DNA of 64,000 nt from contig NZ_AHTH01000048.1 of assembly GCF_000245735.1 (NCBI RefSeq), forward strand, positions 1 to 64,000, in the 5' to 3' direction. Positions 1-64,000 of this stretch are shown one piece after another. The translations under genes and the position numbers were made by a program. Numbering within the stretch: position 1 is the first letter of the stretch; each line of letters begins with the position of its first letter. Below the pieces are notes generated by a model. It ran no database searches. It was given only the letters and a program-made list of their open reading frames with translations, and was not told the origin of the DNA. The stretch comes from Alishewanella jeotgali KCTC 22429 (GTDB taxonomy: Bacteria; Pseudomonadota; Gammaproteobacteria; Enterobacterales; Alteromonadaceae).

Positions 1-24
1 ATTTGCGACAGCTTGGGTTACAAT

Positions 25-864
25 TTATTGCCGGCTTAAGCGGATATTGGGCGGGCTGTAGGGCTCACTGCTGCGTAGCGGATTGATATCCAGGCCGCCG
101 CGGCGGGTATAGCGGGCATACACCGCCAGAAAATCTGGTTTCGCCAGCTGCCAGATATCGTTATAAATGCGCTCGACACATTGTTCATGAAATTCGTTAT
201 GGCTGCGAAAGCTAATCAGATACTTCAGCAGTGCTTCGTGTGACAAGGCGGCACCACGGTAGTGAATAAAGACACTGGCCCAGTCTGGCTGAGAGGTGAT
301 TAAGCAGTTCGATTTTAGTAAATGTGAGTGCAGTTTTTCCTCAACCTGACCCCGGGCGGGATCCAGCGCGAGCAACGCGGGTTGGTATTGATACTGATCG
401 ACGCTGATGTCCAGCTCATCCAGACAGACGCCCGGGATCCAGGTGGGCTGGAACGTCATAATCTCACTGACATTATGCAGGCTGACCTTGACCGTTTTGC
501 CGGCACAGGCCGACAGATCGCGTTGCATCGTTTGATAAACCTGACCGACATCGGCAAAGCGGCTTTGGTTAAAGCTGTTCAGGTACAGCTTGAATGACTT
601 GGACTCAATCAGATTTGGTGAGTCGAACGGCACCACAAAGGTGGCCAGTGCCACCTGCGGTTTACCCTTGCTATTAAGCCACGACAGTTCATAACCATGC
701 CAGATATCCTGCCCGACAAAAGGCAGTTGCTGACCAAGACCGATAGCGTCGCGGCCAAGGCTACGGGGGACGGCTTGTAACAGCGCAGCATCATACTGAT
801 CAACATACTCAGTGATTTTGCCAAGACTGAGCTCGGCCAGAACATCGGTGTGGCTTCGGGTCAT
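25..864 (-). CDS. queF: NADPH-dependent 7-cyano-7-deazaguanine reductase QueF (long, YqcD type)
   Basis: QueF reduces preQ0 to preQ1 in the cytosol, a step of queuosine tRNA modification. The protein aligns along its whole length with the long two-domain E. coli form (about 280 aa). The family signature ESKSFKLYLNSFNQ lies at residues 87-100 and the catalytic cysteine is C187 in SNCLIT. The frame is open back to a GTG at 897, which would add 11 lysine/glutamate-rich residues. I prefer the ATG at 864 because it gives the usual distance to the LSLGK motif. Neither start has a strong ribosome binding site. The gene is divergent from syd, as in E. coli. Family assignment is secure; only the start is uncertain. 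Confidence 0.95.
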   Translation of the reverse strand: MTRSHTDVLAELSLGKITEYVDQYDAALLQAVPRSLGRDAIGLGQQLPFVGQDIWHGYELSWLNSKGKPQVALATFVVPFDSPNLIESKSFKLYLNSFNQSRFADVGQVYQTMQRDLSACAGKTVKVSLHNVSEIMTFQPTWIPGVCLDELDISVDQYQYQPALLALDPARGQVEEKLHSHLLKSNCLITSQPDWASVFIHYRGAALSHEALLKYLISFRSHNEFHEQCVERIYNDIWQLAKPDFLAVYARYTRRGGLDINPLRSSEPYSPPNIRLSRQ

Positions 865-952
865 TTCGGATTCTTTTTCGCTAGGTTTTTCGCTCACAGG
901 CGTTTTTCGCTACAATGGGCTGATTTTAGCATAACCAACCCCGGGAGTAGAG

Positions 953-1510
953 GTGTCTGTCGAACAAGCTTACGCAAAATTTATCGAACAAAGTCTGGCC
1001 TGGCACAGCGCTGAAGGCATTAGCATGCAAACCTGGCGCGATCCGGCTCAGGCGTCGCCCTGTGAAGTGTCGCAGCTGAATGACGAGCAGGTAAGCTGGC
1101 AACCGGTACCGCAGCAACCGGCCGCAGATTTTAGTAATGTCGAGCTGGCACTGGAGCTGAAACTGCACCCTGATATTAAAGCCTTTTACAGTAGCTGGTT
1201 TGGTGCCAATCTGGCAGCGGAGCATGCCAAAGGTAAGCTGGCATTACTAATGCCCTGGCATGCCGCCGATATCGCCCGCTTGCAGGAAAATATTATCGGT
1301 CATATTTTGATGAAGCGCCGTTTACGCCAGCAGGAGACGGTGTTTTTTGCGGTAACCGATGATGAAAATATTATGCTGTCGGTGCTCAATAGCAGTGGCG
1401 AAGTGTTTCAGGAAAGTGTCGGCCAGGAGGTGAAGGTTAAGCTGGCCGACAATTTGGCCGCTTTTCTGGCCGAGCTAAAGCCGCTGGCTTATTCGCCGCT
1501 GTTTGACTGA
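953..1510 (+). CDS. syd: SecY-interacting protein Syd
   Basis: Syd is a small, mostly cytosolic protein that binds SecY and is thought to act in quality control of the translocon. The 185-aa product has the family's usual length (about 180 aa). It starts at a GTG preceded by a purine-rich GGGAGTAGAG ribosome binding site. Divergent pairing with queF matches E. coli. Its last 22 bases overlap the 3' end of the convergent zinc-ribbon gene. Assignment rests on overall resemblance and context, since the family has few catalytic motifs. Confidence 0.9.
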   Translation: MSVEQAYAKFIEQSLAWHSAEGISMQTWRDPAQASPCEVSQLNDEQVSWQPVPQQPAADFSNVELALELKLHPDIKAFYSSWFGANLAAEHAKGKLALLMPWHAADIARLQENIIGHILMKRRLRQQETVFFAVTDDENIMLSVLNSSGEVFQESVGQEVKVKLADNLAAFLAELKPLAYSPLFD

Positions 1511-2271
1511 CATTCCCAGGCGATATTCGACAGCAACTGACAGTTGTCACAGCGAAAATCGAAGACTCCGGCTTGCGGCGCGGCTAAACGCCAGTTACCA
1601 CCACAGCCGGGGCAGCATTTATCGGCTTCAGCCTGGCAATCGGCACTACTGCCGCTATAGAGAGCATACCAAATCGGCCGCTGGTTTTGTCTGGCCAATT
1701 GTGCCGCCAACTTCCGGCCCTGGCGGTTAAGTTTGCTCTGGTATTGCTGCAGACTGTTTTCAGCGGTTTTGTGCAGCACCCGATCTTGCTGCAGCTGAAT
1801 TTCGTCCAGCGCCTGAAACTGCAGCTGCCAGCGGATCAGCGCTTCATAATCGGCCGCTGCAGCTTTAAGCCAAAACAAAGGCACGGGTTGCAGTGTATCG
1901 GCGCAGCGCAGTGGCGAGCAGGTATCGGCATAGGTGGTAAAGAGCACCAGCTCAGCCGGTAGTTCTGTGACAGTTTGCTGCGACATCAGATCCTGGCCCA
2001 GCAGTTGGCATTGCGGGTAACCCAGGCCAGCGGCAGCCAGTTGTTGTTCTGCGGCCTTAACCCGAGCACTGGCGTGCTGACCGCTTAGCGCATCCGCAGT
2101 TGGCAACACCAGCCGGCTGCAAAATGCTTCGCCGGTAAAGGCGGTAGGAAACTCACGCCCCAGCATCTGACCATTAAAAATCAAGGCTTCCAGATAGCGG
2201 CGAATGGCTTGCTCGGCCAGGCTGAACTCGGTATCGGCAATCAGCGTAAAGCGCAGCTCAGCCAGATACAT
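1489..2271 (-). CDS. Zn-ribbon-containing protein, DUF2310 family
   Basis: This is a 260-aa protein whose C-terminal end carries a zinc ribbon: CCPGCGG near residue 220 followed by FRCDNCQL about 20 residues later, so two CxxC knuckles. The N-terminal 200 residues have no catalytic motif I recognise. The pattern matches the DUF2310 family, described as possibly nucleic-acid binding and often found beside syd in Vibrio and Shewanella relatives. It overlaps the gene upstream on the same strand by 14 bases, suggesting translational coupling, and its 3' end overlaps convergent syd. The function is unknown. Confidence 0.8.
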   Translation of the reverse strand: MYLAELRFTLIADTEFSLAEQAIRRYLEALIFNGQMLGREFPTAFTGEAFCSRLVLPTADALSGQHASARVKAAEQQLAAAGLGYPQCQLLGQDLMSQQTVTELPAELVLFTTYADTCSPLRCADTLQPVPLFWLKAAAADYEALIRWQLQFQALDEIQLQQDRVLHKTAENSLQQYQSKLNRQGRKLAAQLARQNQRPIWYALYSGSSADCQAEADKCCPGCGGNWRLAAPQAGVFDFRCDNCQLLSNIAWECQSNSGE

Positions 2272-2566
2272 CAGGGCGCTCCAGCAGCTGTAATAGCCGG
2301 TCGAGTTTTTGTTCTATCCGTGTCAGGCGGGCGCTTAGCGGCTCTTCTGCTACGACGGGTGTTGTCTCGCCGTCCTGTGCCTCGTCTGCCGGCGGCAAGC
2401 CGGGATTATTACGCCACTGCTGATAGGCGCTGAATAAATCCGGCCCTGCTAACTGTCCTGCCAGGCGGCCGCGTAACAATGCCAGATTGACGGTTTTACC
2501 CTCTTGTTGCAGTTGTCTGGCGGTGACTTGCACCAGTTGCAGCGCTTTGCTCATTCGTTTCGTCAT
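2258..2566 (-). CDS. Hypothetical 102-aa protein, probable coiled coil at C-terminus
   Basis: I do not recognise this family with confidence. The N-terminal 55 residues are basic and leucine-rich and could be a small DNA-binding fold. An acidic proline-rich linker follows at about residues 56-74, then a heptad-like helix near residues 78-96 containing EQKLDRLLQLLE. It starts at an ATG and overlaps the DUF2310 gene by 14 bases, so the two are probably co-expressed. Function not assigned. Confidence 0.65.
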   Translation of the reverse strand: MTKRMSKALQLVQVTARQLQQEGKTVNLALLRGRLAGQLAGPDLFSAYQQWRNNPGLPPADEAQDGETTPVVAEEPLSARLTRIEQKLDRLLQLLERPDVSG

Positions 2567-2730
2567 TTTCGCTAAAATTTCGTTTAATTTAGCACTTTAG
2601 CCTGATGCTGAATAGCGGCGTTTTATTAAGGCTCTGTATTATATCGCTATTTTATTTTGGCCTTAGTTTTGCTTAGTTTGGCATTGTCGGTGCTAATAGC
2701 GCCAAAACAACAATAATTCAGGAGTTTTTT

Positions 2731-3105
2731 ATGTTTTCTGCTGCCGCCGTGCAAAAATTACTTATCGTTACTGCTGCCACCCTGGCGTTATCTGGCTGTG
2801 TGGTTGCCATTGGTGATAAAACCGAAACCTCATCGGAAAGTGGCTGGCGTAAAACCCAGCAATTTAATCTGCAAACCATTAATCAACTGGCCTTGGGCGT
2901 CAGCAGTGAAGAGGTGCGCAATATGCTGGGAGCGCCGGATTTCACCGAGCTGTTTCAAAAAGATGGCCAGCAGGTGCAAGTTTTATTTTATCGCACTCAT
3001 CACCGGCACAGCGATGGTAAAACCACCAAAGACGAATGCACGCCTTTGGTGTTTAAAGATAACCGTTTAACCGGTTGGGGTGATAAGGCTTATCAATATC
3101 TGTAA
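2731..3105 (+). CDS. Lipoprotein, DUF3192 family
   Basis: The product is a small envelope lipoprotein. Its signal peptide has a hydrophobic core and the lipobox LSGC, with the lipidated cysteine at residue 23. The mature part, about 100 aa, contains GVSSEEVRNMLGAPDF, a motif resembling the SmpA/OmlA-like fold of BamE-type lipoproteins, and a conserved C-terminal stretch ending DNRLTGWGDKAY. This matches DUF3192. A strong AGGAG ribosome binding site precedes the ATG. The residue after the cysteine is valine, so by the +2 rule outer-membrane sorting is expected. The function is unknown. Confidence 0.85.
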   Translation: MFSAAAVQKLLIVTAATLALSGCVVAIGDKTETSSESGWRKTQQFNLQTINQLALGVSSEEVRNMLGAPDFTELFQKDGQQVQVLFYRTHHRHSDGKTTKDECTPLVFKDNRLTGWGDKAYQYL

Positions 3106-3113
3106 GTGGTCTG

Positions 3114-3341
3114 TTAATGCAATAAGGTATTTAGCTCATCAATAACGTCAGACCAATCAGAATCAGCGCGCCAGGCTTCGCGTAAAAAGCTGGCCTGAGC
3201 GCGGTTCCAGAACGGCGCATCGGCCAGCTCCATCCCGGCGCTAAGTTTATGCCGCCGCACAAACGCCTGGATCTGTTCCGGGCTGTTTTCTAAACCCAGC
3301 TGGGCAAACAGGGTGCTCAGAGTGTGTTTACTGGTATCCAT
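3114..3341 (-). CDS. DUF2789 family small protein
   Basis: This 75-aa acidic protein has the family pattern LFAQLGLEN, then the F-x-R-x-H-x-L segment, then APFW..AQA.FLREA and a C-terminal helix. The frame stays open 24 codons further upstream, but the ATG at 3341 follows an excellent GGAGGAG ribosome binding site and matches family length, so I chose it. It ends eight bases from the convergent lipoprotein gene. The function is unknown; DUF2789 is widespread in marine gammaproteobacteria and Pseudomonas. Confidence 0.85.
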   Translation of the reverse strand: MDTSKHTLSTLFAQLGLENSPEQIQAFVRRHKLSAGMELADAPFWNRAQASFLREAWRADSDWSDVIDELNTLLH

Positions 3342-3465
3342 GGTGCTCCTCCGTTTTGGCTTTCGCTTTAAAAAGTATAGCTGAGTTTGTGCTAATGAAA
3401 TCGTGCTTGGCAAGCTCAGAGGCGACTGCTATTGTGAATAAAAAAACAACAATAACAGGTGAGCG

Positions 3466-4110
3466 ATGTTAGCCCAGGTCAGTCATATCGAACCCAGTCA
3501 ATTAAAGGCCGCGCTATTAGGCGGTGAAGATCTTAAACTTGCCGCCTCGGTGCTGTACCAGTCTTATCACGATGATCCGCTTTTTATGGAAATCTTTCGC
3601 GCGGCAGAGCGGGAATATGAGGCACGGCTGCGCTCGGCGATCCGGGAAGAGCTCAGCACCTTTTGGCAGGCCGGGCAGCCGATTATTGGTTTGTTTCAGG
3701 GCGAACAACTGCTGGGCGTCGCCTGTGTGGTTGGCCCTGACTCCGGTATTGGCAGCAGCCGGCTTTGGCATTGGCGGATGAAGATGTTGCTGACTGCGGG
3801 CCTACTGTCTACCCGCCAGATGCTAAATAAAGAAGAGAAAATTCATGCCGCGATGCCGGCTAAACGCTATCATATGCTGGCCTTTATTGCCGTGGTGCCA
3901 AAGTATCAGCATGCGGGTCTGGGGCATTACTTACTGGAGGCGGTTGACAGTCTGGTAGATGAAGATCCATCGTCTGCCGGCATCGGGGTTTTCGTGACCT
4001 TGCAAAAATATCAGGCGTTTTTTGCCGATGATCATTATCAACACGTCACGACACTGAGCTTTAATACCGTGCAGGGCAGTCTGATGTTCCGGTCACGGCA
4101 ACAACATTAA
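3466..4110 (+). CDS. GNAT family N-acetyltransferase
   Basis: This 214-aa protein has a GNAT layout. The acetyl-CoA segment lies in LAFIAVVPKYQHAGLGHYLL around residues 138-157, with Q-x-x-G-x-G-like spacing in QHAGLG. A preceding beta strand reads GVACVVGP. The C-terminal part, KYQAFFADDHYQ, resembles the final GNAT strand, where substrate specificity is set. The substrate cannot be read from sequence. It is followed ten bases later by the Mpo1-like gene, so they probably share a transcript. Confidence 0.8.
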   Translation: MLAQVSHIEPSQLKAALLGGEDLKLAASVLYQSYHDDPLFMEIFRAAEREYEARLRSAIREELSTFWQAGQPIIGLFQGEQLLGVACVVGPDSGIGSSRLWHWRMKMLLTAGLLSTRQMLNKEEKIHAAMPAKRYHMLAFIAVVPKYQHAGLGHYLLEAVDSLVDEDPSSAGIGVFVTLQKYQAFFADDHYQHVTTLSFNTVQGSLMFRSRQQH

Positions 4111-4120
4111 GCGGGAGGCG

Positions 4121-4465
4121 ATGCAGAAATTGTCAGAGCAACCATTCCAACGTTTTCAGGATTTTTACCCATTTTATCTGCGGGAGCATGCTAATCCGAT
4201 CTGCCGGGCCTTGCACTATATTGGCAGTAGCCTGGTGTTACTGGTGCTGGCGTGGGTGATATTAAGCCAGCAGTGGCTCTGGCTTTGCAGCCTGCCGCTA
4301 ATCGGCTATGGCTTTGCCTGGCTGGGTCATTTTGGCTTTGAACATAACCGGCCGGCTACCTTTAAGTATCCGTTTTATAGTCTGGCCGCCGATTGGGTGA
4401 TGTATAAAGACTTTCTTACCGGGCAACTGGAGCGCAAACTCAAGGCCGCGCTGGCGCAGGCATAG
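4121..4465 (+). CDS. Mpo1-like / DUF962 membrane protein
   Basis: This 114-aa protein has two hydrophobic segments at about residues 32-68. It carries the conserved histidine-containing motifs of the DUF962/Mpo1 family: HANPICRALHYIG near residue 23 and GHFGFEHNRPATFKYP near residue 67. In yeast, Mpo1 is an ER dioxygenase of fatty-acid alpha-oxidation; whether bacterial members share that activity is not established here. A GGGAGG ribosome binding site lies before the ATG. Family assignment is good and function inferred. Confidence 0.85.
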   Translation: MQKLSEQPFQRFQDFYPFYLREHANPICRALHYIGSSLVLLVLAWVILSQQWLWLCSLPLIGYGFAWLGHFGFEHNRPATFKYPFYSLAADWVMYKDFLTGQLERKLKAALAQA

Positions 4466-4472
4466 GGTGTGG

Positions 4473-4497
4473 CACCGGATCAGGATGGGATCCGGTG
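4473..4497. repeat. 9-bp inverted repeat between convergent genes
   Basis: Arms at 4473-4481 and 4489-4497 pair perfectly around a 7-base loop. The hairpin lies where the Mpo1-like gene and the convergent DUF3301 gene meet, and covers the DUF3301 stop codon. There is no clear T-run on either strand, so intrinsic termination is possible but unproven. Confidence 0.5.
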
Positions 4498-4782
4498 GGG
4501 CGGCAGGTTAAAGGCTGCCAGATGCAAGCCACTTAAAACCAATTCAGCCTGATACCGGCTTTCGCCGTCAGCGCTAAAATCGACCTGATAGCAGGTGACA
4601 AAGCGCTGGCGTTGGCCGATTTTGCGAAAGCGATAGCAACTGCGACCACATTCCAGATACTGTAATTGATGCTGACGGCATAATTGGCGCGCTAACAGGA
4701 TGGCGCGTTCGTCCTGTTTACGTTGCAACCAAAAGCCGTAACCGATAGTGATAACAATAAGTAAAAGTATAATACTGGTCAT
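4480..4782 (-). CDS. DUF3301 family membrane-anchored protein
   Basis: A 100-aa protein with one N-terminal transmembrane segment (residues 3-17), then a basic WLQRKQDERA segment and a domain with LARQLCRQHQLQYLE. This pattern is typical of DUF3301. The domain after the anchor most likely faces the cytosol, given the positive charges just after the membrane segment. It ends inside the inverted repeat shared with the convergent gene. No function is known. Confidence 0.8.
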   Translation of the reverse strand: MTSIILLLIVITIGYGFWLQRKQDERAILLARQLCRQHQLQYLECGRSCYRFRKIGQRQRFVTCYQVDFSADGESRYQAELVLSGLHLAAFNLPPHRIPS

Positions 4783-4913
4783 GAATACCTCTGTCCGGGG
4801 TAAAGCATAATGCTGGCGGTGCTGGCTTTTTACAAGGCTTTGGCTGCGACCCGGGCCGTTATTTGCTAAACTGCCAGCCCTGATTAGCCGCAGTCTGACC
4901 GCAAAAGGATGCT

Positions 4914-5234
4914 ATGTCCCGGCAACAACTCCCGCTATTGTTACAGCAACTGGAAACTGAACTCAGAGCCGCAGCGCTATGGTCGGCCCAGCCGCCGGCG
5001 CCAGACGCGCTTACCAGTACCGCCCCTTTTTGCTGCGATACACTGCCTTTAGAGCAGTGGTTACAGTTTATCCTGATCCCAAGGCTTAATGCGTTGTTAG
5101 ATGGCAAGCTGCCACTACCCACTAAGGTCGCGATCCTGCCGCTGGCAGAACTTGTTTATGCAGAGCGTGCTCAGCAGCTGGGCGTTTTACTCAGCGTAAT
5201 CGGGGAGATTGATCAGTGTCTGAATCAAGCCTGA
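4914..5234 (+). CDS. yqcC: YqcC family protein
   Basis: A 106-aa all-helical protein of the YqcC family, recognisable from the central F-C-x-D-T-L-x-x-x-Q-W-L-Q-F-I motif and the later LP segment. It is the first gene of a yqcC-truC-yqcA cluster that is conserved in E. coli. Its last 19 bases overlap the start of truC, so translation of the two is probably coupled. The function is not known; the constant link to truC suggests a tRNA-related role, which is inference. Confidence 0.85.
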   Translation: MSRQQLPLLLQQLETELRAAALWSAQPPAPDALTSTAPFCCDTLPLEQWLQFILIPRLNALLDGKLPLPTKVAILPLAELVYAERAQQLGVLLSVIGEIDQCLNQA

Positions 5235-6016
5235 GTCCGGTGCCAGCCGCTACCGAACCGCTACTGACCATTCTGTATCAGGATCAGTACCTGGTGGCGG
5301 TGGATAAGCCCAGTGGCATGCTGGTACACCGCTCTTTTTTAGATAAACATGAAACCCGTTTTGTGCTGCAAAGCCTGCGCGATCAATTGGGCTGTCATGT
5401 GTATCCGGTGCACCGGCTGGATCGTCCCACCTCAGGTGTCTTGGTATTTGCGTTATCGCCGGAGATTGCCCGGTTACTTAGTCAACAAATTGAAGCCGGG
5501 CAATGGCGTAAAGGGTATCTGGCGATAGTACGGGGCCTGGTGAAAACGGCTGGTACGCTGGATTATCCGTTAAAAGAGCAGCTGGATGCGATTGCTGATA
5601 AAAAGGCCCGCAGTGATAAAGCGGCGCAAAGTGCAGTAACCCGCTATTTACCGCTGCAGCAGGTTGAGCTGCCGTTTGCGGTGAGTCGTTATCCTACCAG
5701 CCGCTATAGTTTAGTGGCGCTGCAGCCGTTAACCGGCCGTAAGCATCAGCTGCGCCGTCATCTGGCGCATTTGCGCCATCCGATTGTCGGCGATACCAGC
5801 CATGGCGATGGCAAACACAACGCGTTTTTCCGCCAGCAATTTGATAGTGACCGCTTACTGCTTTGCGCTGTTATGTTGCAGCTGCCGCATCCGGTCAGCG
5901 GCGTAACGCTGCAGTTACAGGCTAGTCTGGCGGAGCTGGCTGCCTTGTGCCGGCAATTTGGCTGGCCGGATAACATCGCGTATTATCAACAGGTTTTTCA
6001 GCAATTTTTGGAGTAG
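5216..6016 (+). CDS. truC: tRNA pseudouridine(65) synthase TruC
   Basis: TruC converts U65 of certain tRNAs to pseudouridine. It is an RluA-family enzyme: the motif HRLDRPTSGVLVFA near residue 67 contains the catalytic aspartate, and KHQLRRHLAH near residue 176 is the conserved substrate-site segment. At 266 aa it matches E. coli TruC. The start is a GTG inside yqcC with a GGGGAG ribosome binding site. Position between yqcC and yqcA distinguishes it from RluA, RluC and RluD. Confidence 0.92.
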   Translation: MSESSLSPVPAATEPLLTILYQDQYLVAVDKPSGMLVHRSFLDKHETRFVLQSLRDQLGCHVYPVHRLDRPTSGVLVFALSPEIARLLSQQIEAGQWRKGYLAIVRGLVKTAGTLDYPLKEQLDAIADKKARSDKAAQSAVTRYLPLQQVELPFAVSRYPTSRYSLVALQPLTGRKHQLRRHLAHLRHPIVGDTSHGDGKHNAFFRQQFDSDRLLLCAVMLQLPHPVSGVTLQLQASLAELAALCRQFGWPDNIAYYQQVFQQFLE

Positions 6017-6022
6017 GGTAGC

Positions 6023-6463
6023 ATGCAAAAAATCGCCATTATGGTCGGTAGTGTGTACGGTGGCGCCGAGTATGTGGCCGAGCAGGCCGTGGAATTATTG
6101 TCAAAAAAAGGCTATCAGGCCAGGTGGTTTCAGCCCGCAGAGCTGGATGCAGTGCAGACCTTTGCGGCCGATTGCTGGTTAGTGATTACTTCGACCACCG
6201 GTCAGGGCGATATTCCGGATAATCTGTTTCCATTTTATGCCGACTGCCGCGATCGTTTTCCATTATTAACCGGCAAGCAGTTTGCGGTAATTGGTCTGGG
6301 TGACAGCAGCTATGGTGATACCTTCTGTGCTGCTGGCCGCCAGTGGTTTGAGCTGTTGACCGAACTGCAAGGCAGCCCGAAAGCCGAGATGCTGGAAATC
6401 GACGCCGGCGAAACCCTGCAGGCGGAAGATGTCGCCTTACCCTGGTTAGCTGAGCAGTTCTAG
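6023..6463 (+). CDS. yqcA: Flavodoxin YqcA (MioC-like)
   Basis: This 146-aa protein is a short-chain flavodoxin. The FMN phosphate loop follows the first strand (MVGSVYGGAEYVAE, residues 7-20). TSTTGQGDIPDN near residue 57 and GLGDSSYGDTFC near residue 91 form the isoalloxazine-binding loops. It closes the yqcC-truC-yqcA cluster and starts six bases after truC. The redox partner is unknown. Its stop overlaps the convergent cysZ stop by four bases. Confidence 0.9.
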   Translation: MQKIAIMVGSVYGGAEYVAEQAVELLSKKGYQARWFQPAELDAVQTFAADCWLVITSTTGQGDIPDNLFPFYADCRDRFPLLTGKQFAVIGLGDSSYGDTFCAAGRQWFELLTELQGSPKAEMLEIDAGETLQAEDVALPWLAEQF

Positions 6464-7218
6464 CAATACTTATCCAGCTTACGGTAACTGCGCGCGCCCG
6501 GTGCCTGTAAGGCCGGGTCGTGTAGCTCGCTTAAGCGCTCACACCAGAGCGCGGTGGCGCCACAGACCGCAGCCGGCATCACCAGCAAATTCAGTACCGG
6601 CACCATACTACTGAGCGCAACCGCGCTGCCAAAAGACAGGCTCAGTAGGGGTTGCTGGCGCATATTTTTACGCAGCTCAATAAAGGCCACCTGATGGTTA
6701 TCGTAGGGATAATCCAGATACTGCAGGCTATAAAACCAGGCACTGCAGAAAAACCACACTAGGGTACCAACCACCGGAATAAACCAGCACAGGATAAACA
6801 GGATCACCAGCCGTGGCAGCACATAGCAAAGCTTTTGCCATTCCCGGCTCAGTGTGCGGCCCGCCTGTTGCAGAAATTGTTGCCAGTTGTTGTGCAGTGG
6901 CTTGCCGGTAAGCAGGGCTTCGGTTTTTTCACTCAGCAGGCCATTAAAGGGCGCGGCGATAAAATTGGCCAGCATGGTAAAGCTATAGGCAAAACTCAGT
7001 AGCAGTGACATGATACCCAGCGGGATCAGTAAATACTCCAGCCAGTGTAGCCAGGCCGGCAGCGCACTTTGCACCGCCGTAATCAGTTGCCGCAACAATT
7101 GCCACAGCCAATAAAAGGCGATGCTAAACAGCACGATATTAATTAACAGTGGGATCAGCACAAAACGCTTTAAGCCTTTTTGCTTTAATAACAGTAAGCC
7201 TTTTAAAAAAAAGCCCAT
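6460..7218 (-). CDS. cysZ: Sulfate transporter CysZ
   Basis: CysZ is an inner-membrane sulfate uptake protein feeding cysteine synthesis. The 252-aa product has the family's length and several hydrophobic segments at about residues 16-45, 60-90, 134-160 and 195-225. It also carries characteristic stretches such as NFIAAPFNGLL and YLDYPYDNH. It is not next to cysK here, unlike E. coli. Assignment from overall similarity is strong. Confidence 0.9.
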   Translation of the reverse strand: MGFFLKGLLLLKQKGLKRFVLIPLLINIVLFSIAFYWLWQLLRQLITAVQSALPAWLHWLEYLLIPLGIMSLLLSFAYSFTMLANFIAAPFNGLLSEKTEALLTGKPLHNNWQQFLQQAGRTLSREWQKLCYVLPRLVILFILCWFIPVVGTLVWFFCSAWFYSLQYLDYPYDNHQVAFIELRKNMRQQPLLSLSFGSAVALSSMVPVLNLLVMPAAVCGATALWCERLSELHDPALQAPGARSYRKLDKYC

Positions 7219-7310
7219 ACACGGCCTCCCCTGATGTTGAAATCGGAGTATAGCCCGCAGTTCGGTCAGAGCCGAGCAGGAAAGCGTAACAAGCTATGTC
7301 AGGGGAAAGG

Positions 7311-7333
7311 CAGGAGCCCGAAGCAGGCTCCTG
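7311..7333 (-). terminator. Hairpin downstream of the dapD operon
   Basis: Eight-base arms at 7311-7318 and 7326-7333 pair perfectly around a 7-base loop, ten bases after the stop of the small membrane gene. On the minus strand it is followed by the pyrimidine run CCTTTCCCC, a weak terminator tail. It probably ends the map-glnD-dapD transcript. Confidence 0.5.
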
Positions 7334-7342
7334 TTGATACTG

Positions 7343-7552
7343 CTAGCGCGGGGCAAAGGTCACTAACAACCACAGCACCGTCATACCGATGGTAAAAATC
7401 ACATATTCCAGCCGCTGCTCAAAGCGCTTTTCAGGATCCTCGCTGCTCGACGGAAAAACGATTAACACAGCGCAAATCAGCGCTGCCAGTAATAACAGCA
7501 GCTGCAGCGTAAACCACAGCGCCGGGCAAAGTACTGCTAACCAATTTGCCAT
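7343..7552 (-). CDS. Small two-helix membrane protein
   Basis: A 69-aa protein with two transmembrane helices at about residues 9-33 and 50-66. They are joined by a charged loop, PSSSEDPEKRFEQRLE. I do not recognise a family. It begins five bases after the dapD stop, so it is likely translated from the same message by coupling, and the hairpin after it appears to end the operon. Its function is unknown, and a real gene is favoured by the tight spacing and clean topology. Confidence 0.65.
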   Translation of the reverse strand: MANWLAVLCPALWFTLQLLLLLAALICAVLIVFPSSSEDPEKRFEQRLEYVIFTIGMTVLWLLVTFAPR

Positions 7553-7557
7553 CTTAA

Positions 7558-8385
7558 TTACTCTTCAATACTGCGCAGCAGGGCATTAATGCCGACTTTG
7601 GCGCGGGTTTGGGCATCGACTTTCTTCACGATAATGGCGGTATACAGGCTGTGGCTGCCATCTTTAGCTGGAATAGTACCTGGTACCACTACGGCGCCGG
7701 CAGGTACCCGGCCATAGCTGATTTCGCCTGTTTCGCGATCGTAAATCCGCGTGCTCTGGCTGATGTAGACGCCCATTGACAGCACAGCGCCTTCTTCCAC
7801 AATCACGCCTTCCACCACTTCAGAGCGGGCACCGATAAAACAGTTATCTTCGATAATGGTTGGATTCGCTTGCAGCGGCTCCAATACGCCACCGATACCA
7901 ACACCACCAGAGAGGTGCACATTTTTACCAATTTGTGCACAGCTACCGACGGTGGCCCAGGTGTCTACCATGGAGCCTTCGCCGACATAGGCGCCAATAT
8001 TGACGTATGACGGCATTACCACCACATTTTTGCCGATATAGCTGCCGCGACGCACTGCGGCTGGCGGTACAATTCTTACGCCATCAGCGCGGAACTGCGC
8101 ATCGGTGTAGCCGGCATATTTCATCGGTACTTTGTCGAAGAAGCGGTTTTCGGCACCGTCCATTACTTCGTTATCATTGATCCGGAATGACAGTAACACT
8201 GCCTTTTTCAGCCATTGATGGACCACCCACTCGCCGGCAATTTTCTCGGCGACACGGGCGCTGCCGTTGTCCAGCATGCTTAGCACCTGCTCCACCGCCT
8301 GTTTGACTTCGGCGCTGACTGTTTTCGGCGTAATGTCGGCACGCTGTTCAAATGCGGTCTCAATAAGGCTTTTTAAATCAGACAT
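7558..8385 (-). CDS. dapD: 2,3,4,5-tetrahydropyridine-2,6-dicarboxylate N-succinyltransferase
   Basis: DapD transfers a succinyl group to tetrahydrodipicolinate in the lysine and diaminopimelate pathway. The 275-aa product has the E. coli length. The C-terminal two thirds are a left-handed beta helix with hexapeptide repeats (for example [18 protein letters not shown] and [15 protein letters not shown]). The N-terminal part includes [10 protein letters not shown]. It starts eight bases before the end of the glnD spacing, giving the order map-glnD-dapD found in E. coli. Confidence 0.97.
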
Positions 8386-8392
8386 TCGTTAC

Positions 8393-11017
8393 TTAACCTT
8401 CTGTTTGCTGTGAGAGTTGTGCAATCAGGCTACGCTTTAACTCGCTTTGTTGCTCAGGCGTTAAAGCATCATCTGCTGCGTTGGATATTAAGAAAAAGTC
8501 TTCGGCACGCTCGCCGATAGTAGTAATTTTTGCGGCATGGATATTGACCCCGCACTGTTGAAATACCTGGCCAAGATCGCAAAGCAGGCCTGGTGTATCC
8601 AGCGCGGCGATTTCCAGCATGGTGCGGTGTTTGGTATTGCCGGGTAAAAACACCACCTTGGGCGGCACGCTAAACTGACGCATCTGGCGTGATAGCCGCG
8701 GTTTTTGCCGCGACAGATCCGGCTTACCGGCAATAAACTGCTCCAGCGCCTTCTTGATACTTTGCTGGCGGCTGGGCGAGGTCACCGCTTCACCGTTTTG
8801 CTCCAGTACCACAAAGGTATCCATGGCAAAGCCATCTTTATTGGTCATAATCTGGGCGTCGTAGATATTAACCTTTTTACTGTCTAAAGCCGCCACCATC
8901 CGCGCAAACAGGCCAGCCTGGTCGCGGGTATAAACAAACACCTGGGTGCCGCCTTTAATCGGCGCTTTGCTAACCAGCACCAGGGGTTCATTGGGATCTT
9001 TGTGCCGCAGAATATGTTCGGTATGCCAGACAATTTGCTTTGGGCTGTAACGGGCAAAATAATCGGCTTTGATCCGGCTCCACAGCTGTAGGATCTCACT
9101 TTCGATAAAGCTTTGTTTTATCAGCAGTGGCAGGGCTTCGGCCTGGTTTTCACGGATCAGATCGCGCAGATCCATCGGTTTTTCCAAACCGCGGCGGAAG
9201 GCTTTCTGGGTCGCTAAAAACAGTTCGCGTAACAGTGAGCCTTTCCAGTCGTTCCACAAATTATCGTTGGTGGCGCGGATGTCAGCCAGCGTCAGGCAAT
9301 ACAGATAATTAAGCCGGGTTTCATCGCGCACCTTTTCGGCAAATTCGGCCACCACCTGCGGGTCATGAATATCGCGGCGCTGTGCCGTCACCGACATTAA
9401 CAGATGGTTTTCGACTAACCAGGCAATCAGCTTGCTGTCAAAGTCACTGAGTTTATGCAGCTTGGCAAATTCGCGCACATCCATGGCGCCCAGTTCGGAG
9501 TGATCGCCGCCGCGGCCTTTGGCAATATCGTGGAAGATCCCGGCCAGGTACAGCAGCTCCGGTTTCTCCATTTTTTTGACAATATCGGAGCAGAGCGGAA
9601 ATTCGCTGTCATGCTCTGGCAAGCTGTACTTGTACAGGTTTTTTAACAGCCGGTGCGTATGTTCATCCACGGTGTAGGCATGAAACAAGTCGAACTGCAT
9701 CTGGCCTTCGATATTACGCCACTGTGGCAGATAAGCGGCCAGAATGCCGTAGCGGTGCATCAGGGTAATGGCTTTGTCCATGCCGCGCGGATGGCGCAGT
9801 AGCGCCAGAAACAACTGGCGACAGGCTTCATAATCCTGCAGGTCACCCATCAAACGCCGCCGCACCTGGCGAATGAGCCGGATCGTCGTCGAGTGCACGC
9901 CGGTAATATTGGAGTTATTGGCAATATGCCAGAATAGCCGCAGTAAATTATCACGCTTGGCAAAGACCGCATTATCACTGGCTTTAATCAGATGGCCATG
10001 TAATTCAAAGTAATCGTCCAGTTGGCTGACTTTAACTTTTTGCTGCGAATTCAGAATGCTGCCTTCAAAGTGTTGTAACAGCATTTCGTTCAGTTCGCTG
10101 ACCCGCTGTACGGTGCGGAAAAACCGCTTCATCATCCGCTCGACCGAGGCCTTACCATCGGCACCAAAACCCAGCCGTTCGGCGGCAGCTGGCTGATAAT
10201 CGAACAGGATCCGGTTTTCGTTACGGCCTGCTTCCAAATGCAGCGCAAAACGCATTTGCCACAGATAAGCCTCACACTCCATCAGTTCCTGATATTCATC
10301 TTCCGTCAGGTACTGATAGGCCACCAGTTCGCGCATGGTACGGGTATTAAAGTGTTTTTTGGCGACCCAACCGATGGTCTGGATATCACGCAGTCCGCCC
10401 GGGTTGGCTTTCAGATTCGGTTCCAGGTTATAGGCAGTGCCATGATACTGGGCATGGCGCTGTTGCTGTTCGTGCCGTTTCGCCTGAAAAAACGCCTGAC
10501 TGGTCCAGAAACTCTCACTCATCGCAGCTTCGTGCAACTCGTTAAACAGTTGCTTATTGCCAGTGAGCAGCCGCATTTCCAGCAAATTGGTGGCAATGGT
10601 AATGTCTTCTTTGCCCAGACTCAGAGTTTCTTTTAGGGTGCGGACACTGTGGCCGACTTCCAGCCGCAGATCCCACAGCAGTGTAATAAAGCGGCCGATG
10701 GCTTCGTGCTGCGCGCTGCCGGGCCTTTTTTCGACCAGCAGTAATAAATCGATATCGGAATAGGGATGTAGTTCGCCACGGCCATAACCGCCAACGGCTA
10801 GCAGGCTGATACTTTTATCTTTTGCCAGATCGCAGTATTGCCACAGCTGCAGCAGTACCTCATCGACGAAGCGGGCGCGGGCTTTGACCAGTGCATTAAT
10901 TGGCTGGCTGTGAAAGGCGCGGGCCTGAAATTCCTGAAATTCTGCGAAGTGCTTTTTATAGGCATCCAGGGAGTACCGCTCGGGCAGGGGGCGGTTAAAA
11001 CTTAAGACCTGACTCAA
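8393..11017 (-). CDS. glnD: Bifunctional uridylyltransferase/uridylyl-removing enzyme GlnD
   Basis: GlnD senses glutamine and adds or removes UMP on the PII proteins GlnB/GlnK. All domains are visible. The nucleotidyltransferase motif GGYGRGE is at residues 76-82 with the metal aspartates D88 and D90. An HD hydrolase domain contains GIFHDIAKGRGGDHSE around residue 510. Two C-terminal ACT domains occupy roughly residues 690-770 and 800-870. At 874 aa it is close to the usual 890. The start is a TTG behind a strong AAGGAG ribosome binding site; no nearby ATG fits better. Confidence 0.97.
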   Translation of the reverse strand: MSQVLSFNRPLPERYSLDAYKKHFAEFQEFQARAFHSQPINALVKARARFVDEVLLQLWQYCDLAKDKSISLLAVGGYGRGELHPYSDIDLLLLVEKRPGSAQHEAIGRFITLLWDLRLEVGHSVRTLKETLSLGKEDITIATNLLEMRLLTGNKQLFNELHEAAMSESFWTSQAFFQAKRHEQQQRHAQYHGTAYNLEPNLKANPGGLRDIQTIGWVAKKHFNTRTMRELVAYQYLTEDEYQELMECEAYLWQMRFALHLEAGRNENRILFDYQPAAAERLGFGADGKASVERMMKRFFRTVQRVSELNEMLLQHFEGSILNSQQKVKVSQLDDYFELHGHLIKASDNAVFAKRDNLLRLFWHIANNSNITGVHSTTIRLIRQVRRRLMGDLQDYEACRQLFLALLRHPRGMDKAITLMHRYGILAAYLPQWRNIEGQMQFDLFHAYTVDEHTHRLLKNLYKYSLPEHDSEFPLCSDIVKKMEKPELLYLAGIFHDIAKGRGGDHSELGAMDVREFAKLHKLSDFDSKLIAWLVENHLLMSVTAQRRDIHDPQVVAEFAEKVRDETRLNYLYCLTLADIRATNDNLWNDWKGSLLRELFLATQKAFRRGLEKPMDLRDLIRENQAEALPLLIKQSFIESEILQLWSRIKADYFARYSPKQIVWHTEHILRHKDPNEPLVLVSKAPIKGGTQVFVYTRDQAGLFARMVAALDSKKVNIYDAQIMTNKDGFAMDTFVVLEQNGEAVTSPSRQQSIKKALEQFIAGKPDLSRQKPRLSRQMRQFSVPPKVVFLPGNTKHRTMLEIAALDTPGLLCDLGQVFQQCGVNIHAAKITTIGERAEDFFLISNAADDALTPEQQSELKRSLIAQLSQQTEG

Positions 11018-11047
11018 GGGGAACTCCTTCTGCTGTGTATTGTTAGG

Positions 11048-11836
11048 TTACTCTGCGGTAACAATCCGGTCGATGGTGTCATCGCTGCGCAGTGTTAAAA
11101 TTTCGCAACCGGTATCGGTGACCAGAATGGTATGTTCAAACTGGGCGGATAAACTGCGATCCTTGGTGACGACTGTCCAGCCATCTTTTAACAGCTTGCT
11201 GTGGCGGGCTCCGGCATTAATCATCGGTTCGATGGTTAAGCACATACCGCTTTTTAACACCTCACCGGTTCCCGGCTTACCATAGTGCAGCACCTGCGGC
11301 TCTTCATGGAACACGGCACCAATACCGTGGCCGCAATATTCGCGTACTATCGAGTAGCTATGTTTTTCGGCGTGTTGTTGGATCACATGGCCAATATCAC
11401 CCAAACGGGCACCGTCTTTGACTTTTTTAATCCCAAGATACATCGCCTCCTGGGTGATGCGGATCAAGCGCTCAGCCAGAATGCTCGGTTTACCCACCAC
11501 AAACATCTTAGAGGTATCACCGTGATAGCCATCTTTTATCACGGTGATATCGATATTGATAATATCGCCGTCTTTTAGCACCTTGTCGCCAGGGATACCG
11601 TGACAGATCACATGGTTTACCGAGGTACAGATGGATTTTGGAAAGCCGTGGTAGTTTAATGGTGCCGGTACAGCCTGCTGCACATTGACAATATAGTCAT
11701 GGCAGATGGTATTCAGCTCGTCGGTAGTGACACCGGCTTTAACATGGGGTTCGATCATTTCCAGCACTTCGGCGGCCAAACGACCTGCAATGCGCATTTT
11801 TTCTATTTCGGCCGGAGTTTTAATCGGTGCTGTCAT
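11048..11836 (-). CDS. map: Methionine aminopeptidase, type I
   Basis: Map removes the initiator methionine from nascent proteins. The 262-aa protein has all five metal ligands in their motifs: the two aspartates in IDITVIKDGYHGDTS, the histidine in GHGIGAVFHEEP, and the glutamates in TIEPM and QFEHT. It is the first gene of the minus-strand map-glnD-dapD cluster and is divergent from rpsB, with a 338-base intergenic region between them. Confidence 0.97.
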   Translation of the reverse strand: MTAPIKTPAEIEKMRIAGRLAAEVLEMIEPHVKAGVTTDELNTICHDYIVNVQQAVPAPLNYHGFPKSICTSVNHVICHGIPGDKVLKDGDIINIDITVIKDGYHGDTSKMFVVGKPSILAERLIRITQEAMYLGIKKVKDGARLGDIGHVIQQHAEKHSYSIVREYCGHGIGAVFHEEPQVLHYGKPGTGEVLKSGMCLTIEPMINAGARHSKLLKDGWTVVTKDRSLSAQFEHTILVTDTGCEILTLRSDDTIDRIVTAE

Positions 11837-11922
11837 GCTTGTTCTCTCTAACTTATCGCGCGGATATCGCCGTGCATCTTGAAATCCATTGGCTATAAAC
11901 TGCTGTTTATTTGCCCATCAGA

Positions 11923-11951
11923 TTGTATTTAATACGGCATTATGGTATAAA
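11923..11951 (+). promoter_or_regulatory. Probable sigma-70 promoter of rpsB-tsf
   Basis: TTGTAT (11923-11928) and TATAAA (11946-11951) are separated by exactly 17 bases. They are followed by the GC-rich stretch GCGCGCCGC, the discriminator type typical of stringently controlled ribosomal promoters. The predicted transcript would start near 11958 and carry a leader of about 215 bases. Confidence 0.7.
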
Positions 11952-12083
11952 GCGCGCCGCAATTTCGCAAATGGCATTGTACCCTAACTTAGCGCCGGAG
12001 TGCTGTAGCTTTACAGAATTTCTGGTTATAAGTGAGTCGTTTTTGACGTTAGCAAACTGCAAAACACTTAATTAAACAACACA

Positions 12084-12144
12084 CATGCATCGACACGTAT
12101 TCCGGGGTGCCTGGTGAAAACCGGGTCGGCATATGGGATGCATG
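12084..12144 (+). promoter_or_regulatory. Structured rpsB leader RNA (probable S2 autoregulatory element)
   Basis: An outer stem pairs 12084-12091 with 12137-12144 (8 bp, perfect). Inside it, 12110-12115 pairs with 12120-12125 around a GAAA tetraloop. An alternative inner pairing, 12107-12111 with 12128-12132, is also possible. The element sits 30 bases before the rpsB start. In E. coli the rpsB 5' leader is conserved and is the site of S2-mediated repression of rpsB-tsf; that this element does the same is inference from position and structure. Confidence 0.65.
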
Positions 12145-12174
12145 GAGGCCTAACCCCTAAACAGGAAAATTATC

Positions 12175-12903
12175 ATGGCAAAAGTTTCAATGCGCGACAT
12201 GCTCCAGGCGGGCGTACACTTCGGTCACCAAACCCGTTACTGGAACCCAAAAATGAAGCCATTCATTTTCGGCGCCCGTAACCGTGTACATATCATCAAC
12301 CTGGAACAAACTGTTCCAATGATGAATGACGCCCTGGCTTTCATTCAGCAAGTATCAGCGAAAAAGGGCAAGATCCTGTTCGTAGGTACCAAGCGCGCTG
12401 CCTCAGAAGCGATCAAAGAAGCCGCAGTTAAAGTTGACCAGTTCTACGTAAACCACCGCTGGTTAGGTGGTATGCTGACTAACTGGAAAACTGTTCGTCA
12501 GTCAATCAAGCGTTTAAAAGACCTGGAAGCACAAAGCCAGGACGGTACTTTCGACAAGCTGACCAAGAAAGAAGCTTTAGACCGTACCCGTGAGATGGAC
12601 AAGCTGGAAAAGAGCTTAGGCGGTATCAAAGAGATGGGCGGCTTACCGGACGTACTGTTCGTTATCGACGCTGACCACGAGCATATCGCGATCAAAGAAG
12701 CCAACAACCTGGGTATTCCGGTAGTAGCTATTGTAGATACTAACTCAGATCCTAAAGGTGTTGACTACGTAATCCCTGGTAACGACGACGCTATCCGCGC
12801 TATCCAGTTATATCTGGGCGCTGTTGGCCAGGCGATCCAGGAAGGTCGTGACAAAACCATCGAAGTCCAGGCTGAAGCCGAAGCCTTCGTTGAAGCAGAA
12901 TAA
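12175..12903 (+). CDS. rpsB: 30S ribosomal protein S2
   Basis: S2 is an essential late-assembling protein of the small subunit and binds S1. The 242-aa sequence is a full-length bacterial S2, with signatures such as [22 protein letters not shown] at the N-terminus (residues 5-26) and [13 protein letters not shown] near residue 180. An AGGAAA ribosome binding site precedes the ATG. It heads the rpsB-tsf transcript and is preceded by the structured leader. Confidence 0.99.
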
Positions 12904-12956
12904 TTATTCTGTCATCAGCCGGGTGTAAGCTCGGCTGAGATTCAGGATCACTTTGC

Positions 12957-12979
12957 AACAGGGGCGTCTCGCCCCTGTT
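12957..12979 (+). terminator. Hairpin attenuator between rpsB and tsf
   Basis: A 10-bp perfect stem pairs 12957-12966 with 12970-12979 around a 3-base loop. The tail has only three T residues, so read-through is expected. A smaller 7-bp hairpin, 12915-12921 with 12932-12938, lies upstream. A partial terminator between rpsB and tsf is known from E. coli and would lower EF-Ts output relative to S2; the same role here is inferred. Confidence 0.65.
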
Positions 12980-13008
12980 TGTCTGAACTAAATTACGAGG
13001 AAGCTCCC

Positions 13009-13881
13009 ATGGCTGTAACTGCCGCATTAGTAAAAGAATTACGCGAGCGCACTGGCGCTGGCATGATGGATTGTAAAAAAGCGCTGGAAGAAACCGCAGG
13101 TGATATCGAAGCGGCAATCGACGCCATGCGTAAAAGCGGTTTAGCCAAGGCGGCTAAAAAAGCTGGCCGTATCGCTGCTGAAGGCGTGGTATTAACCCGC
13201 GTTGCTAACGGTGTTGGTCTGGCGATTGAATTTAACTGCGAAACTGACTTCGTAGCACGTGACACCAGCTTCCTGGCCTTTGCCAATAGCGTTGCTGATC
13301 TGGCCCAGGCTCAGAACATCGACAACGTTGAAGCGCTGTTAGCCGCGGATCTGAACGGTACTTCTGTGGAAGATACCCGCGCTACTCTGGTAGCCAAAAT
13401 CGGTGAAAACATCAACGTACGTCGCATTGCCAAAGTTGAAGGCGCGGTGATTGGTCAGTATATCCACTCTGGCCGCATTGGTGTATTAGCTGTGCTGGAA
13501 GGCGGTAACGAAGATATCGCTAAAGATGTGGCAATGCACGTTGCAGCGAATAACCCAGGTTATGTTAACCCGGAAGACGTATCTGCCGAAGTGGTAGAGC
13601 GTGAGCGTCAAATCCAGGTTGAAATCGCAGTTAACTCAGGCAAGCCACAAGAAATCGCTGAGAAAATGGTTGCCGGCCGGATGACCAAGTTCACTGGCGA
13701 AGTGAGCTTAACTGGCCAGCCATTCGTGAAAGATCCGTCAATCACCACTGGCGAATTCCTGAAGCAAAATGGCGCGAAAGCCATTTCTTTCATTCGTCTG
13801 GAAGTAGGCGAAGGTATTGAGAAGAAAGAAGAAGACTTCGCAGCTGAAGTTGCGGCTCAGATCGCTGCTGCTAAGAAGTAA
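13009..13881 (+). CDS. tsf: Elongation factor Ts
   Basis: EF-Ts exchanges GDP for GTP on EF-Tu. The product begins [20 protein letters not shown], the standard N-terminus containing the UBA-like domain. Residues 56-290 hold the core with [11 protein letters not shown] near residue 78. The frame is open ten codons upstream, but the ATG at 13009 follows an ACGAGGA ribosome binding site and gives the normal length of 290 aa. An intrinsic terminator follows 37 bases later. Confidence 0.98.
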
Positions 13882-13917
13882 TTTGCGCTTTAGCAAATGG
13901 CGTAAAAACGCTAAAAT

Positions 13918-13946
13918 AACCGCGACCTAAGTCGCGGTTTTTTTTT
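13918..13946 (+). terminator. Intrinsic terminator after tsf
   Basis: A 9-bp stem pairs 13918-13926 with 13931-13939 around a CTAA loop, and the second arm runs into a stretch of T residues ending at 13946. It ends the rpsB-tsf transcript, so pyrH probably has its own promoter. Confidence 0.9.
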
Positions 13947-13970
13947 GCCCGGCTCGCATACACCCAAAAG

Positions 13971-14010
13971 CCTTGCAGATCCGGGTAGCCAACACCCCGC
14001 ATCTGCAGGG
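13971..14010 (+). repeat. Hairpin in the pyrH 5' region
   Basis: Ten-base arms at 13971-13980 and 14001-14010 pair with one G-U. An inner CGGGT/ACCC pairing extends the structure. It is not followed by T residues, so it is not a terminator. It lies 48 bases before pyrH and could be leader RNA structure or a protein-binding palindrome. Confidence 0.5.
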
Positions 14011-14057
14011 TTAAAGGGTATAACTGCATAACAACACCAACAGCACTAGGGGTAACC

Positions 14058-14798
14058 ATGAGTATCAATCCAAAACCAATGTATCGGCGCATCCTGTTAA
14101 AACTCAGTGGCGAGGCCCTGATGGGGGATGAAGGCTTTGGTATCGATCCTAAGGTGTTGGATCGGATGGCTCAGGAAATCAAAGAATTAGTCGAACTGGG
14201 CGTGCAGGTAGGTATCGTCATAGGTGGCGGTAATATCTTTCGTGGCGAAGGTTTAGCCAAAGCCGGTATGAACCGTGTTGTCGGCGACCATATGGGCATG
14301 TTGGCTACCGTAATGAACGGCCTGGCGATGCGTGATGCCCTGCACCGGGCGTATGTCAACGCGCGGATGATGAGCGCCATCCCATTAAACGGCGTCTGTG
14401 ATGCCTATAGCTGGGCTGAGGCCATCAGTTTATTAAAATCGGGCCGGGTAGTCATTTTCTCCGCCGGTACCGGTAATCCGTTCTTTACTACGGATTCAGC
14501 TGCCTGTTTACGCGGTATCGAGATTGAAGCCGATGCAGTTTTAAAAGCCACCAAGGTGGACGGCGTTTATTCTGCGGATCCGGTAAAGGATCCTGCCGCG
14601 ACGCTATACAGCCAACTGACCTATAACGAGGTATTGGATAAAGAACTGAAGGTCATGGATCTGGCAGCCTTTACTCTGGCACGCGACCATAATCTGCAAA
14701 TCCGCGTCTTTAATATGAACAAACCTGGCGCGCTGAAGCGGGTGATTATGGGTGAGGCCGAAGGCACAACCATCGACCATCAGGAAAATTTACAGTAA
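14058..14798 (+). CDS. pyrH: UMP kinase PyrH
   Basis: PyrH phosphorylates UMP to UDP and is the bacterial, hexameric, amino-acid-kinase-fold enzyme. The 246-aa protein shows [17 protein letters not shown] (residues 14-30), the glycine-rich [12 protein letters not shown] near residue 54, and [15 protein letters not shown] near residue 140. It is followed by frr as in most bacteria. The gene follows the tsf terminator by about 110 bases containing a hairpin. Confidence 0.98.
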
Positions 14799-14857
14799 AC
14801 TAGCCGGCCTAATGGCGCCGTTGGCGCCACAGCTGGATCAATAAAAGGATAACGATC

Positions 14858-15415
14858 GTGATTAACGACATTATTGCTGATGCAAAAGTCCGGATGGATA
14901 AAAGCGTTGAAGCGCTGAAAAGCCAACTTACTAAGGTTCGCACTGGCCGGGCCCACCCCAGCTTGCTGGACGGTATTCAAGTGTCGTACTACGGTGCCGA
15001 CACCCCGTTACGCCAGGTTGCTAACGTGTCGATTGAAGACTCTCGTACGCTGGCGATCACCGTATTTGATAAAAGCCTGACCCAGGCGGTAGAAAAAGCC
15101 ATTATGGCCTCGAATCTGGGATTAAATCCGATGTCAGCCGGTACTGTGATCCGGGTGCCATTACCACCGCTGACCGAGGAGCGTCGTAAAGATCTGGTCA
15201 AGCTGGTACGTGGCGAAGCGGAAGGCGGCCGGGTTGCTGTGCGTAATATTCGTCGTGATGCCAATGCTGACTTTAAAGCCTTACTGAAAGATAAAGAAAT
15301 CAGTGAAGATGATGAGCGTAAAGCTGCAGATGAAATTCAAAAGCTGACCGATATCTTTGTAAAGAAAATCGATGAAGTGTTAGCGGAAAAAGAGCGGGAG
15401 CTGATGGAAGTCTGA
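14858..15415 (+). CDS. frr: Ribosome recycling factor
   Basis: RRF, with EF-G, splits post-termination ribosomes. The 185-aa protein has the standard length and the motif [15 protein letters not shown] near residue 27. The long helical hairpin and the terminal helix are recognisable. It starts at GTG (14858) with an AAAGGAT ribosome binding site. An intrinsic terminator follows, separating it from uppS. Confidence 0.98.
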
Positions 15416-15452
15416 TTGTAGACTTCTGTTGCTACTGTTCGGTTGAATACTT

Positions 15453-15491
15453 AAAAAAGCGCCGTGCCAGTTTTACTTCGCGGCGCTTTTT
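15453..15491 (+). terminator. Intrinsic terminator after frr
   Basis: A stem of seven G/C-rich pairs (15458-15464 with 15481-15487), extended by A-T pairs, closes a 16-base loop. The second arm continues into a T-run. The flanking A-run makes it plausible in both directions. Confidence 0.8.
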
Positions 15492-15569
15492 GTTAAGCGC
15501 AAGCTGAACTCTGCAACGGGAACAGCTGACTAAGCGGTTTATGGCACTATTCTTACACAGGTTTTACGG

Positions 15570-16340
15570 ATGACTGGAGTAACCCAGCTAAGACAGCACA
15601 GCTTGCCGCAACATGTGGCAATTATCATGGATGGCAATGGACGCTGGGCCGAGCGGCAAGGTAAGCCGCGGGTCTGGGGCCATAAAAAAGGTGTGGAAGC
15701 GGTGCGGCGTAGTGTTAGTTTTTGCCGTGAGTTGGGCATCCAGTCGCTGACGTTATTTGCTTTTAGCAGTGAAAACTGGCGGCGGCCAGAAGACGAAGTC
15801 AGTACGCTGATGCAGCTGTTTTTAATGGTGCTGCAAAAAGAAGTGAAGGCGCTGCATAAACATAATATTCGGTTGAAAATTGTTGGCGATTTGTCGGCAT
15901 TTAGCGATAAGCTGGTACAAAGTATCCGCAAAGCTGAGCAGTTAACGGCAGAGAATACGGCTATGACGCTAAATATTGCGGCTAACTATGGCGGCCGCTG
16001 GGATATTGCCAATGCCAGTCGCAAGTTGGCAGAGCGGGTGCAAAGCGGTAATCTTAAGCCTGAGCAGATCACTGAAGCCTTGCTGGGTAGCCAGATGCAG
16101 ATGGCTGAGCAACCGGAGTTGGATCTGCTGATCCGTACCGGTGGCGATTTACGCATCAGTAATTTTCTGTTGTGGCAGGCGGCTTATGCGGAGCTATGGT
16201 TTACCGAGACTTTATGGCCGGATTTTGATCAACAGGTATTTTCTGAAGCCATTGCCGCTTTTATTAACCGGGAGCGCCGCTTCGGTTGTACCGGTGCTCA
16301 GATCCGTGAGCTTGCCGCAGCCAATAATAATAAAGGATAA
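15570..16340 (+). CDS. uppS: Undecaprenyl diphosphate synthase
   Basis: UppS makes the C55 lipid carrier used for peptidoglycan and O-antigen synthesis by cis-adding isopentenyl units. The 256-aa protein carries the diphosphate-binding motif [13 protein letters not shown] with the catalytic aspartate at residue 21. It also has [13 protein letters not shown] near residue 65 and the C-terminal [21 protein letters not shown] block. It begins a block with cdsA, dxr, rseP and bamA. Confidence 0.97.
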
Positions 16341-16345
16341 GCATA

Positions 16346-17212
16346 TTGTTTAAACAACGTCTGATAACAGCCCTGATCCTGGCGCCGCTGGCGCTGGCAG
16401 CGGTATTTTATCTGCCCCTGTATTTATTTGCTGCCGTATTGTCTGCAGCCTTTTTACTCGGTGCTTGGGAATGGAGTGGTTTTTGTGGCCTGACTAATAA
16501 GCGTAGCCGGGCACTGTATGTGGTATTTACCGCCGCGCTAATGGCCTTGTTCTATGCCGTAACGCCACTTGATCCTAACCAACTGGTGCTACATAACTTG
16601 CCGTTATTTTCAATTTTAATGCTTGGCGCCGCCTGGTGGTTACTGGCGATTGTGCTGGTATTAACCTTTCCAGCCAGTCAGCGGCTATGGGCCAGCAGTG
16701 ATTGGCGTCGTGCTTTGATGGGCTGGTGCACCTTGTTGCCGGCCTGGGCTGCGTTGTTATATATCCGCGGTCTTGGTTACGAGCAGTCCTCTTTCTATGG
16801 TGCCTGGCTGATTTTCGCGTTACTGGGTCTGGTATGGGCCGCAGATATCGGTGGCTATCTGGTCGGTAAGCCCTTTGGTAAAACTAAGTTGTTGCCTAAA
16901 GTCAGCCCCGGTAAAACGCTGGAAGGTATGCTTGGCGGTCTTGGTTTTGTACTCTTGGTGCTGACGGCGTTACTGGTCTGGCGTGACTGGCCAGGCGTAA
17001 GCTGGCACTGGTATCTGGCTGCTATAGCGCTAACGGTATTGTCGGTATTTGGCGATCTGAGTGAGAGTATGTTTAAACGGGTGGCGGGTAAAAAGGACAG
17101 CGGTGCTTTTTTACCGGGACACGGTGGAATTTTGGATCGTATCGACAGTTTAACTGCCACGGCACCCCTGTATGCGTTACTGCTGGCGTTTCTGGGTAAA
17201 CAATTTTTATGA
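16346..17212 (+). CDS. cdsA: Phosphatidate cytidylyltransferase
   Basis: CdsA makes CDP-diacylglycerol from phosphatidate and CTP in the inner membrane. The 288-aa protein has multiple transmembrane segments and the family signature S-x-x-K-R-x-x-x-K-K-D-x-G-x-x-x-P-G-H-G-G-x-x-D-R-x-D-S near residues 243-270. The start is a TTG behind AAAGGA; no closer ATG exists. It overlaps dxr by four bases. Confidence 0.95.
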
Positions 17213-18399
17213 AGCAGTTGGTGATCCTTGGAGCAACCGGTTCTATTGGCTGCAGTACCTTATCGGTAGTCGCAGCGCATCCGGATAAATTTCAGGTGCT
17301 GGCTCTGACGGCGGCGACCGCAGTCGATAAGCTATTCGAGCAGTGTCTGGCAGTAAAACCGCGTTATGCAGCTATGCAAGATAGTAAGGCTGCGGCTGAG
17401 CTCAAGTTCCGCTTGCAACAAGCCGGGCTGACAACAGAAGTGTTATCGGGTACTGCCGGTTTAACGGCACTGGCGGCGCATCAGGACGCCGATATCGTGA
17501 TGGCCGCTATTGTCGGTGCGGCCGGCTTGCTACCAACCCTGGCGGCCGTTGAGGCCGGCAAAAAGGTTTTGCTGGCCAATAAAGAAGCGCTGGTGATGAG
17601 TGGTGGCCTCTTTATGGCCAAGGTGGCGCAGCATGGCGCAACCTTGCTGCCAATTGACAGCGAACATAATGCGATCTTTCAATGCTTACCACCGGCACTG
17701 CAACAAGCGGCCAGCCAGGGCCAGTTAGCTGAGCACGGTATCAGCCGTTTGCTGCTTACCGGCAGTGGCGGCCCCTTTTTAACCCGGCCGTTGGACAGTT
17801 TCGCCGCTATTACGCCGGCGGAAGCGGTAGCGCATCCGAACTGGAGTATGGGTCAGAAGATTTCGGTTGATAGTGCCACCATGATGAACAAGGGGCTGGA
17901 GTTTATTGAAGCGCGCTGGTTATTCAACTGTGCGCCGCAAGATATCCAGGTGGTGATCCACCCGCAAAGCATTATCCACTCTATGGTGCAGTACAGTGAC
18001 GGCTCAGTGCTGGCGCAGCTGGGACAGCCGGATATGCGAACCCCTATCGCACATGCTCTGGCCTACCCACAGCGGATCAGTAGTCCGGTTCCGGCACTGG
18101 ACTTTAGTAAGTTAGCGGCCTTTACCTTTACCGAACCTGAGCCGGCGCGTTATCCCAATCTTTATCTGGCAATCGACGCCTGTGCCGCCGGACAGGGTGC
18201 GACTACGGCGTTAAACGCCGCCAATGAAGAGGCAGTAGCGGCTTTCTTACAGGGGCAGCTGGCTTTTAACCGGATCAGCGAGGTTAATCAGCACTGTCTG
18301 GCAGAATTTGCGCACTATGACGCGCAGTGTCTGGATGCTATATTGGCGGTTGATCAACAAAGCCGTGCCTTTGCCCGTGCGCTAATAGGAAAGTTCTGA
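17209..18399 (+). CDS. dxr: 1-deoxy-D-xylulose 5-phosphate reductoisomerase
   Basis: Dxr (IspC) makes 2-C-methylerythritol 4-phosphate, the committed MEP-pathway step supplying UppS with precursors. At 396 aa it has the NADPH loop [12 protein letters not shown] at residues 6-17, [13 protein letters not shown] near residue 120, the metal-site motif [13 protein letters not shown] near residue 148 and [21 protein letters not shown] near residues 209-229. It sits between cdsA and rseP, as in Pseudomonas and Shewanella relatives rather than before uppS as in E. coli. Confidence 0.98.
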
Positions 18400-19754
18400 T
18401 GTCTGCGTTGTTGTGGAACCTGCTCAGTTTTGTCGTTGCCCTCGGTGTGCTGGTTACCGTACATGAGTTCGGTCATTTTTGGGTGGCACGGAAAAACGGT
18501 GTGCTGGTAAAGCGGTTTTCGATTGGTTTTGGCAAGGCGTTATTTAGCTGGCGTGATCGACAGGGCACCGAGTTTGTGATAGCGGCCATTCCTCTGGGCG
18601 GTTATGTGCGGATGCTGGACGAGCGGATTGATCCGGTATTACCGCAATTTCGGGATTTGGCGTTTAATCATAAGACAGTGCGGCAACGGATGGCGATTAT
18701 CGCGGCCGGGCCAGGCGCTAACTTTATTTTTGCGATCGTTTTGCTTTGGTTGATGTATCTGATTGGCGTACCGGAAGTGAAACCGGTCTTGGCAGGCGCA
18801 GCGCCGCAGTCTATCGCTTATCAGGCCGGGGTGCGGCCGGATGAACAAATCCTGGCAATTAATGGCCGGCCGGTACGGGATATCCGCAGCGCCAATCTGT
18901 TACTGGTTGAACAGTTAGGGCGGCCACAGATCCGGTTGCAACTACAGCAGCGCCAGACGCTGGCTGAGCGCGAACTGGTATTAGATACCCGCAACTGGCA
19001 ATTTAATCCTGACCAACAATCGGTATTTCAAAGTCTTGGTTTAAAGATGCTGTTGCCGGAGGCGACAACGACGCTGGCGCAGATTGCACCTGATTCTGCC
19101 GCCGAGCGCGCCGGTCTGCAGGCTGGCGATACGATACTTGCTATTGATGGTGAGACCATAAGCGAATGGTCGCAGCTGGAGCAACGGATCCGCAATAGTG
19201 CGGAGCGCGAGTTAGTGTTACAGATCAGCCGTGCCGGCGAGCTGTTAGAACTGCGGGCGATACCGCAGCTAACCACAGCAGCAGATGGCTTTAGTCAGGG
19301 GTTATTAGGAGTGGTGCCACAGATATCACCCTGGCCGGAAGGGCTGCTCTATACCCAACGTTATGGCATACTGGCCGCCATTGGCGAGGGTATAGCCCAA
19401 ACCTGGCAGTTAACGCGCCTAAGCTTTGCGATGATTGGCAAGCTGCTTACCGGCGATGTGTCGGTTAAGCATCTGAGCGGTCCTATTTCAATAGCGCAGG
19501 GGGCGGGTACTACGGCCAGTATTGGTTTGATTGCTTTCCTGTCCTTTATGGCACTGATTAGTGTCAACCTGGCGGTTATCAATTTATTGCCGCTGCCTAT
19601 TTTGGATGGCGGCCATTTAATGTATCTTGTGGTGGAACTAATACGCGGTAAACCTGTCTCTGAGAGAGCGCAGGAAATAGGTTTTCGCTTCGGTGCTTTA
19701 GTCCTGCTGATGTTAATGGGAATTGCGCTGCTCAACGATATTTCTCGTTTGTAA
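18399..19754 (+). CDS. rseP: Intramembrane zinc metalloprotease RseP
   Basis: RseP is the site-2 protease that cleaves RseA to release sigma-E and also clears signal peptides. The zinc motif HEFGH is at residues 22-26 in the first membrane helix. Two PDZ domains occupy about residues 115-200 and 210-295. The third metal ligand lies in NLLPLPILDGGHL near residue 400. The start ATG overlaps the dxr stop by one base. It lies directly upstream of bamA, an envelope-stress-linked arrangement. Confidence 0.97.
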   Translation: MSALLWNLLSFVVALGVLVTVHEFGHFWVARKNGVLVKRFSIGFGKALFSWRDRQGTEFVIAAIPLGGYVRMLDERIDPVLPQFRDLAFNHKTVRQRMAIIAAGPGANFIFAIVLLWLMYLIGVPEVKPVLAGAAPQSIAYQAGVRPDEQILAINGRPVRDIRSANLLLVEQLGRPQIRLQLQQRQTLAERELVLDTRNWQFNPDQQSVFQSLGLKMLLPEATTTLAQIAPDSAAERAGLQAGDTILAIDGETISEWSQLEQRIRNSAERELVLQISRAGELLELRAIPQLTTAADGFSQGLLGVVPQISPWPEGLLYTQRYGILAAIGEGIAQTWQLTRLSFAMIGKLLTGDVSVKHLSGPISIAQGAGTTASIGLIAFLSFMALISVNLAVINLLPLPILDGGHLMYLVVELIRGKPVSERAQEIGFRFGALVLLMLMGIALLNDISRL

Positions 19755-19780
19755 TAAACTAATCATAAGTAGTTCAAATA

Positions 19781-22270
19781 ATGACAATTAAGCGATTAGT
19801 AGCTGCGATCTTGCTTGCTACAGGCAGCCACTCTGTGTTTGCTGAAGAATCTTTTACAGTACAAGACATTCAGGTTGAAGGTCTGCAGCGTGTAGCTTTG
19901 GGAGCGGCGCTAAATAACTTACCTTTTACTATTGGTGATACCGTCAGCGACTTTACGTTGTCCCGCAGTATCCGTACGCTTTACAGCGCGGGTCATTTTG
20001 ATGATATCCGCGTATTTCGCGATGGTAATACCATCATCTATCGCCTGCGCGAGCGGCCAACCATCAATAATATCGAGTTCAAAGGCAACAAAGATATTAA
20101 AGATGAGCAGCTAACAGAGAGCTTAACCGGCAACCGTATCATAGTGGGTGAACCACTGGATAAAACTATCCTGCGTAATATCGAAAATGGTTTAACTGAA
20201 TTCTACCACGGTGTCGGTAAGTATCAGGCCAAGGTCGAAGTTAAGGTGAATTATCTGCCGCGAAACCGGGTAAACCTGGTTTTTGAGTTCGAAGAGGGAG
20301 ATGCTGCTTCCGTCAGGCAGATTAATATCGTCGGTAACAATATTTTCAGTAATGAGGAATTGTTAAGCGTCGTTGAATCGAAGCAGGATATGCCCTGGTG
20401 GCGGTTCTGGACCTCTGATCGCTATCAAAAGCAAACACTGCAAGGCGATATCGAGAAAATCAACAGCTATTATCTGGATCGTGGTTATCTGCGCTTTGGT
20501 GTTGAGTCGTCTCAGGTCGCCGTCAGCCCCGATAAAACCTCAGTCTATGTCACACTCAATGTCACTGAGGGTGAACAATACAATATCAGCGATATTAACT
20601 TTGTCGGTGATTTGATTGGTCAGGATGAAATTATCCGCGCCATAGTGCCGTTACAAAAAGGTCAGCTGTATAACGGCGCCCTGGTCACCTTTACTGAAGA
20701 GAGTATTGCCCGGGTGCTGGCGCGCTTTGGTTATGCGAATTCGCGGGTGCGTACTATCCCGAATATCAATGATGATACTAAGGAAGTGGCATTAACAATC
20801 AGTGTCGATCCGGGCAAACGAGTCTATGTCAGACGGATTGATGTTAAGGGTAACGCTAATACCAGAGATGAAGTCATTCGCCGCGAGCTAAGGCAAATGG
20901 AAGGGGCCTGGTTATCAAATGATGCGCTGGAGCTGTCGAAAGAGCGGATCCAACGCCTGATGTATATCGAGAAAGTAGATTTTGCCACTACGCCGGTACC
21001 AGGTGTTGATGACTTGGTAGATATTGGCTTTACCATTAAAGAACAACCATCAGGTAGTTTTAATGCCGGTATCTCTTACGGTAGTTTCCAAGGGCTGTCA
21101 TTCCAGGTAGGCGTGGAGCAAAATAACTTCTTCGGCTCAGGTAATGCGGCCGGCATTAGCCTAAGCACCAACAAATATCAGAAAAGCGTCAGTTTATCCT
21201 TTACCGACCCTTATTTTACGCTAGATGGGGTTAGCTTGGGAGGCCAGTTATTCTACTCTGATCTCGACTACACCCGAGCCTCGTCTAACCTTGAAGCTTA
21301 TAATCAACGTCGCTATGGCGTAGGTGCTAATATCGGTTATCCAATCAACGAATATAACCGCTTAAACTTTGGCGGTAATATTACGGTGAATAAGATTAAT
21401 TCGATTAATGAATATGATCAGTTACGGCATTTCCGGGCCGTGTTAATTGATGCCCGTAATCCTGACGGCGGTTATAACTTCACTAACTATGAACTCAGCG
21501 CGGGCTGGTTGCATAGTACGTTAAACCGTGGTTTGTTCCCCACGGCCGGCCGTATGGTAAGTTTAACTTTACGCGCTACCACGCCAAACTCAGATATTCA
21601 GTACTACAAAACATTATTTGAGGCGCAGCAATATATTCCGCTAAGCCGCGATCATCAGTGGTCATTCCGCAGTAAGCTCGAGCTGGGCTATGGTAATGGT
21701 TATGGTAGCAAGAATGGCTACGATTATACCCTGCCATTTACTGAGAATTTCTACGGCGGTGGTCAGAACTTACGTGGATTCGAAAACCGAATTATCGGTC
21801 CTCATGCGATTTTCCGCAGCGCAACGATAGTGCCAGGCGTACCTGATCCTATTGGCGGTGGGAATTTCTTCCCATCAGATCCGGTCAATGATAACTATAA
21901 TGTGTCTAGTCGCTCGATCGGTGGTAATGCTATGGCGATGTTAACGCTGGAGTTAATTACGCCAACGCCGTTCCTGAAAGACGAAAACCGCAACTCAGTG
22001 CGTACTAGTTTATTTATTGATGCGGGTAACGTTTGGGATACAGAATTTGATATTAATCGCTATGCCAATTTGATACAGTTGCGGCAGGATAATCGTGAGC
22101 CATTGCTTGTGGATTATTCTGATCCTAGCCTGATCCGAGCATCGGCTGGCGTGTCAGTTCAATGGATTTCGCCAATGGGCCCTCTCACCTTCAGCCTGGC
22201 GAAAATTATTAAAAAATACGAAGGCGATTTACAAGAAAACTTTAGTTTCAATATTGGTACAACTTTCTAA
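19781..22270 (+). CDS. bamA: Outer membrane protein assembly factor BamA
   Basis: BamA is the Omp85 core of the beta-barrel assembly machine. A signal peptide ends at about residue 21 (SVFA). Five POTRA domains follow in roughly residues 23-420, the first beginning SFTVQDIQVEGLQRV. A 16-strand barrel then runs to the terminal phenylalanine. The loop-6 motif appears as NLRGFENR instead of the commoner VRGF. At 829 aa the length is normal. It lies between rseP and skp, the usual arrangement. Confidence 0.97.
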   Translation: MTIKRLVAAILLATGSHSVFAEESFTVQDIQVEGLQRVALGAALNNLPFTIGDTVSDFTLSRSIRTLYSAGHFDDIRVFRDGNTIIYRLRERPTINNIEFKGNKDIKDEQLTESLTGNRIIVGEPLDKTILRNIENGLTEFYHGVGKYQAKVEVKVNYLPRNRVNLVFEFEEGDAASVRQINIVGNNIFSNEELLSVVESKQDMPWWRFWTSDRYQKQTLQGDIEKINSYYLDRGYLRFGVESSQVAVSPDKTSVYVTLNVTEGEQYNISDINFVGDLIGQDEIIRAIVPLQKGQLYNGALVTFTEESIARVLARFGYANSRVRTIPNINDDTKEVALTISVDPGKRVYVRRIDVKGNANTRDEVIRRELRQMEGAWLSNDALELSKERIQRLMYIEKVDFATTPVPGVDDLVDIGFTIKEQPSGSFNAGISYGSFQGLSFQVGVEQNNFFGSGNAAGISLSTNKYQKSVSLSFTDPYFTLDGVSLGGQLFYSDLDYTRASSNLEAYNQRRYGVGANIGYPINEYNRLNFGGNITVNKINSINEYDQLRHFRAVLIDARNPDGGYNFTNYELSAGWLHSTLNRGLFPTAGRMVSLTLRATTPNSDIQYYKTLFEAQQYIPLSRDHQWSFRSKLELGYGNGYGSKNGYDYTLPFTENFYGGGQNLRGFENRIIGPHAIFRSATIVPGVPDPIGGGNFFPSDPVNDNYNVSSRSIGGNAMAMLTLELITPTPFLKDENRNSVRTSLFIDAGNVWDTEFDINRYANLIQLRQDNREPLLVDYSDPSLIRASAGVSVQWISPMGPLTFSLAKIIKKYEGDLQENFSFNIGTTF

Positions 22271-22288
22271 AACATGACAGGAATTAAG

Positions 22289-22807
22289 ATGTTTAACAGT
22301 AATTTATTTAAGTCTGCCGTCTTTGTTGTTGCAACAATGTTAGCTGCTGGCAGCCTGCAGGCAAAAGAAGTGAAGATTGGTTTTGTTGATGTGCAGGCGG
22401 TTGCTGCCAGTATTCCACAAGCTCAGCAAGTGCAGGAAACTATTCGCACTGAATTTGCAGCCAAAATTGAGCAAGTGAATAAGCTGGAGCGGGATATCAA
22501 CTTCAATATGGAAAAGGCGCGTCGTGATGGCCCAACCATGAGTGAAAAGCAGCAAAAAGAACTGGCTGAAACGATCAACAAACAACAACAACAGTATGAA
22601 GAATTAGCCCGTCCGCTGGATGAGCAAATCCGTCAACGTCAGGCTGAAGAACGTAACCGCATCCTGGGCCTGATTAAAGCCGCTATTGATGCTGTGGCAG
22701 AGCGTGAAAAATTTGATGTAGTATTAAATGCTAATGCTGCGGTGTATGCGAAACCAGAATATGATCTGTCTGAAAAAGTCATTCAGCAGGTCAGCAGAGC
22801 GAACTAA
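22289..22807 (+). CDS. skp: Periplasmic chaperone Skp (OmpH)
   Basis: Skp binds unfolded outer-membrane proteins in the periplasm and delivers them to BamA. The product has a signal peptide ending near SLQA, then KIGFVDVQAVAASIPQAQ and long charged helices forming the tentacles. A start at 22274 is possible, but the ATG at 22289 follows an AGGAAT ribosome binding site and gives a better signal peptide, so I used it (172 aa). It follows bamA closely and precedes lpxD. Confidence 0.93.
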   Translation: MFNSNLFKSAVFVVATMLAAGSLQAKEVKIGFVDVQAVAASIPQAQQVQETIRTEFAAKIEQVNKLERDINFNMEKARRDGPTMSEKQQKELAETINKQQQQYEELARPLDEQIRQRQAEERNRILGLIKAAIDAVAEREKFDVVLNANAAVYAKPEYDLSEKVIQQVSRAN

Positions 22808-22810
22808 ACT

Positions 22811-23866
22811 GTGATTTTATTATCTGTCTTAGCTGAAAAGCTGAATGCAGAGCTGATTGGAAACGCCGCTTGCGGCGTTTCTGCTGTTGCGTCCCTGGAA
22901 AATGCCGCAGCAGGTGAGCTCAGTTTCCTGTCCAATAGTAAGTATCGTCCGTTTTTGTCTGAAACTACCGCCAGTGCAGTGCTGGTAAAAGCCGATGATG
23001 TGCCCTTTGTTGCACCTGGCGTCAATGTGTTGGTGGTTGGCGATCCTTATGTTGCCTTTGCTAAGGCGGCGCAATTATTGGATACCACCCCAGCCAGTGC
23101 GCAAACAGGTATTCATCCGACAGCCGTTATCGATCCCAGTGCACAAATCGCTGCAGATGCCGCCATTGGCGCTAAGGCAGTGATTTCGGCACAGGCGGTC
23201 ATTGGTGCCGGTGCGCAGATTGGTGCTGGCTGCTTTATCGGTGAAGGGGCTGAGATTGGTGCTGCAACCAAAGTGTGGGCCAATGTCACGATTTATCACC
23301 GTGTTAAGATCGGTCAGCGTTGCGTGATCCAAAGTGGTGCCGTAATCGGGGCTGATGGTTTTGGCTTTGCTAATGAGCGGGGCCGTTGGCTAAAGATCCC
23401 ACAAACTGGCGCTGTGGTCATTGGCGATGATTGTGAAATTGGCGCTAATACCTGTATCGATCGCGGTGCTATTGAAGATACGCTAATTGGCAATAATGTG
23501 ATTATCGATAACCTATGCCAAATTGCCCATAACGTGAAGATTGGCGATTATACGGCTATGGCTGGTTGTACCACTATCGCCGGCAGTACTACCATCGGCC
23601 GATACTGTATAATAGGTGGCGCAGCAGTGATTAATGGTCATATTGAGATCTGCGATGGCGCTCAGATTTCCGGCATGGCGATGCTTATGAAACCAGTGAC
23701 GGAAAAAGGCGTCTATACTTCAGGTTTACCGGCCACGACCAATGCCGAATGGCGTCGCAACACGGCGAAATTACGGCAGATTGATCAGCTGTATCAGCGG
23801 GTAAAACAATTAGAAAAACAATTAGCTGGCAGTAGTGTCAACCCTACTGCAGCCACAGAGGATTAA
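22811..23866 (+). CDS. lpxD: UDP-3-O-(3-hydroxyacyl)glucosamine N-acyltransferase LpxD
   Basis: LpxD adds the second hydroxyacyl chain in lipid A synthesis. The 351-aa protein has the uridine-binding N-terminal domain ([14 protein letters not shown] near residue 35). A long left-handed beta helix follows, including [14 protein letters not shown] near residue 179 and the catalytic-histidine region [19 protein letters not shown] near residue 237. A C-terminal helix closes it. The start is a GTG three bases after the skp stop with little Shine-Dalgarno signal, suggesting coupling. Confidence 0.97.
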
Positions 23867-23868
23867 TT

Positions 23869-24321
23869 TTGGCTAATCAACTTAATAGCCTGGATATTCA
23901 GGAAATTATGGCATTGCTGCCGCATCGTTATCCGTTTTTGTTAATTGATAAAGTGCTGGATTATACGCCGGGTGAAAGTCTGACCGCGGTGAAAAATGTC
24001 ACCATGAATGAGCCGGTATTTACCGGTCATTTCCCGGGGATGCCGATTTTCCCGGGTGTGCTGATCCTGGAAGCTCTGGCGCAAGCTACCGGTATCCTCG
24101 GTTTTAAAACCGTCACAGAGCGTAGCGAAAACGAGCTGTATTTGTTTGCAGCCATTGACGAAGCGCGCTTTAAAAAACCGGTAGTACCAGGTGATACCAT
24201 GATCCTGGAAGTGAAGTTCCTGAAGGAGCGGCGGAACATGTGGAAATTCTATGGCGAAGCCAAGGTCGACGGCCAGGTAGTGTGCTGCGCTGAACTGATG
24301 TGTGCCAGAAGAGAGATGTAA
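23869..24321 (+). CDS. fabZ: 3-hydroxyacyl-ACP dehydratase FabZ
   Basis: FabZ dehydrates beta-hydroxyacyl-ACP in fatty-acid elongation, competing with LpxA and LpxD for the same pool. The 150-aa hot-dog protein has [16 protein letters not shown] near residue 16 and the catalytic [20 protein letters not shown] near residue 52. The start is a TTG behind AGAGGA. Its place between lpxD and lpxA couples membrane and lipid A synthesis. Confidence 0.97.
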
Positions 24322-24322
24322 C

Positions 24323-25093
24323 GTGATCCATCCTACCGCGGTAATTGAAGCAAGCGCTAAACTTGGTCAGAACGTAAAGATCGGGCCCTTTTGTTATGTC
24401 GGCCATGATGTCGAACTGGGTGATGACTGTGTATTAGAGTCGCATGTCGCCATCAAAGGGCCGTCAAAGATTGGTAAAGGTAATCACTTTTATCAATTTG
24501 CCAGTATTGGTGAAGCCTGTCAGGACAAGAAATATAAAGGTGAGCCAACCGAGTTACTAATCGGCGACTATAACGTATTCCGTGAGGGCTGCTCGGTGCA
24601 CCGCGGTACAGTGCAGGATAAAGGCCAGACCATCATCGGAAGCCATAACCTGTTTATGAATACCACCCATGTCGCGCATGACTGTGTAATTGGCAGCCAT
24701 GTTATTTTTGCCAGTGGCGCGCAGGCGGCCGGTCATGTGCATATTGGTGATTGGGCGATCTTAGGTGGTATGACCGGCGTGCATCAGTTTGTGCATATCG
24801 GCGCCCACAGTTTCTGCGGTGGTGGCTCTATCGTATTAAAAGATGTGCCGCCATACCTGATGGTGCATGGTTCGCCCTGCGTACCGGCCGGTATGAATAC
24901 TGAAGGCTTAAAACGCCGTGGTTTTAGCGCTGAAGTGCTGCTAGAGCTGCGCCGGGCCTATAAAGAAGTCTATCGTAAAGGCCAGACGGTACCTGAAGCT
25001 TTAGCTGCCTTAGTGGATAAAGCGGCAGAGTTCCCAGAGCTAAAAGTCTTTACCGATTTTATCGCCAATGCCAGCCGTGGTATTGTGCGTTAA
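24323..25093 (+). CDS. lpxA: UDP-N-acetylglucosamine O-acyltransferase LpxA
   Basis: LpxA carries out the first step of lipid A synthesis. The protein is a hexapeptide-repeat beta helix, with HRGTVQDKG and the catalytic histidine region NLFMNTTHVAHDCVIG, followed by a helical C-terminus. The frame is open to a GTG at 24302 inside fabZ. The GTG at 24323 gives the standard IHPTAVIE N-terminus and 256 aa, so I used it. It follows the fabZ stop by one base. An intrinsic terminator follows it. Confidence 0.96.
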   Translation: MIHPTAVIEASAKLGQNVKIGPFCYVGHDVELGDDCVLESHVAIKGPSKIGKGNHFYQFASIGEACQDKKYKGEPTELLIGDYNVFREGCSVHRGTVQDKGQTIIGSHNLFMNTTHVAHDCVIGSHVIFASGAQAAGHVHIGDWAILGGMTGVHQFVHIGAHSFCGGGSIVLKDVPPYLMVHGSPCVPAGMNTEGLKRRGFSAEVLLELRRAYKEVYRKGQTVPEALAALVDKAAEFPELKVFTDFIANASRGIVR

Positions 25094-25110
25094 CGCAAAG
25101 TGCCAATCCG

Positions 25111-25140
25111 AAAGCGCGCTCTGAGGGCGCGTTTTTTATT
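25111..25140 (+). terminator. Intrinsic terminator after lpxA
   Basis: A 7-bp G/C-rich stem (25115-25121 with 25125-25131, one G-U) closes a TGA loop and is followed by TTTTTT. It separates lpxA from lpxB, which are contiguous in E. coli. Confidence 0.8.
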
Positions 25141-25236
25141 TGAAGGTTTAACTCGCCGCCACAAGCCGCTAAGATAGCAAACCTTTCTATAAGAATAGCG
25201 TGATGCTTAGCACAGAACTCAGGAAAAGACCGCCGG

Positions 25237-26388
25237 ATGATGGTTCAACAGACACCCCCGTTAAAAATTGCGCTTATTGCCGGTGAGCATTCCGGAGATA
25301 TTCTCGGTGCCGATTTGATTACAGCGCTAAAACAGCGCTATCCGGATGCGGAGTTTTTTGGTATTGGCGGCCCGCGGATGCAGGCACTCGGCTTTCGGGC
25401 CTTGTTTGAAATGGAAGAGCTGGCGGTAATGGGGTTGGTTGAAGTATTGGGCCGGCTTAGACGCTTACTGCAAATTAAAAAGCAGATCACGGCCGCCATT
25501 TTAGCCGAGCAGCCAGCGGTATTTATCGGCATCGATGCGCCGGATTTTAATCTGCCGGTAGAGTTGGCGTTAAAGCAACAAGGCATTAAAACCGTGCATT
25601 ATGTCAGCCCTTCGGTCTGGGCCTGGCGCCATAAACGGATTTTTAAAATTGCCAAAGCCACCAATATGGTGTTATCGCTATTACCCTTTGAAAAAGCCTT
25701 TTACGACCGCTATCAGGTGCCTTGTACCTTTGTCGGCCATACCCTTGCTGACAGCATGCCGCTAACGGTAGATAAAACCAAGGCCAAAGCCGAATTGGGA
25801 CTAGATCCGTTAAGGCCAGTGCTGGCGATTATGCCAGGCAGCCGGACTAATGAAATCAAACTGCTGGCGCCGGATTTTCTAAAAGCTGCAGCGTCGCTGC
25901 AACAGCAAAATCCACAGTTACAGCTGGTGACCAATATGGTCACCGCCGAAAAAGCGGCGCTTTGGCAAAGTATTAAAGCGCAGGTGGCGCCTGAGCTTGA
26001 GATCAGCGAATTTACCGGCCAGGCGCGGCAGGTATTACTGGCCGCAGACAGCACCTTTATTGCTTCCGGCACCGCGACTTTAGAAGCCATGTTAGCAAAA
26101 TGCGCGATGGTAGTGGGGTATCGCACCAACTGGCTAACCTATCAAATTGCCAAGCGACTGGTGAAACTGCAGCATGTCAGCCTGCCAAATTTACTGGCCG
26201 GGCGTGAGCTGGTGACTGAACTGCTACAGGATGCCTTAACAGTGCCGGCCTTGCTGCAGGCGATGCAACCGCTGGTCGCGGGTGCACCAGCAACACTGCA
26301 GACAGAATACCAGGCTTTACATCAGATATTGCGGCAGAATGCCAGTCAGGTTGCCGCCGCAACTATCGCTGAGGTGATGGCGCCATGA
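25237..26388 (+). CDS. lpxB: Lipid-A-disaccharide synthase LpxB
   Basis: LpxB joins UDP-diacylglucosamine and lipid X to form the lipid A disaccharide. It is a GT19 glycosyltransferase at the inner face of the inner membrane. The 383-aa product has [18 protein letters not shown] at the N-terminus, [15 protein letters not shown] near residue 121 and the nucleotide-site stretch [16 protein letters not shown] near residue 271. It overlaps rnhB by four bases, and a 143-base gap with a terminator precedes it. Confidence 0.97.
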
Positions 26389-26987
26389 GTTATCAACGTC
26401 CTGACGTTAAGTTAATCGCTGGTGTCGATGAAGTAGGGCGCGGCCCTCTGATTGGTGCTGTGGTGACGGCTGCGGTGATTCTGGATCCGGCTCAGCCGAT
26501 TCTGGGGTTAACTGACTCGAAAAAACTGACCGAGAAAAAACGTCAGCTGCTCGCCGAAGAAATTAAAGCCAAGGCGCTGTGCTGGGCGCTGGGTCGGGCC
26601 GAGCCGGCGGAAATTGATCAGTTAAATATCCTGCATGCTACCATGTTGGCGATGCAGCGCGCGGTAGCGGCTTTGGCGATTCAGCCAGAGTGGGTGCTGA
26701 TTGATGGTAACCGTTGTCCGGCGCTCGCTATGCCGGCCAGTGCGGTGGTTAAAGGTGATAGTCTGGTACCGGAAATCAGTGCTGCCTCGATTCTGGCCAA
26801 GGTAGCGCGCGATCAGGAAATGGCCGAGTTGGATCAGCTGTACCCACAGTTTGGTTTTGCCGCCCATAAAGGTTACCCGACCGCAGCACACCTGCAAGCC
26901 ATTAGTGAACACGGCATTTTGCTGGCGCACCGGCGCAGTTTTAAACCGGTGCGGCTGATCGCCGAGCAGCTAGAGGCCAGTCGCTGA
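26385..26987 (+). CDS. rnhB: Ribonuclease HII
   Basis: RNase HII nicks DNA at embedded ribonucleotides. The 200-aa protein has the active-site motif [15 protein letters not shown] at residues 12-26, the strand containing WVLIDGN near residue 105 and the [12 protein letters not shown] segment near residue 135. It overlaps lpxB by four bases and dnaE by one base, the order seen in E. coli (lpxB-rnhB-dnaE). Confidence 0.97.
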
Positions 26988-29900
26988 TGAGTGAACCGCG
27001 TTTTATCCATTTACGGGTGCATAGCGACTTTTCAATGGTCGATGGCCTGGCCAAAACGAAACCTATTATCAAAGCGGCGGCAGCGCAGGGGATGCCTGCT
27101 CTGGCACTAACCGATCAGATGAACTTCTGCGGTCTGGTACGTTTTTACAGTACCGCGCATGAAGCTGGCATCAAGCCGATTATTGGCGTCGATTGCTGGG
27201 TGTTACATCCGCTGTTTCCTGGGGAAAGCAGCCGGTTGCTGCTATTAGCAGCGGACAATGCCGGTTATCAGAATTTAACTCAGCTGATATCCAAAGCCTA
27301 TTTGCGTGGTCATGTTGATGGCAAGCCACAGCTGGAGCATGACTGGCTGGCCGAGCATAGTAACGGTATTATCGTATTATCCGGTGGCAAAGACGGCCCG
27401 CTGGGCAAAGCCTTACTAAAAGAAAATCCGCACAGCGTTAGAGCGCTGGTGGATTTTTATCAGCAGCATTTTCCTGAGCGGTTCTATCTGGAGCTGGTAC
27501 GCACTAATCGTCCGGATGAAGAGCGGTATTTACAAAAAGCAGTACTACTGGCTGAAGCGGAGCAGTTGCCAGTGGTGGCGACCAATGAGGTGGTGTTTTT
27601 AAAGCCGGAAGACTTTGCCGCCCACGAGATCCGGGTTGCCATTCATGATGGCTTTACGCTGGATGATAAACGCCGGCCAAAAAATTACTCCGCAGAGCAA
27701 TATCTGCGTAGCAGCGAGGAGATGGCCGAGCTGTTTGCCGATCTGCCTGAAGCACTGGAAAACAGCGTCGAAATCGCCAAACGCTGTAATGTCACCATCC
27801 GGCTCGGGGAATACTTCCTGCCCGCCTTTCCGACCGGCGGCTTGTCGGATGCCGATTATCTGGTCCTGAAATCACGTGAGGGTCTGGAGCAGCGCTTATT
27901 ACAGCTGTTCCCGGATGAGCAGGTCAGGGCAGCGCGGCGCGGCGAATATGACGAGCGGCTACAGATTGAACTCGATGTGATTAACCAGATGGGCTTTCCT
28001 GGCTACTTCCTGGTGGTAATGGAGTTTATCCAGTGGAGTAAGGATAATGATATTCCGGTAGGCCCGGGGCGGGGGTCCGGCGCCGGCTCGCTGGTGGCCT
28101 ATGCGCTAAAGATCACGGATTTGGATCCACTTGAGTTTGACCTGCTATTCGAACGCTTTCTAAACCCGGAGCGGGTATCGATGCCAGACTTCGACGTCGA
28201 CTTCTGTATGGATCGCCGCGATGAGGTGATCGACCACGTCGCCGAGCTGTATGGCCGCGAAGCGGTGTCACAGATTATTACGTTCGGTACTATGGCAGCC
28301 AAGGCGGTGATCCGCGATGTTGGCCGGGTACTGGGCCATCCTTATGGCTTTGTCGATCGCATTTCGAAACTGATCCCGCCGACGCCCGGCATGACGCTGG
28401 AGCAGGCCTTTAAAGAAGAGCCTCGCCTGCCCGAGCTGTATGACTCGGATGAAGAAGTACGTGATCTGATTGATATGGCGCGGCGGCTGGAAGGCGTAAC
28501 CCGCAATGCTGGCAAGCATGCTGGTGGTGTGGTGATAGCCCCGACCAAAATTACTGATTTCTCACCGCTGTATTGCGATGAGCATGGCCAGAACCCGGTT
28601 ACCCAGTTTGATAAAAACGATGTGGAATACGCCGGCCTGGTAAAATTCGACTTCCTCGGCCTGCGCACCCTGACCATTTTGCAGTGGGCGGTGAATATGG
28701 CCAATGCCCGGCTGCGCAAGGAAGGTAAGCCGCTGGTCGATATCAACAGCATTCCGCTGCAGGATAGCAAAAGCTATCAGATGTTGATGCGGGCCGATAC
28801 CACAGCGGTATTCCAGCTGGAATCGCGTGGTATGAAGGATCTGATCCGCCGCCTGCAACCGGACTGCTTCGAAGATATGATTGCATTGGTGGCATTATTC
28901 CGGCCGGGGCCGCTGCAGTCGGGCATGGTAGATAACTTTATCGACCGTAAACGCGGCCGAGAAGAAATCTCCTATCCGGATGCGACCTGGCAGCATGAGT
29001 CGTTAAAACCCATTCTGGAACCGACCTACGGTATTATCCTGTATCAGGAACAGGTGATGCAGATTGCCCAGGTCTTGTCCGGCTATTCACTTGGTGGTGC
29101 CGACTTATTACGTCGTGCCATGGGTAAGAAAAAGCCGGAGGAAATGGCCAAGCAGCGTGATACCTTCCGCGACGGGGCGGTACAAAACGGTATTGACCCC
29201 GAGCTGGCGATGAAAATCTTCGATTTGGTAGAGAAATTTGCCGGTTATGGCTTTAACAAGTCACACTCGGCTGCCTATGCACTGGTCTCCTACCAAACGC
29301 TGTGGATGAAAGCGCATTACCCGGCTGAGTTTATGGCCGCCGTAATGTCGGCTGATATGGACAATACCGACAAGATCGTAACCCTGGTTGATGAGTGTGA
29401 GCGGATGCAGCTGACGCTGATCCCGCCGGATGTCAATACCGGCCAGTACAAGTTTACCGTTAACGAGCAGGGGCATATTGTTTACGGTATCGGCGCTATT
29501 AAAGGGGTCGGTGAAGGCCCGATTGAAGCCATTATTGAAGCGCGTAATCAGCATGGCAGCTTTAGCGACCTGTTTGATTTCTGTGCCAAGGTCGATTTAA
29601 AGCGGCTGAACAAAAGGGTGATGGAAAAACTGATCCTGTCTGGCGCCATGGACCGCCTCGGCCCGCCACTGGCTAAAGGTCAGCATGCCGGTCCGCAGCG
29701 GGCTATTTTGATGGCTAATCTGGAAGAGGCGATGCGGGCGGCGGAGCAACATGCCAAGGCGCAGGCGGTAGGGCAGGACGACCTGTTTGGCTTATTGGCA
29801 GCAGATACTGACAGCAGTAGCAGTAGCTATAAGCTGGTACCGCTGTGGCCGGATGAAATTTGGCTGGATGGAGAGCGGGAGACGCTGGGCTTATATTTAA

Positions 29901-30487
29901 CCGGCCATCCGATCAATCGCTATCGCGACGAGCTAAAGCATTACGTGAACTGCCGGCTGGTTGAATTGCAGCCTACCAAGAAAGATCAAAGCATTCAGGT
30001 AGCTGGCCTCGTCGTGTCGGTGCGGGTGATGATTAACAAAAAAGGCCGGCGCTGGGCTATTGTGACACTGGATGATAAGTCGGCACGGCTGGATGTGCGC
30101 TTTTTCCCGGAACAGCTGGAAAGCTTTGAACATCTGCTGCAAAAAGACCGCATTTTAGTAGTAACCGGACAGGTCAGCTTTGATGATTTTAATGGTGGCC
30201 TTACAATGTCCGGCCGCGATGTCAGCGAAATTACCGCTATGCGCGAAAAATCGCTGAAATCTCTGAATATCACTGTACAATCGCAGCAGATAGACCAGAA
30301 TTATCTGCAAAAGTTACAAGACGCGCTGGCGGAGTATCGTGCCGGTACAGTACCGGTTTATCTTTGGTACCAGCGTGAGGAAGGGCAGGTTAGACTGCAG
30401 TTAGGGACAGCCTGGTGGGTGACGCCCGCCGACGCTTTGTTGCATCAGCTTAAGCAGCTGGCGACAATAGAATTGGAATTTAACTAA
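26987..30487 (+). CDS. dnaE: DNA polymerase III alpha subunit
   Basis: DnaE is the replicative polymerase. The 1166-aa protein has an N-terminal PHP domain ([13 protein letters not shown] at residues 7-19). The palm carries catalytic aspartates in [15 protein letters not shown] near residue 400 and [10 protein letters not shown] near residue 552. A finger and tandem HhH region and an OB-fold near residue 1000 follow, with a C-terminal tau-binding region. Length equals that of E. coli (1160). The start overlaps the rnhB stop (TGATG). Confidence 0.98.
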
Positions 30488-30505
30488 TTTAGGTAGTGAT
30501 AGTCG

Positions 30506-31462
30506 ATGATGCTGAATTATTTAGAGTTTGAGCAACCGATTGCCGAACTGGAAGCAAAAATAGACGAATTACGCAATGTCAGTCGCAATGGCGATTATGA
30601 TCTTGGGTTAGAAGAAGAGATTAACAAACTAAAAGAAAAAAGCCTGACGCTAACCAAAAAAATCTTCTCTGAGTTAGGAGCCTGGCAAATTGCCCAGTTG
30701 GCGCGCCATCCACGCCGCCCCTATACCTTTGATTATATCGCGCATATGTTCAGCGACTTTGATGAACTCTGCGGTGACCGCGCCTTTGCTAACGACAATG
30801 CCATTGTCGGTGGTACTGCCCGCTTAGGTGAGCAGGCGGTGATGGTGATTGGCCATCAGAAAGGTCGCGATACCAAAGAGAAGATCCGCCGCAATTTTGG
30901 TATGCCCCGCCCCGAGGGTTATCGTAAAGCACTACGCTTAATGGAAATGGCCGAGCGCTTTAAGTTGCCGATTATTACCTTTATCGATACGCCGGGTGCT
31001 TATCCGGGCATTGGTGCCGAAGAGCGCGGCCAATCCGAAGCCATCGCCCGTAACCTGAAAGTGATGGCTGGCCTGAAAGTGCCGGTGATCTGTACCGTGG
31101 TCGGCGAAGGCGGCTCGGGTGGCGCTTTAGCCATTGGCGTTGGTGATAAGGTCAATATGCTGCAGTTCAGCACCTATTCGGTGATTTCACCGGAAGGCTG
31201 TGCCTCTATTCTGTGGAAGAGTGCCGAAAAAGCGCCATTGGCTGCTGATGCGATGGGCATTACTGCAGATCGTTTGAAAGAGCTGAAACTGATTGATGAA
31301 GTCATTGCCGAGCCACTGGGCGGCGCCCACCGCTCGCCGGAGCAAATGGCGGCAACGTTAAAAACAGCTCTGGTGCGCGATCTGGAAAAACTGCAAAAAT
31401 TGAGCACCAAAGAGCTGCTGGAAAAGCGTTACCAGCGACTGATGTCTTACGGTTACTGCTAA
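30506..31462 (+). CDS. accA: Acetyl-CoA carboxylase carboxyltransferase subunit alpha
   Basis: AccA, with AccD, transfers the carboxyl group from biotin to acetyl-CoA, the committed step of fatty-acid synthesis. The 318-aa protein has the N-terminal [18 protein letters not shown] helix, [19 protein letters not shown] near residue 116 and the oxyanion region [17 protein letters not shown] near residue 198. Two ATGs are adjacent. The first gives an N-terminus of standard length. Confidence 0.98.
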
Positions 31463-31473
31463 GGCTGAGGCCC

Positions 31474-32778
31474 TTGTCTGACCTTTCAGACTTGCAGCTG
31501 GCGCTGCAGCAACTGCTGCGGCGCTACGCTCCCCGCCAACTGACGCTGGCCTACAGCGGCGGTTTGGACTCTCAACTGTTACTGCATTTACTGGTTGCCC
31601 CCTGCCAGACTCTCGGTATTACCCTGACCGCGGTGCATATTCATCATGGCATCAGTCGCCATGCCGATGCCTGGGCTGAGTTTTGCCAACAGCAATGCCA
31701 AAAGCTGGGCGTTGACTTTAAGTTGCATCGGGTACAACTACAAGGCCGCAGCGCTCTGGAGCAGCAGGCGAGAGATGCCCGTTATCAGGTCCTCACTGAC
31801 TATGTGACTGCGCGCGATAGCGCCCTGGTGACGGCGCATCATGCCAATGATCAACTGGAAACCTTATTGCTGGCGTTAAAGCGTGGCGCTGGCCTGGCCG
31901 GCATGGCCGGTATGGCAGAAAGCCGTCCGTTCGGTAATGGACTGCTGTTACGACCCTGGCTTAACTTTTCCCGGCAGCAGCTAGAGCATGTCGCCCGGGC
32001 TTTGCAGCTGAGTTGGGTGGAAGACGAGAGTAATCAAAGTGCTGAATTTGACCGGAATTTTTTAAGGCTTGAGGTAATCCCCAAGCTTAGCGAGCGCTGG
32101 CCCGCGATTACGACTACCTGCGCCAGAACCAGTCAGCATTTGCAGCAGGCGCTTGAGTTAGCCGATTACTATACCGAACGGGCTTTAGCTGACTGTGCAA
32201 CCGCTGATTACCTCGATTTACAACAACTGGCGTTACAGCCGGCGTTGCAGCAGGACTTGCTGCTTAGAAAATGGCTGGCACGCAGCGGCCTTAACCCATC
32301 AACTCAGTGGTTAAGCACGCTGAAACAGCAAGTAATAGTAGCCAGGGAAGATGCTCAGCCTTGTTTAATGTTGGGACACTGGCAGTTGCGACGTTTTCAG
32401 CAACGTTTATATCTGCTGCCTGAGTTGCCAGTCGTGCCAAAAGACTATACGCCGTCTTTGCATTGTGGGCAGCGGCTGATTTTAGCGGCGGCCCTGGGTG
32501 AGCTGAGCTGTCAGTTACAGCCAGAGAGCGGAGCTTTGCCGGCGGCGGGAACTGCCTTTCAGTTAGCCTTTGGCAGCTTAAGCCAGACATTTAAACCGGT
32601 TAACCAACCGGGCAAGCCGTTAAAACAATGGTTTAAGTTGTGGCAGGTGCCGCCGTGGCAGCGACAGCGGATCCCGCTATTGCTGCAAGACGGGCAGATA
32701 CAGTTGGTGGCCGGTTATCAGAGTAGTGTTGCGCTGAGTGCAGCTAGCTGCTGGATCAGCTGGCAGCTGCCAGGCTAG
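31474..32778 (+). CDS. tilS: tRNA(Ile)-lysidine synthase
   Basis: TilS converts C34 of tRNA-Ile(CAU) to lysidine so that it reads AUA. The PP-loop SGGLDSQ is at residues 25-31 within LTLAYSGGLDSQLLLHLL, and HHANDQLETLLLALKRG near residue 117 is the second conserved block. C-terminal domains follow, for 434 aa in total. It starts at a TTG 11 bases after accA. Its last 23 bases overlap the convergent diguanylate cyclase gene. Confidence 0.95.
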   Translation: MSDLSDLQLALQQLLRRYAPRQLTLAYSGGLDSQLLLHLLVAPCQTLGITLTAVHIHHGISRHADAWAEFCQQQCQKLGVDFKLHRVQLQGRSALEQQARDARYQVLTDYVTARDSALVTAHHANDQLETLLLALKRGAGLAGMAGMAESRPFGNGLLLRPWLNFSRQQLEHVARALQLSWVEDESNQSAEFDRNFLRLEVIPKLSERWPAITTTCARTSQHLQQALELADYYTERALADCATADYLDLQQLALQPALQQDLLLRKWLARSGLNPSTQWLSTLKQQVIVAREDAQPCLMLGHWQLRRFQQRLYLLPELPVVPKDYTPSLHCGQRLILAAALGELSCQLQPESGALPAAGTAFQLAFGSLSQTFKPVNQPGKPLKQWFKLWQVPPWQRQRIPLLLQDGQIQLVAGYQSSVALSAASCWISWQLPG

Positions 32779-33742
32779 CGCTCACTTTGTTGATGCCGGA
32801 GCGTGGCTGGCTCAGCCCTTTTACAGTCAGCCTTTCTGCCGCTACCTTGCCTTTGCCTGTGGTTTTCGCCTGATACAGGGCTTCGTCGGCCTGATGGAAC
32901 AGATCGCGTTCCTTTTGTTCGGCAGCAAGCCATGCCAGGCCAATGCTACAGCCAACCTGATGCAGCTTTAGCAATGGATGCTGGTTGATTTTTTGTTGTA
33001 AGCGACAAGCTATCAACTCAGCATGCTCAGCGTCCTGGTCTTGTAACAGCAGCGCAAACTCATCACCACCAAAGCGGAATAAGCTATCGGTAGCGCGCAG
33101 CGTTTCACGCATACAATCGGCAACAGCCAGCAGCACCTGATCGCCGGTACTGTGACCAGAGAGATCATTTACCTGCTTAAAGTTATCCAGATCCAGTAAT
33201 AGCAGCGCAAACGGCTGTTGGTGACGCTTTGCCAATTGGATGGCTTTACTGAAACTATCGTCAAAAAACCGTCTGTTGCCAAGCCCGGTCAAGGGATCTT
33301 TCAGTGCCATTTGCTGTAGGCGGTTGACCAGCAGCGCATTGCGCAGCGCATAGAGCCATTCAGATTCCAGCAACAGTAATTGCCGTTGTACCAGTGGACT
33401 AAAAGGATGATTGCTTTGGTAGCTCAGCTGCCCCAGCAAATGTTGCTCGAGTTGCAGCTCAGTGTGATAGTGATACTGACCGGCTATTGAGCCGGCTGCG
33501 GCAAAATGCCCCTGTGCTGTTCTGAGGTTTAATACCGTGAGCGGCAGGATCCGGCTGGCATGCATGGCAAAAATATCCAGCTGTTGCTGCAGATCCAACG
33601 TAGTTTGCAACTGGCTGATCAAGCTAATGGCACCGGTATCGGCTAACTCATGTAACTGACTATCCAATGCTAAATCGGCACCGCTGAAGTTAAAACCTGC
33701 TGTATCTTGCCACATTGCTGTTTCTGCCTGAGAACCTATCAT
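32756..33742 (-). CDS. Diguanylate cyclase (GGDEF domain)
   Basis: A 328-aa protein. Residues 150-312 form a GGDEF domain with substrate-site LLDLDNFKQVND, an intact GGDEF at 225-229 and an RATD inhibitory site at 216-219, five residues upstream. It should therefore make c-di-GMP and be product-inhibited. The N-terminal 145 residues are helical with a GAF-like feel but no clear ligand motif. No membrane segment is evident. Which pathway it controls cannot be told from context. Confidence 0.9.
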   Translation of the reverse strand: MIGSQAETAMWQDTAGFNFSGADLALDSQLHELADTGAISLISQLQTTLDLQQQLDIFAMHASRILPLTVLNLRTAQGHFAAAGSIAGQYHYHTELQLEQHLLGQLSYQSNHPFSPLVQRQLLLLESEWLYALRNALLVNRLQQMALKDPLTGLGNRRFFDDSFSKAIQLAKRHQQPFALLLLDLDNFKQVNDLSGHSTGDQVLLAVADCMRETLRATDSLFRFGGDEFALLLQDQDAEHAELIACRLQQKINQHPLLKLHQVGCSIGLAWLAAEQKERDLFHQADEALYQAKTTGKGKVAAERLTVKGLSQPRSGINKVSASLAAAS

Positions 33743-33822
33743 AGGTAAGCTAAAGCAATATTTAGACCATTATTTTAAGTTATTGATATTAAGCTTTTTT
33801 AAAGGCTCGTCGGCAGTGGGCG

Positions 33823-34989
33823 TCAAGTTTTTGCCGCTGCTAAAGTCCCTGGCGCGGCTAAAAACGGCAAAATTTGGTCAAGTTGCTGCACGCCGTCCTG
33901 ATAGCCGAGTTCAATCAGACGCCTGGTGTATTTCTGTTCAAACAGCAGATAACTGACCATACTGGAATCTGAATGCTGTCTGATACCACAGGCCCGTAAC
34001 AGGGTACGGATTGCCATCGGCAGACAAAGGAAATATTCACTTGCCAGCTGATTAAAGTTTTGGCTTGGGTTTAGCAGTAAACTCTGCACCGGCTTTAGCT
34101 CAGTCGCAATCTGGTGCTGTTGCAGCAGTTCAACTGTTTTATTGATCCTTTGCATCCGCTCAATATCGGAATTCAGGGTATCGGTAAATACGGTATCCAG
34201 CAGATGACCGGCAATAGTGGCCAGATCCGGATGATGTAATTGCCGATCTGCCGATTCAGTAGGGCGCGGATCATCGACCCCGATAATCAGAATTTTGTCG
34301 GCACCTAAGTGGATCGGGGCACTCAGCGGCGCCAGTTGATTTACCGAGCCATCGCCAAAGTATTGCTGATGGATCCGCACTGAAGGAAAAATCAGCGGTA
34401 TCGCTGCCGAGGCCATCAGATGATGGATCCCCAATAGCGTGCGTTGGCCACATCTTTTCGCCCGCCGCCAGTCGGTGGCGCGGTCTGATTGAAAAAAAGT
34501 GATGGAGTCGCCGTTGTTATAGCAGGAAGCCGTTACGGCCAGGCTCGATAAATGCCCGCGCATAATATTACGGTCAATTCTTGGCAGATCCAGGATCCGC
34601 TGTAATAGCTGCTTTAAGGGACGGTTGTCCAGTAAACTAACCGGCTTTTTATTGGCATAGTCGGCCTGGAAAGCACTGTATAAATTGCGGGCCTGATGCA
34701 ACAGCAGGTGCCAGTAATCCGCATAATAAACCTGCTGAGTATGAAAGTTGCGCCAAACGGATTCAATTTTCTTTACGCCGAGATGAAAGCAGGAGGCGTA
34801 ACAACCCAGGCCCGCAACATTAAGGGCACCGGCTGAGGTGCCACACAATATTTTAAAGGGTAGCGGGCTACTGCGCGGGTAGGCGCTGGCAATAGCTTTT
34901 AATACCCCTACCTGATAAGCGGTTCTGGCTCCGCCGCCGGTAAGCAACAATGCCGTTTTACTCTCGGTTGACACTTTGGCGTCTGACAT
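33823..34989 (-). CDS. Patatin-like phospholipase
   Basis: A 388-aa lipid acyl hydrolase of the patatin family. The oxyanion loop is LLLTGGGARTAYQVGVL (residues 14-30), the nucleophile elbow GTSAG at 50-54 with S52, and the catalytic aspartate D213 in FGDGSVNQ. The frame is open to a TTG at 35067, but the ATG at 34989 follows an AAAGG and leads directly into the catalytic domain, so it is preferred. No signal peptide is visible. The substrate is unknown. Confidence 0.88.
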   Translation of the reverse strand: MSDAKVSTESKTALLLTGGGARTAYQVGVLKAIASAYPRSSPLPFKILCGTSAGALNVAGLGCYASCFHLGVKKIESVWRNFHTQQVYYADYWHLLLHQARNLYSAFQADYANKKPVSLLDNRPLKQLLQRILDLPRIDRNIMRGHLSSLAVTASCYNNGDSITFFQSDRATDWRRAKRCGQRTLLGIHHLMASAAIPLIFPSVRIHQQYFGDGSVNQLAPLSAPIHLGADKILIIGVDDPRPTESADRQLHHPDLATIAGHLLDTVFTDTLNSDIERMQRINKTVELLQQHQIATELKPVQSLLLNPSQNFNQLASEYFLCLPMAIRTLLRACGIRQHSDSSMVSYLLFEQKYTRRLIELGYQDGVQQLDQILPFLAAPGTLAAAKT

Positions 34990-35126
34990 AAAGGCCTTTA
35001 ATGATAAACGCGAAGGAACTTTTTTACGCTCCGGTGTTCTTGGTTTAATATATCGCTGATTTAGCAAGATATTGCAATTGCCACTTCGCTATTGCAAACA
35101 ATTATCTCAACTTGCGGGTAACCGTT

Positions 35127-35975
35127 ATGACAAAACAAGCGACAGCGCAATCTTTTTACTATGCGGGTCTGGCTGCGGTAGCACTGGTAATAGTGCTTGC
35201 AGTCTGGCTGTTATTTCGCGATAGCTCACCGGTAACAGAGCCAGCGCCTTTGCCACCAGTGACCCTACCTGAAATTGTTGAACCTACTCCTCTGCCTGAG
35301 CCGCCAATTACTCTCACTGAGCCAGAAGCAGGACCAGCGGTTACGGATGAACCCGAAAGTGTACAGCCGGAGCAGACGCCGCCTGCACCTTTACCACTGC
35401 TGGACGAGTCGGATACCGAGCTTGGCCAGGCGCTACTGGCACTGAACTGGAAAGCCGGTTTAGCAGGCTTATTTAATCGCGAAGAGATGATCCGTAATTT
35501 TGTGGTGACGGTGGATAATGTGGCGCAAGGGCGTTTGGTCGCCGGCCACCCGGTATTGGCAAAACCCGCCGATGGTTACAAGGTGCAGCAACTCGGCGAT
35601 GATCGTTATGTTACTGCTGCGGATAACACCTTACGCTATGAGCCTTACCTTCAGCTATTGGAAAGCGTGCCGGCCCGGCAAATCCTGGCGTTAAAACGTC
35701 GCTATCAGCCGTTATTGGACGAGGCGTTCGCCGAGTTAGGGTACCCTGATCTGACCTTTGATCAGCGCTTACGGCAGGCAATTAGCGTTTTATTAAGCAC
35801 GCCTGAGGTCAAACCCGGCGCTGAGTTAAGCCGGCCTTCGGTGATGTTTACCTATGCTGATCCGGCACTGGAAAAGCTACCGGAAGCACAAAAACAGGTG
35901 CTGCGCCTATCGCCGCAGCAACAGCAGCGCTTTAAAGCCTTATTACGCACTTATCAGCAGGCGCTGGGCAATTAG
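35127..35975 (+). CDS. DUF3014 family membrane-anchored protein
   Basis: A 282-aa protein with one N-terminal membrane anchor (residues 11-30), a proline- and glutamate-rich linker to about residue 95, and a folded domain expected in the periplasm. The domain contains LNWKAGLAGLFNREEMIRNFVVT-type sequence, characteristic of DUF3014, and RYEPYLQLLE. A TTG at 35112 is also in frame, but the ATG at 35127 is better placed. The function is unknown. Confidence 0.85.
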   Translation: MTKQATAQSFYYAGLAAVALVIVLAVWLLFRDSSPVTEPAPLPPVTLPEIVEPTPLPEPPITLTEPEAGPAVTDEPESVQPEQTPPAPLPLLDESDTELGQALLALNWKAGLAGLFNREEMIRNFVVTVDNVAQGRLVAGHPVLAKPADGYKVQQLGDDRYVTAADNTLRYEPYLQLLESVPARQILALKRRYQPLLDEAFAELGYPDLTFDQRLRQAISVLLSTPEVKPGAELSRPSVMFTYADPALEKLPEAQKQVLRLSPQQQQRFKALLRTYQQALGN

Positions 35976-36002
35976 TTGCGGCAGTATACTGTGAGCAGAG
36001 TA

Positions 36003-36029
36003 GGCCTTGCTGCTTTTCTGAGCAAGGCC
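36003..36029. repeat. 9-bp inverted repeat upstream of ffs
   Basis: Arms at 36003-36011 and 36021-36029 pair perfectly around a 9-base loop. There is no T-run on either side. It may mark the 3' end of the DUF3014 message, but this is not certain. Confidence 0.5.
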
Positions 36030-36051
36030 CTCAGCTTAAGTGTAACAGCCC

Positions 36052-36080
36052 TTGCATTGCCTCGACCATTTGCGGATAAT
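36052..36080 (+). promoter_or_regulatory. Probable promoter of ffs
   Basis: TTGCAT (36052-36057) and GATAAT (36075-36080) are separated by 17 bases and followed by the GC-rich discriminator GCGCGCC. The predicted start, near 36087, would leave a 5' leader of about 21 bases, close to the leader that RNase P removes from 4.5S RNA in E. coli. Confidence 0.7.
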
Positions 36081-36107
36081 GCGCGCCTGTCATCACGACA
36101 GTTCAAT

Positions 36108-36221
36108 GGTAGCTCCATTGGTCCTCTCGCAATACTAGTAGGCGAACCTGGTCAGGTCCGGAAGGAAGCAGCCATAGTTTATGATGTATGTGCCGGGATG
36201 TGGCTGGTGGGGCTGCCACCC
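36108..36221 (+). ncRNA. ffs: Signal recognition particle 4.5S RNA
   Basis: The Ffh-binding core GGTCAGGTCCGGAAGGAAGC, continuing into AGCC, starts near 36149 and is nearly identical to that of E. coli. The other strand of the stem, GTGCCGGGATGTGGCTGG, follows after a short loop. The terminal helix pairs 36108-36121 with 36204-36217 across 14 consecutive base pairs including G-U. I placed the 3' end by comparison with E. coli (114 nt). With Ffh this RNA targets inner-membrane proteins to the translocon. A reading frame across this region is spurious. Confidence 0.95.
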
Positions 36222-36253
36222 AAACAGCCCACTTTATACCAGGTTGTGACTTC

Positions 36254-36514
36254 TTAGGGTTGATGATCTAAAAATTCTCTCGCCCGCTTTACCGCTTCTT
36301 TTACCCGCATCATCATTTCAAAGCGTTCACTTTGCGGCAGATAAAACGCCATATCCACTTCAAAGCGAATATAACGCGGTGGCAGCAGATTTAAACTGAT
36401 ACAACAAAGATCGGCCAGATATTCGGCGTCCTTGTCTTGCTCCAGGCCTAATTCCACAATATGGTCCAGTACCAGTTTTTCATAATAGTTGTGAATATCA
36501 TCATCGAGTTTCAT
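36254..36514 (-). CDS. ComFB family protein
   Basis: An 86-aa acidic protein matching the late-competence ComFB family. The N-terminal YYEKLVLDHIVELGL helix is followed by DLCCISLNLLPPRYIRFEVDM near residues 35-55, where LNxLPPRY is the family hallmark. In Bacillus, comFB lies in the comF operon but its exact role is unclear. In gammaproteobacteria it occurs alone, as here. No competence genes flank it. Family assignment is good; function is unknown. Confidence 0.82.
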   Translation of the reverse strand: MKLDDDIHNYYEKLVLDHIVELGLEQDKDAEYLADLCCISLNLLPPRYIRFEVDMAFYLPQSERFEMMMRVKEAVKRAREFLDHQP

Positions 36515-36578
36515 AGCTAACTCCGGTCATAATGTTGTTTAAGCATAATCAGCTTGCCGGCAAAACGCCACAGAAAGA

Positions 36579-36606
36579 TTGTGTTAGGTCAGGGCCTTGT
36601 TACAAT
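36579..36606 (+). promoter_or_regulatory. Probable promoter of the tryptophan dioxygenase gene
   Basis: TTGTGT (36579-36584) and TACAAT (36601-36606) are 16 bases apart. A start near 36613 would give a leader of about 25 bases before the ATG at 36638. It would also exclude translation of the longer open frame beginning at 36554. Confidence 0.5.
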
Positions 36607-36637
36607 GCCGCGGTCAAGGTCATCAGGTAACATAAAA

Positions 36638-37735
36638 ATGCAAAAAAATACCACCCCCTGTTATTACGGCGATTATCTGCAGCTGGATAAAATCCTGACT
36701 GCTCAGGCGCCGGAAAGTGCCCGTTATGGCCAGGAAGCACATGACGAAACGCTGTTTATTATTGTGCATCAGGTGTATGAACTCTGGTTTAAGCAGATTC
36801 TGCATGAGTTAAAGGCTGTGATGGCAGTATTTGCTGAGGCAGAAGTCAAAGATCAGCAACTGACCGGCATAGTGCATAAACTAAAGCGCATTATCAGTAT
36901 TCAACAATTACTGAATCAACAAATTGCGGTACTGGAAACCATGACACCGCAGGATTTTATGGCGTTTCGCGATTATTTGGTGCCGGCCTCGGGCTTCCAG
37001 AGCATTCAGTTTAAGATGCTGGAAATTGGCCTGGGTTTAAAAAGCGAGTATCGCATCGATTTTGATAAGAACTCCTTCTATAGCCGCCTAAAACAGGCTG
37101 ACAGGGAGTTTTTACAACAGCTGGAGCAGGCGCCAAGCCTGTTTGAGCGGATTGAAAAATGGCTGGAGCGGATGCCGTTTTTACAGTTTGATGATTTCAG
37201 CTTCTGGCAGATGTATCAACAGGCTACCGAGCAAATGCTGCAGCAGGACCAGGCTATCGTTGAGCAGATTGAGCAGATTGCAGAATCTGAACGGCAACTG
37301 CAACTGGCCGAGATCGGCCGCACCCGGGAAAAGTTTGCCGCCTTACTGGATGCCGATAAATATCAGCAGTTACAGCAAGAGGGGAGTTTCCGGCTCAGCC
37401 AAAAGGCCATGCTGTCGGCACTATTTATTAAACTCTATCAGGAAGAGCCGTTGTTTAACCTGCCGTTTCAGTTATTGACTTGCTTAACGGAAATTGATGA
37501 ACAGCTGACCATCTGGCGTTATAAGCATGCGATGATGGTGCAGCGAATGCTGGGCAGTAAAATTGGCACCGGTGGTTCTTCCGGCCATGACTATTTAAAG
37601 CGAACCACCGAGAAAAACCGGATCTTTACCGATCTTTTTACCATGGCTACCTTTTTATTGCCGAAGTCGGCGTTGCCGGAATTACCGCTGAGTATTAAAC
37701 GCCAGCTAGGTTTCTATTTCGCGCCACAGCGCTGA
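36638..37735 (+). CDS. kynA: Tryptophan 2,3-dioxygenase
   Basis: KynA opens the indole ring of tryptophan to N-formylkynurenine using heme and oxygen. The 365-aa protein has YYGDYLQLDKIL at the N-terminus and HDETLFIIVHQVYELWFKQ, which carries the distal-pocket histidine. KHAMMVQRMLG, with the proximal heme-ligand histidine, is followed by the GTGGSSGHDYLK loop. The frame is open 28 codons upstream but conservation begins at the ATG at 36638. No other kynurenine-pathway gene is in the window. It overlaps the convergent deacetylase gene by 30 bases. Confidence 0.94.
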   Translation: MQKNTTPCYYGDYLQLDKILTAQAPESARYGQEAHDETLFIIVHQVYELWFKQILHELKAVMAVFAEAEVKDQQLTGIVHKLKRIISIQQLLNQQIAVLETMTPQDFMAFRDYLVPASGFQSIQFKMLEIGLGLKSEYRIDFDKNSFYSRLKQADREFLQQLEQAPSLFERIEKWLERMPFLQFDDFSFWQMYQQATEQMLQQDQAIVEQIEQIAESERQLQLAEIGRTREKFAALLDADKYQQLQQEGSFRLSQKAMLSALFIKLYQEEPLFNLPFQLLTCLTEIDEQLTIWRYKHAMMVQRMLGSKIGTGGSSGHDYLKRTTEKNRIFTDLFTMATFLLPKSALPELPLSIKRQLGFYFAPQR

Positions 37736-38644
37736 GCCCTGAACGGCAAAGGCGGCTTTAAACAACTGCAGGTGCACCTGAGTCAGCGCCTGCAGATCGC
37801 GTTGATAACCGCCACCTATCACTGCTGCGACAGGGATACCGGCGTCATGACAACGTTGCAATACCAACGTATCGCGTGCCAATACTCCGGCGGTGCTGAT
37901 ATTTAGCAGGCCCAGGTCATCCTGGCGGTGAATATCGACGCCGGCATCATAGAGCACCAGCTCCGGTTGATACCAGCGCAATAAGGTATCCAGGCTCTGG
38001 CTTACGGCTTCCAGATAAGTCTGATCGGTGCAGTCGCGCTCCAGGCCGATATCCCAGTCTGAGCGTTGCTTGCGCGCCGGGAAATTCTTTTCACAGTGTA
38101 GTGAGGCGGTAATAATGCCGCTATTATCGGCAAACAGCGCTGCGCTGCCATCGCCCTGATGTACGTCACAATCAAAAATCTGAATCGGCCCGATGCCGCG
38201 CTGTTGTAAGCTAAGGGCGGCAAAGGCCAAATCATTAAATAAGCAAAAGCCACTGCCCTCAGCATAAAAGGCATGGTGATAGCCGCCGCTTAAATGCAGT
38301 GCCAAACCATGCTCTAATGCCAGCTCAGCGCAAAGTAAGGTGCCACCCAGCGAGGTCAGTGAACGTGCAATCAGCTGTGGCGACCACGGAAAGCCAATCC
38401 GGCGCATTGCTCTGGCATCAAGGGTGCCGTGACACAGGGCGTTGACATAAGCCGGCTCATGTAAAAGCTCCAGCGCCTGCGCTTTAATAGCTTGTGGCAG
38501 ATAAAACGCGCTCTGCGGCACGCCCAGCGCGAGCAGTCGCTGATATAGGGTGCGGTATTTGCCAATCGGATAACGATGGTTTGCTGGTAGCGTCAGTTCA
38601 CTGTAGCAAGGGTGATAGACCAATGGCGGTAGCACGGCAGACAT
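37706..38644 (-). CDS. Histone deacetylase family protein (class II-like)
   Basis: A 312-aa arginase-fold deacetylase. GGYHHAF near residue 120 holds the catalytic histidine pair. DCDVHQGDG near residue 159 and YDAGVDIHRQDDLG near residue 223 hold the zinc ligands. All catalytic and metal residues appear present, so activity is expected. Bacterial relatives act on acetylated polyamines, acetoin-pathway proteins or unknown substrates, and the substrate here is unknown. It abuts priC (shared TGATG-type junction at 38644). Confidence 0.88.
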   Translation of the reverse strand: MSAVLPPLVYHPCYSELTLPANHRYPIGKYRTLYQRLLALGVPQSAFYLPQAIKAQALELLHEPAYVNALCHGTLDARAMRRIGFPWSPQLIARSLTSLGGTLLCAELALEHGLALHLSGGYHHAFYAEGSGFCLFNDLAFAALSLQQRGIGPIQIFDCDVHQGDGSAALFADNSGIITASLHCEKNFPARKQRSDWDIGLERDCTDQTYLEAVSQSLDTLLRWYQPELVLYDAGVDIHRQDDLGLLNISTAGVLARDTLVLQRCHDAGIPVAAVIGGGYQRDLQALTQVHLQLFKAAFAVQGSALWREIET

Positions 38645-39210
38645 TAGCTTTTCCCGCTTTCCAGTTGCTGGATCTGCTGCTCCACTTCATCGATGGCGCG
38701 CCGGCAGCGGCCGAGGCGGGCCTGTAGCTGTAATTGCTTGGTGGTGCCTTCCTGACTCTGATCTTGTGTTGCCAGGCGCAGCATATCCTGTAACCGGCTT
38801 TCAAATTGCTGATAGTCGGATAATTGCTGATACAGTTGTTGGCTGCTGGCGCTTAGTTGCTGTACCACGGCTTTACTGCGCTGCTTTAGGGTTTTAGCAT
38901 GCTTTTGCCGCACCGGACTATTCACAAAGGCGCGTAGCAGCGCCTCAATTTGTTGTTGCAAGCGTTCGGTTAGCCGCTGTCTGGCTGCGGCCGATAACTG
39001 CTGCCCTTGTTCAGTTAAATGCGCCAGATGACGCTGGCTTTGTGCCACATAATCAGCCAGGTAAGGCGAGTGCACGCTAAATAAGGCGGAGTCAAACCAG
39101 TGTTGCGGTTTACCTGCTGCCGGTTGCCGGTCTAACTCACTGGCCTGTTGCCATAGTTGCTGCAGCTGCTGCGCCAGCCGGGCCAGTTGCGCCTTTGATA
39201 AGGTGCTCAT
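38644..39210 (-). CDS. priC: Primosomal replication protein PriC
   Basis: PriC loads DnaB at stalled forks independently of PriA. The 188-aa protein is glutamine- and leucine-rich and almost entirely helical. It shows family features: WFDSALFSVHSPYLADYVAQ near residue 38, LTERLQQQIEALLRAF near residue 79 and LSDYQQFESRLQDML near residue 128. It overlaps the TSUP gene upstream by four bases and the deacetylase gene downstream by one, so the three are likely co-transcribed. Confidence 0.87.
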   Translation of the reverse strand: MSTLSKAQLARLAQQLQQLWQQASELDRQPAAGKPQHWFDSALFSVHSPYLADYVAQSQRHLAHLTEQGQQLSAAARQRLTERLQQQIEALLRAFVNSPVRQKHAKTLKQRSKAVVQQLSASSQQLYQQLSDYQQFESRLQDMLRLATQDQSQEGTTKQLQLQARLGRCRRAIDEVEQQIQQLESGKS

Positions 39211-39995
39211 CCACCGTTACTCCAGGCTTGCCAGGCCAGACGCACCGCTATGGCGATCACCACGCAGATAAATACCGGCCGGATAAACTTACTGCCAAAG
39301 CGGATCGCCGAGTGCGCGCCCAGATAAGCCCCCAGCATCAGACACAGCCCCATGGCAATACCGAGGGTAAAATGCACATGTCCCAGCACGATAAAGGCTG
39401 CCAGCGAAAAGCCGTTACTGACAAAGTTCATGGTTCGGGCAACGCCACTGGTTAGCAGCAGATTAATTTTATACAGCGCCATGGTCGACACCATCCAGAA
39501 CGCACCGGCGCCAGGGCCGGCGACACCATCATAAAAGCCCAGCGTCAGGCCCTGGGCCCGTTGTTGCCAGTACAGTTTTGGACTAGCGTTTGGCAGTGTC
39601 AGGCGGTCATCCGGCTGCATCCGGTTAAATAGGGTATAGATGGCGGCAAATAGGATCAGTAACGGCAGGATCTTTTCTAACAGGGCGGTACTGAGCTGAT
39701 CGACCACCAGTGTGCCGAGCAGGGCACCGATGGCGGTAAAGACTAAACTGTTGCGCCAGTAATGTGGGTTAAATAGCTGCTTACGATAGTAGGTTAAGGA
39801 GGCGGTAAAGGAGCCAAAGGTTGCCGCCAGTTTATTAGTGCCCAGTACCACATGCGGCGGTAAACCGGCCGTCAGCAGGGCAGGCACCGTCAATAAACCA
39901 CCGCCACCGGCAATGGCATCGATATAGCCGGCGATAAAGGCGACACCACAGAGCAGTAATAAGAGTTCGAAGGTCAGATTCAGATCCACAAGCAA
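39207..39995 (-). CDS. TSUP family permease (TauE/SafE-like)
   Basis: A 262-aa membrane protein with about eight transmembrane segments. The N-terminal block AGYIDAIAGGGGLLTVPALL (residues 22-41) and the internal repeat around GFYDGVAGPGAGAFWM are typical of the TSUP family, close to E. coli YfcA. Such proteins export sulfite or other small organic anions; the substrate is not known here. The start is a TTG at 39995 with an AGGA seven bases upstream. Overlap with priC by four bases suggests coupling. Confidence 0.9.
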   Translation of the reverse strand: MLVDLNLTFELLLLLCGVAFIAGYIDAIAGGGGLLTVPALLTAGLPPHVVLGTNKLAATFGSFTASLTYYRKQLFNPHYWRNSLVFTAIGALLGTLVVDQLSTALLEKILPLLILFAAIYTLFNRMQPDDRLTLPNASPKLYWQQRAQGLTLGFYDGVAGPGAGAFWMVSTMALYKINLLLTSGVARTMNFVSNGFSLAAFIVLGHVHFTLGIAMGLCLMLGAYLGAHSAIRFGSKFIRPVFICVVIAIAVRLAWQAWSNGG

Positions 39996-40028
39996 GGCCA
40001 GGTCCTGTTAGGTTTACTGCTGCAACAG

Positions 40029-42089
40029 TCAGTATTGAATGGTTCGGCGAAACGGCGGCAGCGTATCCAGCATAGCCTTGCCATAGCTTTTAGTCACCAG
40101 CCGCCGGTCCAGGATCACGATACGACCGTGATCCTGCTCTTGTCGCAGCAGTCTACCACAAGCTTGTACCAGTTTCTTCGCAGTTGCCGGTAAACTCTGT
40201 TGTAAAAACGCATTGCCGCCGCGGGCGCTAATCGCCTCGCTTTGGGCTGCCTCCAGCGGCGAGGTCGGCACCGCAAACGGCAGCTTGGTGATAATCAGGT
40301 TAGTCAGCAACTTGCCCGGCAGATCCAGACCTTCGGCAAAGCTTTGGGTGCCGAATAAAATACTGCTGCCACCGGCCTGTACCTTTTCCTGATGCAGCTG
40401 CAACAGGGCCTGTCGTGAGGCTTCCCCCTGTACCAGTATCGAAAAACCGTTGCTACGCAGCGCACTGGCGACTTCCTGCATCTGCCAGTAAGAGGCAAAC
40501 AGCACCAGGGTGCCAGCGGGGTGATCCAGATAACCTGGTAATAAACGGATTAGCTCCTGGCTAAAGGTTGGATCGGTCGGCTCACAGCGGGTAGGAGGTA
40601 AAATAATTTCCGCTTGCTCGGCATAGGCAAAGGGCGAGTCGACCTGTAAACACTGCAGTGCGTCGAAGTCCAGTAAGCCCAGCTCGCGTTTGGCATGTTC
40701 AAAGCTGTTCAGTAGCCTGAGTGTGGCTGAGCACAGCACCACGGCAAAGGCCGGCTGAAATAATAACTGTTGTAGCTTGTAACTGACACTCAGCGGGCAG
40801 GCATGTAAATACAGCGGGCTCTGCGCACTGGTGCGGCTTAGCCAGCGTGCCTGGCTGGCAATGTCTTTTTGTGGTTGCGCCAGCAGTTGCCACAGTTGTT
40901 GTTGCTGCTCGAGCCTTAAGCGCAGGCTGGCCAGTTCATGGATCAGCTGCGGTTGGCTGCGCAGCAATTTCGGTTGCTCGGTCAGTTGTTGTTGTAATTC
41001 GTTAAGTAGCCGCTCTGTGGTCGTTAAGGCTTTATTGCTGGTTTCCGCCAAGGGTTCGGCCTGTTGCTGCCATAGCCGCGGTAGGGCCGCATGCGGAAAG
41101 CGGTACTCTGTTTGCTCAGCTTGCTTAAACCACTGCGGTAAGAAGTCTTTTAAACTGCGCTCAACAGGTTTAAGCGCAGCGGCAAAGTCACTGAGAAAAT
41201 CATCTAACTTTAACAGGTCTTTTAAGCTACGTTCGGTCAAGAGCCCTTGCAGTAACTGCAGTTGCTTACGGGCTTTTTCCAGCCAGGCTTGTTGCTGGCT
41301 TAACTGCGCGCTGGCGCTGAGTAAGTCCCGGCCGCAATCAGCCAGATGATGGGCTTCGTCTATCACATAGATGCAGTCTTCCGGTGCCGGTAATACCGCA
41401 TTACCTGCCAGCAGATCGGACAGCAGCAGGCTGTGATTTACCACCAGCACCTCTGAATCGGCGATTTCTGCGCGGGCCAGATGAAAGGGGCAATGATGAT
41501 GTTGCCGTTGTTGCTTATGACAGATATGGGCATCGGCCTGTAACTGTTGCCACAGTGAATCCGGCATCGCTTCGGTTAGCGTATCGCGATCGCCTAACCA
41601 GCGGCGGTGCTGCCAGTCACTAAGCAGCCGTTGTAACAAGGCCTGCTGGGCCGCATCCGGGCAAAAATCGGCACTGGCAAATAAGGTGGGTTGCTCAATT
41701 AATTGCTGTAAGCGTTCGATACAAGCATAGCGCTGGCGGCCTTTAACCAGGGTAAAGTTAAACTGCAGGCCACTGTGTGTCAGAAAAAACGGCAAATCCT
41801 TATTCACCAGTTGTTCCTGCAATGCCACTGTCGCGGTGGCGATGACCAGCTTCTTATTATTGGCCAGTGCATAGGGCAGGCTCCCCAAAATATAGGCCAG
41901 AGATTTACCGGTGCCGGTACCGGCTTCAATTAAGCCTAAACGTTGTTGCCTGTGGTAGTCACCGGCAATAATTTTGCTGATTTCGGCAATTAACTTATTC
42001 TGGCCGGGTCTGGGGCGGTAGCCTGGCAGCTTTTGCCGCAGCTGGGAGTGAATATCACGGATTTGTTGCTTTAAGCGGTCTGAGAGCAT
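40029..42089 (-). CDS. dinG: ATP-dependent DNA helicase DinG
   Basis: DinG is an XPD-like 5'-3' helicase that removes R-loops and helps replication through transcription. Walker A is AGTGTGKS (residues 56-63), the DEAH box is at 244-247 in YVIDEAHHLAD, and helicase motif VI-like sequence appears in QACGRLLRQEQDHG. The ending RRLVTKSYGKAMLDTLP aligns with E. coli DinG, not YoaA. Length 686 aa compares with 716. The iron-sulfur domain keeps C123, C190 and C200, but the third of the four E. coli ligands (C199 there) is not present in the C190-C200 interval. Confidence 0.93.
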   Translation of the reverse strand: MLSDRLKQQIRDIHSQLRQKLPGYRPRPGQNKLIAEISKIIAGDYHRQQRLGLIEAGTGTGKSLAYILGSLPYALANNKKLVIATATVALQEQLVNKDLPFFLTHSGLQFNFTLVKGRQRYACIERLQQLIEQPTLFASADFCPDAAQQALLQRLLSDWQHRRWLGDRDTLTEAMPDSLWQQLQADAHICHKQQRQHHHCPFHLARAEIADSEVLVVNHSLLLSDLLAGNAVLPAPEDCIYVIDEAHHLADCGRDLLSASAQLSQQQAWLEKARKQLQLLQGLLTERSLKDLLKLDDFLSDFAAALKPVERSLKDFLPQWFKQAEQTEYRFPHAALPRLWQQQAEPLAETSNKALTTTERLLNELQQQLTEQPKLLRSQPQLIHELASLRLRLEQQQQLWQLLAQPQKDIASQARWLSRTSAQSPLYLHACPLSVSYKLQQLLFQPAFAVVLCSATLRLLNSFEHAKRELGLLDFDALQCLQVDSPFAYAEQAEIILPPTRCEPTDPTFSQELIRLLPGYLDHPAGTLVLFASYWQMQEVASALRSNGFSILVQGEASRQALLQLHQEKVQAGGSSILFGTQSFAEGLDLPGKLLTNLIITKLPFAVPTSPLEAAQSEAISARGGNAFLQQSLPATAKKLVQACGRLLRQEQDHGRIVILDRRLVTKSYGKAMLDTLPPFRRTIQY

Positions 42090-42649
42090 GGCATCGATAT
42101 ATTATCGTTTTGCTTATTCTAGCCTGAGTTACCTTGCGTGCCCAGCGTTGTGATGTTGCCGCTTTGCTCGGTCCGCTTTCTCACATTTTTAGGCCGTACT
42201 GCTGAGATTGGTGCCCTAGCTACTTTGCTGCAGCCGCTAAGTTCGATCTGGATTGCCGAATTTAGCAACAATCAGATCTGGTAAGAGCAGTGCTTTTGGG
42301 TAATATAAAGTTTACAAGTCGAGCGGCCCACCATGCTGTGGCAGGGTGTTTTTGTACACTTAATCGCCACATCTGCGGCGAAATACCTTTTTAAGGGAAA
42401 TTTTTCGCAGCGGATGATCATGGTTTGTAAGCAATATGTGCTTTATACGGCAGATGCTTTTTGCTCTTTACTGACAGCGGACAGTGAATTTATAAAATTG
42501 TTCCGTAAAAGCGGTTGACCCTTGAGAAAAATTACGTTTATTATCAGGGCGCGTTACTCGGGGTGTTGTTGTAGTCAGCAATCGCTTCGCTTAAAAGCTA
42601 GTAACTGAAAAAACAGAATCACTTATTAATGTGGTCCAGGGAGATATAC
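42090..42649. other. 560-base intergenic region, dinG to first TonB receptor
   Basis: I see no convincing gene here. A 61-codon open frame at 42333-42518 lacks a ribosome binding site and family features. The only clear signal is a promoter at 42515-42544 for the receptor gene, leaving a leader of about 100 bases. I found no Fur-type box. Confidence 0.5.
42515..42544 (+). promoter_or_regulatory. Probable promoter of the first TonB receptor gene
   Basis: TTGACC (42515-42520) and TATTAT (42539-42544) are separated by 18 bases. The same hexamers with the same spacing occur at 48450-48479 before the receptor-like remnant, and the distance to the ATG is similar (106 and 110 bases). Confidence 0.6.
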
Positions 42650-45334
42650 ATGTACTCAAATAATAAATTAACCAAGGCAGTGCGCTTAGCCATCGCTTTC
42701 GGTGCAGTGTCAGCCTTTGCTGGTAGTGCCGTTGCTCAACAAGCGCAACAGAATGAAGAAGAATCTGCAAAAGTAGAACGTATCGAAGTAACGGGTTCGC
42801 GTATTAAACGTACCGATTTGGAAGGCGCTTTACCAATAACCGTTATTGACCGTGAGCAAATTGACTTATCTGGTCAAATGAGCGTTTCTGATTTGTTACG
42901 CAATACTACCTTTAACTCTTTCGGTTCTTACCGTTCAACGTCTGGCAACGCGTCTCAAGGTACTACACAAGTTAGTCTTCGTGGTCTTGGTTCAAGCAGA
43001 ACTCTAATTCTTGTTGATGTCCGCCGCTTACCTACATCACCTATCAGTGGTTCTGGTCAGGATCTTAACACTGTTCCTTTGGCTGCTGTTGAGCGGGTAG
43101 AGGTGTTAAGTGATGGTGCATCAGCAGTTTATGGTTCAGATGCAATTGGTGGTGTTATTAACATTATCACTAGAAAAGATTACGATGGTGCAGAACTTCG
43201 TTTAGGTGCTGGTCGCGTGAGTATCCCTTCAGAAGGCGGTGACCGTGAAGAAGGTTCTTTTGTAATTGGTACCTCTACCAACAAATCGCGTTTGTTAGCG
43301 GGTTTCTCTTGGAATGAGCGGGATATTATTTTCGAACGCCACTTCCCATGGAATCAGGGTAATCGTGGTATTTCGCCATATGGTAACAACTGGGCAGAAG
43401 TAACTTCTTCTGGCAGAGCGCCAGCTTCATCTAATGCTCTTTCCTTGGGTACTGCTGCTTGTGAAGGCTTAAACGAAAACTGGTTTACTACACAGAACCC
43501 ATGGATTGGTGGCGATATGTGTAGTTACGATTTCCGTCAAACCAATGCGAATGACTCCTCAGTTGGCACTCAATCAATGTTTTTCCGTGCCAGCCAGGAC
43601 ATTACTGATGATTGGCAGGTTTATGCCAACGCTTCTGCAGTAAAATCAAAATCTTTTGGTCGTTACGCAGCATCTCTGAACGATCCAGGTTCAGTTATTT
43701 CGGCAAACAGCCCGAATAACCCAACGAATCCAAATAGCCCATTGTATAACCCAGCTACTAATCGTGATGGCGTTGCAGCTCCACGTCCAGTTGCGGTATA
43801 TCATCGTTTTGCTTCTTTAGGAACACGTGATAGTCAAGTTGACAACTATACAACTGATGTTCAAATGGGCTTTACTGGTATGGTAAACGACGTTGAAGTT
43901 GAATTTGGTGGCCGCAAAACGAAAACTAAAGTTTACAACATGGGTAATGGTTACCTGCTGCGTTCAGTTGCAAACGTAGCGATGGAAAACGGTACCTATA
44001 TGTTAAATGATCCGTTAGGTTCTCGTTTCACTACTCCAGAAGATCGCGCAGCATATCGTCGCTTGTTAGACTCACTGAATATCACCATTTCACGTATCAA
44101 CCTGTTTGATATGAAAGAAGTGTTTGCAAATGCATCTTTTGACGTGCTTGAGCTTCAGCATGGTATGGTGCAAATGTTTGTTGGTACTGAGTACCGTTCA
44201 GAAGATTATGCTGATATTTATGACTCGCAATCTGCAGCTGGTACTGTAGGTGGTTCTGCAGGTAGCTCAGCGGGTGGTGGCCGTAATGTAAGAGCTGCCT
44301 ATTTTGAAACACTGGTGCCGGTGCTTGACAATTTAGAGCTGAATTTCGCAGGCCGTTATGATAAATATTCAGATTATGGTTCAGATTTCTCACCAAAAGC
44401 GTCATTACGTTATGAGCCATTAGATGGCTTAGTATTACGCGCGTCTTATGGTAAGGGATTCCGTGCTCCAACTCTGGATATTTTGACCCAGCAGCCTTCA
44501 CCTGGTAATCCACAAGTTCGTGACTTTGTTTTATGTGATTTCAGAGGTCAAACTACCTGTCCTCAAGGTCAGCTACGTGCTACCACTGTATCAAACTCTG
44601 AATTAGCTTCTGAGAAGTCTACCCAAATTGCCTTGGGTCTGGCATACCAGCCAACTGATTGGGTAAATTTTGCAGTTGACTACTATGACATTGAAATTAC
44701 AGATGCAATTTCATTCATTGGCTTACAGGCTTTAATTAATACTGAGCGTGCTGGTGATGCGTTCCCTGCCGGTCTGGGAATAGTGCGTGACCCTGTGACG
44801 AGAGTAATCGTTGATGCAACTACCGGTTATGCTAACAGAGGTTCTGTCGAAACAAATGGTTTAGACATTAATGTTCGCTTCAACTTTGATCTGGGTAATG
44901 TCGGGCGTTTGACTCATAATCTGCAGTTTGGTCATGTCTTTGAGTATTCTATTGATGGTGGCCGGAATTTAGTTCGCGATCCGGGTACGCCTCGTCAAAG
45001 AGCATCACTGTCTAACGTATACTCGTACGGTGATTTTGACTTTGCCTGGAATATCAATGCCATCGGCAACCAGTACAATAGTGTGACTCGACCTACTACT
45101 GGTCCAAACGCCGGTCAGTTAGTAAAAGCCGGAAATATCGCTACTTGGATCACTCATGATGCGCAAGTGCGCTACACACTGGGTTGGAATGCTGATATCG
45201 TAGTTGGTGTACAAAACCTGTTTGAGAAATATCCTCAATTAAATACAGGTGCAGCTGATGGTCGTGGTTTTGACTACACCTTGTATGATGGTTCAGGCCG
45301 TATTTCTTACGTACGTTACACTCAACGTTTCTGA
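42650..45334 (+). CDS. TonB-dependent receptor (large, plug plus barrel)
   Basis: An 894-aa outer-membrane receptor. A signal peptide ends near residue 30 (AVAQ). The TonB-box-like segment ERIEVTGSRIKR is followed by the plug domain, with VSLRGLGSSRTLILVDVRRLP and GASAVYGSDAIGGVINIIT. A 22-strand barrel follows, ending in phenylalanine. The frame is open 7 codons upstream, but the ATG at 42650 follows a GGGAGA site and gives the typical NNKLTKAVRLAIAFG leader of this family. The ligand is unknown; relatives are often linked to peptidases. Base composition is more A+T-rich than in flanking core genes. Confidence 0.92.
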   Translation: MYSNNKLTKAVRLAIAFGAVSAFAGSAVAQQAQQNEEESAKVERIEVTGSRIKRTDLEGALPITVIDREQIDLSGQMSVSDLLRNTTFNSFGSYRSTSGNASQGTTQVSLRGLGSSRTLILVDVRRLPTSPISGSGQDLNTVPLAAVERVEVLSDGASAVYGSDAIGGVINIITRKDYDGAELRLGAGRVSIPSEGGDREEGSFVIGTSTNKSRLLAGFSWNERDIIFERHFPWNQGNRGISPYGNNWAEVTSSGRAPASSNALSLGTAACEGLNENWFTTQNPWIGGDMCSYDFRQTNANDSSVGTQSMFFRASQDITDDWQVYANASAVKSKSFGRYAASLNDPGSVISANSPNNPTNPNSPLYNPATNRDGVAAPRPVAVYHRFASLGTRDSQVDNYTTDVQMGFTGMVNDVEVEFGGRKTKTKVYNMGNGYLLRSVANVAMENGTYMLNDPLGSRFTTPEDRAAYRRLLDSLNITISRINLFDMKEVFANASFDVLELQHGMVQMFVGTEYRSEDYADIYDSQSAAGTVGGSAGSSAGGGRNVRAAYFETLVPVLDNLELNFAGRYDKYSDYGSDFSPKASLRYEPLDGLVLRASYGKGFRAPTLDILTQQPSPGNPQVRDFVLCDFRGQTTCPQGQLRATTVSNSELASEKSTQIALGLAYQPTDWVNFAVDYYDIEITDAISFIGLQALINTERAGDAFPAGLGIVRDPVTRVIVDATTGYANRGSVETNGLDINVRFNFDLGNVGRLTHNLQFGHVFEYSIDGGRNLVRDPGTPRQRASLSNVYSYGDFDFAWNINAIGNQYNSVTRPTTGPNAGQLVKAGNIATWITHDAQVRYTLGWNADIVVGVQNLFEKYPQLNTGAADGRGFDYTLYDGSGRISYVRYTQRF

Positions 45335-45355
45335 TAGCTGATTAAGTAAAATCCG

Positions 45356-45384
45356 AAAAGGGCAGTGTTTAACTGCCCTTTTTT
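45356..45384 (+). terminator. Intrinsic terminator after the first TonB receptor
   Basis: A 7-bp core stem (45360-45366 with 45372-45378), lengthened by A-T pairs, has a GTTTA loop and runs into TTTTTT. The methyltransferase ATG follows 13 bases later, so that gene is read by read-through or from another promoter. Confidence 0.85.
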
Positions 45385-45396
45385 ATTGGAGTTGTT

Positions 45397-46353
45397 ATGG
45401 CACAACATTGGTCTACCTATTGGCAAAGTGCGTTAAGCCTGAACAGTTTTAGCGAAGGTGAAATGGCAGCCGGCTATCAGGGAGAATTAAAAGACTTTTG
45501 GTATCAGATTTTTTCTTGCTTACCCGCTGCGGCAGAGGTTCTGGATGTCGGGACTGGAAATGGTGCACTGGCATTAATGCTGCTGCAGTACGCCGATGCC
45601 TCGGGATCTCAGTTTACAGTCAGGGCATCTGATGCGGCTGAGATAGACAAAGAACTGATTATGAGAAAATTTCCTGCTTTACGGGCGGATATTTCACGAA
45701 TTGATTTCTACCCGGAAACCAAAATTGAAAGCCTGCCCTTTGCTGATGGATCTCTGAGTCTGATTACCAGCCAGTTTGCGTTAGAGTATGCGCAGCCAAG
45801 TCAGGCGGTACAAAGCTGTATGCGTGTACTGAAGCCGGCAGGACGTTTAGAGGCGGTAATTCATCATGCTGAGACGCCCTTGCTGCAGCAGTCCCGTCAG
45901 CTATTACAGTTGTTAACCGCTTTTACTACGCCAGATTTTCTGTCTCTGCTTGCTAAATTTAAAGAAAGCGTGCTGCAACTGGCTAGTGATAACTCTGAAC
46001 CGGCTTATCAGCAATTTGAAGTTGTTAACCGCAAGCTGCTGGAAACTGCCCGTCAGCTGCATTTGCAGGCAGAACAACTGGGGATTGCCGATGATTTTCA
46101 GGACGTATTGGCAAAATTTGCTGCTTGCTTCGTCGATTTATCGCTGGCAACGCCGGATAAACTGGCGTTCTTTCTGACTGAGCTGGGCTATTACCGGTTA
46201 CGGCTAGCAGATCAAATTGCTGCCGCCTGGGATGTTAAAAAATGTGAATTTTGGGTAAGCTGTTTTGCCAGGTATAAGTGCCAAGTAAGTTGTGAGCCGC
46301 TTTACCTTAACAAGGAACTGTTTGGCTGGCATTTGTCAGTTTTAAAGCAGTAA
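45397..46353 (+). CDS. Class I SAM-dependent methyltransferase
   Basis: A 318-aa protein with a Rossmann-fold methyltransferase domain in the first 170 residues. Motif I is VLDVGTGNGALALML (near residue 48), an acidic end to strand 2 lies near SDAAEID, and SLPFADGSLSLITSQFALEY near residue 112 is the UbiE-like motif. The C-terminal 140 residues are helical and of no family I know. The substrate is unknown. It lies between two outer-membrane receptors and just before a secreted S9 peptidase, perhaps acting on the same metabolite; that is inference. Confidence 0.82.
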   Translation: MAQHWSTYWQSALSLNSFSEGEMAAGYQGELKDFWYQIFSCLPAAAEVLDVGTGNGALALMLLQYADASGSQFTVRASDAAEIDKELIMRKFPALRADISRIDFYPETKIESLPFADGSLSLITSQFALEYAQPSQAVQSCMRVLKPAGRLEAVIHHAETPLLQQSRQLLQLLTAFTTPDFLSLLAKFKESVLQLASDNSEPAYQQFEVVNRKLLETARQLHLQAEQLGIADDFQDVLAKFAACFVDLSLATPDKLAFFLTELGYYRLRLADQIAAAWDVKKCEFWVSCFARYKCQVSCEPLYLNKELFGWHLSVLKQ

Positions 46354-46383
46354 ATATTGGAATTGTGTTGATTGGAAGCTGTT

Positions 46384-48333
46384 ATGCAAAAGTTAGTATT
46401 AAGCCTGTTGCTGTGTTTAGCCAGCTTCGCTGCTGGCGCGGCGATTAAAACCATAGATTTCTTCGATCATGCAAAAGTAAAAAATATGAAAATATCGCCA
46501 GATGGTAAACAACTGGCGTTTAATTACGAAGAGGGCTCAGAAGTGCGCTTGGCGGTAATGCAGCTGAGTAATATGCAGATTAAGAGTAGCTTTGCCTTTG
46601 GCGAGAATAAGCATGTATTAAACTTTCATTGGGCCAACAATGACCGCGTACTGATGGAAGTGGCAGAGGTAACCGGCAACCTAGTCTCTATGCAGGGCAC
46701 CAGTGTTGACCTCTATGCTGCCAATCCTGACGGTCGCCGCCGCACTCAGCTTTTCCAAACCAATATGTCTACCTACACCATTTTGCATCTATTACCAGAC
46801 CAACCTGATCGGATCTTGATTGGTAAGTATCACTGGGCAGAAAAGAACGGTATGCGCGCTTTTACGCTGGATGTAAATCGCGGCACAGAGCGTTTCCTTG
46901 ATGACCAGCCACCAGGCGTGGTGGCCAGCCTGATGGCCGATAATAGCGGCACTTTACGGATGGGAATCGAATTTATTGAAGGCAAAGAGTTTGACCAGAA
47001 TAAAGCCGTACTGCATATCAAACAACAAGGGCAGTGGCAACGTATGGAGTTACCGTCCCGCAGAGTCAATCCGCTGGTGCAACCTTTGGGTTTTAGTGCG
47101 GATAACAAAATCGCCTATTTTATTTCTAATTTCGACCTAGCAGAGGGTGATCGGCAAGGCGTTTTCGCCTACGACTTTGACAATAAGACGCTAGAGCTGG
47201 TGGCTCGGCATGAATACTCTGATATTAATGGTCGCTCCGTGGCACATGATGGCGAATTACTGGCAGTCAATTATGTTGCTGGGATAGCCGAACATGAGTT
47301 TATTACCGCCAGTCATCCGGGTGCCTTGTTATTGGCTGGTCTGAAAAATGCGTTTGAAGGTCAAAAAGTGACTATAACGTCCTTTGATCGCAAAGGACAA
47401 TTGGCGTTATTTCATGTGAGCGGTGACCGCAACCCCGGCGAGTTTTATTTATATGACATGCAGAAGAAGCAAGCGCGCTATTTGGCGTCAGTAAAACCCA
47501 ATCTGGATGTTAAGCAGCTGGTGCCAATGCAAACGGTAAGTTTCGCGGCACGTGATGGCTTGGCTTTGCACGGTTATTTAACCTTGCCGCAGCAGCAGAG
47601 CAGCAAGTTGCCGCTGATCGTTAATGTACACGGTGGCCCCTATGGTCCTTATGATAGCTGGGGCTTTAACGCTGAAGCACAATTTTTTGCACATCATGGC
47701 TATGCCACTTTACAAGTGAATTTCCGAGGTTCGGGTGGTTATGGCGAAGACTTTCAACGGGCTGGTCGGTTACAGTGGGGCCGCGCCATGCAAGATGACT
47801 TGGCTGATGCCGTGCACTGGGCTGTAGCACAGGGTATTGCCGATCCTGAGCGTGTTTGTATTTATGGTGGTAGCTATGGCGGTTATGCGGCCATTTGGGG
47901 CGTAATTAAGGATCCGGAGTTATATCGCTGCGCAGTTGGCTATGTTGGTGTGTATGATATGCCGCTGTTTTTCAAAGGTGACGGTTCGGACGCCAGTCGT
48001 AGTCGCAACATAGGGCAGTACCTGCGCTCTCATGTTGGCGAAGGGCAGGAGTATTTACAGAGTATTTCTCCGGTGCATAATGTCGATAAAATTCAGGTTC
48101 CACTGCTGATCGTGCACGGCTCGAAAGATGTGCGGGTTCCTATTGTTCACGCTAATAATTTACGTCGTGCGCTGGACGCTGCTGGTAAACAGTATCAGTG
48201 GTTGGTAAAGGAGGATGGACACGGTTTCTATCAGGTTGCCAATCGGGTCGAGTTATACGAAACCATGCTAACATTCTTTAACCAACATATTGGTCAGAAG
48301 ACGCCGCTGCCGGTTGAAAATCGCGCAAACTAA
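46384..48333 (+). CDS. S9 family (prolyl oligopeptidase-like) secreted peptidase
   Basis: A 649-aa exported serine peptidase. The signal peptide spans residues 1-20. A beta-propeller covers about 25-370 and an alpha/beta-hydrolase domain 385-640. The catalytic triad is readable as S497 in GGSYGGYAA, D582 in HGSKDVRVP and H613 in EDGHGFY. The start at 46384 follows GGAAG; a TTG four codons upstream is less likely. It probably trims short peptides in the periplasm. Neighbouring TonB receptors suggest a peptide-uptake role. Confidence 0.9.
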   Translation: MQKLVLSLLLCLASFAAGAAIKTIDFFDHAKVKNMKISPDGKQLAFNYEEGSEVRLAVMQLSNMQIKSSFAFGENKHVLNFHWANNDRVLMEVAEVTGNLVSMQGTSVDLYAANPDGRRRTQLFQTNMSTYTILHLLPDQPDRILIGKYHWAEKNGMRAFTLDVNRGTERFLDDQPPGVVASLMADNSGTLRMGIEFIEGKEFDQNKAVLHIKQQGQWQRMELPSRRVNPLVQPLGFSADNKIAYFISNFDLAEGDRQGVFAYDFDNKTLELVARHEYSDINGRSVAHDGELLAVNYVAGIAEHEFITASHPGALLLAGLKNAFEGQKVTITSFDRKGQLALFHVSGDRNPGEFYLYDMQKKQARYLASVKPNLDVKQLVPMQTVSFAARDGLALHGYLTLPQQQSSKLPLIVNVHGGPYGPYDSWGFNAEAQFFAHHGYATLQVNFRGSGGYGEDFQRAGRLQWGRAMQDDLADAVHWAVAQGIADPERVCIYGGSYGGYAAIWGVIKDPELYRCAVGYVGVYDMPLFFKGDGSDASRSRNIGQYLRSHVGEGQEYLQSISPVHNVDKIQVPLLIVHGSKDVRVPIVHANNLRRALDAAGKQYQWLVKEDGHGFYQVANRVELYETMLTFFNQHIGQKTPLPVENRAN

Positions 48334-48346
48334 CAACAGCATCGCT

Positions 48347-48389
48347 GCGCTGGCCACTCAGTTGTTCCCAAGTTCTGGGTGGCCAGCGC
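48347..48389. repeat. 11-bp perfect hairpin after the S9 peptidase gene
   Basis: Arms at 48347-48357 and 48379-48389 are perfectly complementary around a 21-base loop, 13 bases after the stop codon. No T-run follows, so it may stabilise the 3' end of the mRNA or act as a Rho-independent signal of poor form. Confidence 0.6.
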
Positions 48390-48449
48390 CGTCTGACCAT
48401 CTCACCGTAAAAAAGTTGCATCCCTGCTACTATTTATCAATATTTAAGC

Positions 48450-48479
48450 TTGACCTGAATTTTTTTTGCTGCATATTAT
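48450..48479 (+). promoter_or_regulatory. Probable promoter upstream of the receptor-like remnant
   Basis: TTGACC (48450-48455), an 18-base spacer and TATTAT (48474-48479) repeat the hexamers found before the first receptor. Downstream, the leader contains a 7-bp hairpin (48518-48524 with 48532-48538). Confidence 0.55.
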
Positions 48480-48588
48480 TAATTGTTTAGTTCAGGTTAC
48501 TATCTGAATGTTTTAAGCACGTTCCTCTCACGAACGTGTCTGCCAACAAAAATGAGATAGTTTGTAAAGCTATCCAGGGAGCTAAAAT

Positions 48589-48660
48589 ATGTTCACCAAT
48601 AATAAATTAAGCAAAGCCGTGCGGCTGGCAATGATGTTTGAGTTTTGTATACTGAGTTAA
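48589..48660 (+). pseudogene. Remnant of a TonB receptor gene start (or 23-codon leader ORF)
   Basis: The sequence TCCAGGGAGCTAAAAT followed by ATG opens a 23-codon frame whose product begins MFTNNKLSKAVRLA and ends with a stop at 48660. Residues 1-14 match the first receptor's MYSNNKLTKAVRLA at 11 of 14 positions, including 12 identical consecutive bases (AATAATAAATTA) and the same ribosome-binding context TCCAGGGAG. Beyond residue 14 the similarity stops. The simplest reading is the surviving 5' end of a third receptor gene whose body was lost. A functional leader peptide is the alternative. Confidence 0.7.
48625..48653 (+). promoter_or_regulatory. Candidate promoter of the second TonB receptor gene
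   Basis: CTGGCA (48625-48630) and TATACT (48648-48653), 17 bases apart, lie inside the remnant frame. A start near 48660 would place the palindrome at 48665-48679 just downstream, a usual repressor position. Confidence 0.45.
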
Positions 48661-48664
48661 AATT

Positions 48665-48679
48665 GAGTTCAATGAACTC
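48665..48679. promoter_or_regulatory. Perfect palindrome GAGTTC-AAT-GAACTC, possible operator
   Basis: Six-base arms flank an AAT centre. The palindrome lies between the remnant frame and the second receptor gene, 30 bases before its ATG. It has no T-run, so a protein-binding site is more likely than a terminator. The regulator is unknown. Confidence 0.5.
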
Positions 48680-48709
48680 TCAAATATAATAAAATTGAAG
48701 GATAATCTA

Positions 48710-51109
48710 ATGAATAAAAAACTTAAACTTAGTTGTTTGTCATTGGCCATGGCATCCGTATTAATTCCAGGGACTACTGCTTATGCTAATGAGGAAGAAG
48801 CTAAAGATACCAAAGATATAGAGGTTATTACCGTTACTTCGCGCAAGAGGGTTGAAACGCTGGTAGAAGTACCGATGAATGTGACGTCTGTTTCAGCAAT
48901 GGAGATTGCAGATCGGAATCTTATTACAAAAGATGATCTGCAGCGGACGTTAGCTGGTGCAGCCTCTCCAACGGGAGTATTAATTCTTCGGGGATTATCT
49001 GGGGGTAACAGCGCTGCTCCTTCAACCACATCCTCTTTTACCGATGACATCCCATTTAACTTTGTCGATTTGTATGACACCGAGGCAGTTGAAGTACTGC
49101 GCGGACCGCAAGGAACTTTATGGGGGTCAAATGCGATTGGTGGCACGATTCGCGTGATTACGCAGAAACCGCGGCTGGATACATTCGAGTTTATTTCATC
49201 AGCACAAACAAAGTCTACCAAAAATGTTGGTGGTAACGAGCTGCAAGCATGGGCTGCGATTAACATACCTTTGATTGATGACACTCTTGCAATGCGCATT
49301 ACTGGGCACAACTCACATAAACCGGGTGCAATCGTTAATGCTAATACAGGCGTGCAACGTAAAGTGGAAGATCGTTATTTACGCACCCAGGTGCTCTGGC
49401 AAATCAACGACGATACCAATGTTAACTTCGGTTATTACAATGTCAGCAGCAACTCCATAGGTACAAGAATAGCCGATTTGTCGCAGCCGACCGGAAGACG
49501 AATTGCAAGTACCACACCTAATCCTGACTCTTTATGGGGTTATGACGTTGCCTATACCGTACAACCGTGCCCGGCGGGACAGAACCGCGCGGAGTGCTTT
49601 GGTAATGTGACGAACAGGTCAAAGCGTGATTATCTGATTTGGGAGAGCATGGATAACTGGTTAGAAACTGAAACTAACTTATTTACTGTGACTGCCAATA
49701 TAGACAATGTTTTCAACTTTGCAGACGTAACTTATGCAGGTTCATATCGGCAGTTTCAGGAAGATTCGCTCGATAATTGGTCACGATTGGATATGGCCGA
49801 TATGGTTAAAACCTGGATTATCAATTACGACAAGATCTCTCGGGTTACTCACGAATTCAGGATCCAGGATAATGGCCAACAAGATAGCGTAAAGTGGACC
49901 GTCGGTGCGTTTTATGACAAAAATTGGAGAGGTGCAATCCCGAATAGTCAGTACCAGTATCATCAAAAGGATGCAGCCAGTATAGCGGTCTTTTCGGACT
50001 GGAACGACTGGGTAGACTGGGAAGATTACTGGGGTGAACTGGGTATTTTTAACGTCGGTCAGTTAGGGCAGGCGTTATACGGTGATAGTAGTAAGAATTA
50101 TAATTTTTACTATGATGGACAGTATGCGAGAGAGTTCGCACTTTTCGGTGAAGTCAGTTACATCATAAAAACAGACAATATTGGTCGTTTCGAGCTGACA
50201 GGTGGGATTCGCTATTTTGATTTAGAGGACTATGCTTCTTATGGCTATTCTGGAATCTGGGAAGCTCGGGAAGGACGTGCAGTATTGAGTCAGGGTGAGG
50301 AGTCCGGCAATCGGAAGAAGGTGAGCATCGCTTGGTTACCAGATTCTTCAAATATGTCAATTTATGCTCTTTATTCAGAGGGCTATCGCCCAGGTGGTAA
50401 TAATGCGCCTCTGGCTAATGCTTGTCGGAATGACGAATTTGCCGGGGCGTTCCAGGAGCGTTATAAGAGTGATAGCATAGACAACTATGAAATTGGTTAC
50501 AAAGCGAATACAGGGCGATTACAGTTCTCAACTGCAATCTATCAAATTAATTGGAGCGACGTATGGGCCAGTGTATATATGCCCAGTTGTGGTTTCAGCT
50601 ATACAGCCAATGCCGCTAAAGCCCGCTCACGCGGCCTGGAGTGGGAAAGCAAGTACAGTTTTGATCACGACTTGGATCTGGTATTTAATGCGTCTTATAC
50701 CAATTCCAAAATGTTGAGTGATGTCCCTTCGTTACAGGCAAAAGCTGGGCAGGATATGACCCAGGTCCCTAAATACAATGCCTATCTTGGTCTTGATAAA
50801 GGCTTGAGTCTGTTTGATAAACAAACGTACTTGCGTTTGGATATCGAAGCTTATGGTGAATATAAATCGCATTTTAATGCCCGTTTAGATGGTTCCGATA
50901 CCTCACCGTCTTATCAGCGCGTGAACTTGTCCAGCCGGATGGAGTTAAATGATAATATTCGCTTAAGTTTTTATATTAATAACGTTTTTGACAAGCAAAT
51001 CGATCTTTACCGTCAAGCTCGTACACGCTCAGGTAGCACGAACAATCTGAATGTGTTATTCGCACCAGAGAGAAGTTTTACTTTACGTGTTGATTACACG
51101 TTCTTATAA
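48710..51109 (+). CDS. TonB-dependent receptor (second)
   Basis: A 799-aa outer-membrane receptor of a different subfamily from the first. The signal peptide ends near residue 26 (AYA). The segment IEVITVTSRKRVETLVEVPM carries the TonB-box-like region, followed by a plug with VLILRGLSGGN and VEVLRGPQGTLWGSNAIGGTIRVIT, then a barrel ending FTLRVDYTFL. The plug resembles the siderophore/sterol-type receptors that read VLRGPQGTL. The start is the ATG at 48710 behind AAGGAT. A strong terminator follows. No ligand can be assigned. Confidence 0.92.
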   Translation: MNKKLKLSCLSLAMASVLIPGTTAYANEEEAKDTKDIEVITVTSRKRVETLVEVPMNVTSVSAMEIADRNLITKDDLQRTLAGAASPTGVLILRGLSGGNSAAPSTTSSFTDDIPFNFVDLYDTEAVEVLRGPQGTLWGSNAIGGTIRVITQKPRLDTFEFISSAQTKSTKNVGGNELQAWAAINIPLIDDTLAMRITGHNSHKPGAIVNANTGVQRKVEDRYLRTQVLWQINDDTNVNFGYYNVSSNSIGTRIADLSQPTGRRIASTTPNPDSLWGYDVAYTVQPCPAGQNRAECFGNVTNRSKRDYLIWESMDNWLETETNLFTVTANIDNVFNFADVTYAGSYRQFQEDSLDNWSRLDMADMVKTWIINYDKISRVTHEFRIQDNGQQDSVKWTVGAFYDKNWRGAIPNSQYQYHQKDAASIAVFSDWNDWVDWEDYWGELGIFNVGQLGQALYGDSSKNYNFYYDGQYAREFALFGEVSYIIKTDNIGRFELTGGIRYFDLEDYASYGYSGIWEAREGRAVLSQGEESGNRKKVSIAWLPDSSNMSIYALYSEGYRPGGNNAPLANACRNDEFAGAFQERYKSDSIDNYEIGYKANTGRLQFSTAIYQINWSDVWASVYMPSCGFSYTANAAKARSRGLEWESKYSFDHDLDLVFNASYTNSKMLSDVPSLQAKAGQDMTQVPKYNAYLGLDKGLSLFDKQTYLRLDIEAYGEYKSHFNARLDGSDTSPSYQRVNLSSRMELNDNIRLSFYINNVFDKQIDLYRQARTRSGSTNNLNVLFAPERSFTLRVDYTFL

Positions 51110-51132
51110 GTTAGACTTGTTTCAATGATCTT

Positions 51133-51167
51133 AAGCATGGTTTAATTCGTTAAACCATGCTTTTTTT
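51133..51167 (+). terminator. Intrinsic terminator after the second TonB receptor
   Basis: A 13-bp perfect stem (51133-51145 with 51150-51162) with a TTCG tetraloop is followed by a T-run. It isolates the receptor block from the apt region. Confidence 0.92.
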
Positions 51168-51293
51168 ATGCGTGACTCATAAAGCGAAGCTTCTCGGATT
51201 GCTCTAGTTGCATGCTATGTTGTCAAGTAGAAAGCTTATGTATGCTACTACGCTTTTCAATGCTGCCAAAATTCATTACCATAGGCGCCGGTT

Positions 51294-51307
51294 TTGATGT
51301 AGATCAA
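51294..51307. promoter_or_regulatory. Exact FNR/EtrA-type binding site
   Basis: TTGATGTAGATCAA matches the FNR consensus TTGAT-N4-ATCAA without mismatch. It lies 20 bases before the small ORF's ATG. A class II position (-41.5) would put the transcription start near 51342, inside that ORF, so the exact arrangement is unclear. Repression or a later start are possible. Confidence 0.6.
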
Positions 51308-51327
51308 CTTGTAGGCGGTAAAGCAGT

Positions 51328-51447
51328 ATGGCTGATGAAAACTTTAAAGACAGCTTCAACCTGAAGCAGTTAATATTATTCGTTATTTGTTTCGCTGGCC
51401 TGTTATGTCTGGCCCCGATCCTCCGCTGGATCCAGTTACTTTCCTAA
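51328..51447 (+). CDS. Small 39-aa single-helix membrane protein
   Basis: The frame encodes MADENFKDSFNLKQ followed by one hydrophobic helix (about residues 15-32) and a short tail, RWIQLLS. The features in its favour are a polar N-terminus, a clean transmembrane helix, a terminator 22 bases after the stop and an FNR site just upstream. AGGCGG about nine bases before the ATG could serve as a weak ribosome binding site. I do not recognise the family. It is too short to be sure from sequence alone. Confidence 0.5.
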   Translation: MADENFKDSFNLKQLILFVICFAGLLCLAPILRWIQLLS

Positions 51448-51469
51448 AAGTAAGGTTACATCGGGTATG

Positions 51470-51494
51470 AGCCGCCACCGGGGCGGCTTTTTTG
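51470..51494 (+). terminator. Intrinsic terminator before apt
   Basis: A 7-bp stem (51470-51476 with 51482-51488) with a 5-base loop runs into TTTTTT. It lies 23 bases after the small ORF and 25 bases before apt. Confidence 0.85.
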
Positions 51495-51519
51495 TCTGTA
51501 TTGATTTAAGGGTATAGAG

Positions 51520-52068
51520 ATGGACTACCAACAGCTTGCTATCGAATTGCAGCAGGTAATTAAAACGGTTGAGAATTATCCGAAACCGGGCATTACTTTT
51601 CGCGATGTCACCAGCCTGATGCAGGATGGCCCCAGTTTTAAAAAGGTGATTGATGCTTTCGTCGCCCGGTATCAGGCTGCCGGTATCACGAAAATTATCG
51701 GTACTGAGTCGCGCGGTTTTATTTTTGGTGCTCCGCTGGCTTATGCGCTGGGTGTCGCCTTTGTACCGGTACGTAAACCCGGCAAGTTACCACGCGAGCG
51801 TATTTCACAGGCCTATTCATTGGAGTACGGCGAAGATGCGCTGGAACTGCATGCTGATGCTATCGTCGCTGGCGACAAGGTATTGCTAGTCGACGATTTA
51901 CTGGCCACCGGCGGCACCATTGACGCCACGGTAAAACTGGTACGTCGCTTAGGTGGCACTGTAGCTGATGCCGCCTTTGTGATCGCCTTACCAGAACTGG
52001 GCGGTGTTGCACGCTTAGAAAAGCTCGGTTTAACCCTGTGTAGTCTGGTTGAGTATCACGGCGAATAG
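51520..52068 (+). CDS. apt: Adenine phosphoribosyltransferase
   Basis: Apt salvages adenine to AMP with PRPP. The 182-aa protein has the usual length, the PRPP motif [17 protein letters not shown] near residue 126 and the adenine-side [18 protein letters not shown] near residue 60. It heads the apt-dnaX-ybaB-recR-htpG order known from E. coli. The terminator just upstream suggests initiation close to its start. Confidence 0.97.
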
Positions 52069-52109
52069 GGTTAGGCTAGCGTTACTTCGCAACAACACAG
52101 GATGCCGGC

Positions 52110-54326
52110 ATGAGTTATCAGGTTCTGGCCAGGAAATGGCGGCCACGCCAATTTAGTGAACTGGTGGGACAGCAGCATGTGAAAACAGCGCTGGCCAATG
52201 CGCTCAATAGTGCCCGTTTACATCATGCCTATTTATTTACCGGCACCCGGGGTGTCGGTAAAACCACCATCGCCCGCATTTTCGCCAAAAGTCTGAACTG
52301 TGAGACCGGTATTACCGCAACGCCCTGTGGTCAATGTAGCACCTGCTTAGAGATAGATGGCGGTAACTATGTTGATTTAATGGAAATCGACGCCGCATCG
52401 CGGACTAAGGTCGAAGATACCCGCGACTTGCTGGACAATGTGCAATATGCACCAAGCCGGGGCCGTTACAAGGTATACCTGATAGACGAAGTGCATATGC
52501 TGTCGCGGCACAGCTTTAACGCCTTGTTAAAGACGCTGGAAGAGCCGCCACCACACGTTAAGTTTTTACTTGCCACGACGGATCCACAAAAGCTGCCGGT
52601 GACGGTACTGTCACGTTGTTTGCAGTTTAGTTTAAAGGCGCTCACCGTCGGTCAAATTCAGCAGCATCTGGCGGCGGTGCTGAGTGCCGAAGATTTACCC
52701 TTTGATGAGTCTGCGCTGCAACTGTTAGCCAAGGCGGCCAAAGGCAGCCTGCGCGATTCGTTAAGTCTGACCGATCAGGCTATTGCGCTCGGTAACGGTG
52801 AGGTCAGGTTGCAGCCGGTGCGGGAGATGTTGGGACTGTTAGATACCAGCTGGGCAGTGCAGTTACTGCAAAGCCTGCTCACGGCTGATTTAGCGGCACT
52901 GCAACACAGTTTACAGCAGCTGTTAAGCCAGCAGGCGGATTATCTGCAAGTACTGGACGATGTGTTAAGCCTGTTGCATCTGACCGCTCTGAGTCAGTTA
53001 CAGCCGGCCTTGGCTGAGCACAGTGATTATCCGGATGCGGTGCGCCATTTTGCCGCCAGCCAAAGCCCGGAAGCCATCCAACTGTATTATCAATTGCTGT
53101 TAAGTGGCAAAAAAGATCTGCCTTACGCGCCTGAGCCGGCAATAGGCCTGGAAATGGCGCTGTTACGCACCCTGGCTTTTGTGCCGGCGGCGCAAGGCGG
53201 TCAGCCGCCAGTGCTAACCGAAAATAAGGCATTGAGCCCACAGCGCCCCGCTACTGAGTCGTCTGTGGTGACAACGGTCGCGCCAACGCCGGTTCAGCCG
53301 GCACCGCCCACAGCCGCTGAGCCCCTAACCAGTGTGATGCCGCCTGATACCAACCCAGCAACACCGCTTCAGCCGCAGCCTGCTGCAGTGATTGCTGATA
53401 CCGCTGTGGTTACCAGTACAGATGAGGTCTTAACACCTGCGACAGCCGCTATTGATCCGGTTACCGCCCGTATTATGGCCAGACGTGGTGTAGTGGTACC
53501 TGGTACTCTGGCAGCACAGGAGACTGCGGCAAAAAAGTCTGAGCGCCAGGCGGCGCCGGAGTCCAACCCAATAACGAATACCGCTGCAGGCAGTGCCGCA
53601 ACTCAGGCCATCGGCCAGCTAGCAGCTGTGCTAAAGCCACAACAGCCCCAGCCACAGCCACAGCAGCACGCACAGCCTGAACCCGATAATTGGCTACCAT
53701 CTGATGTTGAGTATGCGGCACCGGTTGAGGTTAATGCAGGTGCTGACTTGCGTTCTGCTGACGGCAGTGAGTCGCAGCAGGCAGCTTATTACGCACAGCA
53801 AGATGAGCAAGCGGATGCACAATTTGCCGACGATGCCGATACACAAGCCGCACTTAGCGAGGGCTGGTGGCAGGCACAGCATTTTGACAGCTTGCCAGCA
53901 GCCGATAGTGATGTGCTGGATGAGCAACGTTTTTCTATCCGTTTTGCGGCCCAGGTCGACGCCTGGGCGCGGCTGATTGAACAGCTGGAGCTGGGAGGAC
54001 TGCTGCGGCTTTATTTGCTGAATAGTGCACTTAGTCAGCAGGAGCAACAGGTGTTGCTGACGGTGGCCCGGCATCAGCAACATCTGGATAACCCGACGTT
54101 TCGTAGTAAAGTGTATCAGGCGATAGCGCCGGTATTTGCGCCGGGTTTTCAACTTGATATTCAGTATCAGGAAGAGGTGCCGACGTCACCGCTGGCGATC
54201 CAGCAGCGGATTGAGCAGGAGCGCAAGGACTATGTCAGCCGTTTATTACAGCAGGATCCGCATATTCAGGCGATCCAGTTGCGTTTTGCCGCTGAGCTGC
54301 AACTGGACACCCTAGAGGTGAATTAA
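52110..54326 (+). CDS. dnaX: DNA polymerase III tau subunit (and gamma by frameshift)
   Basis: DnaX is the clamp-loader ATPase. Walker A GTRGVGKT is at residues 45-52, zinc cysteines are C64, C73, C76 and C79, and LIDEVHML is near residue 124. A long proline-, glutamine- and alanine-rich linker (about 365-600) precedes the C-terminal tau domain, which binds DnaE and DnaB. At 738 aa it is longer than E. coli tau (643), the difference being mostly linker. A frameshift cassette at 53518-53556 predicts a shorter gamma of 477 aa. Confidence 0.97.
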   Translation: MSYQVLARKWRPRQFSELVGQQHVKTALANALNSARLHHAYLFTGTRGVGKTTIARIFAKSLNCETGITATPCGQCSTCLEIDGGNYVDLMEIDAASRTKVEDTRDLLDNVQYAPSRGRYKVYLIDEVHMLSRHSFNALLKTLEEPPPHVKFLLATTDPQKLPVTVLSRCLQFSLKALTVGQIQQHLAAVLSAEDLPFDESALQLLAKAAKGSLRDSLSLTDQAIALGNGEVRLQPVREMLGLLDTSWAVQLLQSLLTADLAALQHSLQQLLSQQADYLQVLDDVLSLLHLTALSQLQPALAEHSDYPDAVRHFAASQSPEAIQLYYQLLLSGKKDLPYAPEPAIGLEMALLRTLAFVPAAQGGQPPVLTENKALSPQRPATESSVVTTVAPTPVQPAPPTAAEPLTSVMPPDTNPATPLQPQPAAVIADTAVVTSTDEVLTPATAAIDPVTARIMARRGVVVPGTLAAQETAAKKSERQAAPESNPITNTAAGSAATQAIGQLAAVLKPQQPQPQPQQHAQPEPDNWLPSDVEYAAPVEVNAGADLRSADGSESQQAAYYAQQDEQADAQFADDADTQAALSEGWWQAQHFDSLPAADSDVLDEQRFSIRFAAQVDAWARLIEQLELGGLLRLYLLNSALSQQEQQVLLTVARHQQHLDNPTFRSKVYQAIAPVFAPGFQLDIQYQEEVPTSPLAIQQRIEQERKDYVSRLLQQDPHIQAIQLRFAAELQLDTLEVN
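53518..53556 (+). promoter_or_regulatory. dnaX programmed -1 frameshift cassette
   Basis: The slippery heptamer A-AAA-AAG is at 53531-53537 in the correct phase (codons GCA AAA AAG, residues 474-476). A Shine-Dalgarno-like AGGAG at 53518-53522 lies eight bases upstream. A 5-bp G/C hairpin, 53543-53547 with 53552-53556, begins five bases downstream. After slippage the next codons are GTC TGA, so gamma would end after one extra residue. The layout matches E. coli dnaX. Confidence 0.85.
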
Positions 54327-54409
54327 CCTTGTAATTTGGACGCTGAGTCATTATCTTGTCGCCAACTTTGGCAGATTAACTTTAGCAAATTAACAAGAGA
54401 GAGCTGATT

Positions 54410-54736
54410 ATGTTTAAAGGCGGTATGGGCAATATGCTCAAACAAGCACAGGCCATGCAGGAAAAGATGCAAAAGATGCAGGCTGAAGTGGCCAATATGG
54501 AAGTGACCGGTGAATCGGGTGCCGGTCTGGTGAAGGTCACTATGACCGGTAACCATAACGTACGTCGCGTCAGTATTGATGATAGCCTGATGAGCGATGA
54601 TAAAGAAATGTTGGAAGATCTGATCGCGGCTGCGTTAAACGATGCTGTGCGTCGGGTTGAAGAAAATAATAAAGAACAAATGGCCAAGATCACCGGCGGC
54701 TTACAATTGCCACCGGGCATGAAGCTGCCGTTCTAA
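54410..54736 (+). CDS. ybaB: Nucleoid-associated protein YbaB/EbfC
   Basis: A 108-aa dimeric DNA-binding protein. [24 protein letters not shown] at the N-terminus forms the helix, [19 protein letters not shown] is the central sheet, and a methionine-rich C-terminus ends [13 protein letters not shown]. It lies between dnaX and recR, as in most bacteria. An AAGAGAGAG ribosome binding region precedes the ATG. Confidence 0.96.
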
Positions 54737-54741
54737 GCATT

Positions 54742-55344
54742 ATGGCTAAGCTCCCGCCGCTGTTACAGCAGCTGATTGACGCACTGCGAGTGTTACCGGG
54801 TGTTGGGCCCAAATCAGCCCAACGCATGGCGTTGCAGCTGCTGGAGCGTAACCGCAGTGGTGGTGCCCGGCTTGGCGCCGCCCTGAGCGCAGCCATGACC
54901 GGGATTGGGCAGTGTCAACAATGCCGAACCTTTAGCGAACAGGCACTGTGCAGTATTTGTAGTGATCCGCGACGGGCTAATGCAGAAACGCTGTGTATTG
55001 TTGGCTCGGCCGCTGATCAATTGGCCATCGAGCAAACCGGCCAGTTTCAGGGGCGCTACTTTGTGCTAATGGGCTATTTATCGCCGCTCGATGGCATAGG
55101 CCCGGAGCAACTCGGCCTTGACTTACTGGCCAAGCAACTGGCCAGTGGTGGCATCACTGAGGTGATTCTAGCTACCAATCCGACGGTCGAAGGGGAAGCC
55201 ACGGCGTTTTATATTGCTGAGCTGTGTCAGCAATATCAGTGTACCGTCACCCGCCTGGCGCAAGGGTTGCCGGTCGGCGGTGAGCTGGAATATATCGACG
55301 GTTCTACCCTGGCGCATGCCTTATCCGGGCGTAAACGTTTTTAA
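54742..55344 (+). CDS. recR: Recombination protein RecR
   Basis: RecR, with RecO and RecF, helps load RecA at gaps. The 200-aa protein has the N-terminal helix-hairpin-helix ([17 protein letters not shown]), zinc cysteines C58, C61, C70 and C73, and a Toprim domain beginning [17 protein letters not shown] near residue 95. It starts five bases after ybaB. Confidence 0.97.
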
Positions 55345-55363
55345 TCAGCGCTTTTAATCCACT

Positions 55364-55391
55364 CTTGAAATCATCCTGAATACCCCCATAT
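55364..55391 (+). promoter_or_regulatory. Sigma-32 heat-shock promoter of htpG
   Basis: CTTGAA (55364-55369), a 14-base spacer and CCCCATAT (55384-55391) match the RpoH consensus closely. The expected start near 55398 leaves about 57 bases before the htpG ATG. Heat-shock control of htpG is established in E. coli. Confidence 0.88.
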
Positions 55392-55455
55392 CTGGTGCTG
55401 TTATCGGCGCGCCGCGCCGTCTTTTTGTCTCGTTATACCTATAGAGGACCCCAAG

Positions 55456-57387
55456 ATGAGTGAGACCACTGCCAACGCTGCTGGCCAGAAGCAAACTCAT
55501 GGCTTTCAGGCAGAAGTAAAACAACTTTTGCAGCTGATGATCCATTCGCTGTATTCCAACAAAGAAATCTTCCTGCGTGAATTGGTATCCAATGCCTCGG
55601 ATGCTGCCGACAAACTGCGCTTTTTAGCTTTATCAGACAGTAGCTTATACGGTGATGATGGCGAGTTGCGGGTAAGGATCAGCCTGGATGAGCAGGCGCG
55701 TACCCTGACTATCAGCGATAACGGTATCGGTATGGATGAGGCCGACGTCATTGCCCATTTGGGTACAATCGCCAAATCCGGCACCAAAGAGTTTTTCTCC
55801 CAGCTGTCAGGTGATCAGAGTAAAGACTCCAAGTTAATCGGTCAGTTTGGTGTGGGTTTCTATTCTGCTTTTATCGTAGCCGATAAGGTTACAGTGCGTA
55901 CCCGTAAAGCTGGTCTGCCGGCAGATAGCGCCGTAGAGTGGGAGTCGGCCGGTGAGGGTGACTACACCATTAGCAAGATCAATAAAGCCAGTCGCGGTAC
56001 CGAGATCGTGCTGCACCTGCGTGATGGCGAGGATGAGTTCCTAAGTCGCTGGAAAGTTGAAAGTATCGTCACTAAGTATTCAGATCATATCTCGATTCCG
56101 GTGGAAATGTGGCAGGAAGGCACGCCGGAGCGTGAAGAAGACGGCGAAACAATCCCGGCGACCGAAGGTCACTGGCAGGCAGTGAATAAGGCCACAGCAC
56201 TGTGGACCCGTGATAAGTCAGAAATCACTGATGACGAATACAAAGAGTTCTATAAGCATATTTCCCACGACTGGAGCGAGCCGTTAAGCTGGAGCCATAA
56301 CAAGGTTGAGGGGAACAACAACTACACCAGCCTGTTGTATGTGCCGAAGAAAGCGCCCTTTGATATGTGGAACCGTGAAGCCAAGCATGGCTTGAAGCTC
56401 TATGTACAGCGCGTCTTTATTATGGATGATGCCGAGCAGTTTATGCCAAGCTACCTGCGCTTTATCAAGGGGGTGTTGGATTCCAGCGATCTGCCGCTGA
56501 ACGTATCGCGTGAAATTCTGCAGGATACCAAAGTCAGCCAGAGCCTGCGCAAAGGCTGTAGCAGCCGCGCGCTGAAAATGCTGGAGAAGCTGGCTAAAGA
56601 CAGCGAGCAGTATCAGCTGTTCTGGAATGAGTTTGGTCAGGTGCTAAAAGAGGGCCCGGCAGAAGATTTCGCCAATAAAGAGCAAATTGCCGCCTTGCTG
56701 CGTTTCGCCTCTACCCATAACGACAGCAGTGCGCAAAACGTAGCACTGGCCGACTATGTCAGCCGGATGAAAGAAGGCCAGGACGAGATTTATTTCCTGG
56801 TCGCGGATAGCCATGAAGCGGCGAAACACAGCCCACATCTGGAAGTGTTCCGCAAGAAGGGGCTGGAAGTATTACTGTTATCCGATCGCATCGATGAGTG
56901 GCTGATGCAGCATCTGCCGGAATTCGACGGTAAGAAGTTCCGCTCTGTTGCCAAAGGTGGTTTGGACTTGTCGAAACTGGATGACGAGCAAACCAAAGAA
57001 GAACAGAAGAAAACCGAAGAAGCCTTTACCTCAGTGCTGGAGCGCTTTAAAAAGGCGCTGGGTGAGCAGGTTAAAGATGTTAAGGTTAGCCATCGTCTAA
57101 CCGACAGCCCGGCCTGTGTGGTGACCGATGAGTTTGATATGAGCACCCAGATGATCAAGCTGATGGAATCGGTAGGGCAGAAGGTGCCAGAGGTGAAACC
57201 GATTTTTGAGCTGAATCCGGAGCATCAACTGGTGAAACATATCGCCGACGAGCAGGACGAAAGTCGCTTCCAGCAATGGGCGGAAGTGCTGTTTGAACAG
57301 GCATTACTGGCCGAGCGTGGCAGCCTGAAAAATCCGGCCAGCTTTGTCACCCGCTTAAATAGCCTGCTACTATCTTTGGCTAAATAA
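55456..57387 (+). CDS. htpG: Molecular chaperone HtpG (Hsp90)
   Basis: HtpG is the bacterial Hsp90. The 643-aa protein has the GHKL ATP site: [14 protein letters not shown] near residue 37, DNGIGMDE near residue 93 and [17 protein letters not shown] near residue 129. The middle domain carries the catalytic-arginine region LNVSREILQ near residue 350, and a C-terminal dimer domain follows. The gene has its own sigma-32 promoter and a terminator, so it is likely a single heat-inducible unit. Confidence 0.98.
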
Positions 57388-57405
57388 ACCATTCTATATC
57401 CCCAA

Positions 57406-57435
57406 AAGGGCTGGCCTGACCAGCCCTTATTTACG
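57406..57435 (+). terminator. Terminator-like hairpin after htpG
   Basis: A 9-bp stem (57406-57414 with 57420-57428) with a 5-base loop is followed by ATTTA. The T-run is short but the stem is strong. Confidence 0.65.
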
Positions 57436-57529
57436 CTTATTGTTCGGATAACTTATTCTGCATCATTTTATTACTGTCTGCGCTGTCTATACTTTATTAA
57501 GTAACATAATAACGACAGACAGGTGATCT

Positions 57530-59458
57530 ATGCAGCAGTTATGGCAACGTCTTGGCTTTGGCGGCCGTTTGACCCTTAGTATGATTTCGTTGTTTTTGGC
57601 AGCCATTTTGTTGCTGACCAGCTTACTCTTTTTTCGCTATCAGGAATCACAAACTCAAGGCGTCGTGAGCTCCCTGCAAAGTGCGGCAGAGCTAAATGCC
57701 CAGGCTTTTACCGATTGGCTGCTGGTACGACAGGAAGAAATGCGTTTTCTGGCGACTTTGCCATCCGTCCAGCAGTTGGATTTACCTCTGGCAACTGAAC
57801 TGATGCTGCAATTGGCACAAAACAGCGGCTTTTATGACACCATCTTTGTGGTTGGCCCAGATGGCATCGGCATGGCCGGCGTCAGTTTTGCCAACGGTCA
57901 GGCAAAAGCCCTGACAGAAACTGAAGCCAATAACTTTAATGTAGCCGACCGAGCCTGGTTTAAGCAGGCGATTGCCGGTCAGAATACCTTTTCGCAGCCG
58001 GTCGTATCACGCGCGACCGGTCAGACAGTCAGTACCGTAGCTATCCCTATTCGCCAGAAAAATCAGATTGTCGCCGTCATGCGTGGTGCGGTAAAGCTGG
58101 ATACGATCTTTGCTAAAGTCAATGAACTTAGCCGCAACAATTATACCGAGATTTACCTGCTGGATACAGCGGGTAAGGCGATTACCACTGCGCCCTCAGT
58201 ACCGAAAGATACCGAATTAACGACTCAGGCTGCGGCGGCGACTAAACAACAGCAAAGTGGTGTTGGCTTATATCAAAATGCTGCCGGCACCGCGGTGATT
58301 GGCAGTTATCAGTTTATGCCGATGCTGGGTTGGAGCCTGGTGCTGGAAAGTCGGCAGCAGGAAGCGCTGGCAGAGGTGCGGGCAATGTTTTGGACACTGG
58401 TGATTGCCGCCATGTTGGTATTAGGGGTAGCAACTATCGTCTGTCTCTGGTTAGTAAAAAAAGTAACCCGCACTCTTGGCGGCGAGCCGGAGTATGCTGC
58501 TGCTGTGGTACAGCGGGTTGCTGAGGGGGATTTAAGTGGCAGTATCAAGCTGCGCGTTGGAGATCAACAGAGTTTGTTGGCTGCAATTGCTCAGATGCAA
58601 CAACGCTTAAAACAAATGCTCGCCGATGTCAGTCATTACTCGGATCAGGTCGCGGCAGCGGCCACTGAGCTGTCGCAGATTAATCAGCAAACCAGTGAGG
58701 GGATGCAGCAACAAAATACGGAAATCAGCAGCGCTGCGGTAGCGATGAACGAAATGACCAGTACTCTGGAAGAGGTGTCGCGTAATACCCAGCAAGCGGC
58801 GGATGCGGCTGCGATGGCTGAGCAGCAAAGTAACACCGGGCGTCAGGTGGTAAGTACCACGCTTCGGGATCTGGCTGAATTATCGGATAATGTTAGCGGT
58901 GCGGCAGCTATTATTCGTTTGTTAAAGCACGACAGTGATCAGATCGGTAATATTCTACAGGTGATTGAAAGTATCGCCGAGCAGACGAATCTGTTGGCGC
59001 TTAATGCAGCCATTGAAGCCGCGCGCGCCGGTGAAAGTGGTCGCGGTTTTGCTGTAGTGGCAGATGAGGTTCGTACCCTGGCCAGCCGAACTAAGGATTC
59101 TACGACTGAAATTAAACAAATGATTGATAAGCTGCAGCAGGGCACTGAGAACGCGGTGAAGGCTACGGAGCACAGCGAGAAAGCGGCGCAAAATACCGCC
59201 GAGCGTGCCACGGCGGCTGATCAGGCATTAGCGGCAATTTATGAAGCGGTTGAGCTGATTAGCAGTACTACCCATCAGATTGCTACGGCAACTGAACAAC
59301 AAACCGTAGTATCACGGGATATTAATCAAAATTTTCATAAAATCAGTGATGTAGCCTACCAAACCAATGATAATGTCAGTCAATCGGCGCAAGCCAGCAC
59401 TGCGCTGTCGAGGCTGGCAGAGCAACTGCAGGAGCTGGTAAAACGCTTCAGACTTTAG
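57530..59458 (+). CDS. Methyl-accepting chemotaxis protein with periplasmic Cache domain
   Basis: A 642-aa receptor. Transmembrane helix 1 is at about residues 14-36. A periplasmic dCache domain follows, with [12 protein letters not shown] and [18 protein letters not shown]. Helix 2 is at about 285-308, then HAMP to 365, then a long signalling coiled coil. The tip [32 protein letters not shown] is near residues 484-515. There is no C-terminal pentapeptide for CheR/CheB tethering. The ligand is unknown. It interrupts the conserved htpG-adk order. Confidence 0.95.
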
Positions 59459-59658
59459 TCGCAGAACTACGTTGGCAAGGGCAACAAAATAGCCATTTTT
59501 TACCCTTTGCCAGCGATTCACTGCTGAATTGGCTGCTCTGCTCAAGCTATCGACTAAAGGCGAGGATTGGCGCAGTGTCAGGTAGCACCAGTTGACAAAT
59601 TTCTTGTTTCACCCGGCGCATTATGCAAAGATTAGACCCGGTAAAAATTACAGATTAA

Positions 59659-60327
<669 letters not shown>

Positions 60328-60348
60328 AGTGACGGTATGCGATGCAAG

Positions 60349-60372
60349 AACCCGGTGCTGACCGGGTTTTTT
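60349..60372 (+). terminator. Intrinsic terminator after adk
   Basis: An 8-bp stem (60349-60356 with 60361-60368) with a GCTG loop ends in TTTTTT. It lies just before the end of the convergent tpx gene. Confidence 0.88.
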
Positions 60373-60375
60373 CGT

Positions 60376-60993
60376 TTAACTGCCAATAGTCTGGCGTAAG
60401 ACCTGTAATGCGGCGTCGTAATCCGGTTCTTGCGCCAGTTCTGGTACCAGCTGCAGGTAAGCGACCTTACCTTGCTGATTAATGATAATGATTGCCCGGG
60501 TTAATAGGCCCATATCTTTAATTAACAAACCATAATTGCTGCCAAAGTCTCGCCACACTGCGTCCGACAGGACTGCCATGTTATTTACCTGCTCTTGCTC
60601 GCAGAAACGCTTCTGTGCAAAGGGTAAATCCGTGCTGATGGTCAACAACTGGACGGAGTCGGGTAACTTAGCGACTTCTTCATTAAAACGTTTTGTCTGT
60701 AATGAGCAAATGCCTGTGTCAATACTGGGTACTATGCTAAGCATTAAGGTTTTACCCTGAAAGTCAGATAAGCGGACTGGCTTAAAACTATTGTCCACAA
60801 CTTTGAAATCTGGGGCCTGTTGACCCACTTTCAATTCATCGCCAAGCAAGACAATTTGTTGGCCACCCGCTTTAACATCACTGATCCTCGCCGGCAGGTT
60901 TGCTGTAATATCAATAGCTTGTGAGAAAAAAGCCGCAGCTGCCAGCATCAGCGTAAATAGTATCTTGGTATTATTTTTTCTTTTTATAAACAT
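60376..60993 (-). CDS. tpx: Exported Tpx-type thiol peroxidase
   Basis: A 205-aa peroxiredoxin of the Tpx class, which reduces hydroperoxides. The peroxidatic cysteine is C96 in SIDTGICSLQTKRFN and the resolving cysteine C131 in DLPFAQKRFCEQE, the spacing typical of Tpx. Unlike the 168-aa cytosolic E. coli enzyme, this one has an N-terminal extension with a hydrophobic segment (residues 11-26) ending FSQA, a likely signal peptide. The ATG at 60993 follows TTTTGGAG. Symbol assigned by family; a periplasmic location is inferred. Confidence 0.85.
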   Translation of the reverse strand: MFIKRKNNTKILFTLMLAAAAFFSQAIDITANLPARISDVKAGGQQIVLLGDELKVGQQAPDFKVVDNSFKPVRLSDFQGKTLMLSIVPSIDTGICSLQTKRFNEEVAKLPDSVQLLTISTDLPFAQKRFCEQEQVNNMAVLSDAVWRDFGSNYGLLIKDMGLLTRAIIIINQQGKVAYLQLVPELAQEPDYDAALQVLRQTIGS

Positions 60994-61056
60994 TTTGCTG
61001 CTCCAAAAGTCAATCAACGTTATGATAGGGTCAGACCGCATTAAGGCAAGAAAGTT

Positions 61057-62073
61057 ATGATCCCTGCTGTATTAATTTGCGATGACTCCAACCTGGCCAG
61101 AAAACAACTGGCCCGGATTTTACCACATGATTGGCAGAGTACCATTCGCTTCGCCGGACATGGTGCGGAGGCCTTGGCAACACTGAAGAAGTACGCATTT
61201 GACTGGTTATTTCTTGATTTGAATATGCCCGTAATGGACGGTTATCAGGTGCTGGCTGAGCTGCAAAAACTCAAGTTACCGCTACAAATTGTTGTGGTTT
61301 CAGGCGATATCCAGCCTGAGGCTTATGACAGGGTGATGGCTCTGGGTGCTAAGGCGTTTCTAAAAAAGCCAGTAGATAGTGCACAGCTTGCAGCATTATT
61401 GCAGACAACGGTCGCTGTCAACCCAAAAGTTGCAGTACCGACTCCGCCTGTTATCGAAGAGTTAACGCAACTGGATGCAGAATTACGCGATGTCTTTCAG
61501 GAAGTTGCTAACGTTGCCATGGGGCAAGCCGGAGATTTATTAGCGCGTTTGTTGAATGTGTTTGTCAAATTACCGATCCCGAATGTCAATTTAATCGAAG
61601 TTAGTGAATTGACGATGGCATTGGCTTCAGTTGCACCCGATAGTCAAACGTCGGGGATTTGTCAGGGCTTTATCGGTAGCGGTATTGCTGGCGAAGCATT
61701 ATTGATTTTGACAGACTCCAGTTTTGCCGATATAGCACGTTTGTTAAATTATCAGGGTGAGCTGAATACTGCAGCTGAATTAGAATTGCTGATGGATGTC
61801 GCTAATATTTTGATTGGTGCAGTGTTAAAAGGTATAGCGGAACAACTGGATATAAGCTTCAGCCAGGGGCACCCTGTGGTATTAGGGCAACATGCACCCG
61901 TTACCGAACTGATTAAAGCTAATGCTAAACGCTGGCGGCGGACTCTAACGATAGAGTTAAGTTATGGGATTGAAGGTTTTCATATTCATTGTGATTTGCT
62001 CTTGTTGTTTACCGAAGACAGTTTAAAAACTTTTCGTTATAAACTGGCATTTTTAATGGATGATGCAGAATGA
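61057..62073 (+). CDS. Response regulator with CheC-type phosphatase domain
   Basis: A 338-aa two-domain signalling protein. The receiver (residues 1-120) has acidic residues D9-D10, phospho-acceptor D54 in FLDLNMPVMDG, S82 and K104. Residues 140-338 are a CheC-like domain with both phosphatase signatures: E149/N152 in QEVANVAMG and D247/N250 in MDVANILIG. It may dephosphorylate a CheY-like partner when its own receiver is phosphorylated. Overlap with the next gene by four bases links it to c-di-GMP synthesis. Confidence 0.85.
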   Translation: MIPAVLICDDSNLARKQLARILPHDWQSTIRFAGHGAEALATLKKYAFDWLFLDLNMPVMDGYQVLAELQKLKLPLQIVVVSGDIQPEAYDRVMALGAKAFLKKPVDSAQLAALLQTTVAVNPKVAVPTPPVIEELTQLDAELRDVFQEVANVAMGQAGDLLARLLNVFVKLPIPNVNLIEVSELTMALASVAPDSQTSGICQGFIGSGIAGEALLILTDSSFADIARLLNYQGELNTAAELELLMDVANILIGAVLKGIAEQLDISFSQGHPVVLGQHAPVTELIKANAKRWRRTLTIELSYGIEGFHIHCDLLLLFTEDSLKTFRYKLAFLMDDAE

Positions 62074-63038
62074 CCATAGAAGAGCTTGGCGCTTCCGAAC
62101 TTCATTGGCTAATGGATATGTTGCAAACCGTCGACGTCGGTCTGGTCGTGGTAGATACCTCATATCGGATCCAACTCTGGAATGGTTTTATGGAAAACCA
62201 CAGTGGTTTACTTCCACGGCAAGTCCGCAACAGACAGTTGTTTGATTTATTCTCTGAAATTGATGAAGACTGGCTGCGCCGCAAATGTGAGCCAGTTTTT
62301 CTGCTGAAGAACCGTGCTTTTACCATTTGGGAGCAACGACCCTATATTTTCCGCTTTAAGAACTATCGCTCAATCACCGGGCACGCGGACTATATGTATC
62401 AAAACAGCACCATCTTTCCATTAACAGATAGTCGTGGTCAGGTCAGTCACCTATGTTTCATTATCTATGATGTGACCGATGCCGCCGTGAGTAAACTGGA
62501 ATTACAGTCAATGAATGGCCAATTGCGCCAGTTGTCGACGACGGACTATCTGACCCAGATGCGAAATCGTGGAAATTGGGAAGAAAGTCTGAAATTAGAA
62601 TTTAACCGTTTGCAGCGCTATTCGCAGCACACCAGTAGCCTGATCATGTGTGATATTGATCACTTTAAGCGGATTAATGATACCTACGGCCATGCTGCAG
62701 GCGATATAGTAATCAAAGCTGTAGCCGAAGTGATTCGCAAGAGTCTACGCAGCACTGATTTACCTGGTCGTTATGGTGGTGAAGAGTTTGCGCTTCTATT
62801 GCTGGATACCACAGCGGATCAAGCAAGCTACTTGGCTGAACGAATTAGACGCAAAGTGGAGCAATTAGAACTCAGTTTTCAATCTCACACGATCAAATTA
62901 ACAATGAGTTTTGGTTTAGCGGAGCGCGCGATAACGATGCAGGATTATTTGCAGTGGCTAGATGCTGCGGATAAAGCGCTGTACCACTCAAAAGCAGCAG
63001 GTCGGAATCAGGTTACTCGCTTCCATGACACCTTATAG
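62070..63038 (+). CDS. PAS-GGDEF diguanylate cyclase
   Basis: A 322-aa protein. Residues 10-140 form a PAS domain (DVGLVVVDTSYRIQLWNGFMEN at 22-43) and 155-322 a GGDEF domain. The active motif GGEEF is at 236-240, with substrate-site MCDIDHFKRINDTYGH and an RSTD inhibitory site at 227-230. It should be a working, product-inhibited cyclase. The start overlaps the REC-CheC gene, so the two are probably translated together and act in one pathway. Confidence 0.92.
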   Translation: MTIEELGASELHWLMDMLQTVDVGLVVVDTSYRIQLWNGFMENHSGLLPRQVRNRQLFDLFSEIDEDWLRRKCEPVFLLKNRAFTIWEQRPYIFRFKNYRSITGHADYMYQNSTIFPLTDSRGQVSHLCFIIYDVTDAAVSKLELQSMNGQLRQLSTTDYLTQMRNRGNWEESLKLEFNRLQRYSQHTSSLIMCDIDHFKRINDTYGHAAGDIVIKAVAEVIRKSLRSTDLPGRYGGEEFALLLLDTTADQASYLAERIRRKVEQLELSFQSHTIKLTMSFGLAERAITMQDYLQWLDAADKALYHSKAAGRNQVTRFHDTL

Positions 63039-63057
63039 CCGAAAACGCACTGTTCCG

Positions 63058-64000
63058 TCAGGGGTGATGTGGTGTCGGACAGCGTGCCAGCACACTGAGT
63101 TGGTTATTATGATCGAGTTGCTCAAGTACGACTTCAAAGCCCCACAGCCGGTGTAAATGCCGCATCAACTGTTCAATAGCGCCGCCCAATGGGATCTTAT
63201 TGTGCGGGGTATAGCGCAGCGTTAAAGCCCGATCACTGCTGATATTCACTTGCTGCACCTGAATATTTGGCTCCAGCTGGCTCAGATTATATTGCGCCGA
63301 CAGCATTTGCCGGATCTGTTGATAACCTTCGGCATTATGGATCGCACTGACTTCCAGGCTGCTGTCCTGGCTATCGTCAGTAATAGCAAACAGATGAAAA
63401 TCCCGGATCACCTTAGGTGACAGATACTGGCTGATAAAGCTCTCATCTTTAAAGTTTTGCATTGCAAAATGCAGGCTTTCCAGCCAGTCGCTGCCGGCCA
63501 GTTGCGGAAACCATTCACGATCCTCGGCAGTGGGCTGTTCACAGATGCGCCGCAGATCGGTAAAGATGGCAAAACCCAGCGCATAGGGGTTAATGCCGGA
63601 ATAGTATTTACTGTTGTAAGGCGGTTGCAATACTACGCTGGTGTGGCTGTGTAACACTTCCAGCATAAAGCGATCACTGACCCGGCCTTCATCATACAAA
63701 TGCTGCAGCAAGGTATAGTGCCAAAACGTTGCCCAGCCCTCATTCATCACCTGGGTTTGTTTTTGCGGGTAAAAGTACTGCGAAATCTTGCGTACGATAC
63801 GCACCAGTTCACGCTGCCAGGGTTTTAACAGTGGTGCATTTTTCTCGATAAAGTACAGGATATTTTCCTGTGGTTCGGCTGGAAAATGCGCCTCGGCCGG
63901 ATTGCTGTTGGCCTTTGCCGGTAGTGTGCGCCAGAGTTCATTGACCTGGGATTGCAAAAAGGCTTCCCGCTCCTGCTGCCGGCGTTGCTCTTCGGCCATC
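63058..64000 (-). CDS. SpoVR family protein (YcgB), C-terminal part
   Basis: The minus-strand frame runs off the right edge. Its 313 visible residues align with residues about 200-510 of E. coli YcgB: SQVNELWRTLP, PQENILYFIEKNAPLL, QVMNEGWATFWHYT, QPPYNSKYYSGINPYALGF and LRYTPHNKIPLGG. The methionine at 63999 is therefore internal and the true start lies outside the window. SpoVR proteins often neighbour yeaG/yeaH kinase genes on a stress-induced operon; that context is not visible here. The biochemical role is unknown. Confidence 0.93.
   Translation of the reverse strand, partial: MAEEQRRQQEREAFLQSQVNELWRTLPAKANSNPAEAHFPAEPQENILYFIEKNAPLLKPWQRELVRIVRKISQYFYPQKQTQVMNEGWATFWHYTLLQHLYDEGRVSDRFMLEVLHSHTSVVLQPPYNSKYYSGINPYALGFAIFTDLRRICEQPTAEDREWFPQLAGSDWLESLHFAMQNFKDESFISQYLSPKVIRDFHLFAITDDSQDSSLEVSAIHNAEGYQQIRQMLSAQYNLSQLEPNIQVQQVNISSDRALTLRYTPHNKIPLGGAIEQLMRHLHRLWGFEVVLEQLDHNNQLSVLARCPTPHHP

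Follow-up and report, generated by a model that had tools for sequence, protein, structure and literature searches.

The question raised by this locus is how a frame of 23 codons that begins like a TonB-dependent receptor came to stand before an unrelated receptor gene with a start of its own. The frame lies on the plus strand at positions 48589-48660 of the window, that is the whole stretch of 64,000 nucleotides from Alishewanella jeotgali KCTC 22429 that was analysed, with an ATG at 48589, a TAA at 48658-48660 and the peptide MFTNNKLSKAVRLAMMFEFCILS before the stop. Its presence and its receptor-like start, as given in a preliminary description, were recovered from the sequence of the window, and so was the statement that the downstream receptor (R2 hereafter) is unrelated and starts independently, namely at 48710 behind its own AGGA ribosome-binding site. 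Two explanations had been offered, a receptor gene replaced by the present one or a translated leader tuning it, and on the comparison with related genomes we consider it very probable that this short frame is a stump, the surviving 5' end of a syntenic receptor gene that was replaced in place by R2.

Related genomes were searched at the DNA level with positions 48334-48800, and 29 of 60 genomes matched, the query genome included, all of them members of the genus; among the weaker matches many were the starts of other receptors. Larger stretches were fetched for 28 relatives (referred to by genome numbers below), in 17 of which the gene apt was present, the other 11, with G003 (taken to be A. 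aestuarii B11) among them, being uninformative on the slot before this gene. An intact receptor of 966-990 residues with an MFTN start stands 304-380 bases before apt in nine of these 17 relatives. Eight of the nine belong to one family (56-100% identity to the protein of G023), and the ninth, in G026, is 28% identical to the G023 protein. The comparison with related strains proposed in the preliminary description has therefore yielded an intact receptor at the same position, and the idea of a third receptor gene that was replaced, leaving its promoter region and signal-peptide start behind, is supported. A search of the genus found the old receptor family at the apt locus with 58-86% identity in seven genomes besides the query's own, and the old receptor is missing from the present genome at E 1e-60 (27 of 31 candidates of this genome scored).

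The slot before apt is variable in any case. Seven of the 17 relatives (G012, G015, G007, G021, G018, G024 and G009) carry other genes there, and none of four receptor queries matched before apt in these seven at E 1e-3; apt is preceded there by a pair of frames (about 283 and 253 residues) together with a small one that looks secreted, a set that we take to resemble DUF692-type bufferin genes. One further relative, G022 (L048, oriented coordinates 13902-14886), shows a broken receptor of the G026 type before apt, of which residues 1-67 and 114-392 match (67% and 76%); its first frame, which has the same kind of start (MFTNSKLSKAMRLA), soon stops, and an inner part and the end are missing. This is a second, independent case of loss or decay at the same slot.

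When this genome was aligned with G003, G005, G011, G023 and G019, a promoter-like site, the motif TCCAGGGAG and the first 17 codons were found to be common, and after codon 17 this genome and G003 diverge together from the other four. A putative sigma-70 promoter (TTGACC, spacer of 18, TATTAT; 48450-48479, plus strand), indicated by a promoter scan and by the alignment, would be that of the lost receptor gene, retained in place; G003, G005 and G011 have both hexamers unchanged, and in G023 and G019 only TTGACC is conserved. It is followed on the same strand by the ribosome-binding region of the lost gene (48573-48588), in which TCCAGGGAG is identical in the six aligned genomes, and by the stump itself (48589-48639, plus strand), i.e., the first 17 codons with the signal-peptide start. 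The 17 residues of the stump are fully matched in the syntenic intact genes of G011 and G023, to 16 of 17 in G005 and G019 and to 13 to 15 of 17 in G006, G028 and G026; by blastn the syntenic genes match with E 2e-20 (G005), 5e-15 (G011) and 2e-14 (G019 and G028). The last part of the frame (48640-48660, plus strand), which ends in TAA, appears to be a chance read-through of six codons into incoming DNA.

Sharp breakpoints were found on both sides of the incoming receptor. On the left, matches to the syntenic genes stop between 48629 and 48640 (G005 at 48633, G011 and G023 at 48640), and on the right the old downstream flank leading to apt (51251-51519, plus strand) resumes at 51251, from where 296 bases are 95% identical to G005; in G005 this position lies 74 bases past the receptor stop codon. 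The exchanged stretch therefore extends from codon 18 to just past the old stop. A small frame of 39 residues (MADENFKDSFNLKQLILFVICFAGLLCLAPILRWIQLLS) lies within this flank at 51328-51447 of the plus strand, and its start is kept before apt in G005, G011, G023 and G019; with its one hydrophobic stretch it looks like a small membrane protein, and it had no Pfam match. The assembly of A. aestuarii B11 is interrupted shortly downstream of R2, at about window position 51205 (L108, G003:C8 1-331); the flank of R2 lies on one contig and apt on another, and their order was inferred across the break. At its beginning the second contig carries what is presumably the last part of a transposase gene of the IS630 type, edged by TA, and an insertion element probably sits at the 3' flank of R2 in that strain and not in the present genome.

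R2 (48710-51109, plus strand) is a TonB-dependent receptor of 799 amino acids with Plug and beta-barrel Pfam domains above cut-off. It is followed on the plus strand by a putative terminator, a strong hairpin with a 13-pair stem and a T run (51133-51162), obtained from a terminator scan, with a fold of 51130-51172 at -15.7 kcal/mol. The protein is 99% identical in A. aestuarii B11 and, with a dN/dS of 0.02 between the two genomes, is under strong purifying selection. Within the genus R2 was detected at E 1e-30 in two of 31 genomes, this one and A. aestuarii B11, and in the family 25 of 395 genomes have a relative of R2 at E 1e-80, the same two included, while the rest are 46-78% identical. Its closest relatives, with 70-78% identity, are located at unrelated loci in Alkalimonas and Rheinheimera, presumably between sucD-like and glnS-like genes in Alkalimonas and, in Rheinheimera sp. 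1928-s, downstream of an rpoS-like gene. A search for the donor with the DNA upstream of R2 (48625-48712) gave no clear match beyond the present genome and G003 among the 31 genus genomes (next best E 0.0125) or among 24 loci with R2 relatives, and a donor carrying the flanks of R2 did not turn up. In G+C content the 2.4 kb segment at 48400 ranks lowest within the 64 kb (43.3%, the mean being 50.3%), but a foreign base composition of R2 proves little about its origin, as the intact receptors of the locus themselves have 44% (G011), 45% (G023) and 48% (G005).

A promoter scan of the region returned four promoter-like sites compared with 1.5 (sd 1.4) in shuffles. One of them, from the consensus scan only, could serve R2 (TTGAGT, spacer of 16, TATAAT; 48663-48690, plus strand), and is doubtful since its leader would be only about 13 bases long. 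The spacer of this putative promoter encloses a perfect palindrome, GAGTTCAATGAACTC, at 48665-48679, which is a possible operator. No regulon with this palindrome as shared operator is proposed: an exact match to the 17-base pattern occurs once in this genome, and when up to three mismatches are allowed there are 23 hits, against 14 for the reversed control.

With regard to the date of the swap, A. aestuarii B11 has both the stump and R2, and the synonymous divergence between the two genomes is 0.246 for R2 and 0.248 for the neighbouring S9 peptidase gene. Since these values are equal, one swap before the split from A. aestuarii is likely, and the exchange is most simply placed in the common ancestor of both genomes. 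In two flanking stretches G003 is 97% and 92% identical to this genome and G005 82% and 82%, and G005 is therefore regarded as an outgroup with an intact gene. In a small phylogeny built from apt, the first 900 bases of dnaX, and recR for 13 genomes (recR missing for G018), G003 groups with G005 and not with this genome (support 82/79), and the identity of G005 is 95% just right of the breakpoint in comparison with 82% further out. This tree conflict and the raised identity count against a wholly simple account; they were read as local recombination near apt, but the right flank has had a complicated history.

The whole stretch from DinG to apt is variable. The first receptor (42650-45334, plus strand) has a synonymous divergence of 0.71 to A. 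aestuarii, the next two genes 0.09 and 0.25, and the contrast between 0.71 and the 0.09 of the methyltransferase gene suggests allele exchange in the region. This methyltransferase gene (45397-46353, plus strand), situated between the first receptor and the peptidase gene, is 36% identical in G005, where DinG is 84% identical.

We propose that the place between the S9 peptidase gene and apt was once occupied by a gene for a TonB-dependent receptor of about 970-990 residues, and that the part from codon 18 to about 70 bases past its stop was exchanged for a cassette in which R2 came with a start, a ribosome-binding site and a terminator of its own. What stayed behind of the old gene were its promoter region, the untranslated region and the first 17 codons. 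A horizontal origin of R2 seems probable, and the old promoter may still fire through the stump into R2, with the stump perhaps translated as a by-product.

The preliminary description had taken the frame for a copy of the receptor at 42650, 6 kb upstream, and parts of this observation were borne out: 11 of 14 residues are identical (MFTNNKLSKAVRLA and MYSNNKLTKAVRLA), and TCCAGGGAG stands just upstream of both starts, with nine bases of the ribosome-binding region in common, while the longest common run is 13 bases (AATAATAAATTAA) instead of the 12 reported. A partial duplication of the 5' end of that receptor, to which these similarities could point, is nevertheless highly improbable, given that the syntenic receptors of the relatives are closer (up to 17 of 17 residues, as against 12 of 17), and the frame descends from this separate gene. 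Chance resemblance or convergent use of signal-peptide codons would find some backing in the weak DNA pairing with the upstream receptor, which is so judged, taken alone, because a 69-base query against the own genome did not return that receptor among matches at E up to 10. It would also find some in the commonness of such starts, the frame and the receptor at 42650 belonging to one set of receptors with a similar beginning. The pattern MxxNNKLxKAVRLA occurs in 37 distinct long frames of the loci fetched and, among short frames, in this one; as the scan required V or I before R and so missed the short frame of G022, rarity cannot be read from it. Yet 36 of 51 bases agree with the upstream receptor and 28 of 51 with the next best place (ungapped, both strands, 64-kb window), which is above chance within the window. 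The homology with G005 moreover extends upstream through the old putative promoter (71% over 239 columns, E 2e-20), and the intact gene of the relatives occupies the same place, so that chance or convergence is scarcely credible as an explanation.

The idea that the stump has become a functional translated leader, tuning R2 either through coupling or because ribosomes occupy the untranslated region, is harder to set aside and is still judged unlikely. It would profit from the intact promoter-like site and ribosome-binding site and from the finding that 48334-48800 contains no plus-strand terminator-like site; because these elements were kept and no such terminator-like site precedes R2, the stump may lie in the transcript. 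Its peptide is identical in A. aestuarii, and the sole change in 72 bases (at 48654) is synonymous, where the mean for 72 bases is 4.5 differences. But this conservation is unexceptional, as in the 17 kb alignment with A. aestuarii 21.6% of the 72-base windows show one difference or none, and 6.6% of the 211-base windows reach the similarity of the block 48588-48798, and a comparison of two genomes has little power. Tight coupling would also be unlikely, because the stop codon of the stump lies 49 bases before the start of R2, which is served by the AGGA site. Furthermore, only two of the genomes searched have the stump. With 48610-48725 as query against 24 loci with R2 relatives, a clear match was obtained only at the A. 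aestuarii locus (E 4e-55; next 0.057). At gathering thresholds, Rfam gave no match over 42000-52000, and no curated riboswitch or leader RNA reached the cut-off. In a wider version, which we regard as quite unlikely, the slot before apt would be a place of exchange, at which one receptor body is substituted for another while the promoter and a start of about 17 codons are conserved, and the stump would here be a leader that puts R2 under the control of the old receptor. The receptor of G026, with the same kind of start and 28% identity, and the broken G026-type gene of G022 would then be further turnovers. Replacement of the old receptor remains the preferred account, and the stump is most likely an inert relic that is perhaps translated incidentally.

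The locus offers a clean example of an outer-membrane receptor exchanged at a fixed place with both breakpoints readable, and if the old promoter drives R2, the swap would also have moved R2 under foreign control. It further illustrates that a short frame which begins like a signal peptide can be a relic and not a small protein. The event is ordinary in kind and well resolved here; in-place exchange of receptor genes is already a known kind of event. Xenologous gene displacement in situ means that a distant or unrelated gene with a similar function takes over the position of a resident one between conserved flanks. The present case is similar in that a resident receptor was exchanged at its place and the flanks were kept, and differs in that a stump of 17 codons and the old promoter region remain and that the incoming gene has a start and a terminator of its own. 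For the pyoverdine receptor of Pseudomonas aeruginosa (fpvA), the scattered receptor types have been read as suggestive of multiple recombination events involving a TonB-dependent receptor locus (PMC2777410). The fpvA types match the pyoverdine made by the strain, whereas at the present locus the two receptors are dissimilar.
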